Assembly (NCBI GenBank): GCA_015521705.1
Contig: WANR01000036.1
Span: 1-64,000, forward strand
DNA from: Desulfurococcales archaeon
Lineage (GTDB): Archaea; Thermoproteota; Thermoprotei_A; Sulfolobales; Acidilobaceae
Length of the DNA: 64,000 bases
Direction of reading: 5' to 3'
Below are positions 1-64,000 of this stretch, piece by piece. Numbering within the stretch: the stretch's first letter is position 1; each line of letters starts with the position of its first letter. The translations under genes and the position numbers were made by a program. Under the pieces are notes generated by a model. That model had not been told where the DNA came from and made no database searches. It saw nothing but the letters and a program-made list of their open reading frames with translations.

Positions 1-1043
1 TTGGGGAGGCGTTCAGCGGGCTAGGGGGCTCTTCCAGCCTCTATACTGTGGGAATAATTTTCGGCTCGGCTGTTATGATAGTGTGGATACTGATAGCTGG
101 TATATGGAGCATAGCAGTGACGGATGCTATACAAGGGTTCTGGATGCTGGCCTCGGCACTAATGCTCCTCGCCTGGCTGATGTCAGTAGCCTCCTCAGGA
201 GGGCTGTCCTTGGCCGATGCTCTAAACTATATGGGTAGCGAGGGCTTCAGGGGCCCCGGCGATTTCTGGAGCCTCCCAGTGTTTCTGGCCTTCACTATTC
301 CCTGGCTGTTCTTTGCTGTAACAAACCCTCAGGTGCTCCAGAGACTATTCATGCCAAAAGACAGGAGAAGCCTGGCTTCCATGATCAAGCTATACGCCCT
401 CTTCGGAATAACCTACACCGTACTAGTCACCCTAATAGGGATACTAGCACGGGCCGTTAACCAGGCGGGGATCCTCGATCTAGGCAGCGGCCTTGAAAAC
501 GACGAGGTTACACCGGCTATACTTGCAGTAGCCAACCCTCTACTAGCATCTATAGTGTTCACCAGCATAATAGCCGCATCTGTCTCCACAGCTGACAGTA
601 TAATACTGACTCTCTCAGGCACTACCTCAAGGGATGTAGTTAGGCCTAGGGATGAGAGAACAAGGCTCCTTGTAGGCTATGCAACGGCAGCAGGGATCCT
701 GGCTGCAATGGCTGCTCTTGCATGGAAAAGAGTGGGTTTCATAGTACTCCTAAGCGTTCTCAGCAGTCTCATGCTACTCTCCCTGGCCCCACCCATAATA
801 GCCTCGTGGCTTGGGGCGCGTGGAAACCCCCGGCTGGCATCTATAGCCATGTCTATAGGCCCATTGACTGTTATACTAGTTGCCTGGGCCAACGGGTGGG
901 ATCCTGTAGCCACATTCTTGGAGAGAATAATGGGTATCCCGGTCTCTGCCGTAATACTGGCGGCATCTACCATCATAACTCTAGCAGCTATAGCCACGGG
1001 GGAGAAGTCATCCAAAAAGGTGAAGGCTTCCACGTACCAGTAA
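1..1043 (+). CDS. Sodium:solute symporter (SSF family), 3' part
   Basis: C-terminal part of a secondary transporter that takes up a small solute with Na+. The reading frame is open from base 3, so the gene enters from outside the window and its true start is not visible. About eight hydrophobic segments alternate with short loops. The stretch TDAIQGFWM near the beginning is typical of the SSF (sodium/pantothenate/proline symporter) family, and the Ser/Thr-rich helix near TSIIAASVSTADS fits the Na+-site helix of these carriers. The substrate cannot be told from sequence alone. The end is charged and cytosolic (KSSKKVKAS). An acyl-CoA dehydrogenase follows after 65 bases. Confidence 0.85.
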   Translation, partial: GEAFSGLGGSSSLYTVGIIFGSAVMIVWILIAGIWSIAVTDAIQGFWMLASALMLLAWLMSVASSGGLSLADALNYMGSEGFRGPGDFWSLPVFLAFTIPWLFFAVTNPQVLQRLFMPKDRRSLASMIKLYALFGITYTVLVTLIGILARAVNQAGILDLGSGLENDEVTPAILAVANPLLASIVFTSIIAASVSTADSIILTLSGTTSRDVVRPRDERTRLLVGYATAAGILAAMAALAWKRVGFIVLLSVLSSLMLLSLAPPIIASWLGARGNPRLASIAMSIGPLTVILVAWANGWDPVATFLERIMGIPVSAVILAASTIITLAAIATGEKSSKKVKASTYQ

Positions 1044-1108
1044 GACTCTTCAACAGGCCCAGTTTTAATATCACAATAAGGGCTTAGACACTACTTGGTG
1101 CTACGGCT

Positions 1109-2332
1109 ATGGATTTCGGCTTAAGAGAGGAGGAAAGACTCTTTAAAGAGTCTGTAAGCGAGTTTCTAAGAAAAGAAGTAGGGGAAAAATGGAAGGCTAT
1201 AGACGAGCAGGGCTTCATACCCACGGAACTAATACATAAGATGGGAGAACATGGGTTCTTTGCCATACCAATCCCTGAGGAGCACGGCGGCCAGGGAGGC
1301 AGCTTTCTTCTGGCAGCATTGGCTGCGGAAGAGATCGGGTACCACGACCCCTCGATGTCCCTGGCAGTATTTACATTACTAAACAACGCCTGGCCTTTCG
1401 TGCTTTACCTATATGGGAGCCCTGAGGCTAAGGATAGGATCCTCGATACTGTGGCCAAGGGGAGAGGATTCTTCGGCATAGCTTCAACGGAGCCCCGCGG
1501 GGGGAGCGATGTAGCTGGCATCGAGACTAGGGCCGAGAAGAGCGGCGGTGGCTGGATTGTTAACGGTGAGAAGATATACATTAGTGGCGTGAGGGAGGCT
1601 ATGGAGCAACTCGACGTAGGCGGGTGGCTCCTGCTAGCCAGGACTGGGAAGCCCGAGGCTAGACACAGAGGCATAACGGCTTTTTGCCTTATAGGTAACT
1701 ATAATGGGGAGAAAGCAAAGGGCCTCGAATACTCGATCCTAGACACCATAGGTAGGCACGGTATATCGACCGGCGTGCTCACCCTGAGGAATGTAAAAAT
1801 CGCGAACAACATGGTTGTGGGTAGCGAAAACAAGGGCTTCTATATCGCGATGGAGGGCTTCAATCTTGCACGCATACTAGTGGCTGCAGCTAACGTGGGC
1901 GCTGCCCGGTGGGCTCTTGAAAGAGCTGTAGAGTGGGCACGTGGTAGAACCCTCTTCGAAAAACCTATAGCATCATTCCAGGGAGTCAGCTTCCCCCTGG
2001 CCGAGGTAGCTGCAGAGCTGGAGTCTGTCAAGCTGCTAGTCTATAAGGCTGCATGGATGGCCGACAAGATATATACTCGTAAAGAACCCGGGCTCAAGCC
2101 TAAGGATCTGAGTTTCTATTCTGCATCAGCTAAACTCAAGGCTGTAGAGTTGTCGTTGAGGGCAAGCGAGCATCTAATGAAGATACTCGGTGCAGCGTCT
2201 TACGTCAAAGAAACTGATGTATTCAGAAACTTCCTAGGTGTCCTGTCTTATGCTGTGGGAGCCGAGGGCACGCAGAACATTATGAGATACATAATAGCCA
2301 GGGAAGTTATAGGAAAAGAATACACTGGATAA
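1109..2332 (+). CDS. Acyl-CoA dehydrogenase
   Basis: FAD-dependent oxidation of an acyl-CoA to the 2-enoyl-CoA in the cytosol, as in beta-oxidation or branched-chain acid breakdown. At 407 residues it has normal family length. The N-terminal helical domain is followed by the signature TEPRGGSD at about 128-134 and the beta domain (WIVNGEKIYISG). The C-terminal helical domain ends in GAEGTQNIMRYIIARE, where Glu386 is the likely catalytic base. The ATG start gives the usual short N-terminus (MDFGLREEERL). No electron-transfer flavoprotein or thiolase gene lies in the window, so the chain length used and the electron acceptor are unknown. Family assignment is firm. Confidence 0.93.
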   Translation: MDFGLREEERLFKESVSEFLRKEVGEKWKAIDEQGFIPTELIHKMGEHGFFAIPIPEEHGGQGGSFLLAALAAEEIGYHDPSMSLAVFTLLNNAWPFVLYLYGSPEAKDRILDTVAKGRGFFGIASTEPRGGSDVAGIETRAEKSGGGWIVNGEKIYISGVREAMEQLDVGGWLLLARTGKPEARHRGITAFCLIGNYNGEKAKGLEYSILDTIGRHGISTGVLTLRNVKIANNMVVGSENKGFYIAMEGFNLARILVAAANVGAARWALERAVEWARGRTLFEKPIASFQGVSFPLAEVAAELESVKLLVYKAAWMADKIYTRKEPGLKPKDLSFYSASAKLKAVELSLRASEHLMKILGAASYVKETDVFRNFLGVLSYAVGAEGTQNIMRYIIAREVIGKEYTG

Positions 2333-2406
2333 AAGATAGAAGCGGTAGTGCATTGTTAAGCACGGAAATAGCTCCACCTCACGGTTTCACTATTTCCTAG
2401 GCTACC

Positions 2407-2480
2407 CTTGTAGGCGCCACAATTAAAAGAAGCCTTATCACGGCTTTATTATAATAATTTATTTCATCGGTGCCTACAAG
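2407..2480. repeat. 12-bp inverted repeat around an AT-rich promoter region
   Basis: CTTGTAGGCGCC at 2407-2418 is matched on the other strand by GGTGCCTACAAG at 2469-2480, with one G-T position. Between the arms lie a smaller 5-bp hairpin (AAGCC/GGCTT) and an AT-rich tract (TTATTATAATAATTTA) that could hold the TATA box for the gene at 2510. It may be an operator or a terminator of the upstream gene; nothing here decides. Confidence 0.45.
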
Positions 2481-2509
2481 AAAGCCAGCTAAGCGTCTGG
2501 GTGATGGAT

Positions 2510-2911
2510 ATGAGAGAGGAGGCCCACGGAGATATACCGGGTCATGCAGCGTTAGAGGGTCCAGCGCGTAGGCTCCAAAAGTTTCTTGCAAGCAGAGGTG
2601 CCAGTTTCGAGGCTGAGGGTGCCACAACGAGGGTTCACTTTGAAGGGTGGATATTAGAGGTTCGCGACGAGCCGGGAGGAGGCTTCTCGGCAGTAGTTAC
2701 TATAAACGTGTCAGGCACTAGCCCTAGTGAGGAGGCTAGGAGAGCTCTATGTGAAGCTGCTACTGTAGCCTTGTCGATTAGAGGTGAAGTCAGGTACGAG
2801 ATCGATGAATCTCTCCCAGGCTATCCCATGCTAAGAATTGTAGTGGTGCAGGAAAGCTTTGAGCAGCTTATCGAAGATGTTATTAGAGTCTTGGATAAGT
2901 ACTTCTTTTAA
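2510..2911 (+). CDS. Uncharacterised 133-residue protein
   Basis: I do not recognise this protein. It is soluble, without signal peptide or membrane segment, and shows an alternating beta/alpha pattern: a helix (ARRLQKFLASRG), strands (TTRVHFEGWILEV and GFSAVVTINVS), a helix rich in Ala (EEARRALCEAATVAL), further strands and a C-terminal helix ending IRVLDKYFF. The ATG at 2510 is preferred because GGTGAT lies four bases upstream; the frame also offers GTG 2501 and ATG 2504. It stands alone between the acyl-CoA dehydrogenase and a convergent MFS gene, downstream of the inverted repeat at 2407-2480. Confidence 0.65.
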   Translation: MREEAHGDIPGHAALEGPARRLQKFLASRGASFEAEGATTRVHFEGWILEVRDEPGGGFSAVVTINVSGTSPSEEARRALCEAATVALSIRGEVRYEIDESLPGYPMLRIVVVQESFEQLIEDVIRVLDKYFF

Positions 2912-2925
2912 CTCATTGGCTATAC

Positions 2926-4137
2926 TTATGAGCTAGTTTCTAGAGGATGTTTTTGGGTTCTCGTAGTGTGTATAGTGTGAGAAGTTTGGATCTTTAAGCT
3001 AAGTATGGAGGCTATCATTAAGATGGCAGAGGATAACGCGAAGACGGGGAGCGACCCCAGGTTTTCATAGAGAGCGCCCCCTATCAGGGGCGAAGGAGAG
3101 CCGCTCAGCATTCTGAGAGAATTAACGCTTGCATACGCCTCTCCCAGCCTCTTTTTGAAGACCAGTGCTACTATCTTGTTGTAAGAGGGGACCCATGCCC
3201 CTATACTTAGGCCTATCAGGAACCCTCCTGCCATAGCCCTAGCTAGGGGGTAGGGATCAATTATCAAGGCTATGCTCGCGACGCCTAAGATCTCGGAACC
3301 TGCTATAACACTCTTTGGATCCAGCTTGTCGACTAGCCTTCCCCAGAACGGGAGGGATAGAGTCTGGGCCACAGACATGAGTGTTAGAGTCATGCCAGAA
3401 AGTTCTTCGCTGAGGCCGCTAGAGTATAGATGGGCGCTTAGCATGGGGAACCAGAGCGTCCATGCAAACCTATCAACGGCTACAGTAGCATAGAGCAGGG
3501 GCGCCTCCCTTCCCAGGGAAACTAGTTCCCTATAGGAGGTTGATATTAGCGATTTCCTTGTAGGGGCGCTTCTGCCAGGCCTGCCAACACTAGGGGCGCT
3601 GATGTAGAAGACTAGCGTGGCCCACAGTATTATAGAGAGTCCCGCGAGAAACGCTTCTTCAAAACCAGCTCTACCAGCTAGTAGTCCTCCACCGCCTGGA
3701 CCGATCATCCTGCCTATAGAGAAGGCGGTTGAAGAGAGCCCTATATAGGTGCCTAAGCTAGTTACGGAGGCTGAGTAGGCCAAGTAAGTGGCCCGTGCTG
3801 GCTGGCTTAGTGCGAATGATAGGAAGAACGTGGCGTATGAAAGAAAAAGCAAGAAGGGGTAGTCACCTATTATTAGCAGGAAGAAGGAAGTGGAGAATAA
3901 CAGGCCTGTCATGACAACGGCTGTTTTTGCCCCCCTATTCTCGATGAAGGAACCCATCATAGGTGATAATAGTCCTGCCAAAAGGGAGGAGCCAGAGATT
4001 ATAACGCCAAGGCTACTCATTGAGTACCCTAGCGTAACAATATACATGGGGAAGAGGGCCTGGTATAGGCCGATAGAGACTCCTCTAAACAAGTTGAAAA
4101 CTGAGATAGCTATTAGGGCTTTCCTCGACAGGCTCAT
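2926..4137 (-). CDS. MFS transporter
   Basis: Major facilitator superfamily carrier of 403 residues with about twelve membrane helices, at the cell membrane. The loop after helix 2 (GSFIENRGAKTAV) corresponds to the MFS motif A position, and a second such loop (GRLVDKLDPKS) precedes the second half, showing the two-fold repeat. Pfam-type drug/metabolite efflux carriers look like this, but the substrate cannot be inferred. A clear GGAGG site lies just before the ATG. The gene follows the Mut7-C protein on the same strand by 20 bases, so the two probably share a transcript. Confidence 0.85.
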   Translation of the reverse strand: MSLSRKALIAISVFNLFRGVSIGLYQALFPMYIVTLGYSMSSLGVIISGSSLLAGLLSPMMGSFIENRGAKTAVVMTGLLFSTSFFLLIIGDYPFLLFLSYATFFLSFALSQPARATYLAYSASVTSLGTYIGLSSTAFSIGRMIGPGGGGLLAGRAGFEEAFLAGLSIILWATLVFYISAPSVGRPGRSAPTRKSLISTSYRELVSLGREAPLLYATVAVDRFAWTLWFPMLSAHLYSSGLSEELSGMTLTLMSVAQTLSLPFWGRLVDKLDPKSVIAGSEILGVASIALIIDPYPLARAMAGGFLIGLSIGAWVPSYNKIVALVFKKRLGEAYASVNSLRMLSGSPSPLIGGALYENLGSLPVFALSSAILMIASILSLKIQTSHTIHTTRTQKHPLETSS

Positions 4138-4157
4138 GGCAGCCTCCTTCCCCTGTG

Positions 4158-4688
4158 CTAGCTGTCTTGTGGCGTCTGCCTTCTCTTAGACCGGGCAAGC
4201 ATCTTATCCCTGATGGTTCTAGCTTCTCTAACTATCCTCCTAATATTTTTCCAGTGACTGCCTTCCCAGTAAACTTTACCACAACGGGAGCAGACGTAGA
4301 AGGTGTCATAGGCGTTTCTGGCGCCTGGGGGTATCTTATTCAATACTCTTTCTTTGTCTGATTTAAAGAGTTCCCCGTTACACTCGGGACATCTGCTCTT
4401 GGAAGGATCTGCAGCGATCTCTATACCTGACTTCACGGAGATCTCGGCCAGCCTATGAGCAGCGCTTTCCACGGCTTCTACGTAAACGCTTCTTAACCCC
4501 ATTTTCACGGCTTTTCTGTGGAGCCTCTTGTCCCGCGTTATAATTATCCTCCCTGTGCTAGAGGCAAGCCTTAGTATTTCATCGTCTGTGAAGTGCCTCG
4601 AATAAACAACATCATAGCCCAGTAATCTAAGCCAGCGGGCTACTTCGCCCATCATGGTGTCTGCCACGAATCTCTGCCTTGTGCCCAT
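4158..4688 (-). CDS. Mut7-C PIN-like RNase domain protein with zinc ribbon
   Basis: Member of the Mut7-C (DUF82) family, a PIN-like nuclease fold fused to a zinc ribbon; the biochemical target in archaea is not established. The N-terminal half has the family pattern FVADTMMGEVARWLRLLGYD, then IITRDKRLHRKA, whose acidic residues probably bind metal. The C-terminal half has CPEC and CSRC pairs about 40 residues apart, forming the zinc ribbon. I placed the start at ATG 4688 (MGTRQRF) because it fits the family and has a GTGAT site just upstream; the frame extends seven codons further to GTG 4709. Likely co-transcribed with the MFS gene. Confidence 0.85.
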   Translation of the reverse strand: MGTRQRFVADTMMGEVARWLRLLGYDVVYSRHFTDDEILRLASSTGRIIITRDKRLHRKAVKMGLRSVYVEAVESAAHRLAEISVKSGIEIAADPSKSRCPECNGELFKSDKERVLNKIPPGARNAYDTFYVCSRCGKVYWEGSHWKNIRRIVREARTIRDKMLARSKRRQTPQDS

Positions 4689-4854
4689 CTGGATCACATC
4701 TCCAAACACGCGGCCGATAGGAAACTGTATCAGGCTTACGGCTAGACCGTACCTAGTGGTGCCCTTTTGAACAAGTATTAGCCTGAGCCTAATTAATGGT
4801 GAAACAGGGTTCAGGAAGCTTCATCGGTGCACTAGCCCTTTTTAGCCGCTATAT

Positions 4855-5526
4855 TTAGCCTTTTTCGGCCGCCATTTTTCTTTTGATCGGGCCCCTGGGT
4901 GCTTCTTCCATCCACACCGATGCCGTGAACCTGTAGATCCTCGTGGTTTTTTCTGTCCAGCACGTCGGGCTGAGGCCGGCCTTTATGCATGCCTCTGTCA
5001 GAAAGATTACAGGATCCCAGCCGTGCTCTATGGCTACTTGGGGTAATAGGAGCCCTATGTAGGGCGGCCTAGAAACTATTAGTCCGTCTCTGCCGATTTT
5101 CAACTCTTCTATTCTACGGTCAGGACGCGAAGGCAGCTCTACCGGTGAGGAGAGAACTGAGACTTCAACAACAATACTCTCGAGCTCGTCCTCAGCCAGG
5201 GGAGGGAAACGCGGGTCGCGCAGGGCAGCTTCTATGGCGGACTCCTTAACTACTTGCACTAGCGGCCTAACAGCTTTAAAGAACCCTATACAGCCCCTAA
5301 GCGTTCTCTGAGATCCGCGGAGCTTTTCTATTGTGACAAAGGCGGCTCCTGGCCTGTAGAGAGAGCTAGGTGCTCTAACCCCGCCTATGGGCTCCTTGCC
5401 TCTCAGCACAACGCTTTCAATGCTTTTCCTTGCAAGTCTAACTAATACTTCGCCTTCCTGGTCGCCCAGCTCCCAGGGTTCTATCGGTTTTTCAAAGCTT
5501 ATGCGAAGCCTACCGCTGCCAACCAT
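4855..5526 (-). CDS. AMMECR1 domain protein
   Basis: Archaeal AMMECR1 family protein (TIGR00296 type); widespread, cytosolic, with no settled biochemical role. The hallmark LRGCIG is present in the context RTLRGCIGFFKAVRPL, followed by AALRDPRFPPL and the C-terminal HGWDPVIFLTEACIKAG. The open frame continues upstream to 5757, but the ATG at 5526 is much the better start: it is preceded by GGAGGTG about ten bases upstream and gives 223 residues, the normal length. A minus-strand TATA-like CTTAAAG lies about 40 bases upstream. Divergent from the RND exporter. Confidence 0.9.
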   Translation of the reverse strand: MVGSGRLRISFEKPIEPWELGDQEGEVLVRLARKSIESVVLRGKEPIGGVRAPSSLYRPGAAFVTIEKLRGSQRTLRGCIGFFKAVRPLVQVVKESAIEAALRDPRFPPLAEDELESIVVEVSVLSSPVELPSRPDRRIEELKIGRDGLIVSRPPYIGLLLPQVAIEHGWDPVIFLTEACIKAGLSPTCWTEKTTRIYRFTASVWMEEAPRGPIKRKMAAEKG

Positions 5527-5776
5527 TAAAAAGGGGCACCTCCCGTTATAGTAGCTGACATACGGCTTTAAGTAATTTAGGCTCTTAACTAGAAGCCTCG
5601 ACACTTGTAGTCGCCGCTCTCTAATTGCATTTAATGCTGATACAGGCCGTAGATCTTGGAGTCGTGCCAAAGGTGGACACGTAGAGATGGGGTTGCTCGG
5701 ATCGGTAGGGAGTAGCAGGTGATGGTCTATAAGAGAAAAGAAGCTAGCCATAGTCAAGGTCGCCGCATGGATTACT

Positions 5777-8479
5777 ATGGTCGTCCTTCTGTACCAGCCT
5801 GCATCTGTCCTGGGTAACAGGGTGGAGTACTCGGAAGAGCCTTTCCTCCCAAAGAACGTTGAAAGCGTGAAGGGGCTAGAGATCCTGGAAAACCTAAGCG
5901 TTATAGGAGAAGAGGCCGATCTATTGATTATAATTTATCCAGCGGGTGATAGGGGATTCCACGAGAAGGTCGACTCCCTGCTAGCCTCTATTTTCCCCAA
6001 CGCTTCTAGAATAGTGACTCCACACTCTATATACCTAGCAGTGCTCGAGGAGACATACACCAGACTCGCGAGACTAGCCATAAATGTAAGCCTAAAATAT
6101 AAGAATCTTGAAACACTAGCTGAAAGCCTGGCCGAGACGTATAATAATCTGTCGTCACTCCTTAACGCTACATTTGGGCTTGCGCAGGCATTTCTAAGCT
6201 TGGCGGGGCTAGCAGGAAGCTTGGCATCCCTTGGTGATCCCTACGAGTTCTCTTACGGAGTGATAAGAGCTGGGCTCAATGGTACCTTGGCCGAGTACTT
6301 TGACACGTTCTACTCTAGGTTCCTGGCGTTGAACGAGAGGCTTGAGTCTGACAGGAAAGCAGCTGAAGCAGCTGCCAGGGAGGCTGCTAGCGTATTGGTT
6401 CCCTCTCCCGAGTACCAGCTGGTTCTATCAATGTTCTCGCTCGACAACTATACGGACAGGGACGCAATCATAAGGGCCATCTACCAGGCCGGTAATCTAT
6501 CCAGCATAGGCCTATCCCTTGAAGAGGCCGGCGAACTTGCAGTAAGAGGGCGGGAGGCCTTGGATCATGTAGTTAGGGAGAAGCTTAGAGACCTGCCTGA
6601 ATGCATTCTAGATGTTTTACCTGTAATACTAGAGACGGATAGGGTAGCTTCTGCGGAATCCGTGGCAGGCCTGGTGAGGGATAGATGCAGGAGCTACGTT
6701 GAGAGGACCCTTCTATTCCCGGATAGTATACCAACTGATTATAGAAGGGCTGTCCTGGCAGATGGCTTGTCCGCCGCATACGTGTTTTTCGACAAGGAGA
6801 TAGACCTGGCAAGCTCCGCCAGGCTCATTGAAGAGGCTAGAACCGAATTTTTAGCTAAGATAGGGGAGAATCCGCTATTTTATGGTAGTGTTGCCTTAAA
6901 AGCGGATCTCTACACATCGACTGAGGATAATATAAAGAGAATAGACCTGGTGACGATAGGCCTAGTGGGCCCCCTCATGGTCCTGGTGGCAAGGAGCCTC
7001 ATAGTCCCCCTACTGATAATAATAGTAGCTCTTTCTTCTCTGATAGTTTCTTTCGGGGCTCTCTCCATACTAGCCCTGCTTGGAGTCAAGATATATTACC
7101 TGTCAAGACTAGTAGCTATACCTATAATCGTGGGAATAGCTGTAGACTACTCAATATACTATATTTATAGGGTCATGGAGGAGTACGGGAGAGCACGTGA
7201 CTGGGCCAAGGCCCTTGAAGCTGCCAGAGCAGGAGCTGGCAAGGCCCTCGTCCTCGGCGGCGTCTCGGTTGTTTTAGGTTTTCTAGCCTACGTACTGACG
7301 CCGAACCAGTATATCAAGAGTATAGGTCTCTCCCTCATGGTTTCCTCTGCAGTATCTTTCATGGCCGCGTATACGTTCCTTCCCTCGGTGCTGGAACTGG
7401 TGATCCATAAAATGTCTCCCAAGCCACCTATAGGCTCTACGGCACGAGCCACGTTGCTTAGGCGCATGGCTAGTCGTAGTATTGCAAGGAAGAGGCTAGT
7501 CACTATGGCCTCGTTATTCATTATCCTGTTAAGTTTGGCTCTATTAATAGCGGGCGGCATGACTACTGATATTAGGCTGGCGCTGCCCTCCGACGGTATT
7601 TATAATGAGGGCTACGAGGCGTTTTCGCACAGCTTTCCCTTATCTGCGGTTTCTAAGCTTTACGTAGTATTCAACGGATCCCTAGAGAATGGGAAGGCCT
7701 TAGAGGCCCTGTTAAATGAGTCTATCGGAGAAGGGTTAATAGCTAGCTACTCTCCCATAACGGCTCATAGCATATCAGTCTACGAAATAGGGCTGGAGCT
7801 GGATCCCTTCAGCGACGAAGCCGTTGATGCTGCTGCATTGCTGAGAGAGAAAATGACGGCTGCTGGAGAGAGGCCCGTGGTTACAGGGCTCCCTGCACTA
7901 CGGCTTGACATCATCTCCCTCACTAATGACATGTTCTACAAGATTACAGTGCCTCTAGCAGCTCTCCTCATAGCGGTCTACCTGTTTTTCGGCACGGGCT
8001 CTGCCTTGATCCCGTTAAGGCTATTATACACAATAGCTGTGAGCGTGGTTCTAGCACTCGCGCTGACATGGCTCTACGCTTCTACTATACAAGATGCCAT
8101 GATTTACTGGACCGTGCCATTGATAGTTATAGGGCTAATGCTGACGCTCGGGATGGATTACGATGTTTTCCTAACCTCAAGAGTCTTAGAGGAAGTGAGT
8201 AAAGGCAGGAAACTAGAAGAGTCTATAGAGAAAGCCGTAGAATCCACGGGCCCCGCTATAACTGTATGCGGGATACTCTTGGCAGTAGCCTTCTCGTCTC
8301 TAATGTTTACCACGCTACCAATGCTGGTCCAGACAGGGCTGGCTGTCAGTTTTTCTATACTCTTCGACACTTTCATCGTGAGACCAGTACTGGCGCCAGC
8401 CATGCTCTCGCTGGCAGGTAAATTAAACTGGTGGCCCGGAAAAGGGTTCTTCTGGAGTTATAAGAGTAGGACAAAATAG
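5777..8479 (+). CDS. RND/MMPL-family membrane exporter
   Basis: Large (900 residues) RND-superfamily transporter of the MMPL type, acting in the membrane to export a lipid or hydrophobic compound. Two similar halves each carry a big extracellular domain followed by five or six helices. The intramembrane Asp motifs are visible in both halves: GIAVDYSIYYIYRVMEE near 453 and LGMDYDVFLTSRVLEE near 792. The first extracellular domain contains long helical stretches. The ATG at 5777 would begin in the middle of the first membrane helix. The frame extends upstream to a stop at 5720 and reads a plausible positively charged N-terminus plus complete helix, but contains no ATG/GTG/TTG; see findings. Confidence 0.88.
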   Translation: MVVLLYQPASVLGNRVEYSEEPFLPKNVESVKGLEILENLSVIGEEADLLIIIYPAGDRGFHEKVDSLLASIFPNASRIVTPHSIYLAVLEETYTRLARLAINVSLKYKNLETLAESLAETYNNLSSLLNATFGLAQAFLSLAGLAGSLASLGDPYEFSYGVIRAGLNGTLAEYFDTFYSRFLALNERLESDRKAAEAAAREAASVLVPSPEYQLVLSMFSLDNYTDRDAIIRAIYQAGNLSSIGLSLEEAGELAVRGREALDHVVREKLRDLPECILDVLPVILETDRVASAESVAGLVRDRCRSYVERTLLFPDSIPTDYRRAVLADGLSAAYVFFDKEIDLASSARLIEEARTEFLAKIGENPLFYGSVALKADLYTSTEDNIKRIDLVTIGLVGPLMVLVARSLIVPLLIIIVALSSLIVSFGALSILALLGVKIYYLSRLVAIPIIVGIAVDYSIYYIYRVMEEYGRARDWAKALEAARAGAGKALVLGGVSVVLGFLAYVLTPNQYIKSIGLSLMVSSAVSFMAAYTFLPSVLELVIHKMSPKPPIGSTARATLLRRMASRSIARKRLVTMASLFIILLSLALLIAGGMTTDIRLALPSDGIYNEGYEAFSHSFPLSAVSKLYVVFNGSLENGKALEALLNESIGEGLIASYSPITAHSISVYEIGLELDPFSDEAVDAAALLREKMTAAGERPVVTGLPALRLDIISLTNDMFYKITVPLAALLIAVYLFFGTGSALIPLRLLYTIAVSVVLALALTWLYASTIQDAMIYWTVPLIVIGLMLTLGMDYDVFLTSRVLEEVSKGRKLEESIEKAVESTGPAITVCGILLAVAFSSLMFTTLPMLVQTGLAVSFSILFDTFIVRPVLAPAMLSLAGKLNWWPGKGFFWSYKSRTK

Positions 8480-8698
8480 GGACCGCTTATACATAGGAGA
8501 ACTGTAGAGGGAAAGGATCCCGCAGTACTAGCTGTAAATAACATGTACTATCCCAGGAGGGGAGTGGCTTGGATTAAAGGCGCCGGGGAAAAGGTTATAT
8601 GGGACCACTCTTTTAGAGGATCATATCTACGAGGGAACTCTAAAAACTATGGTTTTATTTTCCCCTCCGTTGCGCCCTGTTATCTCACTTTTATGGTT

Positions 8699-8881
8699 TT
8701 ATGGTGCTGGGTAGTCGTCGGGCACCTTGGCTCTAAAGTACTTGCCCGTTTCTGGGCTCTTGAAGAGGCCTATTTTTACCCCTTTTCTTGCTCTTGGGGC
8801 TAGTTTCCACACCTTTATAGGCTCTAGTTCTACCTCTTTTCCTGTTGTTGGGTCCTTAACTCTAACCTTTGGCAGAGCCAT
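8699..8881 (-). CDS. cren7: Chromatin protein Cren7
   Basis: Small basic DNA-binding protein of Crenarchaeota that bends and compacts double-stranded DNA. It has 60 residues, the family length. The SH3-like core is recognisable in [18 protein letters not shown] and [18 protein letters not shown], which closely follow known Cren7 proteins. The start is well supported: GGAGGTG lies at 8889-8895, about seven bases before the ATG. It is an isolated gene with an AT-rich upstream region at 8908-8945, as expected for a highly expressed chromatin gene. Its presence is good evidence that the source is a crenarchaeote. Confidence 0.96.
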
Positions 8882-9146
8882 TTAATTCCACCTCCTTTCC
8901 CATTATCGTTAGTATTTAGTAGCCTTGCTTCAAGTTATTAAGCTTATTGGTGTGGTTTACCTGGGTCTAATGGCTTGTTAGGGGTTTCCTTTAGTGTATG
9001 GTTAAGGAAACCTTTAAAGACGCGATTACAACAGACACGGAAGAGACTGGTTATTCGCGTGTCGTGTGGTTGTAACATTGGTTTAATAGTTGCGTGGTTC
9101 CTCTCTTCCCTTTCCCAGCGTTTACTGTTATAGTTGGTAGAGGTTT

Positions 9147-9731
9147 TTACGTTTCTTTTTGCTGTAATGTTATGCCGTACTCCTTTTCTAGTATCTCTTT
9201 GAGTTGCCTCCTCGCGGGCTCTTCGAGATTGCCTAGAAGGCTTTTTATAGCTTGTTTGCATGATGAAATAATGTCTTCAACTCCTTTGAAGCCTGTTGAG
9301 GCGTAATGGGAGGCTTTGAGTAGTGTAGCTACTTGGTCCGCTATTCTGGCTATTATGGCTTCCAGCGTTGATGCTTCCTGGTATTCCTCGAATAGTGGGT
9401 ATAGAGTAGCTGGGATCTCTGTCTTGAACGCCTCGTTCTCCACTCTCTCCTTTACCTCTTCAAGGCTCCTGATGCCAGCTTTTGGGATGTCTCCTATGAT
9501 CGACTCTGCGAGGTCGTGTATGAGGGCTATTGATGCAGCTCTATAGGGGTCCACGCGGATCCCCTTCCTCGACAATTTAAGGGAGAGATCTAGTGATACA
9601 AGGGATGCCGCGAAAGTGTGCTCGGCCACGGTTTCGGCAACCTGCGGCGGTATTCCCCTAAGCATCCACCCGGTACGGGCAAGCATGGAGAGAGCCTCGA
9701 CTATTCTAGGTATACTTCTCAATTTACCCAC
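9147..9731 (-). CDS. HD-domain phosphohydrolase (YfbR/HDDC2-like)
   Basis: Metal-dependent HD-superfamily hydrolase resembling 5'-deoxynucleotidases (YfbR, HDDC2) that dephosphorylate deoxynucleoside monophosphates. The metal ligands are visible: AEHTFAASL with His38, LIHDLAESIIGDI with His72-Asp73 and Asp81, and a late Asp in ARIADQVATLL. The order RxxR-GWMLRGIP-EHT-HD is typical. At 194 residues it is of normal size. It starts six bases after the JAMM protease gene and is the last gene of the cluster that begins at 11285. The exact substrate is an inference from family. Confidence 0.85.
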   Translation of the reverse strand: MGKLRSIPRIVEALSMLARTGWMLRGIPPQVAETVAEHTFAASLVSLDLSLKLSRKGIRVDPYRAASIALIHDLAESIIGDIPKAGIRSLEEVKERVENEAFKTEIPATLYPLFEEYQEASTLEAIIARIADQVATLLKASHYASTGFKGVEDIISSCKQAIKSLLGNLEEPARRQLKEILEKEYGITLQQKET

Positions 9732-9737
9732 CCTGGC

Positions 9738-10454
9738 CTAGTAGTATCCCTTATCGAAGACGATCGTCTCTAACCTTAAAGGTTCCAGTATATCGCCTCT
9801 TATCATCCTAGCCTTAACATAGTCCTCTTCGCTGACACTCCTAGTCCTTGCCATATAGAAATAGCATGCTGGAGTAGCTGCGGCTTCGAAAAGGCCGCCC
9901 TCGGAAAGTAGGTCTAGGCCGGACTCCACGTCCTTAGACGATAGGCCACACGATCCTTCAGGGTGCGTGTGTACAGACCCGACGACCCGCACGAATGGTA
10001 TGTTGACACGCAAATAACCCCCCTCTAATACAAATAAATACCCATCGCTGGAGTAGAGAAAGATGTATTCTATCCCGGTCCTGCTGGTCTCCGCAGCCAA
10101 TTCTTTGATTAGTGAGCCGTCAAAAGTGAAGGGTATTCTAGGCGCTTTAGCCAGTAGTTCTTCATAGCTAGCCCCGGAACCCTCACTCGACACAACGAAC
10201 TCTACCAGCCTGTCTCCAACCTGTTTCTCGAAAACCTCCTCTGAAGAGCCTGGAACAACCAGGTAAAACCTGTCCTTGGCGAGCACGGGCGGGTTCCAGG
10301 GGTCTAGGCCTGTGACCAGGTCTTCATCGACAAGACACTCGTCTGGGTAAGCTTCATACCTGTCTGGAGCCTCTACTTCTATGTAGTCTATTACTGCATA
10401 GTACACACCCAATATGTAGGAAGCCTTAGTCACAGAGCTCAGCTGCCTCTTCAA
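9738..10454 (-). CDS. JAMM/MPN+ metalloprotease-like protein
   Basis: A 238-residue protein whose C-terminal half carries a perfect JAMM zinc motif: His162-Thr-His164, seven residues, Ser172, two residues, Asp175 (VGSVHTHPEGSCGLSSKD). Family members remove ubiquitin-like modifiers or cleave small peptides; the catalytic Glu that must precede the motif is probably Glu122 or Glu129. The N-terminal ~100 residues are an unassigned acidic alpha/beta region. The ATG overlaps the stop of the preceding gene (ATGA). No SAMP/ubiquitin-like or E1-like gene is present in the window, so the target is unknown. Assignment to the JAMM fold is confident; the role is not. Confidence 0.8.
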   Translation of the reverse strand: MKRQLSSVTKASYILGVYYAVIDYIEVEAPDRYEAYPDECLVDEDLVTGLDPWNPPVLAKDRFYLVVPGSSEEVFEKQVGDRLVEFVVSSEGSGASYEELLAKAPRIPFTFDGSLIKELAAETSRTGIEYIFLYSSDGYLFVLEGGYLRVNIPFVRVVGSVHTHPEGSCGLSSKDVESGLDLLSEGGLFEAAATPACYFYMARTRSVSEEDYVKARMIRGDILEPLRLETIVFDKGYY

Positions 10455-10870
10455 CCCTCTTTACCCAGGCCGCTTGGATCCCGAGCTACCCGATCTCTGG
10501 AGGGTTCTCCAGGTTTACACTTGTCTAAGAGAGACTTGTGGATCTCCATGCATGCCTGGAGTTTTCTCTTCGCTTTTATCGAGCCAGCTTTAGCCGCTTT
10601 TTCTAGGTTCCTGGCAACCATGCACTCTAGTTCCTCGTAGCTTATCCTTGCAAGGGCAACTAATCTCTCGGGGGGCAGTGGCCTCTCGCTCGTTAGTAGG
10701 AAGGGTAGGCTCTCATCTGTTATTAGTTGCCTAAGCAGGAAACCTTCCTCGTTGACTATGAGGTGTTTCCCCTGGCCTAGGTCTATATCTACTTCGAATT
10801 CTCCTGGAGGCGGTGACATGCACCTGATCCTCTCGAAGCCTTCTAGGTTGGCGCATTCACACGAGCTCAT
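10451..10870 (-). CDS. Uncharacterised 139-residue protein in JAMM cluster
   Basis: Not recognised. The N-terminus is Cys-containing (SSCECANLEGFERIRC), followed by beta strands (EFEVDIDLGQGKHLIV), then helices with three further Cys residues (EELECMVARN, KLQACMEIHKSLLDKC) and a charged, probably disordered tail. The Cys pattern might bind a metal or form disulfides, but I cannot group it with a known zinc finger. It overlaps the NfeD-like gene by 14 bases and the JAMM gene by 4, so it is translated together with them; its partners are likely those two proteins. Confidence 0.7.
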   Translation of the reverse strand: MSSCECANLEGFERIRCMSPPPGEFEVDIDLGQGKHLIVNEEGFLLRQLITDESLPFLLTSERPLPPERLVALARISYEELECMVARNLEKAAKAGSIKAKRKLQACMEIHKSLLDKCKPGEPSRDRVARDPSGLGKEG

Positions 10871-11285
10871 CCTCTCTCACCTTCTCCACCAGCAGTCTCA
10901 TGCCCTTGACAGACCTTACTATAACTCTGGATCCTTTAGGTATTTTGGACCCGTCTATACTCTCCGCTCTCCATATCTCTCCCTCCACGAGGATAAACCC
11001 CTCTGGGTCTAGATCTTCCATGACTCTTCCCTTGGCGCCGACAAGCGATTCCTTGCCCACCTTAGCCCTTTCCATGTGGCTTTTCAGCGCCTTATAAGAA
11101 GCGAAAACGGCGAAACCCAGGAACAGTGCTATGGAGAGTAGCGCCGTCTGGACGCCTATATAGCCCCTGTCTACCAAGTATGACAGCCCGATCACTAGTA
11201 ATAACAGGATTACAGCTACTTCATCTAGGACCGCTATGAATGGTTCTAGAATCCTCTTTATACCAGGCTCCACCAAGAGCCCCAC
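10857..11285 (-). CDS. NfeD-like membrane protein
   Basis: Short NfeD-type protein: two membrane helices (about residues 20-37 and 43-63) followed by a soluble OB-like domain of about 60 residues with GAKGRVMEDLDPEGFILVEGEIWRA-type strands and VIVRSVKGMRLLVEKV, the usual NfeDC pattern. NfeD proteins work with SPFH/stomatin proteins or membrane serine proteases; none is encoded nearby. The start is a GTG with only a weak upstream site; TTG 11276 is an alternative. It is the first gene of a four-gene minus-strand cluster with an unknown protein, a JAMM protease and an HD hydrolase. Confidence 0.8.
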   Translation of the reverse strand: MGLLVEPGIKRILEPFIAVLDEVAVILLLLVIGLSYLVDRGYIGVQTALLSIALFLGFAVFASYKALKSHMERAKVGKESLVGAKGRVMEDLDPEGFILVEGEIWRAESIDGSKIPKGSRVIVRSVKGMRLLVEKVREDELV

Positions 11286-11497
11286 AGCCCCGGGTACCTA
11301 GGTGTATTCTCCCACACAGAGCCTATAATTATCAGCCCAGGGAGCCACGATCTATGCTCTGCTGCACATACTAGGGCACGAATAGGCCTAGTAATCGGGA
11401 CGTCACGTCTGTCCGTGGAGTCATTGATGTACTCTGGCATGGCTTTCTAATCCTCTAAAATCTCCAGGGTGCAGGGCTTATGGCTTGTGCACAGCTC

Positions 11498-11689
11498 CTA
11501 AATGATATTCTCCTCTCTTGCCTTTCGTATCCATAGGGGCTGCCTCTTGCTTCTCCTCGGCCTTGAGAACATTTTATAGCACTTGGAGCTGCAAAACCAG
11601 TAGATGTCCCCCCTCCTAGTGACGTACATCAGCCCTGTGCCAGGCTCTATTCTCCGCCCGCAAAAGCTGCAACTCCTAACCTTAGGCAC
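11498..11689 (-). CDS. rpl24e: 50S ribosomal protein L24e
   Basis: Archaeal/eukaryotic large-subunit ribosomal protein L24e with a treble-clef zinc site: Cys7 and Cys10 in CSFCGRRI, Cys33 and Cys37 in FCSSKCYKMF. The basic C-terminal part binds rRNA. It has 63 residues, as expected. In many archaea this gene follows rps28e on the same strand; here S28e lies on the opposite strand, 125 bases away. The preceding 212 bases (11286-11497) show no convincing gene. Confidence 0.96.
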   Translation of the reverse strand: MPKVRSCSFCGRRIEPGTGLMYVTRRGDIYWFCSSKCYKMFSRPRRSKRQPLWIRKAREENII

Positions 11690-11814
11690 TTCTTGGCACC
11701 AGTGCTTCTAGTGCTTGTTTCAGGGACTTAAATAATCTTGCCTGAGACACCAGCCGGCCCCTGGGCCGGGGACACATAAAAGCTTTAACCAGTAGCTCCA
11801 TGCCAGTATAGTGG

Positions 11815-12072
11815 GTGGATGGTGCCTTGAGCGAGCAAGAAAAGAGGGAGCAGAGCGTCATAGAACAGTTTGGTTTCCCCGCTGAGGTAATACAAATAAT
11901 TGGGAGGACAGGAGTTGCAGGAGAAGTGACACAGGTCAGGGTGAGAGTGCTCGAAGGGAGGGATAAGGGTAGGATAATAACTAGAAACGTTATAGGGGCC
12001 GTGAGAATAGGCGACATATTAATGCTGAGGGAGACCGAAAGAGAGGCTAGGAAATTGAGTAGCAGGAGATGA
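11815..12072 (+). CDS. rps28e: 30S ribosomal protein S28e
   Basis: Small-subunit ribosomal protein S28e, an OB-fold protein near the mRNA exit region. The core [20 protein letters not shown] and [18 protein letters not shown] is clear, ending in the family-typical [11 protein letters not shown] give the GTG at 11815 as the start; TTG 11827 (SEQEKREQ...) is also possible. It is divergent from rpl24e, so the common L7Ae-S28e-L24e operon is broken up in this genome. Confidence 0.95.
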
Positions 12073-12233
12073 CGACCAGGCTACCTCTCCTGGCTTCTGC
12101 AGCTTTGAGGTTCTAATATTTTGGCAAAAACGTAATATTTAGTAGGAACTCTTATTGTTCCCGGTCTAGCGTTCCCATGTATATGGTGTGAAGCCCGGAT
12201 CTGGTCTTTGCCCGGTGTAGGAGTCTGGTAGCT

Positions 12234-13574
12234 ATGGGCTCTGGGAGAGAGGCTAGGGACTGGTTTAAGATAAGCAGGTTTCTCCACACGTTTTACAAGG
12301 GGAAGATAGAGGTATTACCAAAGGTCCCTGTAAGGGGCATGGACGACTTTTCTATATGGTACACGCCAGGGGTTGCCGAAGCTTCTAGGGCCATACACAG
12401 GGAGCCAGACCTCTCCTTCGAGCTGACTAGTAGGTGGAACACTATAGCAGTTGTGAGCGACGGGACACGCGTTCTAGGCCTAGGCAATGTAGGCCCCGAG
12501 GCTGCATACCCCGTAATGGAGGGTAAGGCCTTGCTTTTCAAGTATCTCGGCGGCGTTGACGCTGTTCCTATAGTGCATAGAAAGAGGGATCTTGAGGAGT
12601 TCCTCGACCTGTTGAAAGCTCTAGAGCCTAGTTTCGGCGGTATAAACCTAGAAGACATCGAGAGCCCCAAGTGCTTCACTCTCCTAGACAGGGCCAGGTC
12701 TGAGCTAGGGATCCCCGTCTGGCACGACGACCAGCAGGGCACTGCGGCTGCTACCCTTGCCGGCCTCATAAATGCTTTTAAACTGGTGGGTAAGGATCTA
12801 AAGAAGTCCCGCATAGTCCTCTTCGGTGCGGGAGCTGCCAATATAGCCCTGTACAGGGTTCTGAAAACCTATGGAGTCCCGCCTGCCAACATGGTTGTCC
12901 TAGACAGTAAGGGCGTCCTACACCCTGATAGGGACGACATAGACAAGCTCATGATAAGTAATCCTCACAAGTACAAAATAGCAGTAGAAACTATGGGGGG
13001 AGGACTCGGGCCGAGTAGTGGCCTAGAAGAGGCCCTTAAAGGGGCCGACGCCATCGTTGCTGCAAGCAGGCCGGGACCAGGAGTTATAAAAAAGGAGTGG
13101 ATAGCGTCCATGGAGCAAGATGCCATAGTGTTTGCGGAGGCCAACCCCGTACCCGAGATCTGGCCGTGGGAGGCCAGGGAGGCTGGTGCACGCATAGTGG
13201 CTACTGGGAGAAGCGATTTCCCCAACCAGGTCAACAATAGCCTCATATTTCCTTCAGTCTTCAGGGGGGTTCTCGACGTCAGGGCCCGGACTATAACCGA
13301 TGAGATGCTGATAGCTGCCGCCGAGGAACTAGCCAGGTATGCCGAGGAGAAGGGCCTCAGAGAAGACTATATAATACCCAGGATGGAGGAATGGGAGGTC
13401 TATCCCAGGGTAGCAGCAGCGACTGCCTACAAGGCTGTAGAACAGGGTGTTGCCAGGGCCACGATTACTTATAAGGAGGAGCTAGAGCAGGCAAGAACGG
13501 TTATAGAGCTTGCCAGGAGAAAGCTGGAAGAACTGTGGAAAGCAGGGCTCATAGAGGAGCCTCCTGAGGGGTGA
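12234..13574 (+). CDS. Malic enzyme (malate dehydrogenase, oxaloacetate-decarboxylating)
   Basis: Oxidative decarboxylation of malate to pyruvate and CO2 with NAD(P)+ and a divalent metal. At 446 residues it is the short bacterial/archaeal form without phosphotransacetylase domain. The N-terminal catalytic domain shows [34 protein letters not shown] and the metal/substrate region EDIESPKCF and [16 protein letters not shown]. The Rossmann domain has [16 protein letters not shown], and [19 protein letters not shown] follows. Two GNAT acetyltransferases come directly after it (gaps of three bases each), suggesting one transcript. A TATA-like GTAATATTTAG lies about 100 bases upstream. Confidence 0.94.
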
Positions 13575-13577
13575 AAA

Positions 13578-14051
13578 ATGTACGAGGCCGGCATAGTTAT
13601 TAGGAGGCCCATAGAGAAGGACATTGATAGCCTAGCCAGCTTGATTCTCAGGTTTTACAGGTTCAACGAAGAATTCGACCCCGCCTGGGCCCTGTGTATG
13701 GAAGCTGATAAAGCTGCCAGGAGGGTTGCAGAGGAGTACGTGAAAGGGAGCCAAGGCTTAACACTAGTGGCTAGCTATGAGGAGAAACTCGTGGGGTACG
13801 TGAGAGCAGTTATGAGGGAAAACCCCATGCTGGCCTCGAAAATGGGGATAATCACGGAGCTTTACGTGGTCCCGAGTCATAGGAGGACAGGCGTGGCTTC
13901 GATGCTTGTAGAGCACGCGTCGCGGGAGCTCTCCGGTATGGGGGCCAGTTATATAGCTGCAGAGTTTCCCACGGCGAACTACGTGGCTGAACGGTTCTAT
14001 AAACAGAGGAGGTTTAGGCCTTTCCTGAGTGTCTACCTGCAAGAGGTGTAA
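13578..14051 (+). CDS. GNAT N-acetyltransferase (first of tandem pair)
   Basis: Acetyl-CoA-dependent transferase of the GNAT fold, 157 residues. The acetyl-CoA binding loop is in ITELYVVPSHRRTGVASMLVEHA, with RRTGVA as the pyrophosphate-binding loop, and the C-terminal NYVAERFYKQRRFRPF is the usual last element. The acceptor is unknown. GGGGTGA lies about four bases before the ATG. It shares layout with the next gene, including the early pattern FYRFNEEFDPAW versus LKRLNEELDPHF, so the two are clearly tandem duplicates. Confidence 0.88.
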   Translation: MYEAGIVIRRPIEKDIDSLASLILRFYRFNEEFDPAWALCMEADKAARRVAEEYVKGSQGLTLVASYEEKLVGYVRAVMRENPMLASKMGIITELYVVPSHRRTGVASMLVEHASRELSGMGASYIAAEFPTANYVAERFYKQRRFRPFLSVYLQEV

Positions 14052-14054
14052 AGC

Positions 14055-14537
14055 TTGGGCCGGCTCATAGTGAGAAATGCTGGAACCGAGGATGTTGACC
14101 AGGTCTCTCTCATGGTTTCCAGGCTCAAAAGGCTTAACGAGGAACTGGATCCCCACTTCAGAGTTGTCGAAGACCTAGAAGAGCAGTCAAAAAGGTACGT
14201 GGAAGAAGCCATAGAGTCAGGGAACTCTATAGTGCTGGTAGCTGAAGACGAAGACAGGGGCGAAGTAGTGGGTGTCGTTATAGTTAGACTCGTTGATAGA
14301 GTGTTCTATGAGCCCAGGATAAAGGCCCTAATAACTGACCTATACGTAAAGCCGAGCTATAGGAGGAAAAAGGTGGGGGCGCTCCTCATAGAGAAAGCGG
14401 CTGAAAGGGCCGCGTCAATGGGTGCCGGGATCATTTCAGCCGTTTATCCCGCCAATAATGCTATTGCAGAGAACTTCTACCAGTCGAAAGGCTTCCAGGT
14501 ACTTCAAGTAGAGAGGTATAAGCCCATCAGCCAATGA
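14055..14537 (+). CDS. GNAT N-acetyltransferase (second of tandem pair)
   Basis: Paralogue of the preceding gene, 160 residues, with ITDLYVKPSYRRKKVGALLIEKA as the acetyl-CoA site and NAIAENFYQSKGFQVLQ at the end. The start is TTG with GAGGTG six bases upstream. The two copies have diverged considerably, so the duplication is old or the specificities differ. They may form a heterodimer, or each may modify a different protein N-terminus or small amine; this is inference. Confidence 0.88.
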   Translation: MGRLIVRNAGTEDVDQVSLMVSRLKRLNEELDPHFRVVEDLEEQSKRYVEEAIESGNSIVLVAEDEDRGEVVGVVIVRLVDRVFYEPRIKALITDLYVKPSYRRKKVGALLIEKAAERAASMGAGIISAVYPANNAIAENFYQSKGFQVLQVERYKPISQ

Positions 14538-14574
14538 GCCCCGTCCAGCCCAATACTTTCCCCTGATCCAAGAG

Positions 14575-15042
14575 CTATTTTTTGAGGGCAAGCACTAGGT
14601 CTATATAGTGGGGCGCTATTTTCAGGATGTCCCTCATGGAGATCACGCCAACAGGCTTTCCTGTTTCAGGCTCTAGTACTGGCAAGTGGCCTATCAGGTA
14701 CGAGCCCATAAGGCTCGCCGCTTCTTTAAGCGTGGCGTCAGCCATCACGTAGTAGGGGTTCCGCGTCATTATGTCGCCCACCTTGACCTCGCTGGGGCTC
14801 ATGCCTCTGGCTACAACCTCCCTTACTATGTCAGTCTTAGTGACGATACCTATAAGCCTGCCCCTATTGTCAACGACCAGAAGGCTTCCTATGCCCTTGT
14901 CCACCATGGTCTTTGCAGCCTCTTTGATGCTAGATACGGGGCTTATAACCACGGGTGGCGTGCTCATAACATCCCTTACCAGCAGATCCTCAACCTCCTC
15001 GCTTAGATCCATCGGATCACCCACAAGAGGTTCTCCACGCAT
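14575..15042 (-). CDS. CBS-domain pair protein
   Basis: Stand-alone Bateman module of 155 residues with two CBS repeats: VRDVMSTPPVVISPVSSI... GRLIGIVTKTDIVREV and VGDIMTRNPYYVMADATL... GKPVGVISMRDILKI. Such proteins usually bind adenosyl ligands (AMP, ATP, SAM) and control another protein, which cannot be named here. The ATG at 15042 lies about 23 bases after a minus-strand TATA-like CTTAAAATT, so it is probably leaderless; a second ATG at 15012 has GGTGAT before it. Convergent with the GNAT pair. Confidence 0.9.
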   Translation of the reverse strand: MRGEPLVGDPMDLSEEVEDLLVRDVMSTPPVVISPVSSIKEAAKTMVDKGIGSLLVVDNRGRLIGIVTKTDIVREVVARGMSPSEVKVGDIMTRNPYYVMADATLKEAASLMGSYLIGHLPVLEPETGKPVGVISMRDILKIAPHYIDLVLALKK

Positions 15043-15144
15043 TAAGGGTCTCTATGGAGAATTTTAAGTTTAGCATGCAGAGGCTAACCTAAGGATCTTC
15101 CCTCCTTCTCGAGGAGAGAGCGAGCTGGCGGCGCCTGTTTAGTC

Positions 15145-15154
15145 TAATATAAAA
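15145..15154 (+). promoter_or_regulatory. TATA box of a probably leaderless gene
   Basis: TAATATAAAA is centred about 25 bases upstream of the ATG at 15175, so transcription should begin at or next to the start codon. Confidence 0.6.
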
Positions 15155-15174
15155 GCGTAGCTATTCTACCTTTA

Positions 15175-16518
15175 ATGCTGGAAACGGGTTCGACGGTGCT
15201 TGTGATGGCTGGAAATAAGGCTAGCTTAGTGGGGCTCCTAGGTATATTGTTATCCCTCGCGCTAGTTAAGGCCCTTCCCTATACTTTATTCCAGCCAGTC
15301 ATTGCTGGGACAGATTATGGCGTGGGGTTTGCGGGCCAGGCATCGCTCTCGCTTGTTCTACTCTACGAGGATAATACTGTTAGAGGCTTTCAGGATGCCC
15401 GTCTATGGCAGTCAGGTGTACTGGGTTCTACCATTGAAAGGGATGGTGACGCCTCCTATCTAGTCGCTGTCATGGTTGGTCCACGGGGTGAGGTCTTGTG
15501 GAGGCAGGAGGTATTTGTCGGGGACCCCCAGGCCTCCCTAGTATCAATCGAGACTAGTGGTGAAGAGGCTTTCATCTTTGTCTTCATGCCTTCTCAGGAT
15601 AAACTGAGGATGTACAGGCTAGCCACTAATGGGGACCTGCTGGGATCCATAGACTACCCAATACCGCCCACGGTCGTAGTACTAGACGCTGTAAGGGGTC
15701 CAAACGCCACGGCCATGGTTGCCGGAGCGGCCTACTGGCTGGAATACGGCATGGATTACTATGTAGCCATGGTTTCCTCTAGTGGTGTCGAGTGGAGAAT
15801 ACTTTATGGGAGCCTTGGCGACGACTTGCTCTACTCCGTGAAAAAGACTAGCAGCGGCTATTTCCTCTTCACAGGAAATAATGGCACAGCCTCTTTCGTG
15901 CTAGTAACCAGCAGTGCTGGCAGGGTTATAGTCAACGAGACTATAAACGGCTTTGAGGCCTACTCCGCAGCGGAATACGGTGACCTAGTAATCCTGGCAG
16001 GGACTTTGGAGGGCAATGCAGGCCTAGCCCTGCTTAGACCCTCAGGTGAGCCGGTGATCCTTGATAGTGGCGTCCCTGGAGTGGCTGTAGATATAGCTAT
16101 TGCCGGGGGTCTTCCAGTCTCCGTCATAGCGACGCCCAAAGGCGCAGGCCTACCCTCAGTAATAGCCATCACGGATCCCGGCAGTGCAGGAGCTCTTAGA
16201 CTATTCAATTCCTCGCTAGCTCCAAGCTTTATACCCTTGCGGGCCAGCTCTCTAGGCGACCTAATAGTGGTGTCGGGCCTCTTGGCTGGTGGGCAGGAGA
16301 AAGGTGTCATAGCAGTATACTCGCTGGAGACAAGGGAGCTGGAAAAAAGCCCTCTAGGCACTCTTTACTCGGTATTCTACAGCCCCCTATTAACTATAGT
16401 CCTTGTCGTAGCGCTTTCAGCCGTCATATTCGTCGGGCTAAGGCGCAAGGGTTTCAACATATTGCCAGGCAGGGGATCTAGGGGTTCCCAGGATAAGGGT
16501 GATGGAACCAAGGACTAG
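15175..16518 (+). CDS. Secreted, C-terminally membrane-anchored protein of unknown function
   Basis: A 447-residue surface protein. An N-terminal hydrophobic segment (about residues 13-31, VGLLGILLSLALVKALPY) should act as a signal or anchor, and a second helix near 403-423 (LLTIVLVVALSAVIFVGL) is followed by a basic cytosolic tail. The external part is beta-rich, with repeated strand-turn units and motifs such as YLVAVMVGPRGEVLWR, YYVAMVSSSGVEWRI and SYFLFTGN-like stretches, consistent with a beta-propeller, but I cannot assign a family. Sequons such as NGT, NET and NSS suggest glycosylation. It precedes a pilin-like protein and the S-layer-type genes. Confidence 0.75.
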   Translation: MLETGSTVLVMAGNKASLVGLLGILLSLALVKALPYTLFQPVIAGTDYGVGFAGQASLSLVLLYEDNTVRGFQDARLWQSGVLGSTIERDGDASYLVAVMVGPRGEVLWRQEVFVGDPQASLVSIETSGEEAFIFVFMPSQDKLRMYRLATNGDLLGSIDYPIPPTVVVLDAVRGPNATAMVAGAAYWLEYGMDYYVAMVSSSGVEWRILYGSLGDDLLYSVKKTSSGYFLFTGNNGTASFVLVTSSAGRVIVNETINGFEAYSAAEYGDLVILAGTLEGNAGLALLRPSGEPVILDSGVPGVAVDIAIAGGLPVSVIATPKGAGLPSVIAITDPGSAGALRLFNSSLAPSFIPLRASSLGDLIVVSGLLAGGQEKGVIAVYSLETRELEKSPLGTLYSVFYSPLLTIVLVVALSAVIFVGLRRKGFNILPGRGSRGSQDKGDGTKD

Positions 16519-16524
16519 CCCACG

Positions 16525-16570
16525 TTTTTATATAAAATAAATTAATTTATATTATAAAATATTTTATAAT
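16525..16570. repeat. 46-bp pure A/T tract with two adjacent perfect palindromes
   Basis: Bases 16525-16570 are all A or T. Inside are a 14-bp perfect palindrome (16537-16550, ATAAATTAATTTAT) and directly after it a 20-bp perfect palindrome (16551-16570, ATTATAAAATATTTTATAAT). The tract begins seven bases after the stop of the upstream gene with a T run that could end transcription. See findings. Confidence 0.8.
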
Positions 16571-16671
16571 GTATTTAGGAGTTTATGGATCCTTTGGAGT
16601 GGGCCTCATGTAAACGTTAGCACCCAGAATACTGTTGGTGCCGGGAGTATACTTGTGGCACAGCGTCTCCC

Positions 16672-16680
16672 ATATTTATA
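16672..16680 (+). promoter_or_regulatory. TATA box for pilin-like gene
   Basis: ATATTTATA is centred about 34 bases before the TTG at 16710; a GGGTGG ribosome site follows at 16698-16703. This supports 16710, not the longer upstream frame, as the start. Confidence 0.5.
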
Positions 16681-16709
16681 GCGTCTCTATTATTAATGGG
16701 TGGTTTGCC

Positions 16710-18500
16710 TTGACTCTCAAGCACGGATTCGGGAGGGGTCTGAGCGAGGTTCTGGGGGGGTTACTAGTAGCTCTAGCCATGGTTGGCCTAGCAGTCTCGC
16801 TATACGCTATAACTTCGCAATTGACGTCTAAAGCGATTACTGTTGCCAGTGATGCGTCGCTTAGGCTGGAAGAGGCAACAACTCCCCCTCAGCTAGTACT
16901 ACGCCTGTACCCCAATGGGAGTCTAGCACTGCAAGTATTTAGCATTAGAGAGGTCGTGATCGAGAAGGTTCTCGTAGCCTATGGTAATGGTAGCTTTGTG
17001 GAGCTCGAGGGATCACTGGTCAAGGGCTCTTGGGGTGTCATTATCTCGCGCAACTATAACTGTGAACCCGTCAGAGTAGCAGTGTTGACTTCTAGGGGCA
17101 ACGTTTTCTATTATAATCCTCTAAGCGACCCCGGAGCCCGGAACCCCTCAGTGTTGCCAGGGGGGTTCGTTGACTGCTCCCTATTCCTTGGAGGGTCTAG
17201 CGGGGCTGCTAGAGTCTATAGTGGTGGCGGGGAGATCGTTGTGGAGCTCATAGACGCTGGTGCTACGTCAGCGTCTGTCCAGTCATCCTACAATCTAGGC
17301 TATGTAGACTCCCTGAAGCTTAATGGGTGGATTAGTGGGCGCTGCAGGGTCTTAGCCTATAGGGGCTCTACTTACTTTGGATCTACAACCAATGAAACCT
17401 GGCTGACCCTGGGCTCTATGATTGTTGGCGGCCGTGAAGTAAACGTGACTCTGGGCCTGTTGTGCACTAAAAGGTTCTCAGCGCTCTATCTTGTCTTCCG
17501 GTACGATGAAGGCTCGATGGTAATCAATGGGAGCGCCAGCATAGTGTACTCGGCAGAAACGTACGCTAGACACGTGCCTAGTGGGGGCTATAATGATACC
17601 GTGCTCCCGATGCTCTACTCGCCCCTAGGAGATTTCAGGGGCTCGTCGACGCTGAGGTACAAGTATGGTAGCATTGGTAACTATATAGAGTCGTGGGGGG
17701 CAGCTACTGCGCGCTTCTCTACCACAGGCCCCGTAGTCGTCCTAGTAAACACTATGGGTGTAGAGCTATGGATAGACGCTAGGCTAGACATAAGCGTTGA
17801 AGCGGCTCAGCTGCTGGCAACAACGACTATCAGGCAGCACCTAGGCATTAGCAGCCCAGCCACAGTGACGAGGGAGTGCCCCACCGTGGCAGCGGCAGAA
17901 GACGTTACAGAGGCAGTGTTCAGAGCCCCCTGGACAAGCGTGAAGCCGGGCATCGAGATCCTGCACCCCTCCGGGTCTATATATAGGGAGCTGGGATGCG
18001 GCGAGACCATAAGAGTAGAGGCCCCGGCACAGGCGGTTCTTGAAGCAGTACTGCCAGCGCCCAGAGAAGCCCCGCTCATCTCGAGCATGAACGTAACACA
18101 GACAAGCTGGGTCAGCGAGGGAGGCTGGTACGTGAAGAATTATACTATAGAGTCACGAAAAACGCCAATACCAGCACCCTGGAGAACCCCCTACATGATA
18201 GTATTCACGCATGAAGGATCCCTCATGCTAACCGCACAGAACGGCTGGATGAACGCCACAGTATGGCAGGAAGGATCCGTAATTGCAGCCAGGACAAGCC
18301 TCCTAGCAGGGATCAACATAAACGTCACGCCCCCAGACTCCATCGTGGCGGTCTACCACTCCACAGGGCCCAAGCCATACTTCTCGGTCTCAATAGCGGA
18401 GCCCAGCACAGCCAAGACGCCGGAAGAACCCCAGACATACGCCCTAATAATAATAGCTAGTGGGTGGAGAGAAACGGAAATAATAGCCTGGTCATCCTAA
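16710..18500 (+). CDS. Large secreted protein with type IV pilin-like N-terminus
   Basis: A 596-residue exported protein. Using TTG 16710 the N-terminus is a short basic leader (LTLKHGFGRG) followed by LSEVLGGLLVALAMVGLAV, very like archaeal class III signal peptides that are cut just before the SE-containing hydrophobic helix. The body is beta-rich with many sequons (NGS, NET, NVT, NGSA, NDT, NAT) and few Lys. Typical archaeal pilins are under 200 residues, so this may be a minor tip pilin or an adhesin anchored by a pilin-like helix. The frame runs open to 16635, but SD and TATA favour 16710. Function unassigned. Confidence 0.72.
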   Translation: MTLKHGFGRGLSEVLGGLLVALAMVGLAVSLYAITSQLTSKAITVASDASLRLEEATTPPQLVLRLYPNGSLALQVFSIREVVIEKVLVAYGNGSFVELEGSLVKGSWGVIISRNYNCEPVRVAVLTSRGNVFYYNPLSDPGARNPSVLPGGFVDCSLFLGGSSGAARVYSGGGEIVVELIDAGATSASVQSSYNLGYVDSLKLNGWISGRCRVLAYRGSTYFGSTTNETWLTLGSMIVGGREVNVTLGLLCTKRFSALYLVFRYDEGSMVINGSASIVYSAETYARHVPSGGYNDTVLPMLYSPLGDFRGSSTLRYKYGSIGNYIESWGAATARFSTTGPVVVLVNTMGVELWIDARLDISVEAAQLLATTTIRQHLGISSPATVTRECPTVAAAEDVTEAVFRAPWTSVKPGIEILHPSGSIYRELGCGETIRVEAPAQAVLEAVLPAPREAPLISSMNVTQTSWVSEGGWYVKNYTIESRKTPIPAPWRTPYMIVFTHEGSLMLTAQNGWMNATVWQEGSVIAARTSLLAGININVTPPDSIVAVYHSTGPKPYFSVSIAEPSTAKTPEEPQTYALIIIASGWRETEIIAWSS

Positions 18501-18682
18501 ATCTCCGCAGAACCAGCGCAAACATGCAGGGCCTAAAGAGCGCGTTCCCGCAAGGCTGGGATTCCACAAACACGCAATCCCAATAAATAATATCGTATTA
18601 GGGGCCTTAATGCTCCGAGCCATCGTTTACCCCCCCTTTACCCGGGAAAACCCAGGTTTCCTTAAGCCCTGAAACCCCCTTA

Positions 18683-18733
18683 ACCCTTAAATACTGGATC
18701 ACCACGCTCTGATCATAACGACTCGTTAAGGGT
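18683..18733 (+). promoter_or_regulatory. Promoter region of the S-layer-type gene with 8-bp inverted repeat
   Basis: A TATA-like CTTAAATAC (18686-18694) follows a C-rich stretch (about 18628-18686). ACCCTTAA at 18683-18690 is repeated inverted as TTAAGGGT at 18726-18733, so the arms sit over the TATA box and just downstream of the expected transcription start. The 5' leader would be about 40 bases. Confidence 0.45.
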
Positions 18734-18753
18734 AAAGTGTGTGGGTGTAGCGC

Positions 18754-21700
18754 GTGTTGAAGGAGAAGGCTGGAGCAGTACTAGTAGTACTCCTCATGCT
18801 GTTGCCCTTAGCACCCATAGGGCTACTAGCCCAGGGACAAGTCACTCAAATAACTGGTAGCGTCCAGGTATTCACACTAGTAGCATCTGGAGGCTCAGAG
18901 ATAACATTCGCCATCAACGTGACAGCTCTGAGACAGGCACCACAGTGGGTCGCCGCCCAGATAGATATATACCTTGACGACAACGGTTTCGCACAGATAG
19001 ATGCCGAGTCTATAAGGTTAACGCCAGCACCCCTAGACATTTCAGGCATAGACTACGTGGTCGGAACAGTCAGGCTACCACCAGCCTCCGTGATCCTCTC
19101 TACATTCACCGGCATAACAGGCGGCAAGCTCTACATCAAGGTTTTTGGCGGGCCACAGCTGGTAGCCGTGTCCAACCCGTTCATCTTCCTGCCCTCCACA
19201 GCAGGCATAATAGAGTTCAACGACGACAGGTACGCCTACTTCACTCACCCACTCTTCGGGGCTAACAACACACTCAACTTCACAGTAAACTTCACAAGCG
19301 TGAACAGCCTACTAGCCGCGGCGGGCCTGACAACAATAGACCTAACACAGTTCAACCTAACAGCCAACATAACCTCAGACGACGGAGACCAAGAACTCAA
19401 CCTATACCGAAGAACTACAGTGCCTAGTGAGAGCAGCGAGGTAATAAGCCCCATCACAAGCTTTACAACCCTAGCCGGAGACGTCTTAAGCGTGGAGGGC
19501 AACATAACAGACTTCCCCCTAATATCCCCGGAGAACCAGCTACCAGCAGGTCAGACCAGAGGACTCTTAGGAGTGAACTTCGAGAGGTTCACAATGGAGT
19601 TCCTAGTAGAGAACGAGACAGTAGACCTGTCTGGTAACATAATCGTAGTTAGAGCCGGCGCGGAAGAGCAGCGCATAACCGGTGGCATGTGGAGCGAGGA
19701 CCTAATACTGGCTTCTCTAAGCTACGAAGGCTTCATAGACATATTCCCCTCGGCAGGCTTCGATCCAAGACCAACACCAACAGGTGACGTGGAACCGACT
19801 ATCTCAGGGCCTACAGACGAGGTTAACGTGTTCGACAACATAACTGTTGAGCTACACAACTTCCCGCCAAACGAGAACATAAGCGTGACCTTCTACTGGT
19901 TCGACCCCACCGCTGGCACGTACACCCTAGTACCAGGAACAGGCGTGTTCAACGCCACGGCCATGTCAGGCTTTACCACAGGCACTAACGGGGCAGCTCT
20001 AATAGAAGTGTTCGTGCCCGGAGGCCAGTACGGCGGAAGGGTGGTAGCGCTCCAGATGGGCACCTTTAACACCGGGTTCTTCCTCGGACTACCCACAACC
20101 AATACGACAGTCATAGAACCATTCATAATACTAGCACCGTTCGGCGCTGACGGCAGCCTGCTTCCAGACACAGAAACTTTGACAACGCCAATGAGCTTCG
20201 CTCCCAACGATTACCTACTAGTCAAGGGCCACGGCTTCATACAGGAGTCCATACAGGTAGAGGCTAGGTTCACCAACGGGACCCTGATAGGCCCCCTAAC
20301 CCCGCTACTAGACTTCCCGGATAACGATGACGTCATAACAGTGCTTAGCAACGGTTCATTCTCCACCGTAATGAGGGCGCCGCCCAACGCTCTGCCATCA
20401 GCCACCACGGTGAACTTCTTCGCCGCGGGAACAACAGCAACCAACAACGGAACCTCCAGGAACCCTGGCTCAATAAGCTACACTCCTAAGGTCTACGTGA
20501 ACGCTACACCAGAATTCATGAGCTTTGGTAACGCACAGCTGATGCTAGGACTGTTCCCAGCATACCCAGCACCAGCCGTGTGGGAGGACCCGTCAACAAG
20601 GTTCTTCACTGCCGAAGTCATAGGGCTTGACGCAGCCAGCTATCCATCCGTGTTCCTCAACTTCTCGAGCGCAATCTTCGAGGAGACTATAACGCCTGCA
20701 GTATTCACGCCAAGCAACGGATACCTGAGGTTCGACGGCCTGCCAGTACCCGTGGTTCCCTACGGTGACTACGACGTCGAGGTCGTGAATGCTACCACTA
20801 ATACAATGATTGTAGACACAGATCCCGTCTCTAGAGTAGGCGTGAGGAACACTATAGCAGCCATAGACCCGCTCACCGGCGAGTTCAGGGGGCCCGCTAC
20901 ACCATTATTCCTGGGCGGCCCACAGCCATTCAACGTGACAGGCTACGGGTGGCACCCCAACGATGACGTGTTCTTCGACATAGCACAGGCCGGAGTCTTC
21001 GGAATATTCCTAGTGACGACTGACGGTAGGGGATCCTTCGAGAACGCCACAGTACAGTTCGACCTGTTCGTGCTGACAAGCGGCACCTTCACGGTCAACT
21101 TCACCCAGCCAGGCACACCGATGTTATGGAGGGCTCTCACAGTAGTGGTAGGCGTGCCTCCAGCACTAGAAGTCATGGTAGAAGCAGGCACTATAAGGTT
21201 CGCAGGCGAGACCGTCGACCTGTGGCTATTCGTGCTATTCGGAGACGAGAGAGCCACCGAGGACCAGATAAGCGTGATACACATATTCGTCTCAGCCCAG
21301 GTTGACGGCCTAGGCTACGTGAAGGTACTAACAGGAGCCGCAGCCGTGCCACAGTTCCTTGAGCCCGGAGTATGGCACCTGTCATTCACTGTGCCTCCAG
21401 AGCTGGCTGGCGAGGATCTAGTAGTTATAGGCCATGCTGTAGGTAGGTATGCGCCCAACTTCCCAGACGATGAAGACTGGGACACCACCATAATAACAGT
21501 CCCTGGAACCCTAGAAGACTACCTACAATCCATAAGCGGTAAAGTAGACCAAGTACTAGACGCACTTGAAGAGGTTAACGCAACCATAGTTGACGTGGTA
21601 GCTGCTGGAGTCGCCGAGATCAACACTACTGTAGGCATGCTTATCATGGACATAGAAGAGATGTTCGGCGACGTCTTCACGTTCCTCGACGCTATAAACG

Positions 21701-22764
21701 CTACAGTAGTAGAGATCAAGAGGGAGGTCATGATCATAGAGTCAGCCATGGGAACATTCAACATGACTCTGCAGGAACTGCTAGACCTAGCAGCTGAAAC
21801 CAATACTCTAGTAGAGGACGGGTTCACGACGGTACTAGTAACACTGTCTAGCGTCGAAGACAATGTCATAGAAGAAGTAGCCAACGCTGCCAACTTCCTG
21901 GCAAGCCTAATATTCTTCTACGGAGAAGAGACGCTGTTCAGGCTCGACATGGCTCTAGACAACCAGGCTGAAATAATAGACATGCTGGCAGCCCTCAACG
22001 CTACAATAGTAGGCATCAGCGAAGGCGTCGCAGCAGTGCAGACAAGCGTGGGCCAGGTACTTGTAGAGCTAGATGCCCTCGAGATGGCTCTTAGCGATGT
22101 AAACGCTACAATAGTAGGCTTCGTGATGGACGCCGAGGGCAATATACTAGCAGCCATCGACACAGGAACGGGCCAGATACTAGCCGAGCTAGACGTGCTT
22201 AGGAGATTCATCGATAGAGAAGTCGTGAGCGGGGTCGACGACATAAGAGCGACCCTAAGCGAGATAAGAGCATTCCTCTTCGCCGCCAGGACAGACCTCG
22301 AAACAGCTATAGGTAACGTGTTAGCCAGCGTCAGAGACCTCTCCAACGCCACAGCCTCAGCATTCACTGACACCTTCAACAGGCTTGCCAGCATAGAAAA
22401 CGCCATAAGCGGAGTAGCCAATGCAGTAGGCAACGTGCAGGACAGAGTATCCACAGTAGACAGCAAGCTAGACAACGTCAACAACAGACTAGGCACTCTA
22501 GACTCGAAGCTAGACTCCCTAGACGCCAAGGTGTCACAGGTAGGTGACGATGTGAAGTCAACAGTACAGTCCACAGTACAGAGTGCATCAACAGACGTGA
22601 GGAACGCCGTCACCGAGGCACAGTCAAGCATTGAAAACAGGATAGACACCGCCGCGAGCCAGCTGGCAAGCTCGCAGAGAACATTCGGAGCGCTCAACTC
22701 AGTACTCACAATAATAGTACTTGCAGCAGTAATCTACCTGATAGTAGCCACCAGGAGGACATAA
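18754..22764 (+). CDS. Tetrabrachion/S-layer-type surface glycoprotein
   Basis: Main surface protein candidate, 1336 residues. Signal peptide at about 1-27 (AGAVLVVLLMLLPLAPIGLLAQG). Residues about 28-920 are beta-rich, Ig-like-looking units with few charged or Cys residues. From about 925 to 1310 the chain becomes a long coiled coil, with clear heptads at its end (VDSKLDNVNNRLGTLDSKLD). A single membrane helix at about 1314-1332 and RRT close the protein. More than 25 N-X-S/T sequons occur, including NATIV/NATVV at 942, 982, 1082 and 1117 in the stalk. This layout matches tetrabrachion of Staphylothermus. The next gene encodes a subtilase of the matching type. The GTG start could instead be TTG 18757. 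Confidence 0.82.
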   Translation: MLKEKAGAVLVVLLMLLPLAPIGLLAQGQVTQITGSVQVFTLVASGGSEITFAINVTALRQAPQWVAAQIDIYLDDNGFAQIDAESIRLTPAPLDISGIDYVVGTVRLPPASVILSTFTGITGGKLYIKVFGGPQLVAVSNPFIFLPSTAGIIEFNDDRYAYFTHPLFGANNTLNFTVNFTSVNSLLAAAGLTTIDLTQFNLTANITSDDGDQELNLYRRTTVPSESSEVISPITSFTTLAGDVLSVEGNITDFPLISPENQLPAGQTRGLLGVNFERFTMEFLVENETVDLSGNIIVVRAGAEEQRITGGMWSEDLILASLSYEGFIDIFPSAGFDPRPTPTGDVEPTISGPTDEVNVFDNITVELHNFPPNENISVTFYWFDPTAGTYTLVPGTGVFNATAMSGFTTGTNGAALIEVFVPGGQYGGRVVALQMGTFNTGFFLGLPTTNTTVIEPFIILAPFGADGSLLPDTETLTTPMSFAPNDYLLVKGHGFIQESIQVEARFTNGTLIGPLTPLLDFPDNDDVITVLSNGSFSTVMRAPPNALPSATTVNFFAAGTTATNNGTSRNPGSISYTPKVYVNATPEFMSFGNAQLMLGLFPAYPAPAVWEDPSTRFFTAEVIGLDAASYPSVFLNFSSAIFEETITPAVFTPSNGYLRFDGLPVPVVPYGDYDVEVVNATTNTMIVDTDPVSRVGVRNTIAAIDPLTGEFRGPATPLFLGGPQPFNVTGYGWHPNDDVFFDIAQAGVFGIFLVTTDGRGSFENATVQFDLFVLTSGTFTVNFTQPGTPMLWRALTVVVGVPPALEVMVEAGTIRFAGETVDLWLFVLFGDERATEDQISVIHIFVSAQVDGLGYVKVLTGAAAVPQFLEPGVWHLSFTVPPELAGEDLVVIGHAVGRYAPNFPDDEDWDTTIITVPGTLEDYLQSISGKVDQVLDALEEVNATIVDVVAAGVAEINTTVGMLIMDIEEMFGDVFTFLDAINATVVEIKREVMIIESAMGTFNMTLQELLDLAAETNTLVEDGFTTVLVTLSSVEDNVIEEVANAANFLASLIFFYGEETLFRLDMALDNQAEIIDMLAALNATIVGISEGVAAVQTSVGQVLVELDALEMALSDVNATIVGFVMDAEGNILAAIDTGTGQILAELDVLRRFIDREVVSGVDDIRATLSEIRAFLFAARTDLETAIGNVLASVRDLSNATASAFTDTFNRLASIENAISGVANAVGNVQDRVSTVDSKLDNVNNRLGTLDSKLDSLDAKVSQVGDDVKSTVQSTVQSASTDVRNAVTEAQSSIENRIDTAASQLASSQRTFGALNSVLTIIVLAAVIYLIVATRRT

Positions 22765-22811
22765 CTGCCAGGGTTCAACAAAATAATTATTAAAAACAAA
22801 ATCTAAACTCC

Positions 22812-22817
22812 TTTTTT
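22812..22817 (+). terminator. T-run terminator after the surface glycoprotein gene
   Basis: TTTTTT about 50 bases after the stop codon, without a hairpin, as usual for archaeal termination. Confidence 0.4.
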
Positions 22818-23021
22818 AAACCCTGTACTTCCTGGATTACGGCTTTCTTTAGTCTTTTAAACGTTTCATTCTTCTACCCAGCTATGACACTTACAAATAA
22901 GACATGCTCCTTTAACCTGGATTATTAATAGCTTTGCCAAAGGTGTTCAGGCTGCTACTATGGAATATAACTTTTTAATTGGGTAACCCTGTTTAATAAT
23001 AGTGAGTCATGGGTGGACACT

Positions 23022-26000
23022 ATGAGGGTTCCGGGAAAAGCCAAGGCTTTAACTGCAGCGCTTCTTGCACTCCTCATAGCCTTGCCAGGGATAGGGCTAG
23101 TGTTTGGGCCCACGCAGGCATCGATGGGATACGAGCCTGGTTACAAGGCGATGATAGACCCCAGGCTACTGCAGGACGAAACCTTCGCGGAGCCTATAGC
23201 CCTGCTGAAGGGTAAGGAGGTATATTCTGATGCCGAAAAGGCGCTAGAGATCATAGGGGACAAGCTGAAGCCCCTCAGGGAGGGTCAAGTAAAAATATTC
23301 ATGGTAGTAGATCCTTCGGTGCCCGTGGATCTGTTAAACAGGGAGAGTAAGGGGGTCTTTGAGGTATTCAAAATAGGGAACATGAGGCTCGTAGAAGCGT
23401 GGGCCTCAAAGGAGGATATAGAGGATCTGGCATCAATACCTGGGGTTTACTACATAGGACTATACGTAAGCCCCGTAGACTCCATAGTGCAAGAGGCTAG
23501 ATCCAAGATTAACGTGGGCTCGTTCGCAAAAGACAAAATGGTTGGAGGCGAGGCCCCCTCACTCTATGAAGCCTCAGAAGTCATGGGTGCCTCTAGGGTA
23601 TGGGAAGAATTCAACATAACTGGAGAGGGTGTAGTGGTAGCAGTTGTCGATACTGGCGTCGACTTCGGCAACTCAGACCTCGGAGAGGACGCCATAGCCA
23701 GAGAGAACGGCGTTCCCTTAATCTTCGACACCGACCAAGCTGGTATAGTGCTAACCCTGGTTGAGGCTACAAAGACCGAGAACGACACAATACAGGTAGA
23801 AACACCTGTCCTCTTCTACGACGGCTTCTTCCTATCCCTGGGAGAGACCGACGCGGGCTTCTTCCTATACGTAAGCCGCCAGGGCTCCATATTCTACGAG
23901 GAGTTCCCCATAGAAGAGTTCTATGTGGGTGACATAGAGAGCGGTACCGGGATCTTTAAGTTCGGTCTCTTCGCCGCCTTAAACTACATACTATACGGAA
24001 ACTTCGGCTTCATGTACTACACAGTCCCGATCATAGTAGTAGACTCGGACGGCGACAGCCTGTACGACACAGCATACGCCGATCTCTCCACAATCTACTA
24101 CTTCTTCCTCAAAGCCCTCAACGAGACAGGAGTAGCCCCTGTAAGCCCAGATCCCAGCCTCTTTGACCTGAGCTTTGCCGATGAGAAACCATTATCGTTC
24201 GGCAGCGAGGTTGCAGCCAGGGACTTCAACGGTGACGGCGTCAACGACTTCAGCATAGGCGCCCTAGCAGGATACGTTTACGACTTCATCGGACTCTTCA
24301 CGGGAGAATTCGTGCCAGGCAACTGGACATCGGGCTTCGACTACGGAGGCGCTATACTGCCCGGATTCGATCCTCTAGGAAACTACATAACCATAGCGTA
24401 TGACTGGCTAGCCCACGGGACAAGCGTTGCCAGCGTTATAGCTGGTAGGGGCGTTGTACCCGTAGACCTCGGCTATGGCACCTTCGCCCTAAGAGGTATA
24501 GCTCCCGGAGCCAAGCTTGCTGCCAACACTGGTCTAATAAACCCGTTTGCAGCCCAGATGTTCTTTAGTGGCCACGACAAGGTGGGCCTAGAGTGGGAGT
24601 GGGTATTCACGGGGGCCCACAAGGCCGACGTGATAAGCAATAGCTGGGGCAACAGCTTCCTCCTACTAATAGGATTCGCCTCAGGCATGGGACCCTACAG
24701 CATACTCGAAGACTACATAGTAGCCAACACCGACACAGTCATAAGCCACGCCATGGGTAATGGAGGGCCAGGCTTCGGAACGGCGACTACTCCAGGGGCC
24801 GCATCGCTAGTAGTCAGCGTGGGTGCCAGCACGCTCTTCGACTACAGGCCCATATACGGTTACCTGCCAGGTGGCGATGGTGAGGTCGTCAGCTGGAGCG
24901 ATAGGGGACCCACACAGCTTGGAGTAGCAAAGCCTGACGTAGTGAATATTGGGAGCTTTGCCTTCGCAATGGCTCCAGTCAATGTAGGCCTCGGCGACGG
25001 AAGATTCGCCTTTGACCTCTTCGGAGGAACCAGCGAGGCCACCCCTATGACCTCAGGAGCTATAGCACTAATCATAGAAGCTTACAGAGAAGCCTTCGGC
25101 ACGTCGCCCTCGCCCGGAACTGTTAAGTCCATACTCAAGAGCACGGCCAGGGATCTAGGGTACGACGCATACACCCAAGGAGCTGGCCACGTAGATGCAT
25201 ACAGGGCGGTTAAGTCCATACTGGAAGGCGGCGAGGTTATAGCCTCGACCATGGACACGTTCAACAACATCTACGGCATGATCCAAGGAAACTCCTTTAT
25301 AGTACCCGACACGATAAAGCCCGAGGCCGACACGCAGCTATACACAGGCGTTATGAAGCCCGGAGAGTCGAAGACCCTCAGCCTCGACCTTAGAACCTTC
25401 GGAGGCGAGGTCAGCGCAGAACTGTCGGCTGTATGGTTCCACTCGCTACCACTGAACCTACTAGACTACTTGGACCTAGACAGGGGAGTAGCCTTTATAG
25501 GAGGCCAGGCAATGCCGCTAAGCTCCATACTCTCAAGCGTAGACAGCCAGGGCGGAGAGATAACCGTGACTCTTGACGCTCCAAGCGCTAGGATCTTCAT
25601 ACCAATAAGCGACGCCGCGTTCCAAAACGCTGAAATGGTGGAGTTCGTAGCCTGGATACCCTACAGCATCTACGACCCTGAAGGCAGGGAGGGAATATAT
25701 GGCTTCGTTCCAGGACTCCCATGGATCTGGATGGGCATTGAGGTTCACTTGGGCATAGACGTTAACAACAATGGAGTCATAGACCTCCCATCAGAGACCA
25801 GCAGGCTGAACTACGACATAAGGTATGCCAACAACTTCCACGTCACCATAGGGAAACCCTTCGAGAAATTCCAGAGAACCATAGAAAGGGTCGAGGAAAG
25901 ACTAGGCCTAGACCTCAGCGAAGCGACCACCGAGGCCTACCTCGACATAAGGGTGATATTCAACGGCTACTACTATCTAGGCCAGACGCTAGACCTTCCC

Positions 26001-27023
26001 ATCAAGTTCGAGCTCAGGAAGATACACAGGCTACCCTTCACGTGGATAGAGTTCAGTGAGACAAGCGTCACAGTCAACGAGGAGGGCACAAGCGTTGACG
26101 TAACAGTAAGCGTGCCTCCAGACGCGCAGCCTGGAGTCTACGAGGCATACGTGATCATAGAATACGATGGCAGAACAACGCTTGTCCCAGTTTCGATACC
26201 AGTGGCTGCAGTAGCCACTCCAGATTCGGGGGTCATAACACTGTCTTCCACAACGGAGGAGTCCTACTATAAGAACTACCAGTTCGAGGGCCAGTTCGAC
26301 TGGTCGTGGAGGTACGAGAGCGGTGATTGGAGAACGATCCCCGTGATAACAGAGGATCCCAGCATAATAGGTTTCATCGTGAAGGTAGAGTGGATGGGAT
26401 ACAACTCGAGTGTTGACGTGGGATTCGCCTCTCTAGGAATACCTTTCCTGGCAGGCGAGCCAGACGAATTCTACTATGGCGCAGTGACGGCTGCAAAGCT
26501 CACTCTACCACTATACAGGAGCGGCTGGTTCCCGCACTACGACTACCCAACACCGCAACTTGCCACTATATTCGCTCCAGTGTACCCGTTCGCTATAGAC
26601 GTGCCTCACTGGGTGGTGCTCCATAACACTCTAATAGATGCTTCCGACGCCTATCCAGAACAATACACTCTAAAGCTGATCCCAGTAAGAGCTAGCCCGC
26701 TGGTCTTCACAGTGCCCAGCGGGGAAGAGACCACTATAACTCTAGAGCTTACCTCGTTCGCTCTCAGCAATGCCATGGTGGTTCCTCTAAGCGTGGTCGG
26801 AGACGCCCAAATATCCTCCATGACAACCACGCTGGGCTACGGGTTTACCCACGAGTTGAACATAACGCTCACAGCAACGACGCCTTCAACCATAATACTA
26901 GGAGTCGCCCTAGATAGGCTCGACCAGTACAACATAGGGTTCATGTGGTTCGGCGACAAGGTAACAGTACTAGAGGCTAAAGGCTTTGCCCTCATAGCGG
27001 TCCAAGTCATACCTCAAGAATAA
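23022..27023 (+). CDS. Large secreted subtilisin-like serine protease (STABLE/pyrolysin type)
   Basis: Exported S8 protease of 1333 residues. Signal peptide MRVPGKAKALTAALLALLIA..., then a propeptide region. Counting from the upstream GTG 23013, the catalytic residues are Asp213 (VVAVVDTGVDFG), His468 (DWLAHGTSVASVIAGRG), Asn583 (GNGGPGFG) and Ser674 (GGTSEATPMTSGA). The 255-residue insert between Asp and His carries Asp-rich calcium-like loops (DSDGDSLYD, DFNGDGVND). The ~600-residue C-terminal part is beta-rich. No membrane helix is seen, so it is probably held by the surface protein encoded just upstream, as the STABLE protease is in Staphylothermus. ATG 23022 is preferred because GGGTGG lies 7-8 bases upstream. 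Confidence 0.9.
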   Translation: MRVPGKAKALTAALLALLIALPGIGLVFGPTQASMGYEPGYKAMIDPRLLQDETFAEPIALLKGKEVYSDAEKALEIIGDKLKPLREGQVKIFMVVDPSVPVDLLNRESKGVFEVFKIGNMRLVEAWASKEDIEDLASIPGVYYIGLYVSPVDSIVQEARSKINVGSFAKDKMVGGEAPSLYEASEVMGASRVWEEFNITGEGVVVAVVDTGVDFGNSDLGEDAIARENGVPLIFDTDQAGIVLTLVEATKTENDTIQVETPVLFYDGFFLSLGETDAGFFLYVSRQGSIFYEEFPIEEFYVGDIESGTGIFKFGLFAALNYILYGNFGFMYYTVPIIVVDSDGDSLYDTAYADLSTIYYFFLKALNETGVAPVSPDPSLFDLSFADEKPLSFGSEVAARDFNGDGVNDFSIGALAGYVYDFIGLFTGEFVPGNWTSGFDYGGAILPGFDPLGNYITIAYDWLAHGTSVASVIAGRGVVPVDLGYGTFALRGIAPGAKLAANTGLINPFAAQMFFSGHDKVGLEWEWVFTGAHKADVISNSWGNSFLLLIGFASGMGPYSILEDYIVANTDTVISHAMGNGGPGFGTATTPGAASLVVSVGASTLFDYRPIYGYLPGGDGEVVSWSDRGPTQLGVAKPDVVNIGSFAFAMAPVNVGLGDGRFAFDLFGGTSEATPMTSGAIALIIEAYREAFGTSPSPGTVKSILKSTARDLGYDAYTQGAGHVDAYRAVKSILEGGEVIASTMDTFNNIYGMIQGNSFIVPDTIKPEADTQLYTGVMKPGESKTLSLDLRTFGGEVSAELSAVWFHSLPLNLLDYLDLDRGVAFIGGQAMPLSSILSSVDSQGGEITVTLDAPSARIFIPISDAAFQNAEMVEFVAWIPYSIYDPEGREGIYGFVPGLPWIWMGIEVHLGIDVNNNGVIDLPSETSRLNYDIRYANNFHVTIGKPFEKFQRTIERVEERLGLDLSEATTEAYLDIRVIFNGYYYLGQTLDLPIKFELRKIHRLPFTWIEFSETSVTVNEEGTSVDVTVSVPPDAQPGVYEAYVIIEYDGRTTLVPVSIPVAAVATPDSGVITLSSTTEESYYKNYQFEGQFDWSWRYESGDWRTIPVITEDPSIIGFIVKVEWMGYNSSVDVGFASLGIPFLAGEPDEFYYGAVTAAKLTLPLYRSGWFPHYDYPTPQLATIFAPVYPFAIDVPHWVVLHNTLIDASDAYPEQYTLKLIPVRASPLVFTVPSGEETTITLELTSFALSNAMVVPLSVVGDAQISSMTTTLGYGFTHELNITLTATTPSTIILGVALDRLDQYNIGFMWFGDKVTVLEAKGFALIAVQVIPQE

Positions 27024-27206
27024 CAGCTTCAGGTGCCACGACATTCTAGTTTAATATTAAAAACACAAAAGGGTTTTTCCCTGGGATCCCAAGTTTTGCA
27101 TGGTCTCCTGCTCTCTAATCCTTGCTAATAATATAAGGATTTCAGATAAGCATTTTTCCCTTCTAGCAGGCCTGTGCGTAGTGGTGGTCTAAGAGGTCGA
27201 GCCCTA

Positions 27207-28541
27207 TTGGCTAAGACGTTAGTAATAGGCCTTGACAGCGTGCCCCCTAGGATATTGTACGAGGAGTTGGCAGGCGAGCTGTCCAATATCTCCTCTCTGA
27301 GCGAGGCTAGGAGTACCCTAACCACTAGCCACCCACCCATAACTATACCGGCCTGGATGGTCATGATGACTGGAAAGAGCCCTGGAGAACTGGGCATCTA
27401 TGGGTTTAGGCATAGGAGAAAAGGTACTTATGACAGCGTTTATATAGCTGACTCCAGGAGCGTCAGAGAAGAGAAGATATGGGATCTTGCTGGAAAGCTT
27501 GGTAGGAGGAGCATAGTGATAGGAGTCCCCCCCTCTTTCCCTCCCTCGCCTATCAAGGGCTACATGATCTCCTGTTTCATAACTCCCGGCCCACATAAGA
27601 GGTATACGTGGCCTCCCTCTCTCAAGCAGGAAGTAGAAGCAATTACTGGAGGCTACGTCTTCGACATAGTCTACAGGAGCGAGGATAAGGAGTCGGTCAA
27701 AAAAGACCTCTGGAGACTCGCCGAGACACAGTTCAAGGTAGCAACCTATATGGCTAAAAACAAGAAGTGGGACTTCATGGTGTTCATGTTCATAGGGACC
27801 GACAGGGTCCACCATGCTTTCTGGAAATACTATGACCACAAGCACCCACGATACCCAGGTAGCAACAAGTACGAGTCCGTCATACCGGAATACTACAGGC
27901 TCGTTGACAAACTAGTGGGAGAACTGGCCAAAGCCGCAGGCAGAGATACCAACATTATCATAGTCTCAGACCACGGCGCCAAAGCAATGAAAGGAGCCTT
28001 TGCAATAAACCAGTGGCTAGAAGAGGCAGGATACCTTAAACTAAAGAAAAAACCCTCGAAGCCAGGAACAGAACTAAGAGAAGACATTATAGACTGGGAA
28101 AAAACCGTGGCATGGGCCTGGGGAGGCTACTATTCAAGGGTCTTCCTAAACGTTAAAGGCAGGGAGCCCAAAGGCATAGTAGAGCCAAGCGAGTACCACT
28201 CAGTACTGGAAGAACTGAAAAGAGAGATAACAAAGATAAGCGGCCCAGAAGGCGAAAAATGGGACAACAAGGTCTACGAACCCCGCGAGCTATACCCAAG
28301 AGTGGAAGGCGATGCGCCGGACCTCATAGTGTACCTAGACGACCTAAACTGGAGGCCAGCGGGCACCATAGGCTGGCCGAGCCCGTACCTAGAGGAAAAC
28401 GATAGAGGCCCAGACGATGCAGTACATGACTGGATAGGTGTTATAGCGTCTAATAATAGGGACCTAGTAAGGAGTACTCCAGGATACGCCATCCAGGATA
28501 TACGTGCTCTAGTACTGGAAAGAAGCATATTAGGTACATAG
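27207..28541 (+). CDS. Alkaline phosphatase superfamily protein (phosphodiesterase/nucleotide pyrophosphatase type)
   Basis: Metal-dependent hydrolase of phosphate mono- or diesters. The first metal site is in VIGLDSVPP, the nucleophile region in TSHPPITIPAWMVMMTGKSPGELGI (Thr likely nucleophile), further sites in MFIGTDRVHHAFWKYYD and IIIVSDHGAKAMKGAF. TTG 27207 is chosen because GAGGT lies nine bases upstream; the frame is open to 27174. No signal peptide, so probably cytosolic. Substrate unknown. A second, divergent paralogue lies at 34595. Convergent with ATP sulfurylase, 24 bases apart. Confidence 0.85.
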   Translation: MAKTLVIGLDSVPPRILYEELAGELSNISSLSEARSTLTTSHPPITIPAWMVMMTGKSPGELGIYGFRHRRKGTYDSVYIADSRSVREEKIWDLAGKLGRRSIVIGVPPSFPPSPIKGYMISCFITPGPHKRYTWPPSLKQEVEAITGGYVFDIVYRSEDKESVKKDLWRLAETQFKVATYMAKNKKWDFMVFMFIGTDRVHHAFWKYYDHKHPRYPGSNKYESVIPEYYRLVDKLVGELAKAAGRDTNIIIVSDHGAKAMKGAFAINQWLEEAGYLKLKKKPSKPGTELREDIIDWEKTVAWAWGGYYSRVFLNVKGREPKGIVEPSEYHSVLEELKREITKISGPEGEKWDNKVYEPRELYPRVEGDAPDLIVYLDDLNWRPAGTIGWPSPYLEENDRGPDDAVHDWIGVIASNNRDLVRSTPGYAIQDIRALVLERSILGT

Positions 28542-28565
28542 GTAGAGTATTCCAAGGATGTATTC

Positions 28566-29711
28566 TCAGACAAACGGGTTTTCAAAGGATAACACGGCCT
28601 CAGAAACCTCTTTTCGCATCATAGTTTCCGGAGGTTTCTCTCCCTTTAGTAGCATGGATCTTATCTTTGTGCCGCTAATCCTCACTCTGTATTCATCGCT
28701 GTGAGGGCAGGTCTTTTCGTTAGCCATTCCCATGCATTTCCTACAATAGAACGCTTCCCTGATGAATAAGGGGGTTATGCCTAGGTCTGGGAATTCCGAG
28801 AAGATCTCCCATGCCTCGTATGGGCCGTAATAGTCGCCTACGCCCGCGTGATCTCTTCCTACAATAAAGTGGGTGGCTCCAAAATTCTTCCTAGCTATGG
28901 CGTGGTGGACCGCTTCTCTTGGCCCGGCATACCACATATTCATCCTTAGAGCTGCTAGGACTACAACATTTCTAGGATAGTAATGTTCTATTAGAGCCTT
29001 ATAGGCTTCCAGTATGACCTCGTCTCTGTAGTCTCCCCTCTTCTTCCAGCCGGCGAGAGGATTAATGAACAGGCCGTCAACAAAGCTTAAAGCAGCTTTT
29101 TGGACATACTCGTGGCCTAAGTGGGGCACGTTCCTTGTCTGGAAAGCTGCTATGGTTCTCCACCCTTTCTCCCTGAATAAAACCCTGGTCTCTTTTGGCC
29201 AGAGAGTGTACCTTTCAAGGGGGTTGTATACTGTGTTTAAGAGGTCTATCCTTCCACCGATCAGTATCTCTCTCATAGAAGATAACTTGGCGACACCAGG
29301 GTGCCTAGCGTCTGTAGTCTTAAACACCCTTTCTGCGTGCAGCTTTTTATCAAACGCGTAAATGTCTTCCACACGCATTATAGCTAAAGGTTTCCCGTCA
29401 AAGAACAGGGCTATGTCGTCTCCCTGCCTAAGCATTGATGCTATGCTTTTATCCACATCTAGAATAACTGGGATAGTCCATGGGGTTCCATCTGATAATC
29501 TCATGCCCTTTAAAACACTTAAATAATCATCCTCCACTAAAAAGCCCTCAAGAGGGCTGAATACGCCGTAGGCTATGTCTTCCACGTCTATCGCTCTATC
29601 AAATGTAATATCTACCCTGACTATCTCCCATGCCTCGCCTAAAAGGGCCTCTCTACGCCTTCCACGTACTGTCCTATCTACGAGCTTCCCGCCATGGGGC
29701 CTGGAGACCAA
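28566..29711 (-). CDS. sat: Sulfate adenylyltransferase (ATP sulfurylase)
   Basis: ATP + sulfate to adenylyl sulfate and pyrophosphate. The 381-residue monofunctional archaeal form contains FQTRNVPHLGHEYVQ (the QTRN-HxxH active loop), VGRDHAGVGDYYGPYEA, and a C-terminal CRKCMG...CPHS set of cysteines seen in archaeal/bacterial homologues that may bind zinc. The start is TTG giving MVSRPHGGKLVDR, the familiar N-terminus. It is the last gene of a minus-strand group: APS kinase, small RHH-like protein, sat. No APS or PAPS reductase is visible, so the pathway's end product is open. Confidence 0.95.
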   Translation of the reverse strand: MVSRPHGGKLVDRTVRGRRREALLGEAWEIVRVDITFDRAIDVEDIAYGVFSPLEGFLVEDDYLSVLKGMRLSDGTPWTIPVILDVDKSIASMLRQGDDIALFFDGKPLAIMRVEDIYAFDKKLHAERVFKTTDARHPGVAKLSSMREILIGGRIDLLNTVYNPLERYTLWPKETRVLFREKGWRTIAAFQTRNVPHLGHEYVQKAALSFVDGLFINPLAGWKKRGDYRDEVILEAYKALIEHYYPRNVVVLAALRMNMWYAGPREAVHHAIARKNFGATHFIVGRDHAGVGDYYGPYEAWEIFSEFPDLGITPLFIREAFYCRKCMGMANEKTCPHSDEYRVRISGTKIRSMLLKGEKPPETMMRKEVSEAVLSFENPFV

Positions 29712-29788
29712 CCCTGGAGCAGCCCCTTATCTTACCGTTTCCGTGCTAGTAGTTAACAGGGCCGTGACCTGTATAGGGGAAGTGGCTT

Positions 29789-29998
29789 CTACATATATCC
29801 TAGCCTTCTAAGTCTTTCCTTTATCTTCTCCTCCTCTTCCGGGCTTATTTCCTCGCCTCCCTCTGCTCCAACAGCCTCTGTTATAAGGAACTCTACCAGT
29901 TCCTCGACGGATTTAAAGCCTCCCTGCTCTTCTATAAAGCGTTTTGCCTGCTCGTATGCTTCCCTGCTTATTTCTATCTTAACCTTCTCGCCGCTCAC
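29789..29998 (-). CDS. Small ribbon-helix-helix-like protein between sat and cysC
   Basis: A 69-residue charged protein: strand-like VKIEISREAYEQAKRFIEEQ, a helix with FKSVEELVEFLITEAVG, then an acidic linker and EEEEKIKERLRRLGYM. The strand plus two helices resemble a CopG/ribbon-helix-helix fold, suggesting a DNA-binding or accessory role for the sulfate-activation genes on both sides. I recall similar short proteins beside archaeal sat genes, but cannot search here. Gap to sat 77 bases, to cysC 52 bases. Confidence 0.75.
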   Translation of the reverse strand: MSGEKVKIEISREAYEQAKRFIEEQGGFKSVEELVEFLITEAVGAEGGEEISPEEEEKIKERLRRLGYM

Positions 29999-30050
29999 TC
30001 CCTTTACACCACTATATCCCTAAAAACTAGCGTTAGATCCCTTATTTAAG

Positions 30051-30602
30051 CTATTTCCCCTGTCCCAGTTTTTTCAGGATCTCGTCTACTAGGGTTTTTG
30101 AAGAACTCTCAGGGCTCTCACTCTCAGTATCTATGACTACGTCAGGATTCTCGGGAGGCTCGTAGGGGTCATCGATACCCGTCATGTTCTTTATCTGTCC
30201 TTCCATTGCCTTCTTGTACAGGCCTTTGGGATCCCTCTTGATTACTGTTGATAGGCTAGCCTTCACATAAACTTCTATGAAGGGGGTTTCTTCCTCCACT
30301 ATGTTCCTAATCTCGGCCCTCACATCCCTGTAGGGCGACACGAAACTACAGATCACTATGACACCGTTCCTCGCTAACAGCCTTGAGATCCACGCTATTC
30401 TTATGAGATGCCTGCGCCTCTCTTCACGGCTAAACCCCTCACCCCTGCTAATAGTCGACCTTGCCCAGTCCCCGTCTATGATCTCCACCCTATAGCCCAT
30501 GCCTCTTAATCTCTCAGCTGCTAGAGTTGCTATAGTGGTTTTTCCGCTCCCCGGCAACCCTGTAAGCCATGCAACAAGCCCCTTCTCTAGGCAAATAGCC
30601 AC
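30051..30602 (-). CDS. cysC: Adenylyl-sulfate kinase
   Basis: Phosphorylates APS to PAPS. P-loop GLPGSGKTT at residues 15-22, DGDWARSTISRGEGFSREER (the APS-binding region, here DGD with W-A-R-S), ICSFVSPYRDVRAEIR, and KDPKGLYKKAMEGQIKNMTGI, which is the PAPS-binding lid pattern. 183 residues is normal. Start GTG. First gene of the cysC-RHH-sat group, so APS made by sat can be converted to PAPS for sulfonation or reduction. Confidence 0.94.
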   Translation of the reverse strand: MAICLEKGLVAWLTGLPGSGKTTIATLAAERLRGMGYRVEIIDGDWARSTISRGEGFSREERRRHLIRIAWISRLLARNGVIVICSFVSPYRDVRAEIRNIVEEETPFIEVYVKASLSTVIKRDPKGLYKKAMEGQIKNMTGIDDPYEPPENPDVVIDTESESPESSSKTLVDEILKKLGQGK

Positions 30603-30691
30603 TACAGGCCAGCCCCAATAAGGACACCTCGCCTATTGAGGGAAAAATTGATTTCGCTAGGTAGCCCCGTTATGTATACCTGGTGTTTGTA

Positions 30692-31666
30692 TTGAGGACA
30701 GCTACCAGGAAACTTTTACGCCTAGGGTCCCGGTCTGTAGTAGTGACTCTGCCCAAAGAATGGATCGACGCTAACAGTCTCAAACCAGGCGACAGGGTTT
30801 ATGTAGTAGAAGAGGGGGACAGGGTTGTAATAATGCCCTACACGAAGAGAGAATCAAAACATGCCGAAATGATCGTTGACTTGAATAAGCTAGGGGTGAC
30901 TGGCGAGGATCCTATAGCCACGGCTAGAAGGGTTCTCGGCTGCGCCTACATAATGGGCGTGGACACTGTTCTCATAAAAGCTGAAAAGAAGCTCCTAAAC
31001 TCAATAGCAAGCGAGGCGGCGAACCTAGGCTTTCCCATAATAGCCGTTAATGTGGACGAGGCCTCGGAAACCCTTAAAATATCCAACATAATAGACTTCT
31101 CCAGGCTAGAACCACGGCACTCTATAAAGACTTTTGCCAGGATAGTAGATTCAGTAGTCGAGGTTATCAGTTCCCTAGCCAAAGGAACTATGACGCGTAG
31201 TGAGGCCCTAGCAGTCCTTTCAAGGATAAAGCTTGAAACCATGGAATTAGAGAGAATGCTCATAAGAGCCTTGCTGGAACCCAGAATAATCGACGAGGGA
31301 AAGCAAGTATACAGCATGCTACTGTCAGCCTCGCTGCTAACATTAATGGTAGACGGGCTAATATCAGACGCGAGGCTCCTCGTGGAAAGGGGCTTAAAAG
31401 TCTCTGAGAGCGCTCTGATCCAGGCAAACGCCCTTTCGTCTTTAACTAGTGACGTGGTTCTCCTGTTAGCAAACCCGAGTCTTTCAAGGATAAAAGAGGT
31501 GAGCTCTAGGCTGTTAAGTAGCCTGGAGAAGGCTCAGGAGGCTAGAATAGGCTCGGCGTCCAAAGGTGACACAGTGATCCTTGCGTCAGTCGTTAATTCC
31601 TATAGGATACTTGTCATACTCTTACATACATCCTATTGTCTGGCTCTCAGTTCCAGGCACTCATAA
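30692..31666 (+). CDS. AbrB/SpoVT-PhoU domain phosphate uptake regulator
   Basis: Two-part regulator: an N-terminal swapped-hairpin AbrB-like DNA-binding domain (ATRKLLRLGSRSVVVTLPKEWID, then SLKPGDRVYVVEEGDRVVIMPY) followed by helical PhoU-like repeats to residue ~324. Such proteins are annotated as PhoU-type regulators of phosphate or anion uptake. TTG 30692 has GGTG six bases upstream and aligns with the paralogue at 54389-55426; the frame also allows GTG 30683. It diverges from cysC and lies 0.7 kb from a tungstate importer, so its target may be sulfate, tungstate or phosphate transport (inference). Confidence 0.85.
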   Translation: MRTATRKLLRLGSRSVVVTLPKEWIDANSLKPGDRVYVVEEGDRVVIMPYTKRESKHAEMIVDLNKLGVTGEDPIATARRVLGCAYIMGVDTVLIKAEKKLLNSIASEAANLGFPIIAVNVDEASETLKISNIIDFSRLEPRHSIKTFARIVDSVVEVISSLAKGTMTRSEALAVLSRIKLETMELERMLIRALLEPRIIDEGKQVYSMLLSASLLTLMVDGLISDARLLVERGLKVSESALIQANALSSLTSDVVLLLANPSLSRIKEVSSRLLSSLEKAQEARIGSASKGDTVILASVVNSYRILVILLHTSYCLALSSRHS

Positions 31667-31757
31667 GAGGCGCCTCTGACACCTTCTTTAGTCAGGACAT
31701 GTAGACTCCAAATATTTACTACTGTCTATGTACTGTAGATTCTCAGGGGTGCATGCC

Positions 31758-32330
31758 ATGCATGGATTTACTAGGTTGAAGAACCTCGAGGAAGAGAAGT
31801 TCTATCTGACCCTGCACCCCTCACCCACTATTGTAGTGGTGACTAAATGCCCGGGAAACAGGTTTAACGCTATGCCAGCATCTTGGAATGTTCCCTTATC
31901 CGAAGAGCCCCCAGCTGTTGGTGTAGCAATTGATAGGGAGACCTATACCTTCGAGTGCCTGGAGCATCATCCAGAGGCCTCATTAAACGTTCCGGGACCG
32001 GAATTAGTGGATCTCGTCTACTCTATGGGAACAGTGTCGGGGAGGGACGTAGATAAGATACGCGAATTTAAGGTAAAACTGGTAGACAGCGAGACAGTAA
32101 GTGTTCCTAGGTGGGCCGACGCTATAGCGAGTCTAGAAGGCAAGGTTTGGAAATATATGGACGTCGGAGAGGTCAGGTTCTATGCTTTCAGGATATTAGC
32201 GGTTCACGTTAGGGAGGGGTTATACACGAGGTGGGGATGGGACTTCTCTAAGACTAACATACTACTTCATGGGGCCGGCAGGGCTTTCTACCTAGTTGGG
32301 AGAAGGGTGTTTGCGCGCAAGCCTAAATAG
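31758..32330 (+). CDS. Flavin reductase-like FMN-binding protein
   Basis: Protein of the flavin reductase-like (FMN-binding split-barrel) family, 190 residues: PTIVVVTKCPGNRFNAMPASWNVPLS and PAVGVAIDRETYTFECLEHH are the typical flavin-binding start, LNVPGPELVDLVYSMGTVSGRDVDK the middle. Substrate and partner unknown. ATG 31758 is chosen since GGGGTG lies eight bases upstream; the frame is open to 31728. It precedes the tungstate importer by 39 bases and could supply reduced flavin to a metalloenzyme, but that is only a guess. Confidence 0.85.
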   Translation: MHGFTRLKNLEEEKFYLTLHPSPTIVVVTKCPGNRFNAMPASWNVPLSEEPPAVGVAIDRETYTFECLEHHPEASLNVPGPELVDLVYSMGTVSGRDVDKIREFKVKLVDSETVSVPRWADAIASLEGKVWKYMDVGEVRFYAFRILAVHVREGLYTRWGWDFSKTNILLHGAGRAFYLVGRRVFARKPK

Positions 32331-32369
32331 ACGGTTCAACTTAGTGGCTGCCAACGTTAAGGGTGTTTA

Positions 32370-33296
32370 ATGTTGCCTTTCATTTTCTCCGGAAAACGTT
32401 TTATAGTGATGCTAGGGGCTTTCATCTTTCTAGTGTTTCTGGCCCTCCAGTACGGAAATAGTAGTGTGACTAGAATAAGGGTTGCAACAGCGACAACGTT
32501 GTATGACACGGGATTACTCGAGCTCTTATCAAGCGAGTTCGAAAAGAAAGAGCAAGGCTATGCTATCGACTTCCTCCCTATAGGTACTGGAGAAGCCCTC
32601 AAAAGGGCTGAAATGAGTGACGCCTGTATCGTAATAACCCATGACCCTGCCCTTGAGTATAGGTACTTAAGTAAAGGGATTATAGGAGAACAGAAGATAA
32701 TAGCAGTTAACCATTTCATAGTAGCGGGCCCAGCCAGTGATCCAGCTAATGTCTCCTCTTCTACAAGCATTATAGAGGCTTTCAAGAAAATATTCGAGGC
32801 TGGTGAGAGAGGTGAGGCAGTTTTCGTGAGTAGGGGGGACAATTCAGGCACACATAACAGGGAGAAACTCATTTGGCGTAAAACGCTCCTTTCCCCCTCT
32901 GGTCGTAGCTGGTATCTTGAGTCAGGCTCTGGAATGGCAAACACGCTCCTGCTGGCCAGCGAGAAAAAGGCGTATGTTTTCAGTGATATAGGTACCTTTC
33001 TCTTCCTTAAGTCAAAGAACAGGATCCCTGGACTAGAACTGCTTTACTACAACACTAGCGACCCCCTCACTTTGAATATCTATAGTGCCTACCTGGTCTC
33101 CTCCTGTAAAGGCGGAGAGGCTGCTGGCGCATTGTTGTTCCTAAGCTTTCTGGAGAGTGAGGGCCAGGTCTTCATAGGAGACTTCACTATAATGGGGGGC
33201 ACAAGACTCTTTATACCTGCAAGGGAATACGAGGCGCAACACGGCGACATATTCCTTGCCTGGAAAGAGTTGTCAATGATGGGTGGTGAAGGATGA
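32370..33296 (+). CDS. tupA: Tungstate-type ABC transporter, substrate-binding protein
   Basis: Extracellular solute-binding protein of the TupA type. One N-terminal membrane helix (about 9-28) anchors it. TupA features are the start RVATATTLYDTGLLELL, GTGEALKRAEMSDACIVITHDP, VNHFIVAGPASDPANV and VFVSRGDNSGTHNREKLIW. These place it with high-affinity tungstate binding rather than ModA/WtpA molybdate binding. GGGTG lies five bases before the ATG. Its stop overlaps tupB (ATGA). Tungsten uptake fits hyperthermophiles that use aldehyde:ferredoxin oxidoreductases. Confidence 0.87.
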   Translation: MLPFIFSGKRFIVMLGAFIFLVFLALQYGNSSVTRIRVATATTLYDTGLLELLSSEFEKKEQGYAIDFLPIGTGEALKRAEMSDACIVITHDPALEYRYLSKGIIGEQKIIAVNHFIVAGPASDPANVSSSTSIIEAFKKIFEAGERGEAVFVSRGDNSGTHNREKLIWRKTLLSPSGRSWYLESGSGMANTLLLASEKKAYVFSDIGTFLFLKSKNRIPGLELLYYNTSDPLTLNIYSAYLVSSCKGGEAAGALLFLSFLESEGQVFIGDFTIMGGTRLFIPAREYEAQHGDIFLAWKELSMMGGEG

Positions 33297-33943
33297 GCGA
33301 GACGGTCATAGAGATAGCTGCGCGTTCAGTACTAATATCAGGAGCAGCGACATTGCTTGCCTCTACGTGGTCGTTACCAGCCGCCATAGTTCTAGCTGAA
33401 AGGAGGACACTTCCCAGGATAGTTCTCCCGGTTCTGGAATCAATGGTCGGAATGCCCACGGTTCTTGTGGGCCTTCTCCTCTACTTGACGTTTAGTTCCT
33501 CGGGCCCGCTTGGTTTCCTAGGGCTCCTCTATACTCCTCAAGCGATAATTATCGGGCAGTCAATACTAGTTACTCCTCTCATGATCTCTGTCTCCTATAG
33601 GGTATTGTCGGCGGCTTCTAGGACTTATGGGGAGCTAGCTGAGACTCTGGGGGCCACTTTGTGGGAGAGAAGGGTCCTAGTTTTTTACCAATCGGCAGCC
33701 GGCCTAGTTGGAGCCGTTGTTATGTCGTTTTCAAGGGCTGTGGGTGAGCTAGGCGTGGCCCTCATGGTTGGCGGCAATATTAGTGGCTACACCAGGGTCA
33801 TGACGACAGCCATAGCCCTGGAAGTCTCCAAGGGTAACTACGAGATTGCGGTGTCGCTAGGCCTAATACTGTTGGCTATTAGCTCTTCAATCTCGGTAAT
33901 AATACGGTTGCTGGGGATCACGCGAGTTGAGAATGGTACTTGA
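33293..33943 (+). CDS. tupB: Tungstate-type ABC transporter, permease
   Basis: Membrane permease of 216 residues with five to six helices. The cytosolic coupling loop GELAETLGATLWERRVLVFYQSA is the EAA-type motif that contacts the ATPase, and FSRAVGELGVALMVGGNI is characteristic of oxyanion permeases of the ModB/TupB group. Its ATG overlaps the tupA stop and its end overlaps tupC by about 17 bases, so the three genes are translationally coupled. Confidence 0.9.
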   Translation: MSETVIEIAARSVLISGAATLLASTWSLPAAIVLAERRTLPRIVLPVLESMVGMPTVLVGLLLYLTFSSSGPLGFLGLLYTPQAIIIGQSILVTPLMISVSYRVLSAASRTYGELAETLGATLWERRVLVFYQSAAGLVGAVVMSFSRAVGELGVALMVGGNISGYTRVMTTAIALEVSKGNYEIAVSLGLILLAISSSISVIIRLLGITRVENGT

Positions 33944-34592
33944 TGACGTATGGTACTCGTATCCTGGACAGAGAGGGTGGGCTCTCCGGGGAGTCTCCGT
34001 CTCTTTTAGAGAGGGGGAACTAGTCGTTTTACTAGGCCCAAATGGAAGCGGTAAGACAACCCTTCTCAAGGTAGCTGGGCTACTACTCAAACCCCAGAAG
34101 GGTAGAGTAATAGTCGAGGGACGCGATTACTGGTCCCAGCCCGAGGAAGCTCGTCAGGCTATAAAGAAGAAGGTTGTTTATGTGCATGAGAGGCCTATAA
34201 TGCTTAAGGGGAGTGTAGAGCGCAATATAGCCTATGGGCTTTTCCTGAGAGGATATAGGGAGGAAGAGGCTCTGGAAAAGGCTAGAAGGCTCCTTGAAGA
34301 GCTCGGTGGAGAGAAGCTGGCAGGAAAAGATGCCAGGAGCCTCTCATTCGGAGAGGCGCAGCTGGTATCTATTGCAAGAGCCCTAGCAGTGTCGCCCCAT
34401 ATACTATTACTCGACGATCCCCTCTCAGGACTAGACCTGGAGAGACAGGAGCTACTTCTTGGCTTTCTAGAGAGCTACAAGGAAAACGGGGCCTGCATAG
34501 TTATGGCTACGCATGACATGCAGGCTTCTAGAAGGGCGGACAAAGTGTTTAGGATTAATATGGGTAAAGTATTAATGGAGGCCAGGAGCTAG
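33927..34592 (+). CDS. tupC: Tungstate-type ABC transporter, ATP-binding protein
   Basis: ABC ATPase of 221 residues energising TupB. Walker A LLGPNGSGKTTLLK, signature LSFGEAQLVSIARAL (a slightly unusual LSFGE), Walker B ILLLDDPLSGLDLE (Asp-Asp rather than Asp-Glu, seen in some transporters), and the H-loop MATHD. The TTG at 33927 could be replaced by ATG 33933. It ends two bases before the next gene, a phosphatase-superfamily protein that may be co-transcribed. Confidence 0.9.
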   Translation: MRMVLDDVWYSYPGQRGWALRGVSVSFREGELVVLLGPNGSGKTTLLKVAGLLLKPQKGRVIVEGRDYWSQPEEARQAIKKKVVYVHERPIMLKGSVERNIAYGLFLRGYREEEALEKARRLLEELGGEKLAGKDARSLSFGEAQLVSIARALAVSPHILLLDDPLSGLDLERQELLLGFLESYKENGACIVMATHDMQASRRADKVFRINMGKVLMEARS

Positions 34593-34594
34593 CG

Positions 34595-36103
34595 GTGAAT
34601 TGGGAATTGAAAGCGTCAATAGCTGTGCTAGGCCTAGATGGAATGCCCAAAGACCTCCTGGTAGAGGCAATGGCTAGGGGTTGGATGCCTTTTCTTAACA
34701 GCGTAAGAGGAAGACTTGTTTGGAAGCAGCTAGACCCAATAGTCCCGCTAACTCCACCTTCTTGGACCTCGATCATGTCGGGGGTAAACCCTGGGAAACA
34801 CGGCATCTACGATTTCTATAAATATGAGGTTATCAGTGAAGGAATCAAAGCCAGGCTATACACTAGCATGGATCTAAACCACCCACGCATACACGAGATG
34901 GCTTCAATGTCTGGCTACAGGGAAGTCACCATAGTCAATCCTATGCCCGGATACCCCATACTGCCCACAAAAGCCAGGGTCATATCGTTTCTTCACGCGC
35001 CGAAGCCAGTCACCAACATTAGTGAGAGCATGGGGGACAAGTTGGCAAGAGAGGGTTGGGAGAGGTCGCTGAGACTGCTTAATGCTTCTAGCTGTGGTCA
35101 GGTAATTGATAGGGCTTTAGAGGTTCTTGAATTCTATAGAGAAATGGTGTTCTCTCTTAGAAAAGACCGTGGCTTGTACTGGTTTACGTCGAGCATTCCC
35201 GATGAAATTTTTCATAAATGCCCTAAGGCGTTCTATAAACCAGACATTATTTCCAGGCTTTTCGAGGAAATAGATGCCATACTCAGGTATATGTGGAACG
35301 AGTATGACACAGTTTTCGTGGTCTCAGACCACGGTTCCACCCGATACAGGGCTAAGATTAATGTCAATAAGGTCTTGTACGATAATGGATTCATAGTGCC
35401 AGGAGAAGTTGTTGAGGAGCGTGAGACTCACAAAAAACAGGGTTTAGTGAAGGTAAGGATGCCTCGCATATTAATCCCCCTAATTAGAGGCCCCTTGAGG
35501 GTGCTTGCTCGTTCATTCTTTCAATTTTTACGTGACATTGCTGGGTGGCGAGGCAAAAGGCTAGCCTTAGAGATCCCGCGCGGGATAGATTACTCCAAGT
35601 CAAAGGCCTATATGCCACCTACAACGACTCCGTGGTATTATGTGGTCCTAAGAGATAGTGGTAGTGTGGGCGAAGTTAAGAGGGCGCTTAGCAGGGAGGG
35701 TCTCATAGTTCTGAGCCCCGAGGAAGTATTCTCGGGGGAGAGAATTAGCGAGGCCCCAGGCCTCATTGTCCTATGGAACGAAGCTGAGGGTTTCATGGCT
35801 TATGCAGGCTCAATATACGAGCCCAGAATTATAAAGAGAAAAACAGTGAACCATGGAAGATACGGGATCCTAGTATACAAACCCCTGGAGGGCTTGGACT
35901 GGCTTGAAAGGTTTAGCGAGAGATCCCCAGAGAGGCTTCCCAACCATATAGTGGCTCCATTGCTAATGGCCATTATGGGCGTCCCAATAAGCAGTGCTAG
36001 TGATAGTTTGCCACTTCTAGAAAAATATGGTGGTCTTAAACCTAAAATGGCGGATTACCGGGTCAAGTGGCTGTTAATAAAGAAAATAGCCTCTGCGATA
36101 TAG
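34595..36103 (+). CDS. Alkaline phosphatase superfamily protein (second copy)
   Basis: A 502-residue enzyme of the same superfamily as 27207-28541. Metal-site motifs: VLGLDGMPKDLL at the start, PLTPPSWTSIMSGVNPGKHGIYDFY (nucleophile Ser/Thr region), SSIPDEIFHKCP and FVVSDHGSTRYRAKIN. The central part (about 280-380) is an insert not present in the first copy. No signal peptide. Start GTG with GGAG six bases before. Placed directly after tupABC; whether it is functionally linked to anion transport or is a nucleotide/sugar-phosphate hydrolase is unknown. Confidence 0.85.
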   Translation: MNWELKASIAVLGLDGMPKDLLVEAMARGWMPFLNSVRGRLVWKQLDPIVPLTPPSWTSIMSGVNPGKHGIYDFYKYEVISEGIKARLYTSMDLNHPRIHEMASMSGYREVTIVNPMPGYPILPTKARVISFLHAPKPVTNISESMGDKLAREGWERSLRLLNASSCGQVIDRALEVLEFYREMVFSLRKDRGLYWFTSSIPDEIFHKCPKAFYKPDIISRLFEEIDAILRYMWNEYDTVFVVSDHGSTRYRAKINVNKVLYDNGFIVPGEVVEERETHKKQGLVKVRMPRILIPLIRGPLRVLARSFFQFLRDIAGWRGKRLALEIPRGIDYSKSKAYMPPTTTPWYYVVLRDSGSVGEVKRALSREGLIVLSPEEVFSGERISEAPGLIVLWNEAEGFMAYAGSIYEPRIIKRKTVNHGRYGILVYKPLEGLDWLERFSERSPERLPNHIVAPLLMAIMGVPISSASDSLPLLEKYGGLKPKMADYRVKWLLIKKIASAI

Positions 36104-36316
36104 AATGCTTCAAAGCTAGCCCAGCAGGCTTTCTAGGCTCAGCCCAAGTAGGCACTATTATTTGCCTGGACAAGAATTGGCGCTACTGTTTAAGGCTAAG
36201 CAGGTCAAGCGTGGACCTCTAAGTGTCCTTGAGGCTTCACGATCCGCTGGACACCATAGTTCATGGCTAGCCGCCGGTTTCATTTGGGGCAAAGGCTACT
36301 GAGCCCTGAAGACCAT

Positions 36317-37120
36317 TTATGTGCGTCCTATCCCTTTCACTCCCTCTTTCTTCGCTTTTTTGACCGCTTTTCTCGAGACCATAATTACAAGGGATGCCAG
36401 TAAGAGCGTGTACCCTATTGTGGCTATTATCTCCTGGGCGAGCCCCAGGTAGGGCCTGTACCCTACCGAGGCATACCTTATGATCTCCGCTGGGTGGCTA
36501 TAAGGCGTCAGTACTGCTATAGTCTTGAGGGGGTCTGGGAGCCTTTCCACGGGAGCGGCTATTCCGCCTATGATGAAGAGCAATAGGTTCATAAAGTCTA
36601 GTAGGGGCCCTGGGGCTTCAGTGTATAGGCTGAGGAAGGCTATTATTAGAGAGTATAGGGTTGCTAGGACTAGTATAAAGAACAGCCCGAAAACCAGTAG
36701 CAAAGGATCTTCCACGCGCATAGGGTTGATCCCCGTGAGCTCCCTCAGAAAGATCCAGGCTACCGTTAGCGAGGCCAGGGTTAGCACTATGCTTGGAAGA
36801 GCGCGTAGCGCTAGGAAGAGCGAATGGCTGACATTGTAAAGTTCGTGTTCCTCAAACACGCCTGTGTTAACGTAGTATTTCATCCAGTTTCCTATAGTCC
36901 ACACGGGGGTTGACATGAGACCGAAAGCGGCCACCGCCCAGAACACCATAGGTATTATGAGCTGATACTCGCTTGGAGGAGCGAACGCAAGGACTCCCAG
37001 TATGTAGATGGAGAGCCATAGAAATTCTATAACCCCCCAGTTTACAAGGCTCAGGGTGAACCTCGAAGTCCTAACCAGGTGCAGCCATACCATAGCGTAT
37101 ATTCTTGTTTTCGAGACCAT
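36317..37120 (-). CDS. ABC-2 type transporter permease
   Basis: Integral membrane subunit of 267 residues with about six helices, ABC-2 exporter type. The C-terminal part shows the usual pattern before the last helices: FIIGGIAAPVERLPDPLKTIAVLTPYSHPAEIIRY. It pairs with the permease at 37133-37942 and the ATPase at 37947-38966 to give a full exporter of two different membrane subunits. The gap to the preceding gene is 12 bases. Cargo unknown. The 213 bases beyond its end show nothing clear. Confidence 0.87.
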   Translation of the reverse strand: MVSKTRIYAMVWLHLVRTSRFTLSLVNWGVIEFLWLSIYILGVLAFAPPSEYQLIIPMVFWAVAAFGLMSTPVWTIGNWMKYYVNTGVFEEHELYNVSHSLFLALRALPSIVLTLASLTVAWIFLRELTGINPMRVEDPLLLVFGLFFILVLATLYSLIIAFLSLYTEAPGPLLDFMNLLLFIIGGIAAPVERLPDPLKTIAVLTPYSHPAEIIRYASVGYRPYLGLAQEIIATIGYTLLLASLVIMVSRKAVKKAKKEGVKGIGRT

Positions 37121-37132
37121 AGTCCCTAGCCT

Positions 37133-37942
37133 CTAGTCGGTCACGCCTCTCCTTCTAGCAATGGTTTCAAAGCCCCCGAGAGCAGCTATTCCAGCTATAT
37201 TGTAGGCTAGGATCATAGCTGCTATTATGTATGCTACAAGGAAGAGGTCCCTAGCCAAGCCCTCCTGGAAAGTCGCAGCGATCTTAGCAGCCTCTACAAC
37301 GTAGCTCACGGGCACGGCCTTAGAGGCGAGCTGTAGTATTTCCGGGAGAATCTTCAACGGGTAAAATACTCCCGACAGGAGAAGTAATAATGGGTTCAGG
37401 AAGCCCATCACGTTACTCTCCTCCCTCACCATAAGGCTGGCCATGGCCGCGATCCCCCCGATAGCGACTAGGGGTAGCATGCCTAGGAGGAGAAACGCGA
37501 GAACTAGGCTCATTCTAGCTATTCCCTCTGGGCCGCTGAAGTATAGGACTCCGGGTAGTAGTACTAGGAACTCCATTGCTAGCGTAAGCATGCTAAGCGA
37601 GAGGCCGGAGGCTATCACGTAGGTGGATAGCTTGTGCGGCGACGTCATTATGTAGGGCAGCGTTCCCAGCCATCTATGCCACTGGGCTACGCTGGCCGCG
37701 TTGTCTATTATGCCGACTGCGGCGAAGGCCACAGAGCTTGAAGCGAATATGTACAAGATGGGGTCTGTAACGCCTAGAGAGTTCTTGAAGTTCTCAAGGC
37801 TCCCATAAGACGTTCCCAGGCCCACGAGAACTATTATTATAGTGTAGGGCCAGGCAAGTTCTAGAACAGCCATGACTCTATTATTCTTGAGCCACCAAAG
37901 CCTAAGCATTGTGTCGGCGAGGAAAATGCTTCTTGCCCCCAT
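37133..37942 (-). CDS. ABC-2 type transporter permease
   Basis: Second membrane subunit of the exporter, 269 residues and about six helices, with LLLLLSGVFYPLKILPEILQLASKAVPVSYVVEAAK as the ABC-2 conserved region (seen in shorter form as SGVFYPLKILPE). The open frame reaches 37966, but the ATG at 37942 is more likely: GGGG lies eight bases upstream and it leaves a four-base gap to the ATPase gene stop. Same operon as its neighbours. Confidence 0.87.
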   Translation of the reverse strand: MGARSIFLADTMLRLWWLKNNRVMAVLELAWPYTIIIVLVGLGTSYGSLENFKNSLGVTDPILYIFASSSVAFAAVGIIDNAASVAQWHRWLGTLPYIMTSPHKLSTYVIASGLSLSMLTLAMEFLVLLPGVLYFSGPEGIARMSLVLAFLLLGMLPLVAIGGIAAMASLMVREESNVMGFLNPLLLLLSGVFYPLKILPEILQLASKAVPVSYVVEAAKIAATFQEGLARDLFLVAYIIAAMILAYNIAGIAALGGFETIARRRGVTD

Positions 37943-37946
37943 CAGC

Positions 37947-38966
37947 CTAGCCCCTCTCCCTGACAAGCCTTATAAAGACGTCTTCTAGTGTCGGCCTCTC
38001 TATTCTATGCTCGACCGTCCTGATACCCAGGGAAGACGCTCTGGATAGAAGGGCTGTAAGCGCCTTGGATTCCTCTCCAGGCTCAACCAGTATTCTTATC
38101 TTAGATACTCCATTCTCTTCCCCCACTATGCCGGCAGCCACCCCGAGCACTGCTCTTATATGATCTACTATGACTCTAGCCTGGGCGCTGCTCCCCGAGA
38201 CTGTTACGTAAATGCTGCTATACTTGGCGACGCTTCTCTTCAATTCCTCGGGGCTTCCCTCGGCTATGATCCTGCCCCTATCAATTATCCCTATTCTATC
38301 GCAGAGGATCTCTGCCTCGACCATGTTATGCGTGGTTATGAGTATCGATTTGCCTTCGGATGCCATTTCTCTTAGCAGGGAACGTATCACTCTGGCGCTG
38401 GGTGGATCAAGTCCTAGCGTTGGCTCGTCGAGTATCAAAACTGGAGGGTCTTTCAAAAGAGCCCTAGCCAGGCCTAGCCTAGCCCTCATACCAAGGCTCA
38501 TTTCCTCGAATCTCCGTTCACCACCTCCAATCCTGTCTAGGCCGACTAGGGAGAGAACATGGTTTATCCTCTCCTCTAGGGCCTTCCCCGAGAGGCCGTA
38601 GAGGAGCCCGAAGTATTTCAGGTTCTCTCTTCCACTAAGTTTCCAGAAGAACCCTCTTTCAACGGACAACATGACCCCTATTAGCTTACGCACCTCCACG
38701 GGTTCATGGACACTACTATACCCGGCTACCCTAGCATCTCCCCTATCTGGGATCAAGAGGGTGGCTATTATCTTGATGGCGGTGGTTTTCCCGGCGCCGT
38801 TGGGACCTAGTAATCCGTAGATTTCGCCCCAGCCGACGCTAAAGGAGACGCCTTGAAGGGCCTTAACCACCACTTTTCTTCCACGTATTAGGCCGCCCTC
38901 TCTCTGGACGTAGGACTTATGCAGGTCAATAGCTTCTATAGCCTCAGGCATCCCTGTAGCATCCAT
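37947..38966 (-). CDS. ABC transporter ATP-binding protein (DrrA-like)
   Basis: ATPase of the exporter, 339 residues. Walker A LLGPNGAGKTTAIK, signature MSLGMRARLGLARAL, Walker B VLILDEPTLGLDPP, H-loop ITTHN. The ~100 residues after the H-loop form the accessory domain common to DrrA/CcmA-type exporters, ending RIERPTLEDVFIRLVRE. The ATG lies about 26 bases after a TATA-like AAAATATAT on the minus strand, so the operon transcript is probably leaderless. It transcribes both permeases. Confidence 0.92.
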   Translation of the reverse strand: MDATGMPEAIEAIDLHKSYVQREGGLIRGRKVVVKALQGVSFSVGWGEIYGLLGPNGAGKTTAIKIIATLLIPDRGDARVAGYSSVHEPVEVRKLIGVMLSVERGFFWKLSGRENLKYFGLLYGLSGKALEERINHVLSLVGLDRIGGGERRFEEMSLGMRARLGLARALLKDPPVLILDEPTLGLDPPSARVIRSLLREMASEGKSILITTHNMVEAEILCDRIGIIDRGRIIAEGSPEELKRSVAKYSSIYVTVSGSSAQARVIVDHIRAVLGVAAGIVGEENGVSKIRILVEPGEESKALTALLSRASSLGIRTVEHRIERPTLEDVFIRLVRERG

Positions 38967-39090
38967 AACTAAACGATAACACAGCTCTCATATATTTTTG
39001 TCTCCCATACCAGAAGCGGGAAAAGATGCAGCTCCCCGGGGGGCTTATATGTTTGAGTTCACGGTTTCAAGCTTTGGAAACTGGTATCCA

Positions 39091-39098
39091 ATATAAAA
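39091..39098 (+). promoter_or_regulatory. TATA box of proS
   Basis: ATATAAAA centred about 35 bases before the GTG at 39129; the expected transcript would begin near 39119 and include a GGTG site. Confidence 0.6.
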
Positions 39099-39128
39099 GC
39101 TCTTCCCGTTGCCATATCTTGTTAAGGT

Positions 39129-40595
39129 GTGGAGGGTTTGGGGCGCAGCCTTCCTTCCAGGGACAAGTGGGAGAGCGACTTTCCTAGGTGGTTCGATAGG
39201 GTTCTAGAAGAGGCAGAGATCTACGATTATGGAAGGTATCCAGTGAAGGGTATGGGTGTATGGATGCCCTATGGGTTTCAGATAAGGAGAAGAGTCCTAG
39301 ACTTGGTCAGAAGAGAGCTCGACAAGAGGGGCCACGAGGAAGTTCTTTTCCCTCTACTCATACCAGACTTCTTGCTGAGGAAGGAGTCCGAGCATGTCAA
39401 AGGGTTCGAGGACGAAGTGTACTGGGTAACACACGGGGGGCTAGAGGAGCTTGACGTAAAGCTGGCCCTAAGGCCCACGAGCGAGACAAGCATAACCTAT
39501 ATGGAGTCGCTTTGGATCAAGAGCTACAGGCAGCTCCCCAAGAAATACTACCAGGTAGTCAGCGTCTTCAGGTATGAGACAAAAGCCACAAGGCCCATGA
39601 TAAGGCTCCGCGAAGTCACCACGTTCAAAGAGGCACACACGCTCCACGATTCTTTCGAGGATGCCGAGAGGCAGGTTGCCGAAGCCGTTGAAGTCTACAA
39701 GAGAATATTTGACGAGATGGGCATACCATACATTATCAGTAGAAGGCCCGAATGGGACAAGTTCGCTGGCGCCCTCTACACCATAGCCTTTGACACCATA
39801 ATGCCCGATGGGAGAGTCCTCCAGATAGGGACAGCCCATAATTTAGGTCAGAACTTTACCAAGGCTTTCGACTTTAGAATACAGCTGGCCGACGAGAGCC
39901 TCGACTACCTATGGCAGACAAGCTATGGCATAAGCGACAGGGTCATAGCCACGCTAATAGCCATACACGGCGATGATAGGGGCACGGTGATCCCGCCAAG
40001 CATGGCCCCGATCCAAGTCGTCATAATCCCTATACTAGCTGGTAAGGAAGAGGACAAGGCCCGTGTCCTGAACTATGCGGTCTCCCTGAAGAAGAGCCTC
40101 GAAGAGTCAGGCTTCAGGGTTAAAATTGATGATAGGGAAGACGTAAGACCCGGCGCCAAGTACTATTACTGGGAGGCCAAAGGCGTTCCTCTAAGAGTCG
40201 AGGTTGGCCTCAGAGAAGTGGAAGAAAACATGGTGACTCTAACTCGCAGGGACACCCTGGAAAGACGTAGCGCTGAAAGAGAGAGAGCCATTGAAAACAT
40301 TAGGGAACTACTAAACACTATAGAAAGCGACCTCAAGAAGAGAGCATGGGAGTTCTTTAAGTCTAGAATAACAAGGGCTAAAACAGTTGAGGAGGCTAAA
40401 AAAGCTTTTGAATCCAAGAGAGGCATAATAGAAATGCCATGGTGTGGCAAAGACGAATGCGCGCTAAAACTCGAAGAAGAGCTTGAAGCAAAAACCCTGG
40501 GGACACCCTGGCCTTCAGAAAAAGAATCTCCTGGCTCATGCCCCGTATGTGGCTCCATGGCTGTCACGATAATTAGGTTAGCCAAAACTTACTAA
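39129..40595 (+). CDS. proS: Proline--tRNA ligase (archaeal/eukaryotic type)
   Basis: Charges tRNA-Pro with proline. 488 residues, the archaeal form without the bacterial editing insert. Class II motif 2 is in [22 protein letters not shown] and motif 3 in [21 protein letters not shown]. The anticodon-binding domain ([13 protein letters not shown]) is followed by the extra C-terminal zinc-like domain with [12 protein letters not shown] and CPVCGSMAV, ending in the conserved Tyr (RLAKTY). Start GTG 39129 or TTG 39138; both give the same core. It is divergently placed from the ABC exporter. Confidence 0.95.
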
Positions 40596-40672
40596 AGTAG
40601 CAGCCAGAGGTCCTAGAAGCGCACAGGAAAGAGCGACCACTTGCCCTTCGGTGCTCATTGTTCTTTGGCCTG

Positions 40673-40797
40673 ACTTATAAGCTCCGCCGAGACACTACAT
40701 AGGTAGTGGTGGCATCCGCTGGGGGCGCAGAGCGCCTCTAGCGGGGATTTAGCGGCTAGCTATACTGGCTGCACTACAGGGTTCCAGAAGCTGGAGG
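40673..40797 (+). ncRNA. Candidate structured noncoding RNA or leader
   Basis: Between proS and the next gene lie, in order, a TATA-like CTTATAA (40674-40680) and four compact hairpins: CACTAC/GTAGTG (40693-40708), a 13-bp stem with AGA loop (40716-40744, arms CCGCTGGGGGCGC and GCGCCTCTAGCGG), GCGGCTAG/CTGGCTGC (40752-40772) followed by ACTACA, and TTCCAG/CTGGAG (40782-40796). It could be an independent small RNA or the leader of the gene at 40861. It matches no RNA family I can recognise. Confidence 0.35.
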
Positions 40798-40860
40798 CCT
40801 TGCACCTTTACCTGGGGGTTTCGAAGGTTTTAAGGGGCGGGTTGTAGGTGTCAGGTAGCC

Positions 40861-41754
40861 GTGAAGGTGCTTGTAGTCGGCCTTATAGGGGAAGGCTCGG
40901 GGAAGACTATACTGGCTTCCAGCCTAGTATCGGTACTGAAAAAGGAGGGAATTGATGCTGTAGGTTTTAAGCCTGTAGGCGGCACGGAGATCTGGGCTAG
41001 GCCTGAAGTTCTCTATGAGAGCAGGAAGAGGTCAACGCTTGTCACAGGCGATGCTTTGGTCCTAGAGAGGGCTAGTGGCCGGCCATACCCCATAGAGACT
41101 TACAACCCTATAGGGTTCCATATAGTCCCGCTGGATCCTGCCAGCTTCAACTGGTCCGTCAAGTCATTGTTCAGGGTAACTGCTGGGCTTTCCTCGCGTG
41201 TAGCTCTTGGCCGTGTCTCTGTATGCCTCGACGGTAAGACAGAGTCGCTCCACTTCGTGAATAACGATGCCATATCAAAGTCGCCTGCCCGGTTGTCGAG
41301 TACTTTGATGGAAGTAGCTTCTTCGCTGGTTCCCAGGCCTATAAAGGTTGACAAGAGTTTTGCAGAGAGGATCCTCGAGGGGGAATACGTAGAGGCCGCT
41401 GATAGGTGCCTATACAGCCTAGAGGGGAGGCACGAGGTAGTCGTTATAGAGTCTAACTCTGACATAGCGTCGCCAACATACGCCTCGCTGTCAGCAGATC
41501 TAGTGTTGGCCGTATCGCCAGGCGTCGTGGCTATGGTTGACGGTAAAAGGTACTATAAAGCAGTTAGTGTTAGCTCGGTAGCAGGCAAGCCCTGGAGCGT
41601 TACTGCCGAAGAAGCTGTGGCACTCTCAGGCATAATGGACTATGTGGAACTACCGCTTCTACAAGACCCAGAGGAAGGATATAGCTATAACGACTTATAC
41701 CCCTTAGTGGATAAGATTAAAGAACTAGGCGATGAGGATAGCCGTGCCCGGTAG
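40861..41754 (+). CDS. Predicted P-loop NTPase (MinD/BioD-like fold)
   Basis: A 297-residue cytosolic protein with an N-terminal P-loop VVGLIGEGSGKTILASSLV, then FKPVGG, which in dethiobiotin-synthase and cobyrinic-acid-synthase relatives binds substrate. Later strands include HEVVVIESNSDIASPTYASLSADLVLAV, the Walker B-like region. The middle (about 100-170) is unlike enzymes I know. It may be a ligase of the BioD/CbiA class or a regulatory ATPase. The start GTG has a weak AGGT site. The upstream 265 bases hold the candidate structured RNA. Confidence 0.68.
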   Translation: MKVLVVGLIGEGSGKTILASSLVSVLKKEGIDAVGFKPVGGTEIWARPEVLYESRKRSTLVTGDALVLERASGRPYPIETYNPIGFHIVPLDPASFNWSVKSLFRVTAGLSSRVALGRVSVCLDGKTESLHFVNNDAISKSPARLSSTLMEVASSLVPRPIKVDKSFAERILEGEYVEAADRCLYSLEGRHEVVVIESNSDIASPTYASLSADLVLAVSPGVVAMVDGKRYYKAVSVSSVAGKPWSVTAEEAVALSGIMDYVELPLLQDPEEGYSYNDLYPLVDKIKELGDEDSRAR

Positions 41755-41882
41755 TGAGCCTCCAGGGCTGTGACTAACTCTGGGGTACCCGAGCGTGTTA
41801 GCGCCCTGACAGTCTTCCGCGCGCTCGGTGAACCACTCAGTCCACGGTTCAGTAGAACGCTGCACCGGATGGAGGGATCCTT

Positions 41883-42989
41883 GTGACTACCAGCACGTCA
41901 CTCGTAAATGCATTAGAGGCTTTATGGGGGATCGAGTCGAGGCTTAGAGACGTAGAGACCCTGCCCGAGTGTGAATTGTATAGACCCAGAGATTTCATCG
42001 TGATAGAGCCACGCATTGATAGAAGGCAGGGTTCATGGGCCCTCTTCCTTGCCAGGAAGGAGGGCATAGACACCATAACTCTGATAAGCCGCGCTAAAAA
42101 ACTGCTAGGCGCAAAAAGAGCTACCATACAAGGACTCAAAGATGCCTGTTCGGTGTCCTACCAGTACGTGGCATTCGATACTGTTAGCATGGAAAAACGT
42201 GGCTATGGAAGCGTGATCCAGGGTAAAGGCTTCAAGCTATTCTACCTGGGCACGAATATTCCCCTAAAGCCTGGAGGCCTCCCCTACAACATATTCCATT
42301 TAAGAGTATCCACCAGCAGCCCCGGAACACTATGCGACAACGCCTACAAGACAAGCCAAATACCAGGCTACTACGGGCCCCAGAGGTTCGGCATAGAAAG
42401 GCCAAATACTCACATAATCAGCCTCTTTGCCGGCGAAGGCTCGCCTGGCTACCTCCTAAAAGAGTATTCTTACAGGTATCCACTCGAGAAACGAGACCGC
42501 CCAGGTAGCTACGAGTCTAGAATACTATCACAGACCTTGAAAAAACTCAACCCTTTCAAAGCAGCCAGAGTTATGAAAGTGGTCTCACAGGCTCTACAAT
42601 CCTACCTCTTCAATAGGGCCCTTTCAGTAGCCCTATCCGAGGGCACTCTAGAGGCATATAGCGAAGCAACCGTTACTGCCAGCTGTCGCGGGGTCAGAGC
42701 CAGAGTGCCTGCTGCAAGGCTTCCATCCCCGAGACTTGAAGCGTCGCGGAGCAGGTGGGCCAGACTAGTGGCGCAGATCTTAGAAGAGGAAGGGATAAGC
42801 TGGGAGACGCTCAGATACTCTAGGCCCGTTTTAAGACCTCTCAAGTACCCTTTGTGCGTCCATTCATGCAGGGCCTTTAAGAATACAGCAGTACTGACAC
42901 TCACGCTACCTAAGGGAGCCTACGCCACTATAGCTCTGAGAGAAATGTGTAGAGTGAATTGGAGAGAATGTAGCAAAAACCAGTCATAG
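41883..42989 (+). CDS. truD: TruD-family tRNA pseudouridine synthase
   Basis: Converts a uridine in tRNA (position 13 in TruD; Pus7-type targets in archaea) to pseudouridine. Diagnostic features are TIQGLKDACSVSYQYV, with Asp87 as the catalytic residue, the family motif GYYGPQRFG at 162-170, and the C-terminal LTLPKGAYATIALREM. At 368 residues it is shorter than many archaeal homologues and the inserted domain between the motifs appears reduced. GGAGG lies 8-9 bases before the GTG start. The 128 bases upstream (41755-41882) show no gene. Confidence 0.85.
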   Translation: MTTSTSLVNALEALWGIESRLRDVETLPECELYRPRDFIVIEPRIDRRQGSWALFLARKEGIDTITLISRAKKLLGAKRATIQGLKDACSVSYQYVAFDTVSMEKRGYGSVIQGKGFKLFYLGTNIPLKPGGLPYNIFHLRVSTSSPGTLCDNAYKTSQIPGYYGPQRFGIERPNTHIISLFAGEGSPGYLLKEYSYRYPLEKRDRPGSYESRILSQTLKKLNPFKAARVMKVVSQALQSYLFNRALSVALSEGTLEAYSEATVTASCRGVRARVPAARLPSPRLEASRSRWARLVAQILEEEGISWETLRYSRPVLRPLKYPLCVHSCRAFKNTAVLTLTLPKGAYATIALREMCRVNWRECSKNQS

Positions 42990-43579
42990 ACTCCCTCGCG
43001 AGCATCGCCGGTAGGAGTAGATCCCGGCTCCCTGTTTGGCGATTACCTGGTTTTAACCATGTTTTAAACCTGTAGGCAGGTTAAATCTCTGTTAAATCAA
43101 CCATTTCATGGTGTCTGGTTAAGTTAACCCGGGCTTAACTCAACCACAGAAAACTGATTGTTTGCTTATTTTATTTATAAAGTTTTTATATTTAAATGTA
43201 TTGAGATATTATTTCTGGTCTCTAAGGGTTTCGGCCAATTACTTTCCAGGTTACCCATTCCGAGGATTTCTGGCTCTATTCTATGTTACCGTATTACTTT
43301 TCCAGTTGCAGAAGGTTTCAATCGGCAACCAAGTAATACCCCGGGAGAATAGCGTTTCTTCTCAGGTCTGAGTGCCCTAGCTGGGCTAGGGCCCAATACG
43401 CGTTTTAAGAGCACAGAGTTTTACCCAGCATAGTTGAACCGGTGTGTCTACTGGCCGCTTTACTAGTCAATGGACTGGCTAGACTCTTTTGTGCCTTATC
43501 GTTTAGAGTCTTTCTTGTTTTGGAAGTGTTTGATCATCTTTTTAAACTCAAGGATTTAAAGACTTCTAGGGATACCCTG
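42990..43579. other. 590-bp noncoding stretch with repeated GTTAA motifs and an AT-rich tract
   Basis: No convincing gene. At 43049-43145 the core GTTWAA or its inverse recurs: GGTTTTAACC (43049), GTTTTAAACC (43061), GGTTAAATC (43079), GTTAAATCAACC (43091), GGTTAAGTTAACC (43117-43129, a perfect 6+1+6 inverted repeat) and CTTAACTCAACC (43134). An AT-rich tract of about 60 bases follows (43149-43211). Further on are two TTTCCAG/TTTTCCAG segments and, at the end, the promoter of the decarboxylase gene. Confidence 0.6.
43553..43560 (+). promoter_or_regulatory. TATA box of SpeD-family gene
   Basis: GATTTAAA centred about 24 bases before TTG 43580, supporting leaderless initiation there. Confidence 0.5.
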
Positions 43580-44005
43580 TTGACGCTTGAACTGGGTAAA
43601 AAGGCTCTGGGAGACATTATTGTTGGTAGACACGTCTATGGGAGCCTATATGGGGTGTCCAAGGAAAAGGCTGGTAATGAAGAGTTTCTGAGGAACGTTG
43701 TAGTTGAGGCTGTTAGAGCTTCTGGTGCAGTGCTACACGATATTAGGAGCTGGAAAATACCAGGGCCCAAGGGCGGTGTCTCGGTCATAGCTCTAATATT
43801 GGAGAGTCATGTAGCTTTACATACGTGGGTCGAGTATTCCTATGCCACTTTTGACGTCTTTACGTGTGGCGAGAGGGCTGATCCCTTCAAGGCTTTCGAG
43901 ACTATACTTAAGGCGCTAGAGCCTAGCCATTACACGTTGCACTATGCTGATAGAAGCCAGTTGCCGCTTGCAGAAACTATCTACCAGGGCTACAGGAGCT
44001 CATAG
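43580..44005 (+). CDS. Pyruvoyl-dependent AdoMet/arginine decarboxylase (SpeD family)
   Basis: Self-cleaving decarboxylase with a pyruvoyl group. The family core is clear: VGRHVYGSLYG, SVIALILESHVALHTW and FTCGERADPFKAF. The backbone should break between Glu75 and Ser76, turning Ser76 into the pyruvoyl residue; His81 and Cys96 match the processing and catalytic positions. In Crenarchaeota this family includes both AdoMet decarboxylase and an arginine decarboxylase derived from it; sequence reading alone does not separate them. The frame is open to 43442, but TTG 43580 gives 141 residues, the normal length, and lies 24 bases after a TATA box. Confidence 0.85.
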   Translation: MTLELGKKALGDIIVGRHVYGSLYGVSKEKAGNEEFLRNVVVEAVRASGAVLHDIRSWKIPGPKGGVSVIALILESHVALHTWVEYSYATFDVFTCGERADPFKAFETILKALEPSHYTLHYADRSQLPLAETIYQGYRSS

Positions 44006-44123
44006 AGTCCTTAGCCAGTTTGATTGCCACTATTGGCTAAACAGATAAATAGTTTGGCTAATATTATTGATAACCAAATATAATGGGGAACAGGCCAGAT
44101 TGCTACTAGGGAGTAGTGGCGTG

Positions 44124-44705
44124 ATGATGCGCAGAGGACTCACTGTAATAACAGTTGCTATAATAGTTGCAGCCACCTTAGCACTGGCTCTAGCGTTTGC
44201 CTCCTACTACGTGGCTATCAGCTCCAGCGTTGGCGAGCGAGTCGAGGTATTGAACTATCTAGGCTCGCTCTCGTCTAATCTTTACTATTACGTTGAGTGG
44301 AGGATAGATAACACGTCCTTGAACGCCACCCGTCTATACGTTGGGGCTCTTAACTATAACCCGTCCCCTATACGCGTTTATGTTCTAGCTCTAGAGGCGC
44401 CCCTAATGAATTCCACGCTGCCTATAAGCGTTAACGCGACAGACCCTCCACAGATCGTCGAGACGCTAACTATTCCTAGCGGCTCCATATATGTTCTAGG
44501 CCCTAATGGTTATACACCGCTTGATTCCATGCTGGGCAACTCTCTGGTAACTCTACATGAATGGTTGCTGGAGACCACGGCTTCAAAACCATACCTTCTA
44601 AGCATAGATGTAAGTTGGGGGGTGTCGAGCTCTGCCTTCATAGTGTTTCTTGTAGAAGTTGGAGGTGAGTATTATGAGGTCTCGAGACTTAACATTCACA
44701 GGTAA
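44124..44705 (+). CDS. Pilin-like secreted protein
   Basis: A 193-residue protein with a short basic start (MMRRGL) and a long N-terminal hydrophobic helix (VITVAIIVAATLALALAFASYYV), then a beta-rich external part with sequons NTS, NAT and NST. It resembles archaeal pilin-like or membrane-tethered surface proteins, but the peptidase cleavage site is not clear (no typical G-SE). ATG 44124 is uncertain; the frame begins at TTG 44067. It overlaps the next pilin-like gene by about 30 bases, so the two are made together. Confidence 0.65.
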   Translation: MMRRGLTVITVAIIVAATLALALAFASYYVAISSSVGERVEVLNYLGSLSSNLYYYVEWRIDNTSLNATRLYVGALNYNPSPIRVYVLALEAPLMNSTLPISVNATDPPQIVETLTIPSGSIYVLGPNGYTPLDSMLGNSLVTLHEWLLETTASKPYLLSIDVSWGVSSSAFIVFLVEVGGEYYEVSRLNIHR

Positions 44706-46392
44706 ACGGTTTGGACAGTCAGAGATAATAGGTGCCCTAATAGTTTTAACAGCCATAATTATGCTACTCCTATTCCTAGCCAATACTATCCTAGTGAGCG
44801 AGGTTGAAGAGTCCTCCAGAAGGGCCAGAGAGGCTTCACTAGAGCTTCAAAAATCGCAGGAGACAATAAGCATAGACCCTGTGACGCAATGCATAACTAA
44901 TACTGGAGGCAAGACGATCTACGTAGTGAGGGTATGGTACGCTAACGGCACAGTAAGGGTTTTGGATCCACCGCTCCCAATAGAACCAGGCTCTACTGAC
45001 TGCTCTATAACCGGAGATCCAAGCGTCGAGGCTATAGTCACTAGCCTTGGCAATGTACTCTTCCTGAAGCCGCAAATAAGCAGTATCCAAGCTGGAACTG
45101 TACAAGCTTTTGCAGAAGAGGCTGGAAGCGTGCTCATAAGGGTACCTCAAGTCGTAGTAGAAGAAAGCATACTCAACCCTGAAGTGGTAAATGTAAGCGA
45201 GGAACTAGTATTGCAGCCTACAGAGCAAAATCCTGGCAGGGGGATGATAAGGTATGTAGATTCCCGCCAGGCAATACTTAGGACAACCTATGAGGGAACT
45301 CAAGGCTTCATGCTACTAGCATGCCTCACGCAAGGCCAGATAAATAGCCTACAGAGTGGAGCTCAAACCCCGCAGACAATAAGCCCTGTAGACATGGTAA
45401 GGGTTAGCAATGTGTATTTCGGGTATGCTACTCGGCCCGACTCTTATAACGTATTAATAACTGGCCTGATCACGCTAAGCTGCTCACCAGACAAGCTCCC
45501 AGTAATAGCGTTCGAGAAAAATGGCGATGTAGACGTGTATATTCTGGGTTCCAATAGCGACACGGGCTATTATAGGATAAAGATATACGGTATAACAGGT
45601 ATTGATACAGGATCTGGCAACTTCAGGTTTAAGTACATCTCTGACACCGTGATCCTCGACACCCAAGATCCCTTAGATGCCCTTGGCTTTTGGTACTATG
45701 GCTATACCAGTACTTCATGCACTAGCCAGAGATATGGAGAGGCATGCGCACAGATATATCTAAGGGGGCCAGTAGATAGGGTTGTAGTATATGAGGATCT
45801 TTATTCAAACTCCGAGTTCAGCTATGAACCATATCTTTTCGTCCTCGACAGTGATGGCAACCAGGTTCCTGAACTCTTGTTCACAACAGAAGAGTTCGAC
45901 TATGGGTACAGGTACGGTTTCGCCGTCCCCTCTTGTTCCGTCGATGATGCAGGTTTCTTGGACGAGTCCACGGATTCCGCGAACGGCCTTTACTTCACGT
46001 TTATTGACCCTGATATAGAGATCAACTCTAGCGAGGTCGCAGCCATCTTCGTGACTGTAAGGCTTTACTTCCATGATACGGAGGGCGGCGACACTGCCTG
46101 TGTAGATAACCCGCGTCAAGGAATTCTAGTGTTTGCCCTGGTAGATGAAACAGGGCGCATAGATAGCTCTTACACCCTGATTTACCAGCAATTAGACGAT
46201 ATAGAAGACACGTGGCCCCCTAATAGGAACTTTGTGACAGACACGTTCTCTGTCACGGTTCCTGATACTGGTAAGATCTACAGGCTACGCATACAGATCA
46301 TAGATCCCTACGGTTTTCCGGGAGGATCAGACGACCTAGACTACACGCTGGCCCTAGAATCGATAGGCGTAGTTATGTTGGCTAGAGAGTGA
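44674..46392 (+). CDS. Type IV pilin-like surface protein, large
   Basis: A 572-residue protein with a class III-type signal: MRSRDLTFTGKRFGQ then SEIIGALIVLTAIIMLLLFLA, where the SE before the hydrophobic helix is typical of archaeal pilins. A coiled stretch (SEVEESSRRAREASLELQKS) follows, then a large beta-rich external region with aromatic and Asp-rich loops (NSDTGYYR, DEFDYGYRYGF-like). GGAGGTGA lies five bases before the ATG, so this start is firm. It probably forms part of a filament or an adhesin with the preceding protein. Pyruvate kinase overlaps its end by four bases. Confidence 0.78.
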   Translation: MRSRDLTFTGKRFGQSEIIGALIVLTAIIMLLLFLANTILVSEVEESSRRAREASLELQKSQETISIDPVTQCITNTGGKTIYVVRVWYANGTVRVLDPPLPIEPGSTDCSITGDPSVEAIVTSLGNVLFLKPQISSIQAGTVQAFAEEAGSVLIRVPQVVVEESILNPEVVNVSEELVLQPTEQNPGRGMIRYVDSRQAILRTTYEGTQGFMLLACLTQGQINSLQSGAQTPQTISPVDMVRVSNVYFGYATRPDSYNVLITGLITLSCSPDKLPVIAFEKNGDVDVYILGSNSDTGYYRIKIYGITGIDTGSGNFRFKYISDTVILDTQDPLDALGFWYYGYTSTSCTSQRYGEACAQIYLRGPVDRVVVYEDLYSNSEFSYEPYLFVLDSDGNQVPELLFTTEEFDYGYRYGFAVPSCSVDDAGFLDESTDSANGLYFTFIDPDIEINSSEVAAIFVTVRLYFHDTEGGDTACVDNPRQGILVFALVDETGRIDSSYTLIYQQLDDIEDTWPPNRNFVTDTFSVTVPDTGKIYRLRIQIIDPYGFPGGSDDLDYTLALESIGVVMLARE

Positions 46393-47801
46393 CTTCTAGG
46401 GAGTGCTACGCCTTGCCGGCCCCGGCAAATACTATGATCTCTAAAGTAATAGCAACTCTGGGGCCTGCATCAGCTAATGCTAGCATCGCCGAGGCTATGG
46501 CTAAAGAGGGTGCTTCAGGTTTCAGGATTAATATGAGTCATGGAAACGAAAAGAGCTGGGACATGCTGGTGTCACTTTGTAGGGGGGTAGAGGAAAAAAC
46601 CGGCCCGTTAGCTCTAATAGCAGATATTGAGGGTCCGAGGATTAGAATATCAAGCATAGAGCCTGTAAGCATAAGGCCTGGCCAGAGGCTTGTTTTTGGG
46701 TTACATGAGGGGGTAAGAGTCAACAAGCCCGCCTTTTTCCAGGCTCTAGAGGAGGGCGACTGGGTTTTAGTAGATGATGGCAGAGTGGAGCTGGTTGTAA
46801 GGAGTGTTTATAGGGATAAAGCCGTTATGGAGGTTGTCAAGGGAGATATTCTAGAGCCTAGGAAGGGGGTAGTTGTAGTTGGCAAGGAGTTCGACCTCCC
46901 GCCGGTTTCCGAGGAGGATGCTCGCATGTTAAGGTTTGTTGCTGCACGGCATTTTAGCCACGTCTTGGCCAGTTTCGTGCGCAACGAGGACGACGTAAGG
47001 GCTGTTAGAGACCATCTGGAAGACCTAGGTAGGAGCGATATTTGGGTGTTCTCTAAGATCGAGACGCCTAGCGGGGTCAGGAATCTCCAGCGCATATTAA
47101 GGGTCTCCGATGGAATAGTCATAGCTAGAGGCGATCTTGGCATGCACTTTCCACTAGAAGAGATCCCTCTGCTCCAGGCAAAGCTTATCGAGTCGTCCAT
47201 AAAAGCTGGAAAACCAGTCGTATTGGCGACAGAGCTATTGACCTCTATGCGTTACTCGCCCCGGCCCACTAGGAGTGAGGTTCTAGACGTCTATGAGGGT
47301 GTGGTTTCGGGTGTAGACGCTTTCCTCTTGACAGGTGAGACCGCCGTAGGCAAGTATCCGGTGGAAGCTGTTAGGTGGGTTGCTAGAATAGTTTCAAGGG
47401 CTCGGTCTAGGATAAAGCCTGGGGCCTTTGCCAAGAGAGAAGAGACTCCTATTGACAGGTTAGCTGAAGGCGTTGTAAAACTCGTTGAAAGCATAGGGGC
47501 CTCACTTGTAATATACTCCAGAACAGGCTCCTTCGCTAGAAGGGTTTCCTCAAACAAGCCTTTAAACACGATATACGTTGGCGTGCCCAATGAGAGGGCG
47601 GCGCGTAAAGTCGCACTGTTATGGGCCTCTGTCCCGGTAGTGATAGGGGAACATGAATATGAGGAGGGGCTCGAGAGAACCCTAAGAGAGCTTTCCAGGC
47701 GGGGCCTACTTCCTAGGGACGCTCCTATAGTGGAGGCTGCATGGTCCAGGGAAGGGGGAACATACCTAATCAGGGTTAGGAACCTTTTAGAGGCCTTATA
47801 A
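46389..47801 (+). CDS. pyk: Pyruvate kinase
   Basis: Phosphoenolpyruvate + ADP to pyruvate + ATP, the last step of glycolysis. 470 residues, normal length. Motifs: MISKVIATLGPAS, RINMSHG, FSKIETPSGV (catalytic Lys), VIARGDLGMHFPLEEIP, ATELLTSMRYSPRPTRSEVLDV and LTGETAVGKYPVEAV. The GTG start overlaps the pilin gene stop by four bases; ATG 46434 (MISKVIA) would give a more usual N-terminus. The C-terminal domain is complete. Linkage of a glycolytic gene to pilin-like genes is unusual and probably only positional. Its end overlaps the convergent phosphoribosyltransferase by 26 bases. Confidence 0.95.
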   Translation: MTSRECYALPAPANTMISKVIATLGPASANASIAEAMAKEGASGFRINMSHGNEKSWDMLVSLCRGVEEKTGPLALIADIEGPRIRISSIEPVSIRPGQRLVFGLHEGVRVNKPAFFQALEEGDWVLVDDGRVELVVRSVYRDKAVMEVVKGDILEPRKGVVVVGKEFDLPPVSEEDARMLRFVAARHFSHVLASFVRNEDDVRAVRDHLEDLGRSDIWVFSKIETPSGVRNLQRILRVSDGIVIARGDLGMHFPLEEIPLLQAKLIESSIKAGKPVVLATELLTSMRYSPRPTRSEVLDVYEGVVSGVDAFLLTGETAVGKYPVEAVRWVARIVSRARSRIKPGAFAKREETPIDRLAEGVVKLVESIGASLVIYSRTGSFARRVSSNKPLNTIYVGVPNERAARKVALLWASVPVVIGEHEYEEGLERTLRELSRRGLLPRDAPIVEAAWSREGGTYLIRVRNLLEAL

Positions 47802-48459
47802 TGCCTCCGGAGACTTCTATGAGCTCGTCTCTACTCAACTTTTCTATGGCCAGGTCCCAGTAGAAGCCTAAGTCGCTTACTCTCACTCCATACCATTCCT
47901 CGAAGAGCTTCTCTAGGGATTCTCTGGTTAGCCCTTCTCTGGCCCTCTTGTCCTCCTTTAGTATTCTTCTTATAAATTGTGTCACGTCCTCTAGCCTCGT
48001 CCAGGGATACTGAAACCATGTCCACTCCTTCACTTCCAGGTAGTAGTAGTCTGGCTTGAGCTTTGCCACGCTGCTTATCCACTGTAGTGTCGCCGTTCTT
48101 ACTTCTGCAGGCTTCCATGACCTCTTTATGAACTCCCTGGCCAGTTCAATGGTGTCCCCTGTATCTACTATGTCATCAACCACTAGGACCCTCTTACCCT
48201 CGGCATCTATTTGGTAGGGGTACTTTAGTATAGCTTTCTCTGCAGCCTTTGCAGCCTCTACCCAATGCTGGCTCTGAACAGCTAGCAGGTCTGTCACGTC
48301 TAGAAAGTCGCAGAGAAGCCTAGCGGGGACGAATCCTCCGCGGGAAACAGCTACTATGATGTCTGGGTTCCATCCAGACTTCTGTATTAATTCTGCAAGG
48401 CCACGGCTCCACTCTACTATCTCGTCCCAGCTAACAAGCTTCACGGGGATTCTAGCCAC
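47776..48459 (-). CDS. Phosphoribosyltransferase (purine salvage type)
   Basis: PRPP-dependent transferase of the xanthine/hypoxanthine/guanine class. The PRPP loop VLVVDDIVDTGDTIELA and the early DIIVAVSRGGFVPARLL are classic. The 227 residues include a C-terminal helical extension (ESLEKLFEEWYGVRVSD). The base used cannot be assigned. Start GTG 48459 after a GGTG site; the 3' end overlaps the pyruvate kinase end. Confidence 0.88.
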   Translation of the reverse strand: MARIPVKLVSWDEIVEWSRGLAELIQKSGWNPDIIVAVSRGGFVPARLLCDFLDVTDLLAVQSQHWVEAAKAAEKAILKYPYQIDAEGKRVLVVDDIVDTGDTIELAREFIKRSWKPAEVRTATLQWISSVAKLKPDYYYLEVKEWTWFQYPWTRLEDVTQFIRRILKEDKRAREGLTRESLEKLFEEWYGVRVSDLGFYWDLAIEKLSRDELIEVSGGIIRPLKGS

Positions 48460-48525
48460 TTATTTTTCACCGTTAAATAGTCAGGTTAGAAAAATAAAAA
48501 ACTTGCTTTCTCTTTCCCACGGAGC

Positions 48526-48885
48526 CTAGGAACTCTCTGTAGGTAGACCCGCCTCCTTCCATCCCTTAAGCCCATCAACGAACCTGTATATGTTGTCGTA
48601 TCCTGCTGCTGCAAGTTTCCTTGAGGCATAGTAGGATGCCTTACACTCCCTGCTGCCGCAATAGACTACTACAGGCCTGTCTCTGGGTATTTCGTTGATC
48701 CTCTTATCTAGGTCCTCCAGAGGTATGCTGATAGCTCCTTTGATGTGCTCTTTATTATAAGAGTCCGGCGACCTGACATCTATTATTAGGGCTCCCTTCT
48801 CTGCTAGGTCACGTGCTTCTTCTACGCCGATCTCTCTGTAAGAACCCAAGATTGTCCACCCGGATCCCGCGCCTCTCCCAGTCAT
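48526..48885 (-). CDS. Rhodanese-like protein
   Basis: Single rhodanese domain of 119 residues. The active-site loop is in VVYCGSRECKASYYASR, with Cys76 as the nucleophile that carries persulfide sulfur; the N-terminal half has ALIIDVRSPDSYNKEHIKGAISIP. It may pass sulfur to cofactor or tRNA thiolation pathways; no partner lies beside it. The start is ATG 48885. Confidence 0.9.
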   Translation of the reverse strand: MTGRGAGSGWTILGSYREIGVEEARDLAEKGALIIDVRSPDSYNKEHIKGAISIPLEDLDKRINEIPRDRPVVVYCGSRECKASYYASRKLAAAGYDNIYRFVDGLKGWKEAGLPTESS

Positions 48886-49007
48886 TATTTGAGGCAGGGC
48901 TTATTGCTTCTATTTAGCTTTCATAAATACTGCGGTCATTATTCCCAGCGTTGTAAAGTATTTTTAGGAACAGAGCTGTATAAGACAAGGACTTGGTGCT
49001 AGCCCCC

Positions 49008-49343
49008 ATGACTGAAACCGTGAAATTCGAGGATTTCGCCAAGCTAGACCTAAGGGTGGGGAGGGTAATCTCAGCAGAGAGGGTCCCCAATAGTAGGAAG
49101 CTCTTAAAGCTCATAGTTGACATAGGTGGCGAGGAAAGACAGATCCTAGCAGGGATAGCCAAGTGGTACAAGCCAGAGGAGTTGGTGGGGAAACTGGTTA
49201 TAGTCATTGCCAACCTGGAACCTAAGAGGATGGCAGGCCTCGTTAGCCAAGGCATGGTACTAGCTGCCCCATGCGGCAACGATGAGAAGCCCGTTCTCCT
49301 AACTGTAGAAGAAGAGACAAGAGTTGGCGCCAGGGTTTGCTGA
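49008..49343 (+). CDS. tRNA-binding domain protein (methionyl-tRNA synthetase beta-subunit type)
   Basis: OB-fold tRNA-binding protein of 111 residues: FEDFAKLDLRVGRVISAERVPNSRKLLKL, EERQILAGIAKWYKPEELVGK and VIVIANLEPKRMAGLVSQGM match the Trbp111/CsaA and MetRS C-terminal domain. In many archaea this domain is separate from the MetRS catalytic subunit, which is not in this window. The frame starts at 48993, but ATG 49008 (MTETVKFED) is more natural. Confidence 0.92.
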   Translation: MTETVKFEDFAKLDLRVGRVISAERVPNSRKLLKLIVDIGGEERQILAGIAKWYKPEELVGKLVIVIANLEPKRMAGLVSQGMVLAAPCGNDEKPVLLTVEEETRVGARVC

Positions 49344-49423
49344 AACCGCTACCAGGCACCTGTCCTCATTCCCCCCTTTACACACGGGGCACGGTGAAAC
49401 CTGAAACAGTTTTACTGTGTCAA

Positions 49424-49837
49424 TTACTCGCCTATGATGGTGACTACGACTTTTCTTCGGCTTCGCGGCCCATCAAGTTCTAGGAGGAATATGTTTTGCC
49501 ACGTGCCTCTAACGAGCCTGCCATTTACTATAGGGAAGCTTCTCGATGCTCCTATAAGGCCTGCTGCTAGATGCGCGTGTGCATTATCGTCTATCCTGTT
49601 GTGCTTCCATGGGCCTCCTGGCTTAAAGATCTCCTTTATCAGGTTTATGTAGTCTTCTAGGAGCCCCGCCTCGTTCTCGTTAGCTATTATGGCTGCAGTT
49701 GCGTGCGGGACGAAAACGTGAACGAGGCCTTTAGAGATACCCGAGTTTTCCACGATTTTTTCGATGTTCCTGGTTATGTCGATTAACTCAAGTCTCTGAG
49801 TGGTTGAGACCTCGATCTCCTTCATGACTACTCTCAT
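49424..49837 (-). CDS. YjbQ/UPF0047 family protein
   Basis: Small conserved protein of the YjbQ family, some members of which have weak thiamine-phosphate synthase activity. 137 residues with VHVFVPHATAAIIANENE, WKHNRIDDNAHAHLAAGLIG and GTWQNIFLLELDGPRSRRKV: the His/Asp/Asn residues form the conserved pocket. Start ATG 49837; ATG 49825 is also possible. It stands alone between convergent and unrelated genes. Confidence 0.9.
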   Translation of the reverse strand: MRVVMKEIEVSTTQRLELIDITRNIEKIVENSGISKGLVHVFVPHATAAIIANENEAGLLEDYINLIKEIFKPGGPWKHNRIDDNAHAHLAAGLIGASRSFPIVNGRLVRGTWQNIFLLELDGPRSRRKVVVTIIGE

Positions 49838-49903
49838 GTTTTCCCACCATTATTTGATCACACTAGGCTTGCCAGGCTAAATCTATGAAAAGCCTACTGG
49901 TCG

Positions 49904-50740
49904 CTAAAGTAGTTTTTTAGCCGCTATAACTGCTGTTATAATAACGTAAATGCTTGTTGTCAGCGGGTCTGTGTTGTACTCTATGATGCTTGTTCCTATG
50001 GTTTTAAGCTTCGTCAAGACGTCTCTAAAGCCTCTTTGTTCAACGCTTGAAATATAGGCTATGCTGTCTTTAAGTGTCCTAGCCGGGTATTCTAGCGCCG
50101 ATTCCAGCCCTATGACGCTGGTGCAGCCTATCATCCTGCAGTGGTAAGAAGCGCCCGGGTACGTGCTTGGAGTCGCCACTATGTAGTCTGGCCTGGGGGG
50201 CATTTTCACTGCGGCCTCCCCGTACTCCTTTAATACCCACTCGAACGCGGTGTCTAGGCTTTCGATTTCCTCTCTAACCCTTTGGGCCCTGAAGCCCTTG
50301 AGGTTTGGCATTATTAGTAGAGAGAAGACCGACATGGAGAGAAGGGGTGCAGGCCCCTCAACTGTTATTCGTTCAACGCTAAGCGACGAGATCTTCTCTT
50401 CGTAGGCGTCATGCAGTTTTGGAGCGATCAGGTATACTCTAAAGCCTGTGAGAGAAGCTGCTTCCGCAGCGTGTACGACTCTCGGATCCCTGCTATTGTA
50501 GGCGAAAACGACCAGGTCTCCGGGTTCCCTGTAAGGGACTAGATGGTAGGCTGCGGTTGCTGCTGATACAAGCTCGGCCCTCTCTCCCGCGTGAAGCACT
50601 CCAAGGTATAGTAAATGGGCTGGGGCCTCGGCTCCAGGCCCATATACTATGATGTGTCCTCCTGTTAGCCTAGGTTTTTCCAGTCTCCGGGCCTCCCCTA
50701 GGGCTCTAACATATAGCTCCTTTATCTTAGACAACTCCAT
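49904..50740 (-). CDS. SIS-like sugar-phosphate-binding protein
   Basis: A 278-residue protein resembling SIS domain (sugar isomerase) proteins: [58 protein letters not shown] are the two Rossmann-like segments where SIS domains bind phosphosugars. It lacks a clear catalytic signature and I cannot name a reaction. ATG 50740 is preferred over the frame start at 50809, because the longer form would overlap MTA phosphorylase by 83 bases; the chosen one overlaps it by 14. Probably co-transcribed with mtnP. Confidence 0.7.
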
Positions 50741-51554
50741 GTTCGAGCGCCCTGCAGCAGCTACACTTTGCAGGTTCTGGGCTTCCAGAGAGTTTCGGTA
50801 TGACGTCAAACAGTATCTTCCTGGCTCTGGCGACGTTTTCTTTCATAACCCTTTCAACCTCCTCCGCGGTAACGGGCCTTTCAGCCCAGACGTCATAGTC
50901 TGTTATCATGGCTAGTGTCGCGTAGCATAGCTGAGCTTCGCAGGCTAGGTTGACCTCGGGGACTAAGGTCATCCCTATTATGTCTGCCTTGAAAACTTCC
51001 TTCCAGACCCTGCTTTCTGCTCTCGTGGAGAAGCGCGGGCCCTCTATACACACGTAGGTTCCTCTGTCGTGGACGGGGTACCCGTGCTTTCTAGCAGCCT
51101 CTACGAGCCTCTGCCTTAGATCCTCGCAGAACGGATCTGCCATGCTTACGTGGACAGTTATGGGGCCGTCGTAGAACGTGTAGTGCTTCCTGTTCTTAGT
51201 CATGTCTATGAACTGGTCTGGAACCACGAAGTCTCCCGGCTTGTAGTCCTCTCTGAGGCTTCCGACTGCAGAAACGCTTATGACCCACTTAACACCCAAC
51301 GCCTTTAAAGCCCACAGGTTAGCCCTATAGTTTATTGCATGTGGGGGTAACCTATGGCCCCTACCATGACGCGGGAGGAAAGCCACTTTTACCCCAGAAA
51401 CCTCGCCTACAACGACGAAATCGCTAGGATCCCCGTAGGGCGTTGAGACTCTAACCTCTACGGGTCTTTCAACGATGCCAGGATCGTAGAGGCCAGAGCC
51501 CCCGATGATCCCCACGTGGGCCCTGACGTTTTCAGGCCTGGTTATCTCGTGCAC
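50727..51554 (-). CDS. mtnP: S-methyl-5'-thioadenosine phosphorylase
   Basis: Phosphorolysis of methylthioadenosine to adenine and methylthioribose 1-phosphate, removing the by-product of polyamine synthesis. Motifs: [45 protein letters not shown] and [28 protein letters not shown]. The open frame reaches 51623, but GTG 51554 is the better start: GGTGG lies 6-10 bases upstream and it gives 275 residues, the family length. Pairs functionally with the SpeD-family gene at 43580. A SIS-like gene follows with overlap. Confidence 0.95.
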
Positions 51555-51813
51555 GTTTACCACCAACAGGCCAGCCACTACTAGCAAATTGTAGTGCTTC
51601 CTCCCTTTAAACCTCTTACACACTTTAGCGTTTCATCGTTTCTAGGAACCATATACCTAGAATGCCGCCTTCCTTGAGCGGTGCAGCTTTTCCGGCGTGC
51701 TTGCATAGATCGTCTTATCCCACACTATTCAGGGTTCCAGGCGCCACGTTAAGGCTCTTATGGCTTGCGAGAATCTTCCTAATATCAGGATTTATGACGA
51801 CGGGTGAGCCCCT

Positions 51814-52179
51814 GTGGGTGTCAAACAGGTGATCGTTATAAGAAGGGATCTCCAGATGGGCCGGGGAAAGGCTGTAGCCCAGGGAGCCCACGCTGCCTGC
51901 AAGAATCTACTGGGCATTATAATGTCAATGAATGAGAAGTGGAGATCGTGGCTCGATGAATGGCTACGTAGCGGTGAGGAGAAGGTGGTTTTAAAAGTCA
52001 ACTCTGAAAGCGAGCTATTAGAAATTTACAGGAAGGCTATGAGCCGGGGCCTACCCGTGAGCCTGGTAACCGATGCTGGTAGAACCCAGTTACCTCCGGG
52101 AACTAAAACTGCAGTAGCCATAGGGCCTGCCCCTGAAGAGGTGGTAGACGAAATAACGGGCCACCTTAAACTCTACTAA
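51814..52179 (+). CDS. pth2: Peptidyl-tRNA hydrolase 2
   Basis: Cleaves the peptide from stalled peptidyl-tRNA. The archaeal/eukaryotic Pth2 fold is seen in VKQVIVIRRDLQMGRGKAVAQGAHAA (with the conserved Lys-Gly-Lys and Gln-His residues), SRGLPVSLVTDAGRTQLPPGTKT and VAIGPAPEEVVDEITGHLKLY. 121 residues is normal. Its end overlaps the uracil-DNA glycosylase end by four bases on the opposite strand. Confidence 0.95.
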   Translation: MGVKQVIVIRRDLQMGRGKAVAQGAHAACKNLLGIIMSMNEKWRSWLDEWLRSGEEKVVLKVNSESELLEIYRKAMSRGLPVSLVTDAGRTQLPPGTKTAVAIGPAPEEVVDEITGHLKLY

Positions 52180-52889
52180 CCCCTGTTTATCCCTGCTAAC
52201 CTAGCAGCTTCTCTGAAGATTGACACCAGCATGTCAATGGTAAGCAGCCCTGTCCTTACATTTCTTGGGCTTGGATGGTACGAGGCTATGAGCCATCTGG
52301 TTTCGTTATCTAGGTCGAACTTAAGCTTCAATCCATGCCTAAACCTGGTTTTTGGCAGAGCTCCTATAGCGAAAGCCTTGCTTAAAGCCTCTAGCAGGGA
52401 GCCCCATGCTATAGAGCCTAGCGCCACGTAGACCCTTGCCTCTCTCAGTGCTCTCAGCTCCTCCACTAGATACTCCATGCAGTTCCTAACCTCCGAAGCT
52501 AGAGGCCTGTTATCGGGTGGGGCACACTTAACTGCAGCAGTAAGGTAAACACCTCTAAGCCTGAGCCCGTCCATCCTATTAACCGAGTAGGGCTGATTGG
52601 CCAGGCCTACACTATAGAGGGCTCTCATGAGGTTATTAGCAGTCTCGTCACCCGTAAAGACTCTTCCAGTCCTGTTACCTCCATGGGGCGCTGGAGCCAG
52701 GCCCACAACGACTATTCTTGCCAAGGGATCACCGTAGCCAGGCACGGGCTTAGACCAGTAAGGCTCGCCGCGGAACCTAGCCTTGGTTCCAGCTACTTTA
52801 ACTCTGAACTCCACCAGCCTGGGACACTTGCTACAAGTAATCACTTGCCGGTTAATCTCTTCAAGGCTAAGACCTTTTTGGCTAACCAT
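52176..52889 (-). CDS. udgB: Family 5 uracil-DNA glycosylase
   Basis: Excises uracil and other deaminated bases from DNA, with an iron-sulfur cluster. Two N-terminal cysteines (CSKC, residues 19 and 22) and two more near the middle (VKCAPP and RNCMEY) should bind [4Fe-4S]. Active-site motif A is VGLAPAPHGGNRTGRVFTGD and motif B ASYHPSPRN. Motif A has Ala-Pro-Ala without the catalytic Asp/Asn of other families, as in UdgB. 237 residues. Deamination repair is important at high temperature. Start near 52889. Confidence 0.93.
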   Translation of the reverse strand: MVSQKGLSLEEINRQVITCSKCPRLVEFRVKVAGTKARFRGEPYWSKPVPGYGDPLARIVVVGLAPAPHGGNRTGRVFTGDETANNLMRALYSVGLANQPYSVNRMDGLRLRGVYLTAAVKCAPPDNRPLASEVRNCMEYLVEELRALREARVYVALGSIAWGSLLEALSKAFAIGALPKTRFRHGLKLKFDLDNETRWLIASYHPSPRNVRTGLLTIDMLVSIFREAARLAGINRG

Positions 52890-53098
52890 CTAGAAGCCAC
52901 CCCCTTAATCTGATCGTGCCACCTCATGTTTTTGTCTTCTAGGTAATTACGATGTGGGCCTCCATAGGTTCTCCACCAGCTTGGGAGAGCCGCCCAAACA
53001 GTATATAGGGAATGACTGGTTTGATTAATACGCTAGCCAATTCTAGAGGTTAATAAGGACTATAGGCGCAACAGATTCCTGGGGTTTCAGTAGTGCCT

Positions 53099-53587
53099 AT
53101 GGCTAGATTGGGCCTTGTAGTTACCAGCGATAGGATCTACAGAAGAAAGGCTAGGGATGAAAACTTGGAAACCCTGAAAGAGGGCCTGAAAACGAGGCAT
53201 GACGTAGAACTAGAGTTCTACTATACTGTGCCTAATGATCCGTCATTAATAAAAACTATTGTGGACGAAGCGTCTAGATCTTGCGACATTGTAATAGTCA
53301 CTGGGGGGACCGGGGTATCGCCCCGTGACGTTACAGTAGACGCGCTCTCAGAACTAGCTAGAAAAGAGGTAAAAAGCATTGCAGACCTCCTGAGGATCAA
53401 GAGCCTGGACGAAGTGGGCGAGAAAGCGTTCATATCTAGAGCCTCGGCCTTTATAGTGAGAAACGCTATAGTAGTGGCTATACCCGGCAATCCTGGCTCG
53501 CTTAGGATCTTGCTCGGTATACTAGACAAGCTACTCAGACATTTAACCGAAGAACTTAAGGGCACGACAAAGACGCATCTCCTGTAA
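53099..53587 (+). CDS. moaB: MoaB/MogA-family molybdopterin protein
   Basis: Protein of the MoaB/MogA fold, 162 residues, which adenylylates molybdopterin before metal insertion. VVTSDRI starts the fold; DIVIVTGGTGVSPRDVTVDAL and AIVVAIPGNPGSLRILL are the substrate loops. Works with tungsten or molybdenum cofactor assembly and therefore fits the tupABC importer at 32370. I use ATG 53099; GTG 53093 is two codons upstream. Isolated by 200 bases from its neighbours. Confidence 0.9.
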   Translation: MARLGLVVTSDRIYRRKARDENLETLKEGLKTRHDVELEFYYTVPNDPSLIKTIVDEASRSCDIVIVTGGTGVSPRDVTVDALSELARKEVKSIADLLRIKSLDEVGEKAFISRASAFIVRNAIVVAIPGNPGSLRILLGILDKLLRHLTEELKGTTKTHLL

Positions 53588-53640
53588 ACTGGGAAAACGA
53601 TGAACTAGCAGTACAAAGGAGGAAACCTAAGGAGGGAGTT

Positions 53641-54195
53641 TCACAGTATTTTTACGTCCCTCAGCCTCCTTATTATGGTTTTTTCATCCTCGAAGAGTTT
53701 AGCGGTTCTCAGTATTCTATCCTTCTTGACCACTAGTTTACCTCTTTTTATGAGCCTAGAGATCTCTGCTAACCTGTCTAGATCCATTGTTCTACCAGCG
53801 TTAGCTTTTAGCACGATGTGATCCTCCACGCTGATCGTTTTGACCCTTAGATTATTGATCGCCACTCTCTGGCTCTCCCCAATTATTTCCTCTGGCACGT
53901 AGAAGTCGTAGAGATTATCATAGAACTCTACTGGAACTTCTTCCCCGCCGACTCTGATAACAAGCCTTGGCGTGCCAAGCCACGTCTGCCCTAGCACTAT
54001 ATTCCTGGAGGAGGCCAGCTCGAAGAACGCCTGTTCGTCGAAGACGCTTGGATGCTCGCTGAAGACATCTATATCATGCCCCAGATCCCTGGATCCCAGA
54101 GCTATCTCGATGACACTACTACCTATTACTGTGAACCTGAAACCCTCGTCTAGGAGCATCCTGACAGCCTCTACAAAGCCGCGTCTAGAGACCAA
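53641..54195 (-). CDS. Nucleotidyltransferase-fold protein
   Basis: A 184-residue protein with a nucleotidyltransferase beta/alpha start: FVEAVRMLLDEGFRFTVIGSSVIEIALGSRDLGHDIDVFSE, with the metal-binding DID-type pair in HDIDVF. It lacks a toxin partner. The middle (RLVIRVGGEEVPVEFYDNLYDF) carries the third acidic residue. Target unknown. The frame is open to 54231, but a minus-strand TATA box (ACTATATAGG, about 54203-54212) would lie inside that frame, so TTG 54195 is the likely start. Confidence 0.72.
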   Translation of the reverse strand: MVSRRGFVEAVRMLLDEGFRFTVIGSSVIEIALGSRDLGHDIDVFSEHPSVFDEQAFFELASSRNIVLGQTWLGTPRLVIRVGGEEVPVEFYDNLYDFYVPEEIIGESQRVAINNLRVKTISVEDHIVLKANAGRTMDLDRLAEISRLIKRGKLVVKKDRILRTAKLFEDEKTIIRRLRDVKIL

Positions 54196-54267
54196 AGTTA
54201 AACACCTATATAGTGTCCCCTGTTTAAACAATAAATCCCGTAGCCCGTACTATTAAAACAAATTGGT

Positions 54268-54388
54268 GCCGGGGTGGCCGAGCGGTCCAAGGCGGCGGGC
54301 TCGAGGCCTTTATAAGAGTGGTTCGCCGCCGCGAGAGACCCGTTGCCCCTCGCGGGGCGCGCGGGTTCGAATCCCGCCCCCGGCGCCA
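54268..54388 (+). tRNA. tRNA-Ser(CGA) with anticodon-loop intron
   Basis: Acceptor GCCGGGG (54268-54274) pairs with CCCCGGC (54378-54384), discriminator G, encoded CCA (54386-54388). D-stem GCC/GGC, anticodon stem GCGGG with CCCGT, anticodon CGA in loop CTCGAGA after splicing, long variable arm GCCCC/GGGGC (class II), T arm GCGGG-TTCGAAT-CCCGC. The PhoU-family gene on the other strand ends at the very next base. Confidence 0.93.
54306..54337 (+). other. Intron of tRNA-Ser(CGA)
   Basis: 32 bases inserted after G37, the standard position, separating the 5' anticodon stem from CCCGT at 54339. GAG is repeated at both junctions so the exact cut is ambiguous by a few bases. Confidence 0.8.
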
Positions 54389-55426
54389 CTAGTACGAGGA
54401 TTCCTGGCGCTTTTGCTCCTTCTCGGCCATCCTTATAGTGACTATATCTATGACAGACTCGGCTAGGTCCAGCGAGTAGCCGGCGATCCTCCTAATACTA
54501 TCTACGATAAAGTACACAGTCTCGGGCGAGTGGGACGTATTGAGCTTTCTAAGCAATTCCCTCTGCTTATCCCAGAACTCTTCGACTAGTAGGGCTACCT
54601 TCATGGCCCCTTCCTTGTTTAGGTAAATAAAGGACCTGGCCGACTTGTCAAAGATCTCGGTAGCGTCCTCTAAAGCTTCAACTATAGCCTCGGGCACGCC
54701 TCTCTCCACGGTTGCAGAGCCGTGGCTAGCTATTAGCGTGGCATGGTCTGCCACTCTCTCGATACTCTTGGCTCCAAGAAACACGTAAAGGGTCTCAGGC
54801 AACGATTCGAGCCCTAAGTCTCTGGGGTTTCTCCTGCCAAGAAGAACCTCGTTCAGCTGCCTAACTACGAGCATGTAAAGCTTGTCGACAAGATCATCCC
54901 TTTCGCCCACACTCTTCAACAGTTCTTTGTCGGATCTCTTAAGCCCCGATATGCAGTCATTTAGCATTGAAAGGGAGACCCTGAAAGCATTGCCAAGGGC
55001 TTTGAAGAGAGGCAAGTTAGAGGGATAGGCAACATTGTAAAAGAGTATACGTCCTGGAGTCTCCTCTATTACGTTGAACCCTATAATGCTTGATTCTATT
55101 ATTCTCTTAAGCTTTTCTCTATCAACACTACTATTAGGACTAAACTCTACCTCGACACTAGTGTACCCGGCAAGATAAGACGAGATCACCTCCCTTATCA
55201 CGTTTCCCGTGGAGAGCCCTGGATCCACTATGATCTTCCTATGATACTCTACTGTAGCCTCCCTCCTGTAAGGGTAAACCCTCAGGCTCCCGTCAAGCTC
55301 TTCCTCTATATACAAGATCGAGCCGCTCCCGAGCCCCGCCCTCCTGATCCACGCCTTGGGGAGCGAAACAACGAATGTTGACCCTCCAGTTCTTTGTATC
55401 CTCCTTGTATAAATTGTCCTAGCCAA
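54389..55426 (-). CDS. AbrB/SpoVT-PhoU domain regulator (second copy)
   Basis: Paralogue of the gene at 30692: N-terminal swapped-hairpin domain (RRIQRTGGSTFVVSLPKAWIRRAG) then PhoU-like helices (HATLIASHGSATVERG, SIERVAD). Acts as regulator of phosphate or related anion uptake by inference. TTG 55426 is chosen since GGGGGGC lies about eight bases upstream; the frame is open to 55486. 345 residues. It ends exactly next to tRNA-Ser, with no gap. No pst transporter is seen near either copy. Confidence 0.83.
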   Translation of the reverse strand: MARTIYTRRIQRTGGSTFVVSLPKAWIRRAGLGSGSILYIEEELDGSLRVYPYRREATVEYHRKIIVDPGLSTGNVIREVISSYLAGYTSVEVEFSPNSSVDREKLKRIIESSIIGFNVIEETPGRILFYNVAYPSNLPLFKALGNAFRVSLSMLNDCISGLKRSDKELLKSVGERDDLVDKLYMLVVRQLNEVLLGRRNPRDLGLESLPETLYVFLGAKSIERVADHATLIASHGSATVERGVPEAIVEALEDATEIFDKSARSFIYLNKEGAMKVALLVEEFWDKQRELLRKLNTSHSPETVYFIVDSIRRIAGYSLDLAESVIDIVTIRMAEKEQKRQESSY

Positions 55427-55662
55427 TAAACAGCCCCCCTTAACTATTATCGTAGCTAACGGTACATAAATAATAACGAATACCATTAGCCTAGATGAAG
55501 CCAGGCTAGGACTAGCGTCTATCCTTGTTCTCTTATTCAGGTCGACTGTAGGGAGTATAGGAAGTACCGATGATCTGTGCGACTATAATTCTCGTGTTAT
55601 ACAGGCCTTTCTCGTATTTAGCATGGTTGCGCCTAAGAATACTAGCTAAGGGGGTGTATAGT

Positions 55663-55971
55663 TTGCGGGAGCGTCTTCCCCTGAGATTGGTGAGGGCTCT
55701 AGGTAACAGCTACTCTGTTCACCCGTCAATAAATCCTTGGAGAGACGAGGAAATAGCTAGGGCAGCAAGCGTGGCTGTCTATGCGGGTATAAGGGCTTCC
55801 CAAGCATACGGAGGGAATCTTAAAAGCGTCACTATCGAAATGGACGATGGGACACGAATAGTCGCGTGGAAAGAAAGCGAAGGAGTCATAGGCATAATAG
55901 TCTCTGGTGGGTACCTCATAGGAAAACCGCCTACTGCCCACATCAATATGGATAAGGTTACAGTAGAGTAG
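55663..55971 (+). CDS. Uncharacterised 102-residue protein
   Basis: Not recognised with confidence. A helical N-terminus (RERLPLRLVRALGN), then a helix with ARAASVAVYAGIRASQAYGG and strands SVTIEMDDGTRIVAWKE and GVIGIIVSGGYLIGK. The helix-strand pattern recalls small Roadblock/LC7 proteins, which is only a suggestion. The frame starts at 55570; TTG 55663 has GGGGGTG six bases upstream and would remove a doubtful hydrophobic start. Confidence 0.6.
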   Translation: MRERLPLRLVRALGNSYSVHPSINPWRDEEIARAASVAVYAGIRASQAYGGNLKSVTIEMDDGTRIVAWKESEGVIGIIVSGGYLIGKPPTAHINMDKVTVE

Positions 55972-56136
55972 CTAACCTATACCTTGATAGGTCAAATCAA
56001 CAACGTCTTTCCATAGTAGACTAGCTGCAAATCTTCCCTAGCTAGGTTTGTATATGTCAAACAGGCTGGCAGCCTCCCACACTAGGCACTAAACATTTTT
56101 AGCCCTAAACCCCAAATATCATACAAATCATTGGAT

Positions 56137-56213
56137 GGGCCGGTAGCTCAGCCTGGAAGAGCGCTCGGCTTGCACCCGAGAGGCCCCGGGTTCAAATCCC
56201 GGCCGGTCCACCA
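56137..56213 (+). tRNA. tRNA-Ala(TGC)
   Basis: Acceptor GGGCCGG with CCGGTCC, including the G3-U70 pair that marks alanine; anticodon stem CTCGG/CCGAG around loop CTTGCAC with anticodon TGC (56171-56173); T arm CCGGG-TTCAAAT-CCCGG; encoded CCA. No intron. Confidence 0.96.
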
Positions 56214-56288
56214 ACGCATTCCTGCACTTCTTCCATCGCGAGACAATAACAGCTACCCCGCGTAGTTAACCTTAACTACAAAACCAGC

Positions 56289-56834
56289 CTAGGCTTTAGC
56301 GGCCGTCCTGCCAGCTGTGTAGGCTATGGCGCCTGCCAGGGTTAGGAGCAGGCCGCCGACCATCAGGCTGCGGCCCTGGCTGGCGAGCTCGTGCCTCTCA
56401 ACCTTCAGCTCGCTCCAGCGCAGGACAAGGCGGGCGCCTACGTCCTTCGAGGTCAGGATGCTGTACGTGTTGTCGAACCTAACCTCGTAGGAGCCGGGGC
56501 CAATGAGGGTGATGGTCCCCGTGAAGCCGCCGCTCACCCTTCTCTCGTAAACCTTGGACTCCCACCTGTAGATTTCCAGGTCTATATCGTTCCCCCTGTA
56601 CACGGTCAGCTCGACGTCCAGGAAAGCCGACCTGGCCGCTTCGGGGACCGTGAACGTGACATAGGAGTACTTTAGGGGCCCGACCGTGAACCTGTCATCC
56701 AGGACAACCACGCTATTCGGCACGGTAACAGCCCGCTCCACAAACCCCGGCGCAACGCTCAACACGAATCCCGCCACAACAGCCAAAACACCCAAGACTA
56801 TGAGGAAAACGCCAACACGCCTAACAAAACCCAA
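56289..56834 (-). CDS. Membrane-anchored protein of unknown function
   Basis: A 181-residue protein with an N-terminal helix (VGVFLIVLGVLAVVAGFVLSV), a beta-sandwich-like extracellular domain (about 35-150) and a C-terminal helix (SLMVGGLLLTLAGAIAYTAG). The external part has the look of GOLD or other small beta-sandwich domains, but I cannot assign it. It lies 21 bases after the winged-helix gene on the same strand and near an ABC exporter, which suggests a membrane-stress or export-linked function. Confidence 0.72.
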   Translation of the reverse strand: MGFVRRVGVFLIVLGVLAVVAGFVLSVAPGFVERAVTVPNSVVVLDDRFTVGPLKYSYVTFTVPEAARSAFLDVELTVYRGNDIDLEIYRWESKVYERRVSGGFTGTITLIGPGSYEVRFDNTYSILTSKDVGARLVLRWSELKVERHELASQGRSLMVGGLLLTLAGAIAYTAGRTAAKA

Positions 56835-56855
56835 ACTCCCCCATCACCCCCTACT

Positions 56856-57110
56856 CTAGGAAACCAAGCACTTAGCTAAGCAGCGCCCCTTGCTGGTTAG
56901 TATTATAAGGTTTCTTGGCCCCTCTGGCCTGACCACTATGAGCCCTAGCTTCTCCAGAAGGTTCCTGTAGCGTATCACCACGCTCTGATCCTTTTTCATG
57001 AACTGGGCTATTTCATAAGTGCTGGGCGTTCTCCCTGCTTGCTCATAAGCCAATAGGGCTTTAAGCATGTCTATCATTATGTAAAGGGAGTACTCAGCCC
57101 CTCTGGCCAT
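56856..57110 (-). CDS. Winged-helix transcriptional regulator
   Basis: A small (84-residue) winged-helix protein: ALLAYEQAGRTPSTYEIAQFMKKDQSVVIRYRNLLEKLGLIVVRPEG gives helix 2, recognition helix and wing. ATG 57110 is used, with a GGTG site about six bases upstream; an ATG at 57119 is three codons further. It faces the ABC operon across a palindrome-rich gap (57155-57183), so it most likely binds there and controls both directions, including the membrane protein behind it. Confidence 0.82.
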   Translation of the reverse strand: MARGAEYSLYIMIDMLKALLAYEQAGRTPSTYEIAQFMKKDQSVVIRYRNLLEKLGLIVVRPEGPRNLIILTSKGRCLAKCLVS

Positions 57111-57154
57111 TACAAGCACCGATTCTAAATAAAAACGAAAAAGATGTATTAACT

Positions 57155-57183
57155 ACTAACTCGTTAGTTAGCTAATTAGCTAA
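57155..57183. promoter_or_regulatory. Palindromic operator candidate
   Basis: ACTAAC-TC-GTTAGT (57155-57168) and next to it a perfect 16-bp palindrome TTAGCTAATTAGCTAA (57168-57183), in the divergent gap between the winged-helix gene and the ABC exporter operon. They lie 10 bases before the small ORF at 57194. Confidence 0.6.
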
Positions 57184-57193
57184 TAAGCAAAAG

Positions 57194-57376
57194 ATGGAAC
57201 GCTTGTACCGTAAGCCTGTGGAGGTCTATGTGGCTCTCAGGACTGATCGCGGGATAGAACACCTCTCGGTTGACTCTAAGAAGAGTAAGAGCGAGCTATA
57301 CGAGCTGGGTGCGAGAATACTACTAGCAATAGTGGAGCTGCACAGAGGGCGTTCTCAACGAAAGTTCTATATATAA
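57194..57376 (+). CDS. Small uncharacterised protein at head of ABC operon
   Basis: A 60-residue basic protein (VEVYVALRTDRGIEHLSVDSKKSKSE, then a helix ELYELGARILLAIVEL). Not recognised. Its start is directly next to the operator; no strong ribosome site, so it may be leaderless. It precedes the ABC ATPase by 47 bases. Could be a co-regulator or simply a short conserved operon member. Confidence 0.5.
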   Translation: MERLYRKPVEVYVALRTDRGIEHLSVDSKKSKSELYELGARILLAIVELHRGRSQRKFYI

Positions 57377-57423
57377 ACCCCTAGAGTGACTGGTGCTATT
57401 AGAATGCGTCTAGGTGGCAATAG

Positions 57424-58350
57424 TTGGGTTGTTTTCTTGAGGCTAGTAGTCTGTACAAGGAGTATCCGGGAGGGATAGTCGCTGTCAAGGGGATCAGCCT
57501 AAAGGCTGGCCTGGGCAGGACTTCCCTCATGGGACCTAATGGGAGTGGTAAAACGACTACCCTCTCAATGCTTGCTGGGGCCCTCAAGCCCAGCAGGGGG
57601 ATTGTCAGGGTGTGTGGCTATGACTTGTGGGGTAGGGAGTGGATCGAGGCCAGGAAGCGCCTAGGCTATGCCCCCCAGAAGATGCCGTTTAGGGAGAAGC
57701 TTAGTGGAATGGAGAACCTGGTATGGTACGGGTTACTCAGAGGCCTGGGCTTAGGCGAGTCTAGGAGGAGGGCTAGAAGCCTGTCCGAAGATCTCGGACT
57801 ATCGGGGTATATTAATAGGAGTGTGGCATCCTACAGCGGCGGCATGAGGAGGAGGCTGAGCCTTGCCGCAGCATTAATGGGGGAACCAGACGTTCTAATA
57901 CTGGATGAACCCACCTCGGGCCTGGATCCCAGGGCTAGAGAGGAATTGTGGCATCTTATAGAGGTCTCGTTGAAGGGGCTCACCATACTATTCTCAACCC
58001 ATATATCAGTTGAGGCAGAGCTACACTCAGACTACGTCTACATTTTCAACGAAGGCACGATAGTGGCTGAAGGTAGGCCTGGCGACTTGATAGAAAAGCA
58101 TGCACCCAAGCCCAGGATAATAGTCTATGTGAGGGGCGACGCCGAGCCCCTCGTAGTGGATGGTGTAAGGCCCGAGGTAGTGACTAGAGGTGTCTACATG
58201 TATCCAGTAGATGATCCCAGAGAGGATATAAGGAGGATAGTAGACGCATACAGCCTGCATGGGGTCGTTGTTGAAAGGATCGAGACTAGGAGGCCTGGGC
58301 TGGAAGAGGTATTCTTCACAGTAACTGGTAGGAGGCTGGAAGAGGTGTGA
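57424..58350 (+). CDS. ABC transporter ATP-binding protein
   Basis: 308-residue ATPase of a DrrA-like exporter: Walker A LMGPNGSGKTTTLS, signature SYSGGMRRRLSLAAAL, Walker B VLILDEPTSGLDPR, H-loop FSTHISV. The last ~90 residues form the accessory domain, ending RRPGLEEVFFTVTGRR. The start is TTG with GGTGG upstream. The permease gene starts eight bases after the end, and the operon appears controlled from 57155-57183. Confidence 0.92.
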   Translation: MGCFLEASSLYKEYPGGIVAVKGISLKAGLGRTSLMGPNGSGKTTTLSMLAGALKPSRGIVRVCGYDLWGREWIEARKRLGYAPQKMPFREKLSGMENLVWYGLLRGLGLGESRRRARSLSEDLGLSGYINRSVASYSGGMRRRLSLAAALMGEPDVLILDEPTSGLDPRAREELWHLIEVSLKGLTILFSTHISVEAELHSDYVYIFNEGTIVAEGRPGDLIEKHAPKPRIIVYVRGDAEPLVVDGVRPEVVTRGVYMYPVDDPREDIRRIVDAYSLHGVVVERIETRRPGLEEVFFTVTGRRLEEV

Positions 58351-58357
58351 GCGGGAA

Positions 58358-59554
58358 GTGATACTATCTCAGGTTCTGAGCGAGGTATATGCTGCTGTGA
58401 AGAGCATGGCTAAGGCCAGGGACCTATTATTCTGGGTCATAATATTCCCGGTCATAGTCACAGGCCTATTGATAGGAATATTTGGGAGAGGCGGATCAAA
58501 CATAACGTTCGACATAGCCATCGAGAGCCACGACTCGGGATGGTTTAATGAAACCGTGTATAGCGTGCTTAACGCTACTGGGGTCTTCGATGTTAGATTC
58601 GTCGGGCAGGGATTGGAGGAGCTTGTATCCAATGGTAGCGTGGAGGTTGGACTGTACATACCCCAGGGGGTGAGCGGGAACCTTAGCTCCGGGATCCAGG
58701 CCAGGGTGACAATATACTATCTAGCAGGGGTTCAGGACTCAGAGGTGGCTAAGGCTAACCTGGAGGGCATACTATCAGGCATCTCGGAGAACATCTCGGC
58801 TATAGGGATGGAGATGGCTTCCCAGTTCATACCAGCAGGCTTCATGGAGAGGATAAAGTTCCTGGCAGACCCGGTTATAATAAAGGACGAGGTTCTGCAG
58901 CCAGGAGCTCTGGCCACTACTGGAGGCATAAGGGCCTACTATGCGGTTAGCATAGTAGGCATACAAGCCCTCTATATAGGCATATTCTCGAGCATAGCCA
59001 TGATAGTTGAGAGGCGTAAGGAGGGAGTATTCCCCGTAATACTCTCGAGCCCCGTGAGGGGCTGGGTGATGTTTCTCTCAGACACGCTGGCGGCGATAGC
59101 ACTGGTAGCCGTATCAGCCATAGTAGTCCTACTGGCAGGCCTCGCCATGGGGGCTGACTACTCAAAGCTAGACCCGCCCAAAATAGCTGTAAGCTTCGCA
59201 CTCATAGGAATTGGGGCCGTGTCAATGATAGGTATAGGCTTGATACTATCGATACTAGCCAAGACCTCCGAGGGAGCGACAGCCCTAGGAAACATGGTAG
59301 CCTTCCCGGTAATGTTCATAGGCGGATTCGCAGTCCCGAAGTTCATACTGCCAGAACAACTACAAGTCGTGGCTGAATGGTTCCCACTATCAAGGATCAT
59401 AGACTCGATAAGAAACATGGCTGTGTTTGACTACACGATAGCCGAGGCCTTGAGCCATGCAGCGCCAGCTATAGTAATAGGCTTAACAATCTACACGATA
59501 GGAGCACTAATATACAAAAACGTGCTAACAAAGATTGCAGAAACACCCTACTAA
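58358..59554 (+). CDS. ABC-2 type transporter permease
   Basis: Membrane subunit of 398 residues with six helices: one N-terminal, a ~170-residue extracellular domain with sequons (NET, NAT, NGS, NLS), then five C-terminal ones including AFPVMFIGGFAVPKFILPEQLQVV, the ABC-2 pattern. This YhgE/Ybh-like design with a large outside domain is seen in multidrug and lipid exporters. GTG start eight bases from the ATPase stop. Only one permease is present, so it works as a homodimer. Confidence 0.9.
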   Translation: MILSQVLSEVYAAVKSMAKARDLLFWVIIFPVIVTGLLIGIFGRGGSNITFDIAIESHDSGWFNETVYSVLNATGVFDVRFVGQGLEELVSNGSVEVGLYIPQGVSGNLSSGIQARVTIYYLAGVQDSEVAKANLEGILSGISENISAIGMEMASQFIPAGFMERIKFLADPVIIKDEVLQPGALATTGGIRAYYAVSIVGIQALYIGIFSSIAMIVERRKEGVFPVILSSPVRGWVMFLSDTLAAIALVAVSAIVVLLAGLAMGADYSKLDPPKIAVSFALIGIGAVSMIGIGLILSILAKTSEGATALGNMVAFPVMFIGGFAVPKFILPEQLQVVAEWFPLSRIIDSIRNMAVFDYTIAEALSHAAPAIVIGLTIYTIGALIYKNVLTKIAETPY

Positions 59555-59663
59555 AGGCAAACACGAAATAGCTATTTTAATTATGAAGCAGGGAGTAAGC
59601 GGATCCCTAGTCTCTTGGGGGTTAAAAAAAGAGGTGTTTGGGACAGTCTTTTAGTATCGCGTT

Positions 59664-61445
59664 TCATATATCTACCATGCTTATTGAGTCGTATACGATG
59701 TTATAGAGGCTGTAGAGGGTTGTTAGTGCACGCGTGTTTCTAGTATACATCCATAAGGATAAGCCGTCAGGCCCGAGCGCCAGGTCTAAGCCCTTAGCCT
59801 GTTTGAACGTTGTCGCTGATACCTGTGTTATCCCAGTGATCACGGCCCCCGTCGGCGATATGAATATCAGGGTCCCAGCTACTACGTTGAAGGCTTCCAC
59901 GCTTTCCTTAGACTCTATAACTCTTTTGTCATCTCTCGTTTCTATGACTGTCATAGAGCTTAGTCCTTGGCTTAGATGGATCTCTATGGAAAACTCGCCG
60001 GGGACAGGGTTGTCTACTGTGGCCTGGCTTATATCTCCTTCAACTGTTATTTCTAGTCCATACTTGACGCTCAGCGGCGCGTCCCAGGAGTTGCTCCACG
60101 AGTATACCTTTACATTTCCTGAGTATATGTCGGTGGCGGAGGCTCTGTACATGTTAACAGTCGCATTGTCCCATATATCGTTGAACTTTCTAGCCACTTC
60201 CAGGATTGATACTAGTGTTGTGGTGGCCACTACCTTCTCGCCGTTTACCGTGATCTCAGAGGATGCTGTTAGGTTGAACGAGGACCCGGCCCTATACTCG
60301 GTGTATCCCTCTTCCTCTTTAGTAGAGTTGAATGAGTCATAGCTCGTTTCATATTCTAATAGAGTAAATGACACATTGCCCTCGGCCAGCCATACCAGTA
60401 GTGCTCCTCCCATTATCCATCTTGAAGTCGCGAAAATATTAGTCACTTCCATAGTTACGTTTCTTTCTCCTACTATGAGTGGTAGGAGCCCTGTCAGGTC
60501 GATCATGACGGGCTCTGTCAAGTAGGTCTTCACAGCTGGTATTGGCCTCCATAAGAAAGGCATTAGGCCGCCAGTGTATATGTAGTGGTATGGGTGTATG
60601 AGTGCGGCTAGAGTGTCGTCGAAATATATCTTTACTTCCCTATACCCGGCGCCGTAATAGTACCAGAATTCGTCGTATGCCAGGCCCTCAGTGAACAGAA
60701 CTAGGCGGGCCTTATAGGTGTTTAAGGGAACCGATATTGTAGAGGAAACATTAGGATCCGTTCTAGTTAGTTGTGAGACTGCGAGTCCCTGTTTCCACGT
60801 GTCCATCCATAGAGGGATAACATCATCAGGTACTTCTTCGGGTTTTTCTCCAGGGTAGAGGTAGATAGTCAGGTTAACCAGGAACCTTCCAGTCACCCCT
60901 ATCTGGGGTACAACCCAGTTTGGCAGGATCATAGAGACATTGATTAGGCCGTCTTCGAATAGGGGGTAGAACATTGTTATATCGCCCATAACAGTCCAGT
61001 TGAACCGCTGAGCTGTAGAGCCCCAAACCACAGGCACACCGTCAATGAAGACCCACAGGGGCCTATCATACTGGACAGGCCTGCCAAACTCCGGGTCATA
61101 TATGAGCCCGTCAATACGTATAAGGATCAGTTGCCACTCGCCCTCAGGCACATCAACTATCCTATACACAGGCTTAAACCCGGAAGAGGCGAATTCCTCG
61201 TTAACGAACACGCTAACAACTGTAGGTTCTACATCGGGCACTTTGAAGACATAGTCCTGCCAGCTCCAATAAGTTGCAGGGGACCCTCCAGACCCCTCAG
61301 ACGGCGATTGTAACACTAGCGGAGGTGACTGGTTAAAAGATATTTTAGGCGGTGGAGCCAGCTGAGATCCAGCGCTTACAGCACTCGCCGGAGTCATAGG
61401 AGCTAGTATTAGGACCACTATTAGTAGTGAGATAATTCTCTTCAA
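59664..61445 (-). CDS. Secreted PNGase A-like protein (peptide N-glycosidase A family)
   Basis: A 593-residue exported protein: signal peptide at about 1-23, then a two-part beta-sandwich resembling plant and fungal peptide-N-glycosidase A. Matching landmarks are DRPLWVFIDGVPVVWGST (127-144), DITMFYPLFEDGLINV, DEFWYYYGAGYREV (258-271) and IYTGGLMPFLWRPIPA (289-304). PNGase A removes N-linked glycans from peptides; here it could release or recycle glycans of the surface glycoproteins or foreign proteins. GAGGTGG lies eight bases before the ATG, and TATA-like ATATTTAAAT at 61486-61495. Catalytic residues cannot be confirmed by eye. Confidence 0.75.
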   Translation of the reverse strand: MKRIISLLIVVLILAPMTPASAVSAGSQLAPPPKISFNQSPPLVLQSPSEGSGGSPATYWSWQDYVFKVPDVEPTVVSVFVNEEFASSGFKPVYRIVDVPEGEWQLILIRIDGLIYDPEFGRPVQYDRPLWVFIDGVPVVWGSTAQRFNWTVMGDITMFYPLFEDGLINVSMILPNWVVPQIGVTGRFLVNLTIYLYPGEKPEEVPDDVIPLWMDTWKQGLAVSQLTRTDPNVSSTISVPLNTYKARLVLFTEGLAYDEFWYYYGAGYREVKIYFDDTLAALIHPYHYIYTGGLMPFLWRPIPAVKTYLTEPVMIDLTGLLPLIVGERNVTMEVTNIFATSRWIMGGALLVWLAEGNVSFTLLEYETSYDSFNSTKEEEGYTEYRAGSSFNLTASSEITVNGEKVVATTTLVSILEVARKFNDIWDNATVNMYRASATDIYSGNVKVYSWSNSWDAPLSVKYGLEITVEGDISQATVDNPVPGEFSIEIHLSQGLSSMTVIETRDDKRVIESKESVEAFNVVAGTLIFISPTGAVITGITQVSATTFKQAKGLDLALGPDGLSLWMYTRNTRALTTLYSLYNIVYDSISMVDI

Positions 61446-61800
61446 GATACCACCTCAACTAATATTATTTAAGTTGATGGCTTCTATATTTAAATATTTT
61501 AGTGAATTTGTGGGGGTCAGCAATAATACCGTGTTCAACGTGTCCCGCTTGTGCCCTAGAAGCTATGGTTTATCGATGAAGCGTTGATGCTCCGTGAATG
61601 GCTTGCTTGAGCTGGTTAGAGCTTAGGCGGTTCCGGACCCGCTAGAACCGAGGCCATAAAAGATCCTAAGAAGAGGTCTGACGGGCCATGTCTGTGCCCT
61701 GTTGACGGATATAAGGCTTGGCTAGTAGTTTATGTGGTCTTTGCTCACAATACTTTATATTCCTTGGTTCCCGATCAAAGGCTTCGGGGATGCCGTTTAA
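61446..61800. other. 355-bp intergenic region between PNGase A-like gene and secY
   Basis: Holds the divergent promoters: a minus-strand TATA at 61486-61495 and a plus-strand TATA-like TACTTTATAT (61751-61760) for secY. In between, CGGTTC/GAACCG at 61628-61650 can form a hairpin with an 11-base loop, followed by CATAAAAGAT. I see no gene there. Confidence 0.5.
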
Positions 61801-63775
<1,975 letters not shown>

Positions 63776-63790
63776 GCGAGAGGTTCGACC

Positions 63791-64000
63791 ATGGTCCTTT
63801 TCCAGCCTTTACTAGCCATACTGGTCCCCCTTCTGTTTGCCTATTCAGCTATCTCCCTTTACAGAAGTATTTATCCATACGAGGCTGTCAAGAGGTCCAT
63901 GGAGGTTGTCGCCGAGTATAGGAGGCTAGAAAGAACGGCCAAGGGCAAGCGTGACGAGCGCAAGCTAAAGAGCCTCAGACCGGATTATATACGTGCACGG
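63791..64000 (+). CDS. EMC3/YidC-like membrane insertase (DUF106), 5' part
   Basis: Beginning of a DUF106 protein of the YidC/EMC3/TMCO1 group, cut by the window edge after 70 residues. N-terminal helix (LFQPLLAILVPLLFAYSAISLY) then a basic coiled region (KRSMEVVAEYRRLERTAKGKRDERKLKS). The gene lies right after adkA, as in other archaea, and should insert membrane proteins with SecY. Confidence 0.85.
   Translation, partial: MVLFQPLLAILVPLLFAYSAISLYRSIYPYEAVKRSMEVVAEYRRLERTAKGKRDERKLKSLRPDYIRAR

Follow-up and report, generated by a model that had tools for sequence, protein, structure and literature searches.

A predicted secreted PNGase A-family protein from an Acidilobaceae archaeon and the pairing of related genes with proteases

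The 64,000 nt stretch of DNA analysed here (the window; contig WANR01000036.1, from a thermophilic member of the Acidilobaceae, order Sulfolobales) contains a minus-strand ORF of 593 aa (59664..61445) whose product is a firm member of the PNGase A family, and we assign it to the peptide:N-glycanases (PNGases) as an enzyme class with high confidence. As to substrate and role, we infer that the protein is probably secreted and works with surface proteases on chitobiose-linked glycoproteins. It very likely hydrolyses Asn-GlcNAc2 bonds outside the cell; that it does so catabolically, together with a protease, is a reading drawn mainly from the gene neighbourhoods of relatives, to which we give about an even chance. 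The synthesis of N-glycans by archaea has been studied in detail, and in the literature searched we found nothing on their removal by archaea, nor any characterised archaeal PNGase A or activity data for one.

The ORF lies exactly where an earlier note on this DNA had placed a PNGase A-like protein of a crenarchaeote, and the nearest genomes, those of Acidilobaceae and Caldisphaera, are from the same family, in keeping with that attribution. A search of Pfam, which the note had proposed as a check, retrieved a single family, PNGaseA (PF12222), with strong significance (E 2.6e-33; 115.7 bits against a curated cut-off of 25.3), whereas no NCBIfam model matched. The match spans residues 79–355 (60381..61211, minus strand), corresponding to profile positions 16–321 of 336, and comprises the core of two jelly rolls. 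All of the landmarks on which the note had relied were located in the ORF: VWGST at residues 140–144, DEFWYYYGAGYREV at 258–271 and IYTGGLMPFLWRPIPA at 289–304.

Structural comparisons led to the same family. The nearest solved structure by sequence was PNGase Bb (9vla; phmmer against PDB, E 5.7e-9), which was also the sole match in the whole PDB for a profile built from 15 archaeal sequences (E 7.1e-29). A first AlphaFold model, made with 15 sequences, was moderate (pLDDT 70.7); a second one, with 38 sequences, was good (mean pLDDT 87.4, pTM 0.85), with poor order only in the signal region and in a linker (residues 15–54). The top Foldseek match for the model was again 9vla (E 1.4e-28; TM 0.66 for the query and 0.72 for the target; 598 columns), followed by zebrafish Ngly2, PNGase F, PNGF-II and further PNGases. 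The alignment to 9vla covers the whole chain, indicating that the all-beta C-terminal part (residues 356–593; 59667..60380, minus strand), which has no Pfam family, is also PNGase A-like. Taken together, the profile and the whole-chain fold match bear out the PNGase A-like identity first proposed from the letters of the DNA. Matches to capsid and channel proteins were dismissed as weak jelly-roll or beta-sheet resemblances; that the double jelly roll of PNGase F is related to virus capsid proteins has been described before (PMC8812541).

The ORF starts with TTG, preceded at a distance of four bases by a Shine-Dalgarno-like GAGGTGG (61450..61456, minus strand), and encodes no cysteines. Residues 1–22 (LKRIISLLIVVLILAPMTPASA; 61380..61445, minus strand) have, as judged by eye from the sequence, the shape typical of a Sec signal peptide, and are probably one; in the AlphaFold model the N-terminus forms a helix (residues 2–14) followed by the disordered linker. 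With 10 N-glycosylation sequons, the product exceeds the 3.4 expected on the basis of shuffled sequences, a surplus that fits export. A plus-strand ORF (59734-60342) lies antisense within the gene and most likely just shadows the PNGase coding frame.

In a global profile alignment with PNGase F, whose query sequence was identical, letter for letter, to 1pnf, the EWDR motif containing the catalytic Asp60 aligned with QYDR (D127; codon 61065..61067, minus strand), and CAEW, containing the catalytic Glu206, with YDEF, within DEFWY (E259; codon 60669..60671, minus strand). The scores were weak, so that the mapping rests jointly on motif agreement, conservation and the shared fold. D127 and E259 do not vary in any of the 37 archaeal and four bacterial sequences of the alignment, nor in PNGase Bb. 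In Ngly2, replacing the corresponding residues, Asp421 and Glu555, with Ala abolished activity altogether (PMC12753239). The acidic pair that the earlier note had asked to see is thus kept, and D127 and E259 are the retained, putatively catalytic Asp and Glu, by analogy with the chemistry of PNGase F and Ngly2. PNGase F has a third acidic residue, Glu118, without a conserved counterpart in PNGase A, where the aligned region reads LPNW and not TETW.

W299, T291 and G292, also invariant in the family, are conserved in the ORF, which nevertheless departs from its relatives at three other positions. Residue 266 is Ala, whereas the other 40 aligned homologs and PNGase Bb have Pro; residue 264 shows an Asn-to-Tyr change; and residue 146, in GSTAQ (codon 61008..61010, minus strand), is Gln. 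At this last position Gln occurs in eleven sequences, including that from the window, while Glu is found in PNGase Bb, in the sampled bacterial homologs and in every archaeal homolog linked to an S53 protease (see below); the printed sequence of Ngly2 has no Glu in the corresponding loop. In addition, acidic residues make up 11.8% of the protein from the window, more than in any other protein of the set (6–10% in the S53-linked homologs). The site at residue 146 is possibly related to pH, and Q146, the high acidic share and the missing acid proteases suggest a less acidic habitat, as a correlation only.

Known members of the PNGase A family release N-glycans with conversion of Asn into Asp and have an acidic pH optimum. 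The protein from the window resembles almond PNGase A, Terriglobus roseus PNGase H+ and PNGase Bb in profile, whole-chain fold, the QYDR and DEFWY motifs, the catalytic pair and a signal-peptide-like N-terminus; it differs in its identity to the bacterial members, which is about 23–24%, in lacking cysteines, in having Q146 and A266 where Glu and Pro would be expected, and in coming from a thermophilic archaeal order. With PNGase F and Ngly2 (PF09112 plus PF09113) it shares the double jelly-roll core, with fold matches at E about 1e-8 to 1e-10, and residues equivalent to Asp60 and Glu206, but it has no match to PF09112 or PF09113, Glu118 is not conserved and sequence similarity is marginal. The cytosolic PNGases (NGLY1/PNG1) are transglutaminase-like with a Cys-His-Asp triad, whereas our protein contains no cysteine at all and has no such Pfam match.

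The family is no rarity, as it is carried by many Sulfolobaceae genomes and by S. acidocaldarius. PF12222 was found in 14 of 60 genomes of near relatives and, in a wider sample of 398 genomes of the phylum, in 33; and S. acidocaldarius, included among the control genomes, was positive. A single-sequence scan of genome contigs did not retrieve any homolog; a profile scan of genome contigs retrieved 31 loci. Outside the Sulfolobales, homologs occur in Vulcanisaeta, a Marsarchaeota genome, Thermoplasmata, actinobacteria and an Eremiobacterota genome, and none was found in viral contigs at the sensitivity used. In the tree, Sulfolobaceae and Caldisphaera join further lineages in a large clade, distinct from another of ten sequences (support 100/99), in which the protein from the window is the deepest and longest branch (length 1.19). 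Three homologs from Thermoplasmata (L035, L038 and L048) have the PNGase A domain within larger proteins of 812–950 aa, that of 812 aa reaching a contig edge, and two of them show weak C-terminal matches to Ig-like/PKD or Y_Y_Y domains. In Vulcanisaeta distributa JCM 11216 (L037) and in a Thermoprotei MAG (L033) the PNGase A is present as two overlapping ORFs, from a frameshift or a split gene.

We also searched the same 398 genomes for pro-kumamolisin (peptidase family S53, PF09286) and matched the positions to those of PF12222. A pro-kumamolisin gene was found upstream of the PNGase A gene, on the same strand and within 6 kb, in 22 of the 33 genomes with PNGase A, spanning 11 genera from three families. 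This gene, of around 1200–1400 codons, often overlaps the PNGase A gene by four bases and was the only strongly conserved neighbor in a comparison of the flanks; the loci with the S53 gene directly upstream are L025-L033, L050, L052, L055-L061, L064 and L065. Its product includes the pro-kumamolisin activation domain and a membrane segment at the C-terminal end, and aligns with kumamolisin (E 2.6e-25), keeping Glu, Asp, Asp and the Ser of GGTS, which we take to be catalytic as in sedolisins; the structure in that alignment, 1t1e, is from a mutant with Ala in place of this Ser. The pairing, of which no earlier report was found in the literature searched, suggests that these archaea deglycosylate and degrade glycoproteins extracellularly.

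The PNGase A proteins of these pairs, from Sulfolobaceae, Caldisphaera and other Acidilobaceae, are homologous to that of the window, but the window gene falls in a sister clade that lacks the S53 partner. It is monocistronic, with a convergent ABC transporter (57424-59554) on one side and a divergent secY (61801) on the other, and there is no pro-kumamolisin gene directly upstream, the position being occupied by secY; the case for a protease partner therefore comes from relatives. Linkage to secY or to the ABC transporter was rejected, as members of the clade showed no conserved neighbor. Neither PF09286 nor thermopsin was detected in the genome of the window, which is 82% complete, and thermopsin was discarded as a partner on this account. 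The genome does encode two S8 subtilases, one of them within the window (1336 aa; 23013..27023, plus strand) and homologous to the subtilase of locus L024 (35% identity over 988 aa). It adjoins a gene (18754..22764, plus strand) for an exported protein, also of 1336 aa, with a coiled-coil-like C-terminus, a terminal membrane segment and 28 sequons versus 10.8 expected, which is possibly one of the organism's own substrates for the PNGase. In L024, from a Desulfurococcales genome, the subtilase, a coiled-coil surface protein and PNGase A follow each other in succession, with the subtilase two genes upstream, and in L068 a coiled-coil surface protein likewise immediately precedes PNGase A. The layout of the coiled-coil protein and its pairing with an S8 protease resemble those of tetrabrachion and the STABLE protease from Staphylothermus marinus (PMC5744192); however, the likeness is one of layout, a search of the PDB having found no relative of the coiled-coil protein, and the pair is 32 kb away from the PNGase gene in the window, which by itself makes it weak evidence for a link with the PNGase.

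The note had stated that archaeal N-glycans differ from those of eukaryotes, which is only partly right here: the core by which Sulfolobales N-glycans are attached, GlcNAc-beta-1,4-GlcNAc-Asn (chitobiose), is the same as in eukaryotes (PMC2948927, PMC8993221). Agl24, which makes this core, was reported in all the examined genomes of Acidilobales, Desulfurococcales and Sulfolobales (PMC8993221), and the N-glycans of Sulfolobus sp. E11-6 were released with PNGase F (PMC12042106). The core and this release indicate that the bond needed by a PNGase exists in Sulfolobales. The genome of the window encodes the oligosaccharyltransferase STT3 and a GT4-family phosphotransferase, a candidate AglH. It had no match to Alg14 (PF08660), a model that was discarded as an indicator of Agl24 since it also misses S. 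acidocaldarius, in which Agl24 is present. Sequons are enriched in several of the window's exported or membrane ORFs, above all in the coiled-coil protein, while the S8 protease (6 versus 5.3 expected) and nearly all the cytosolic ORFs show no enrichment.

In the reading that we prefer, the PNGase would cleave, outside the cell, the amide linkage that joins Asn to the innermost GlcNAc in N-glycans with a chitobiose core; the glycan would be set free and Asp left in place of Asn. Together with a surface protease (S53 in acidophilic relatives, probably an S8 subtilase in the organism of the window) it would make glycosylated proteins digestible. Glycoproteins from neighboring or dead archaeal cells, or shed surface protein of the organism itself, would be likelier substrates than eukaryotic food. 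The main competing explanation, which we consider rather unlikely, is that the enzyme serves not for feeding but for remodelling or quality control of the cell's own surface, taking N-glycans off its S-layer and its exported proteins as these are turned over, as the cell divides or as the envelope is repaired. Such a role would suit the wide retention of the family in Sulfolobaceae, the sequon-rich coiled-coil protein that adjoins the S8 protease in the window, and the coiled-coil genes immediately before PNGase A in L024 and L068. Nevertheless, the S53 protease to which the gene is coupled in 11 genera is of a general digestive type, which better fits degradation, and, as N-glycosylation is essential in Sulfolobus (PMC8993221), uncontrolled deglycosylation of the self would be harmful.

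Digestion of glycoproteins could also be foreign to the window protein if this had kept the fold while turning into an amidase of a related kind or into a protein that binds glycans, as its long branch, the loss of an otherwise invariant Pro and the changes at residues 264 and 146 might suggest. We regard this as improbable, since the protein retains D127, E259, W299, T291 and G292 as well as further invariant positions, Q146 is shared with ten relatives and the printed Ngly2 sequence has no Glu in that loop either. Far less probable still is a role in defence or attack, by which receptor glycans would be removed from the cell surface against viruses, or competitors stripped: surface N-glycans can be targets of Sulfolobus viruses (PMC12042106), but the examined loci showed no defence-like neighborhood, viral contigs lacked homologs at the sensitivity used, and the protease link indicates digestion. 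Extending the preferred reading, glycoprotein digestion with a protease, to the group as a whole, we tentatively propose that acidophilic archaea possess a dedicated extracellular module for digesting glycoproteins, in which the S53 acid protease is translationally coupled to PNGase A, and that less acidophilic relatives, such as the organism of the window, would run an equivalent chemistry in which an S8 protease acts at the surface layer and the enzyme is tuned to another pH by the change of Glu146 to Gln. If true, this would be the first PNGase system with an archaeal N-glycoprotein as its natural substrate. Glycan removal is directly testable, as PNGase A is widespread in Sulfolobaceae, coupled to the acid protease, and present in the genetically tractable S. 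acidocaldarius. Additionally, the archaeal enzymes may serve as acid- and heat-stable tools for N-glycan release.

Elsewhere in the window, a plus-strand ORF of 621 aa (16635-18500) has no Pfam match, is probably exported and contains 10 sequons versus 3.8 expected. Likewise, two overlapping plus-strand ORFs (44067-46392) have no Pfam matches and each displays an N-terminal hydrophobic segment following a basic stretch, with a pilin-like look.
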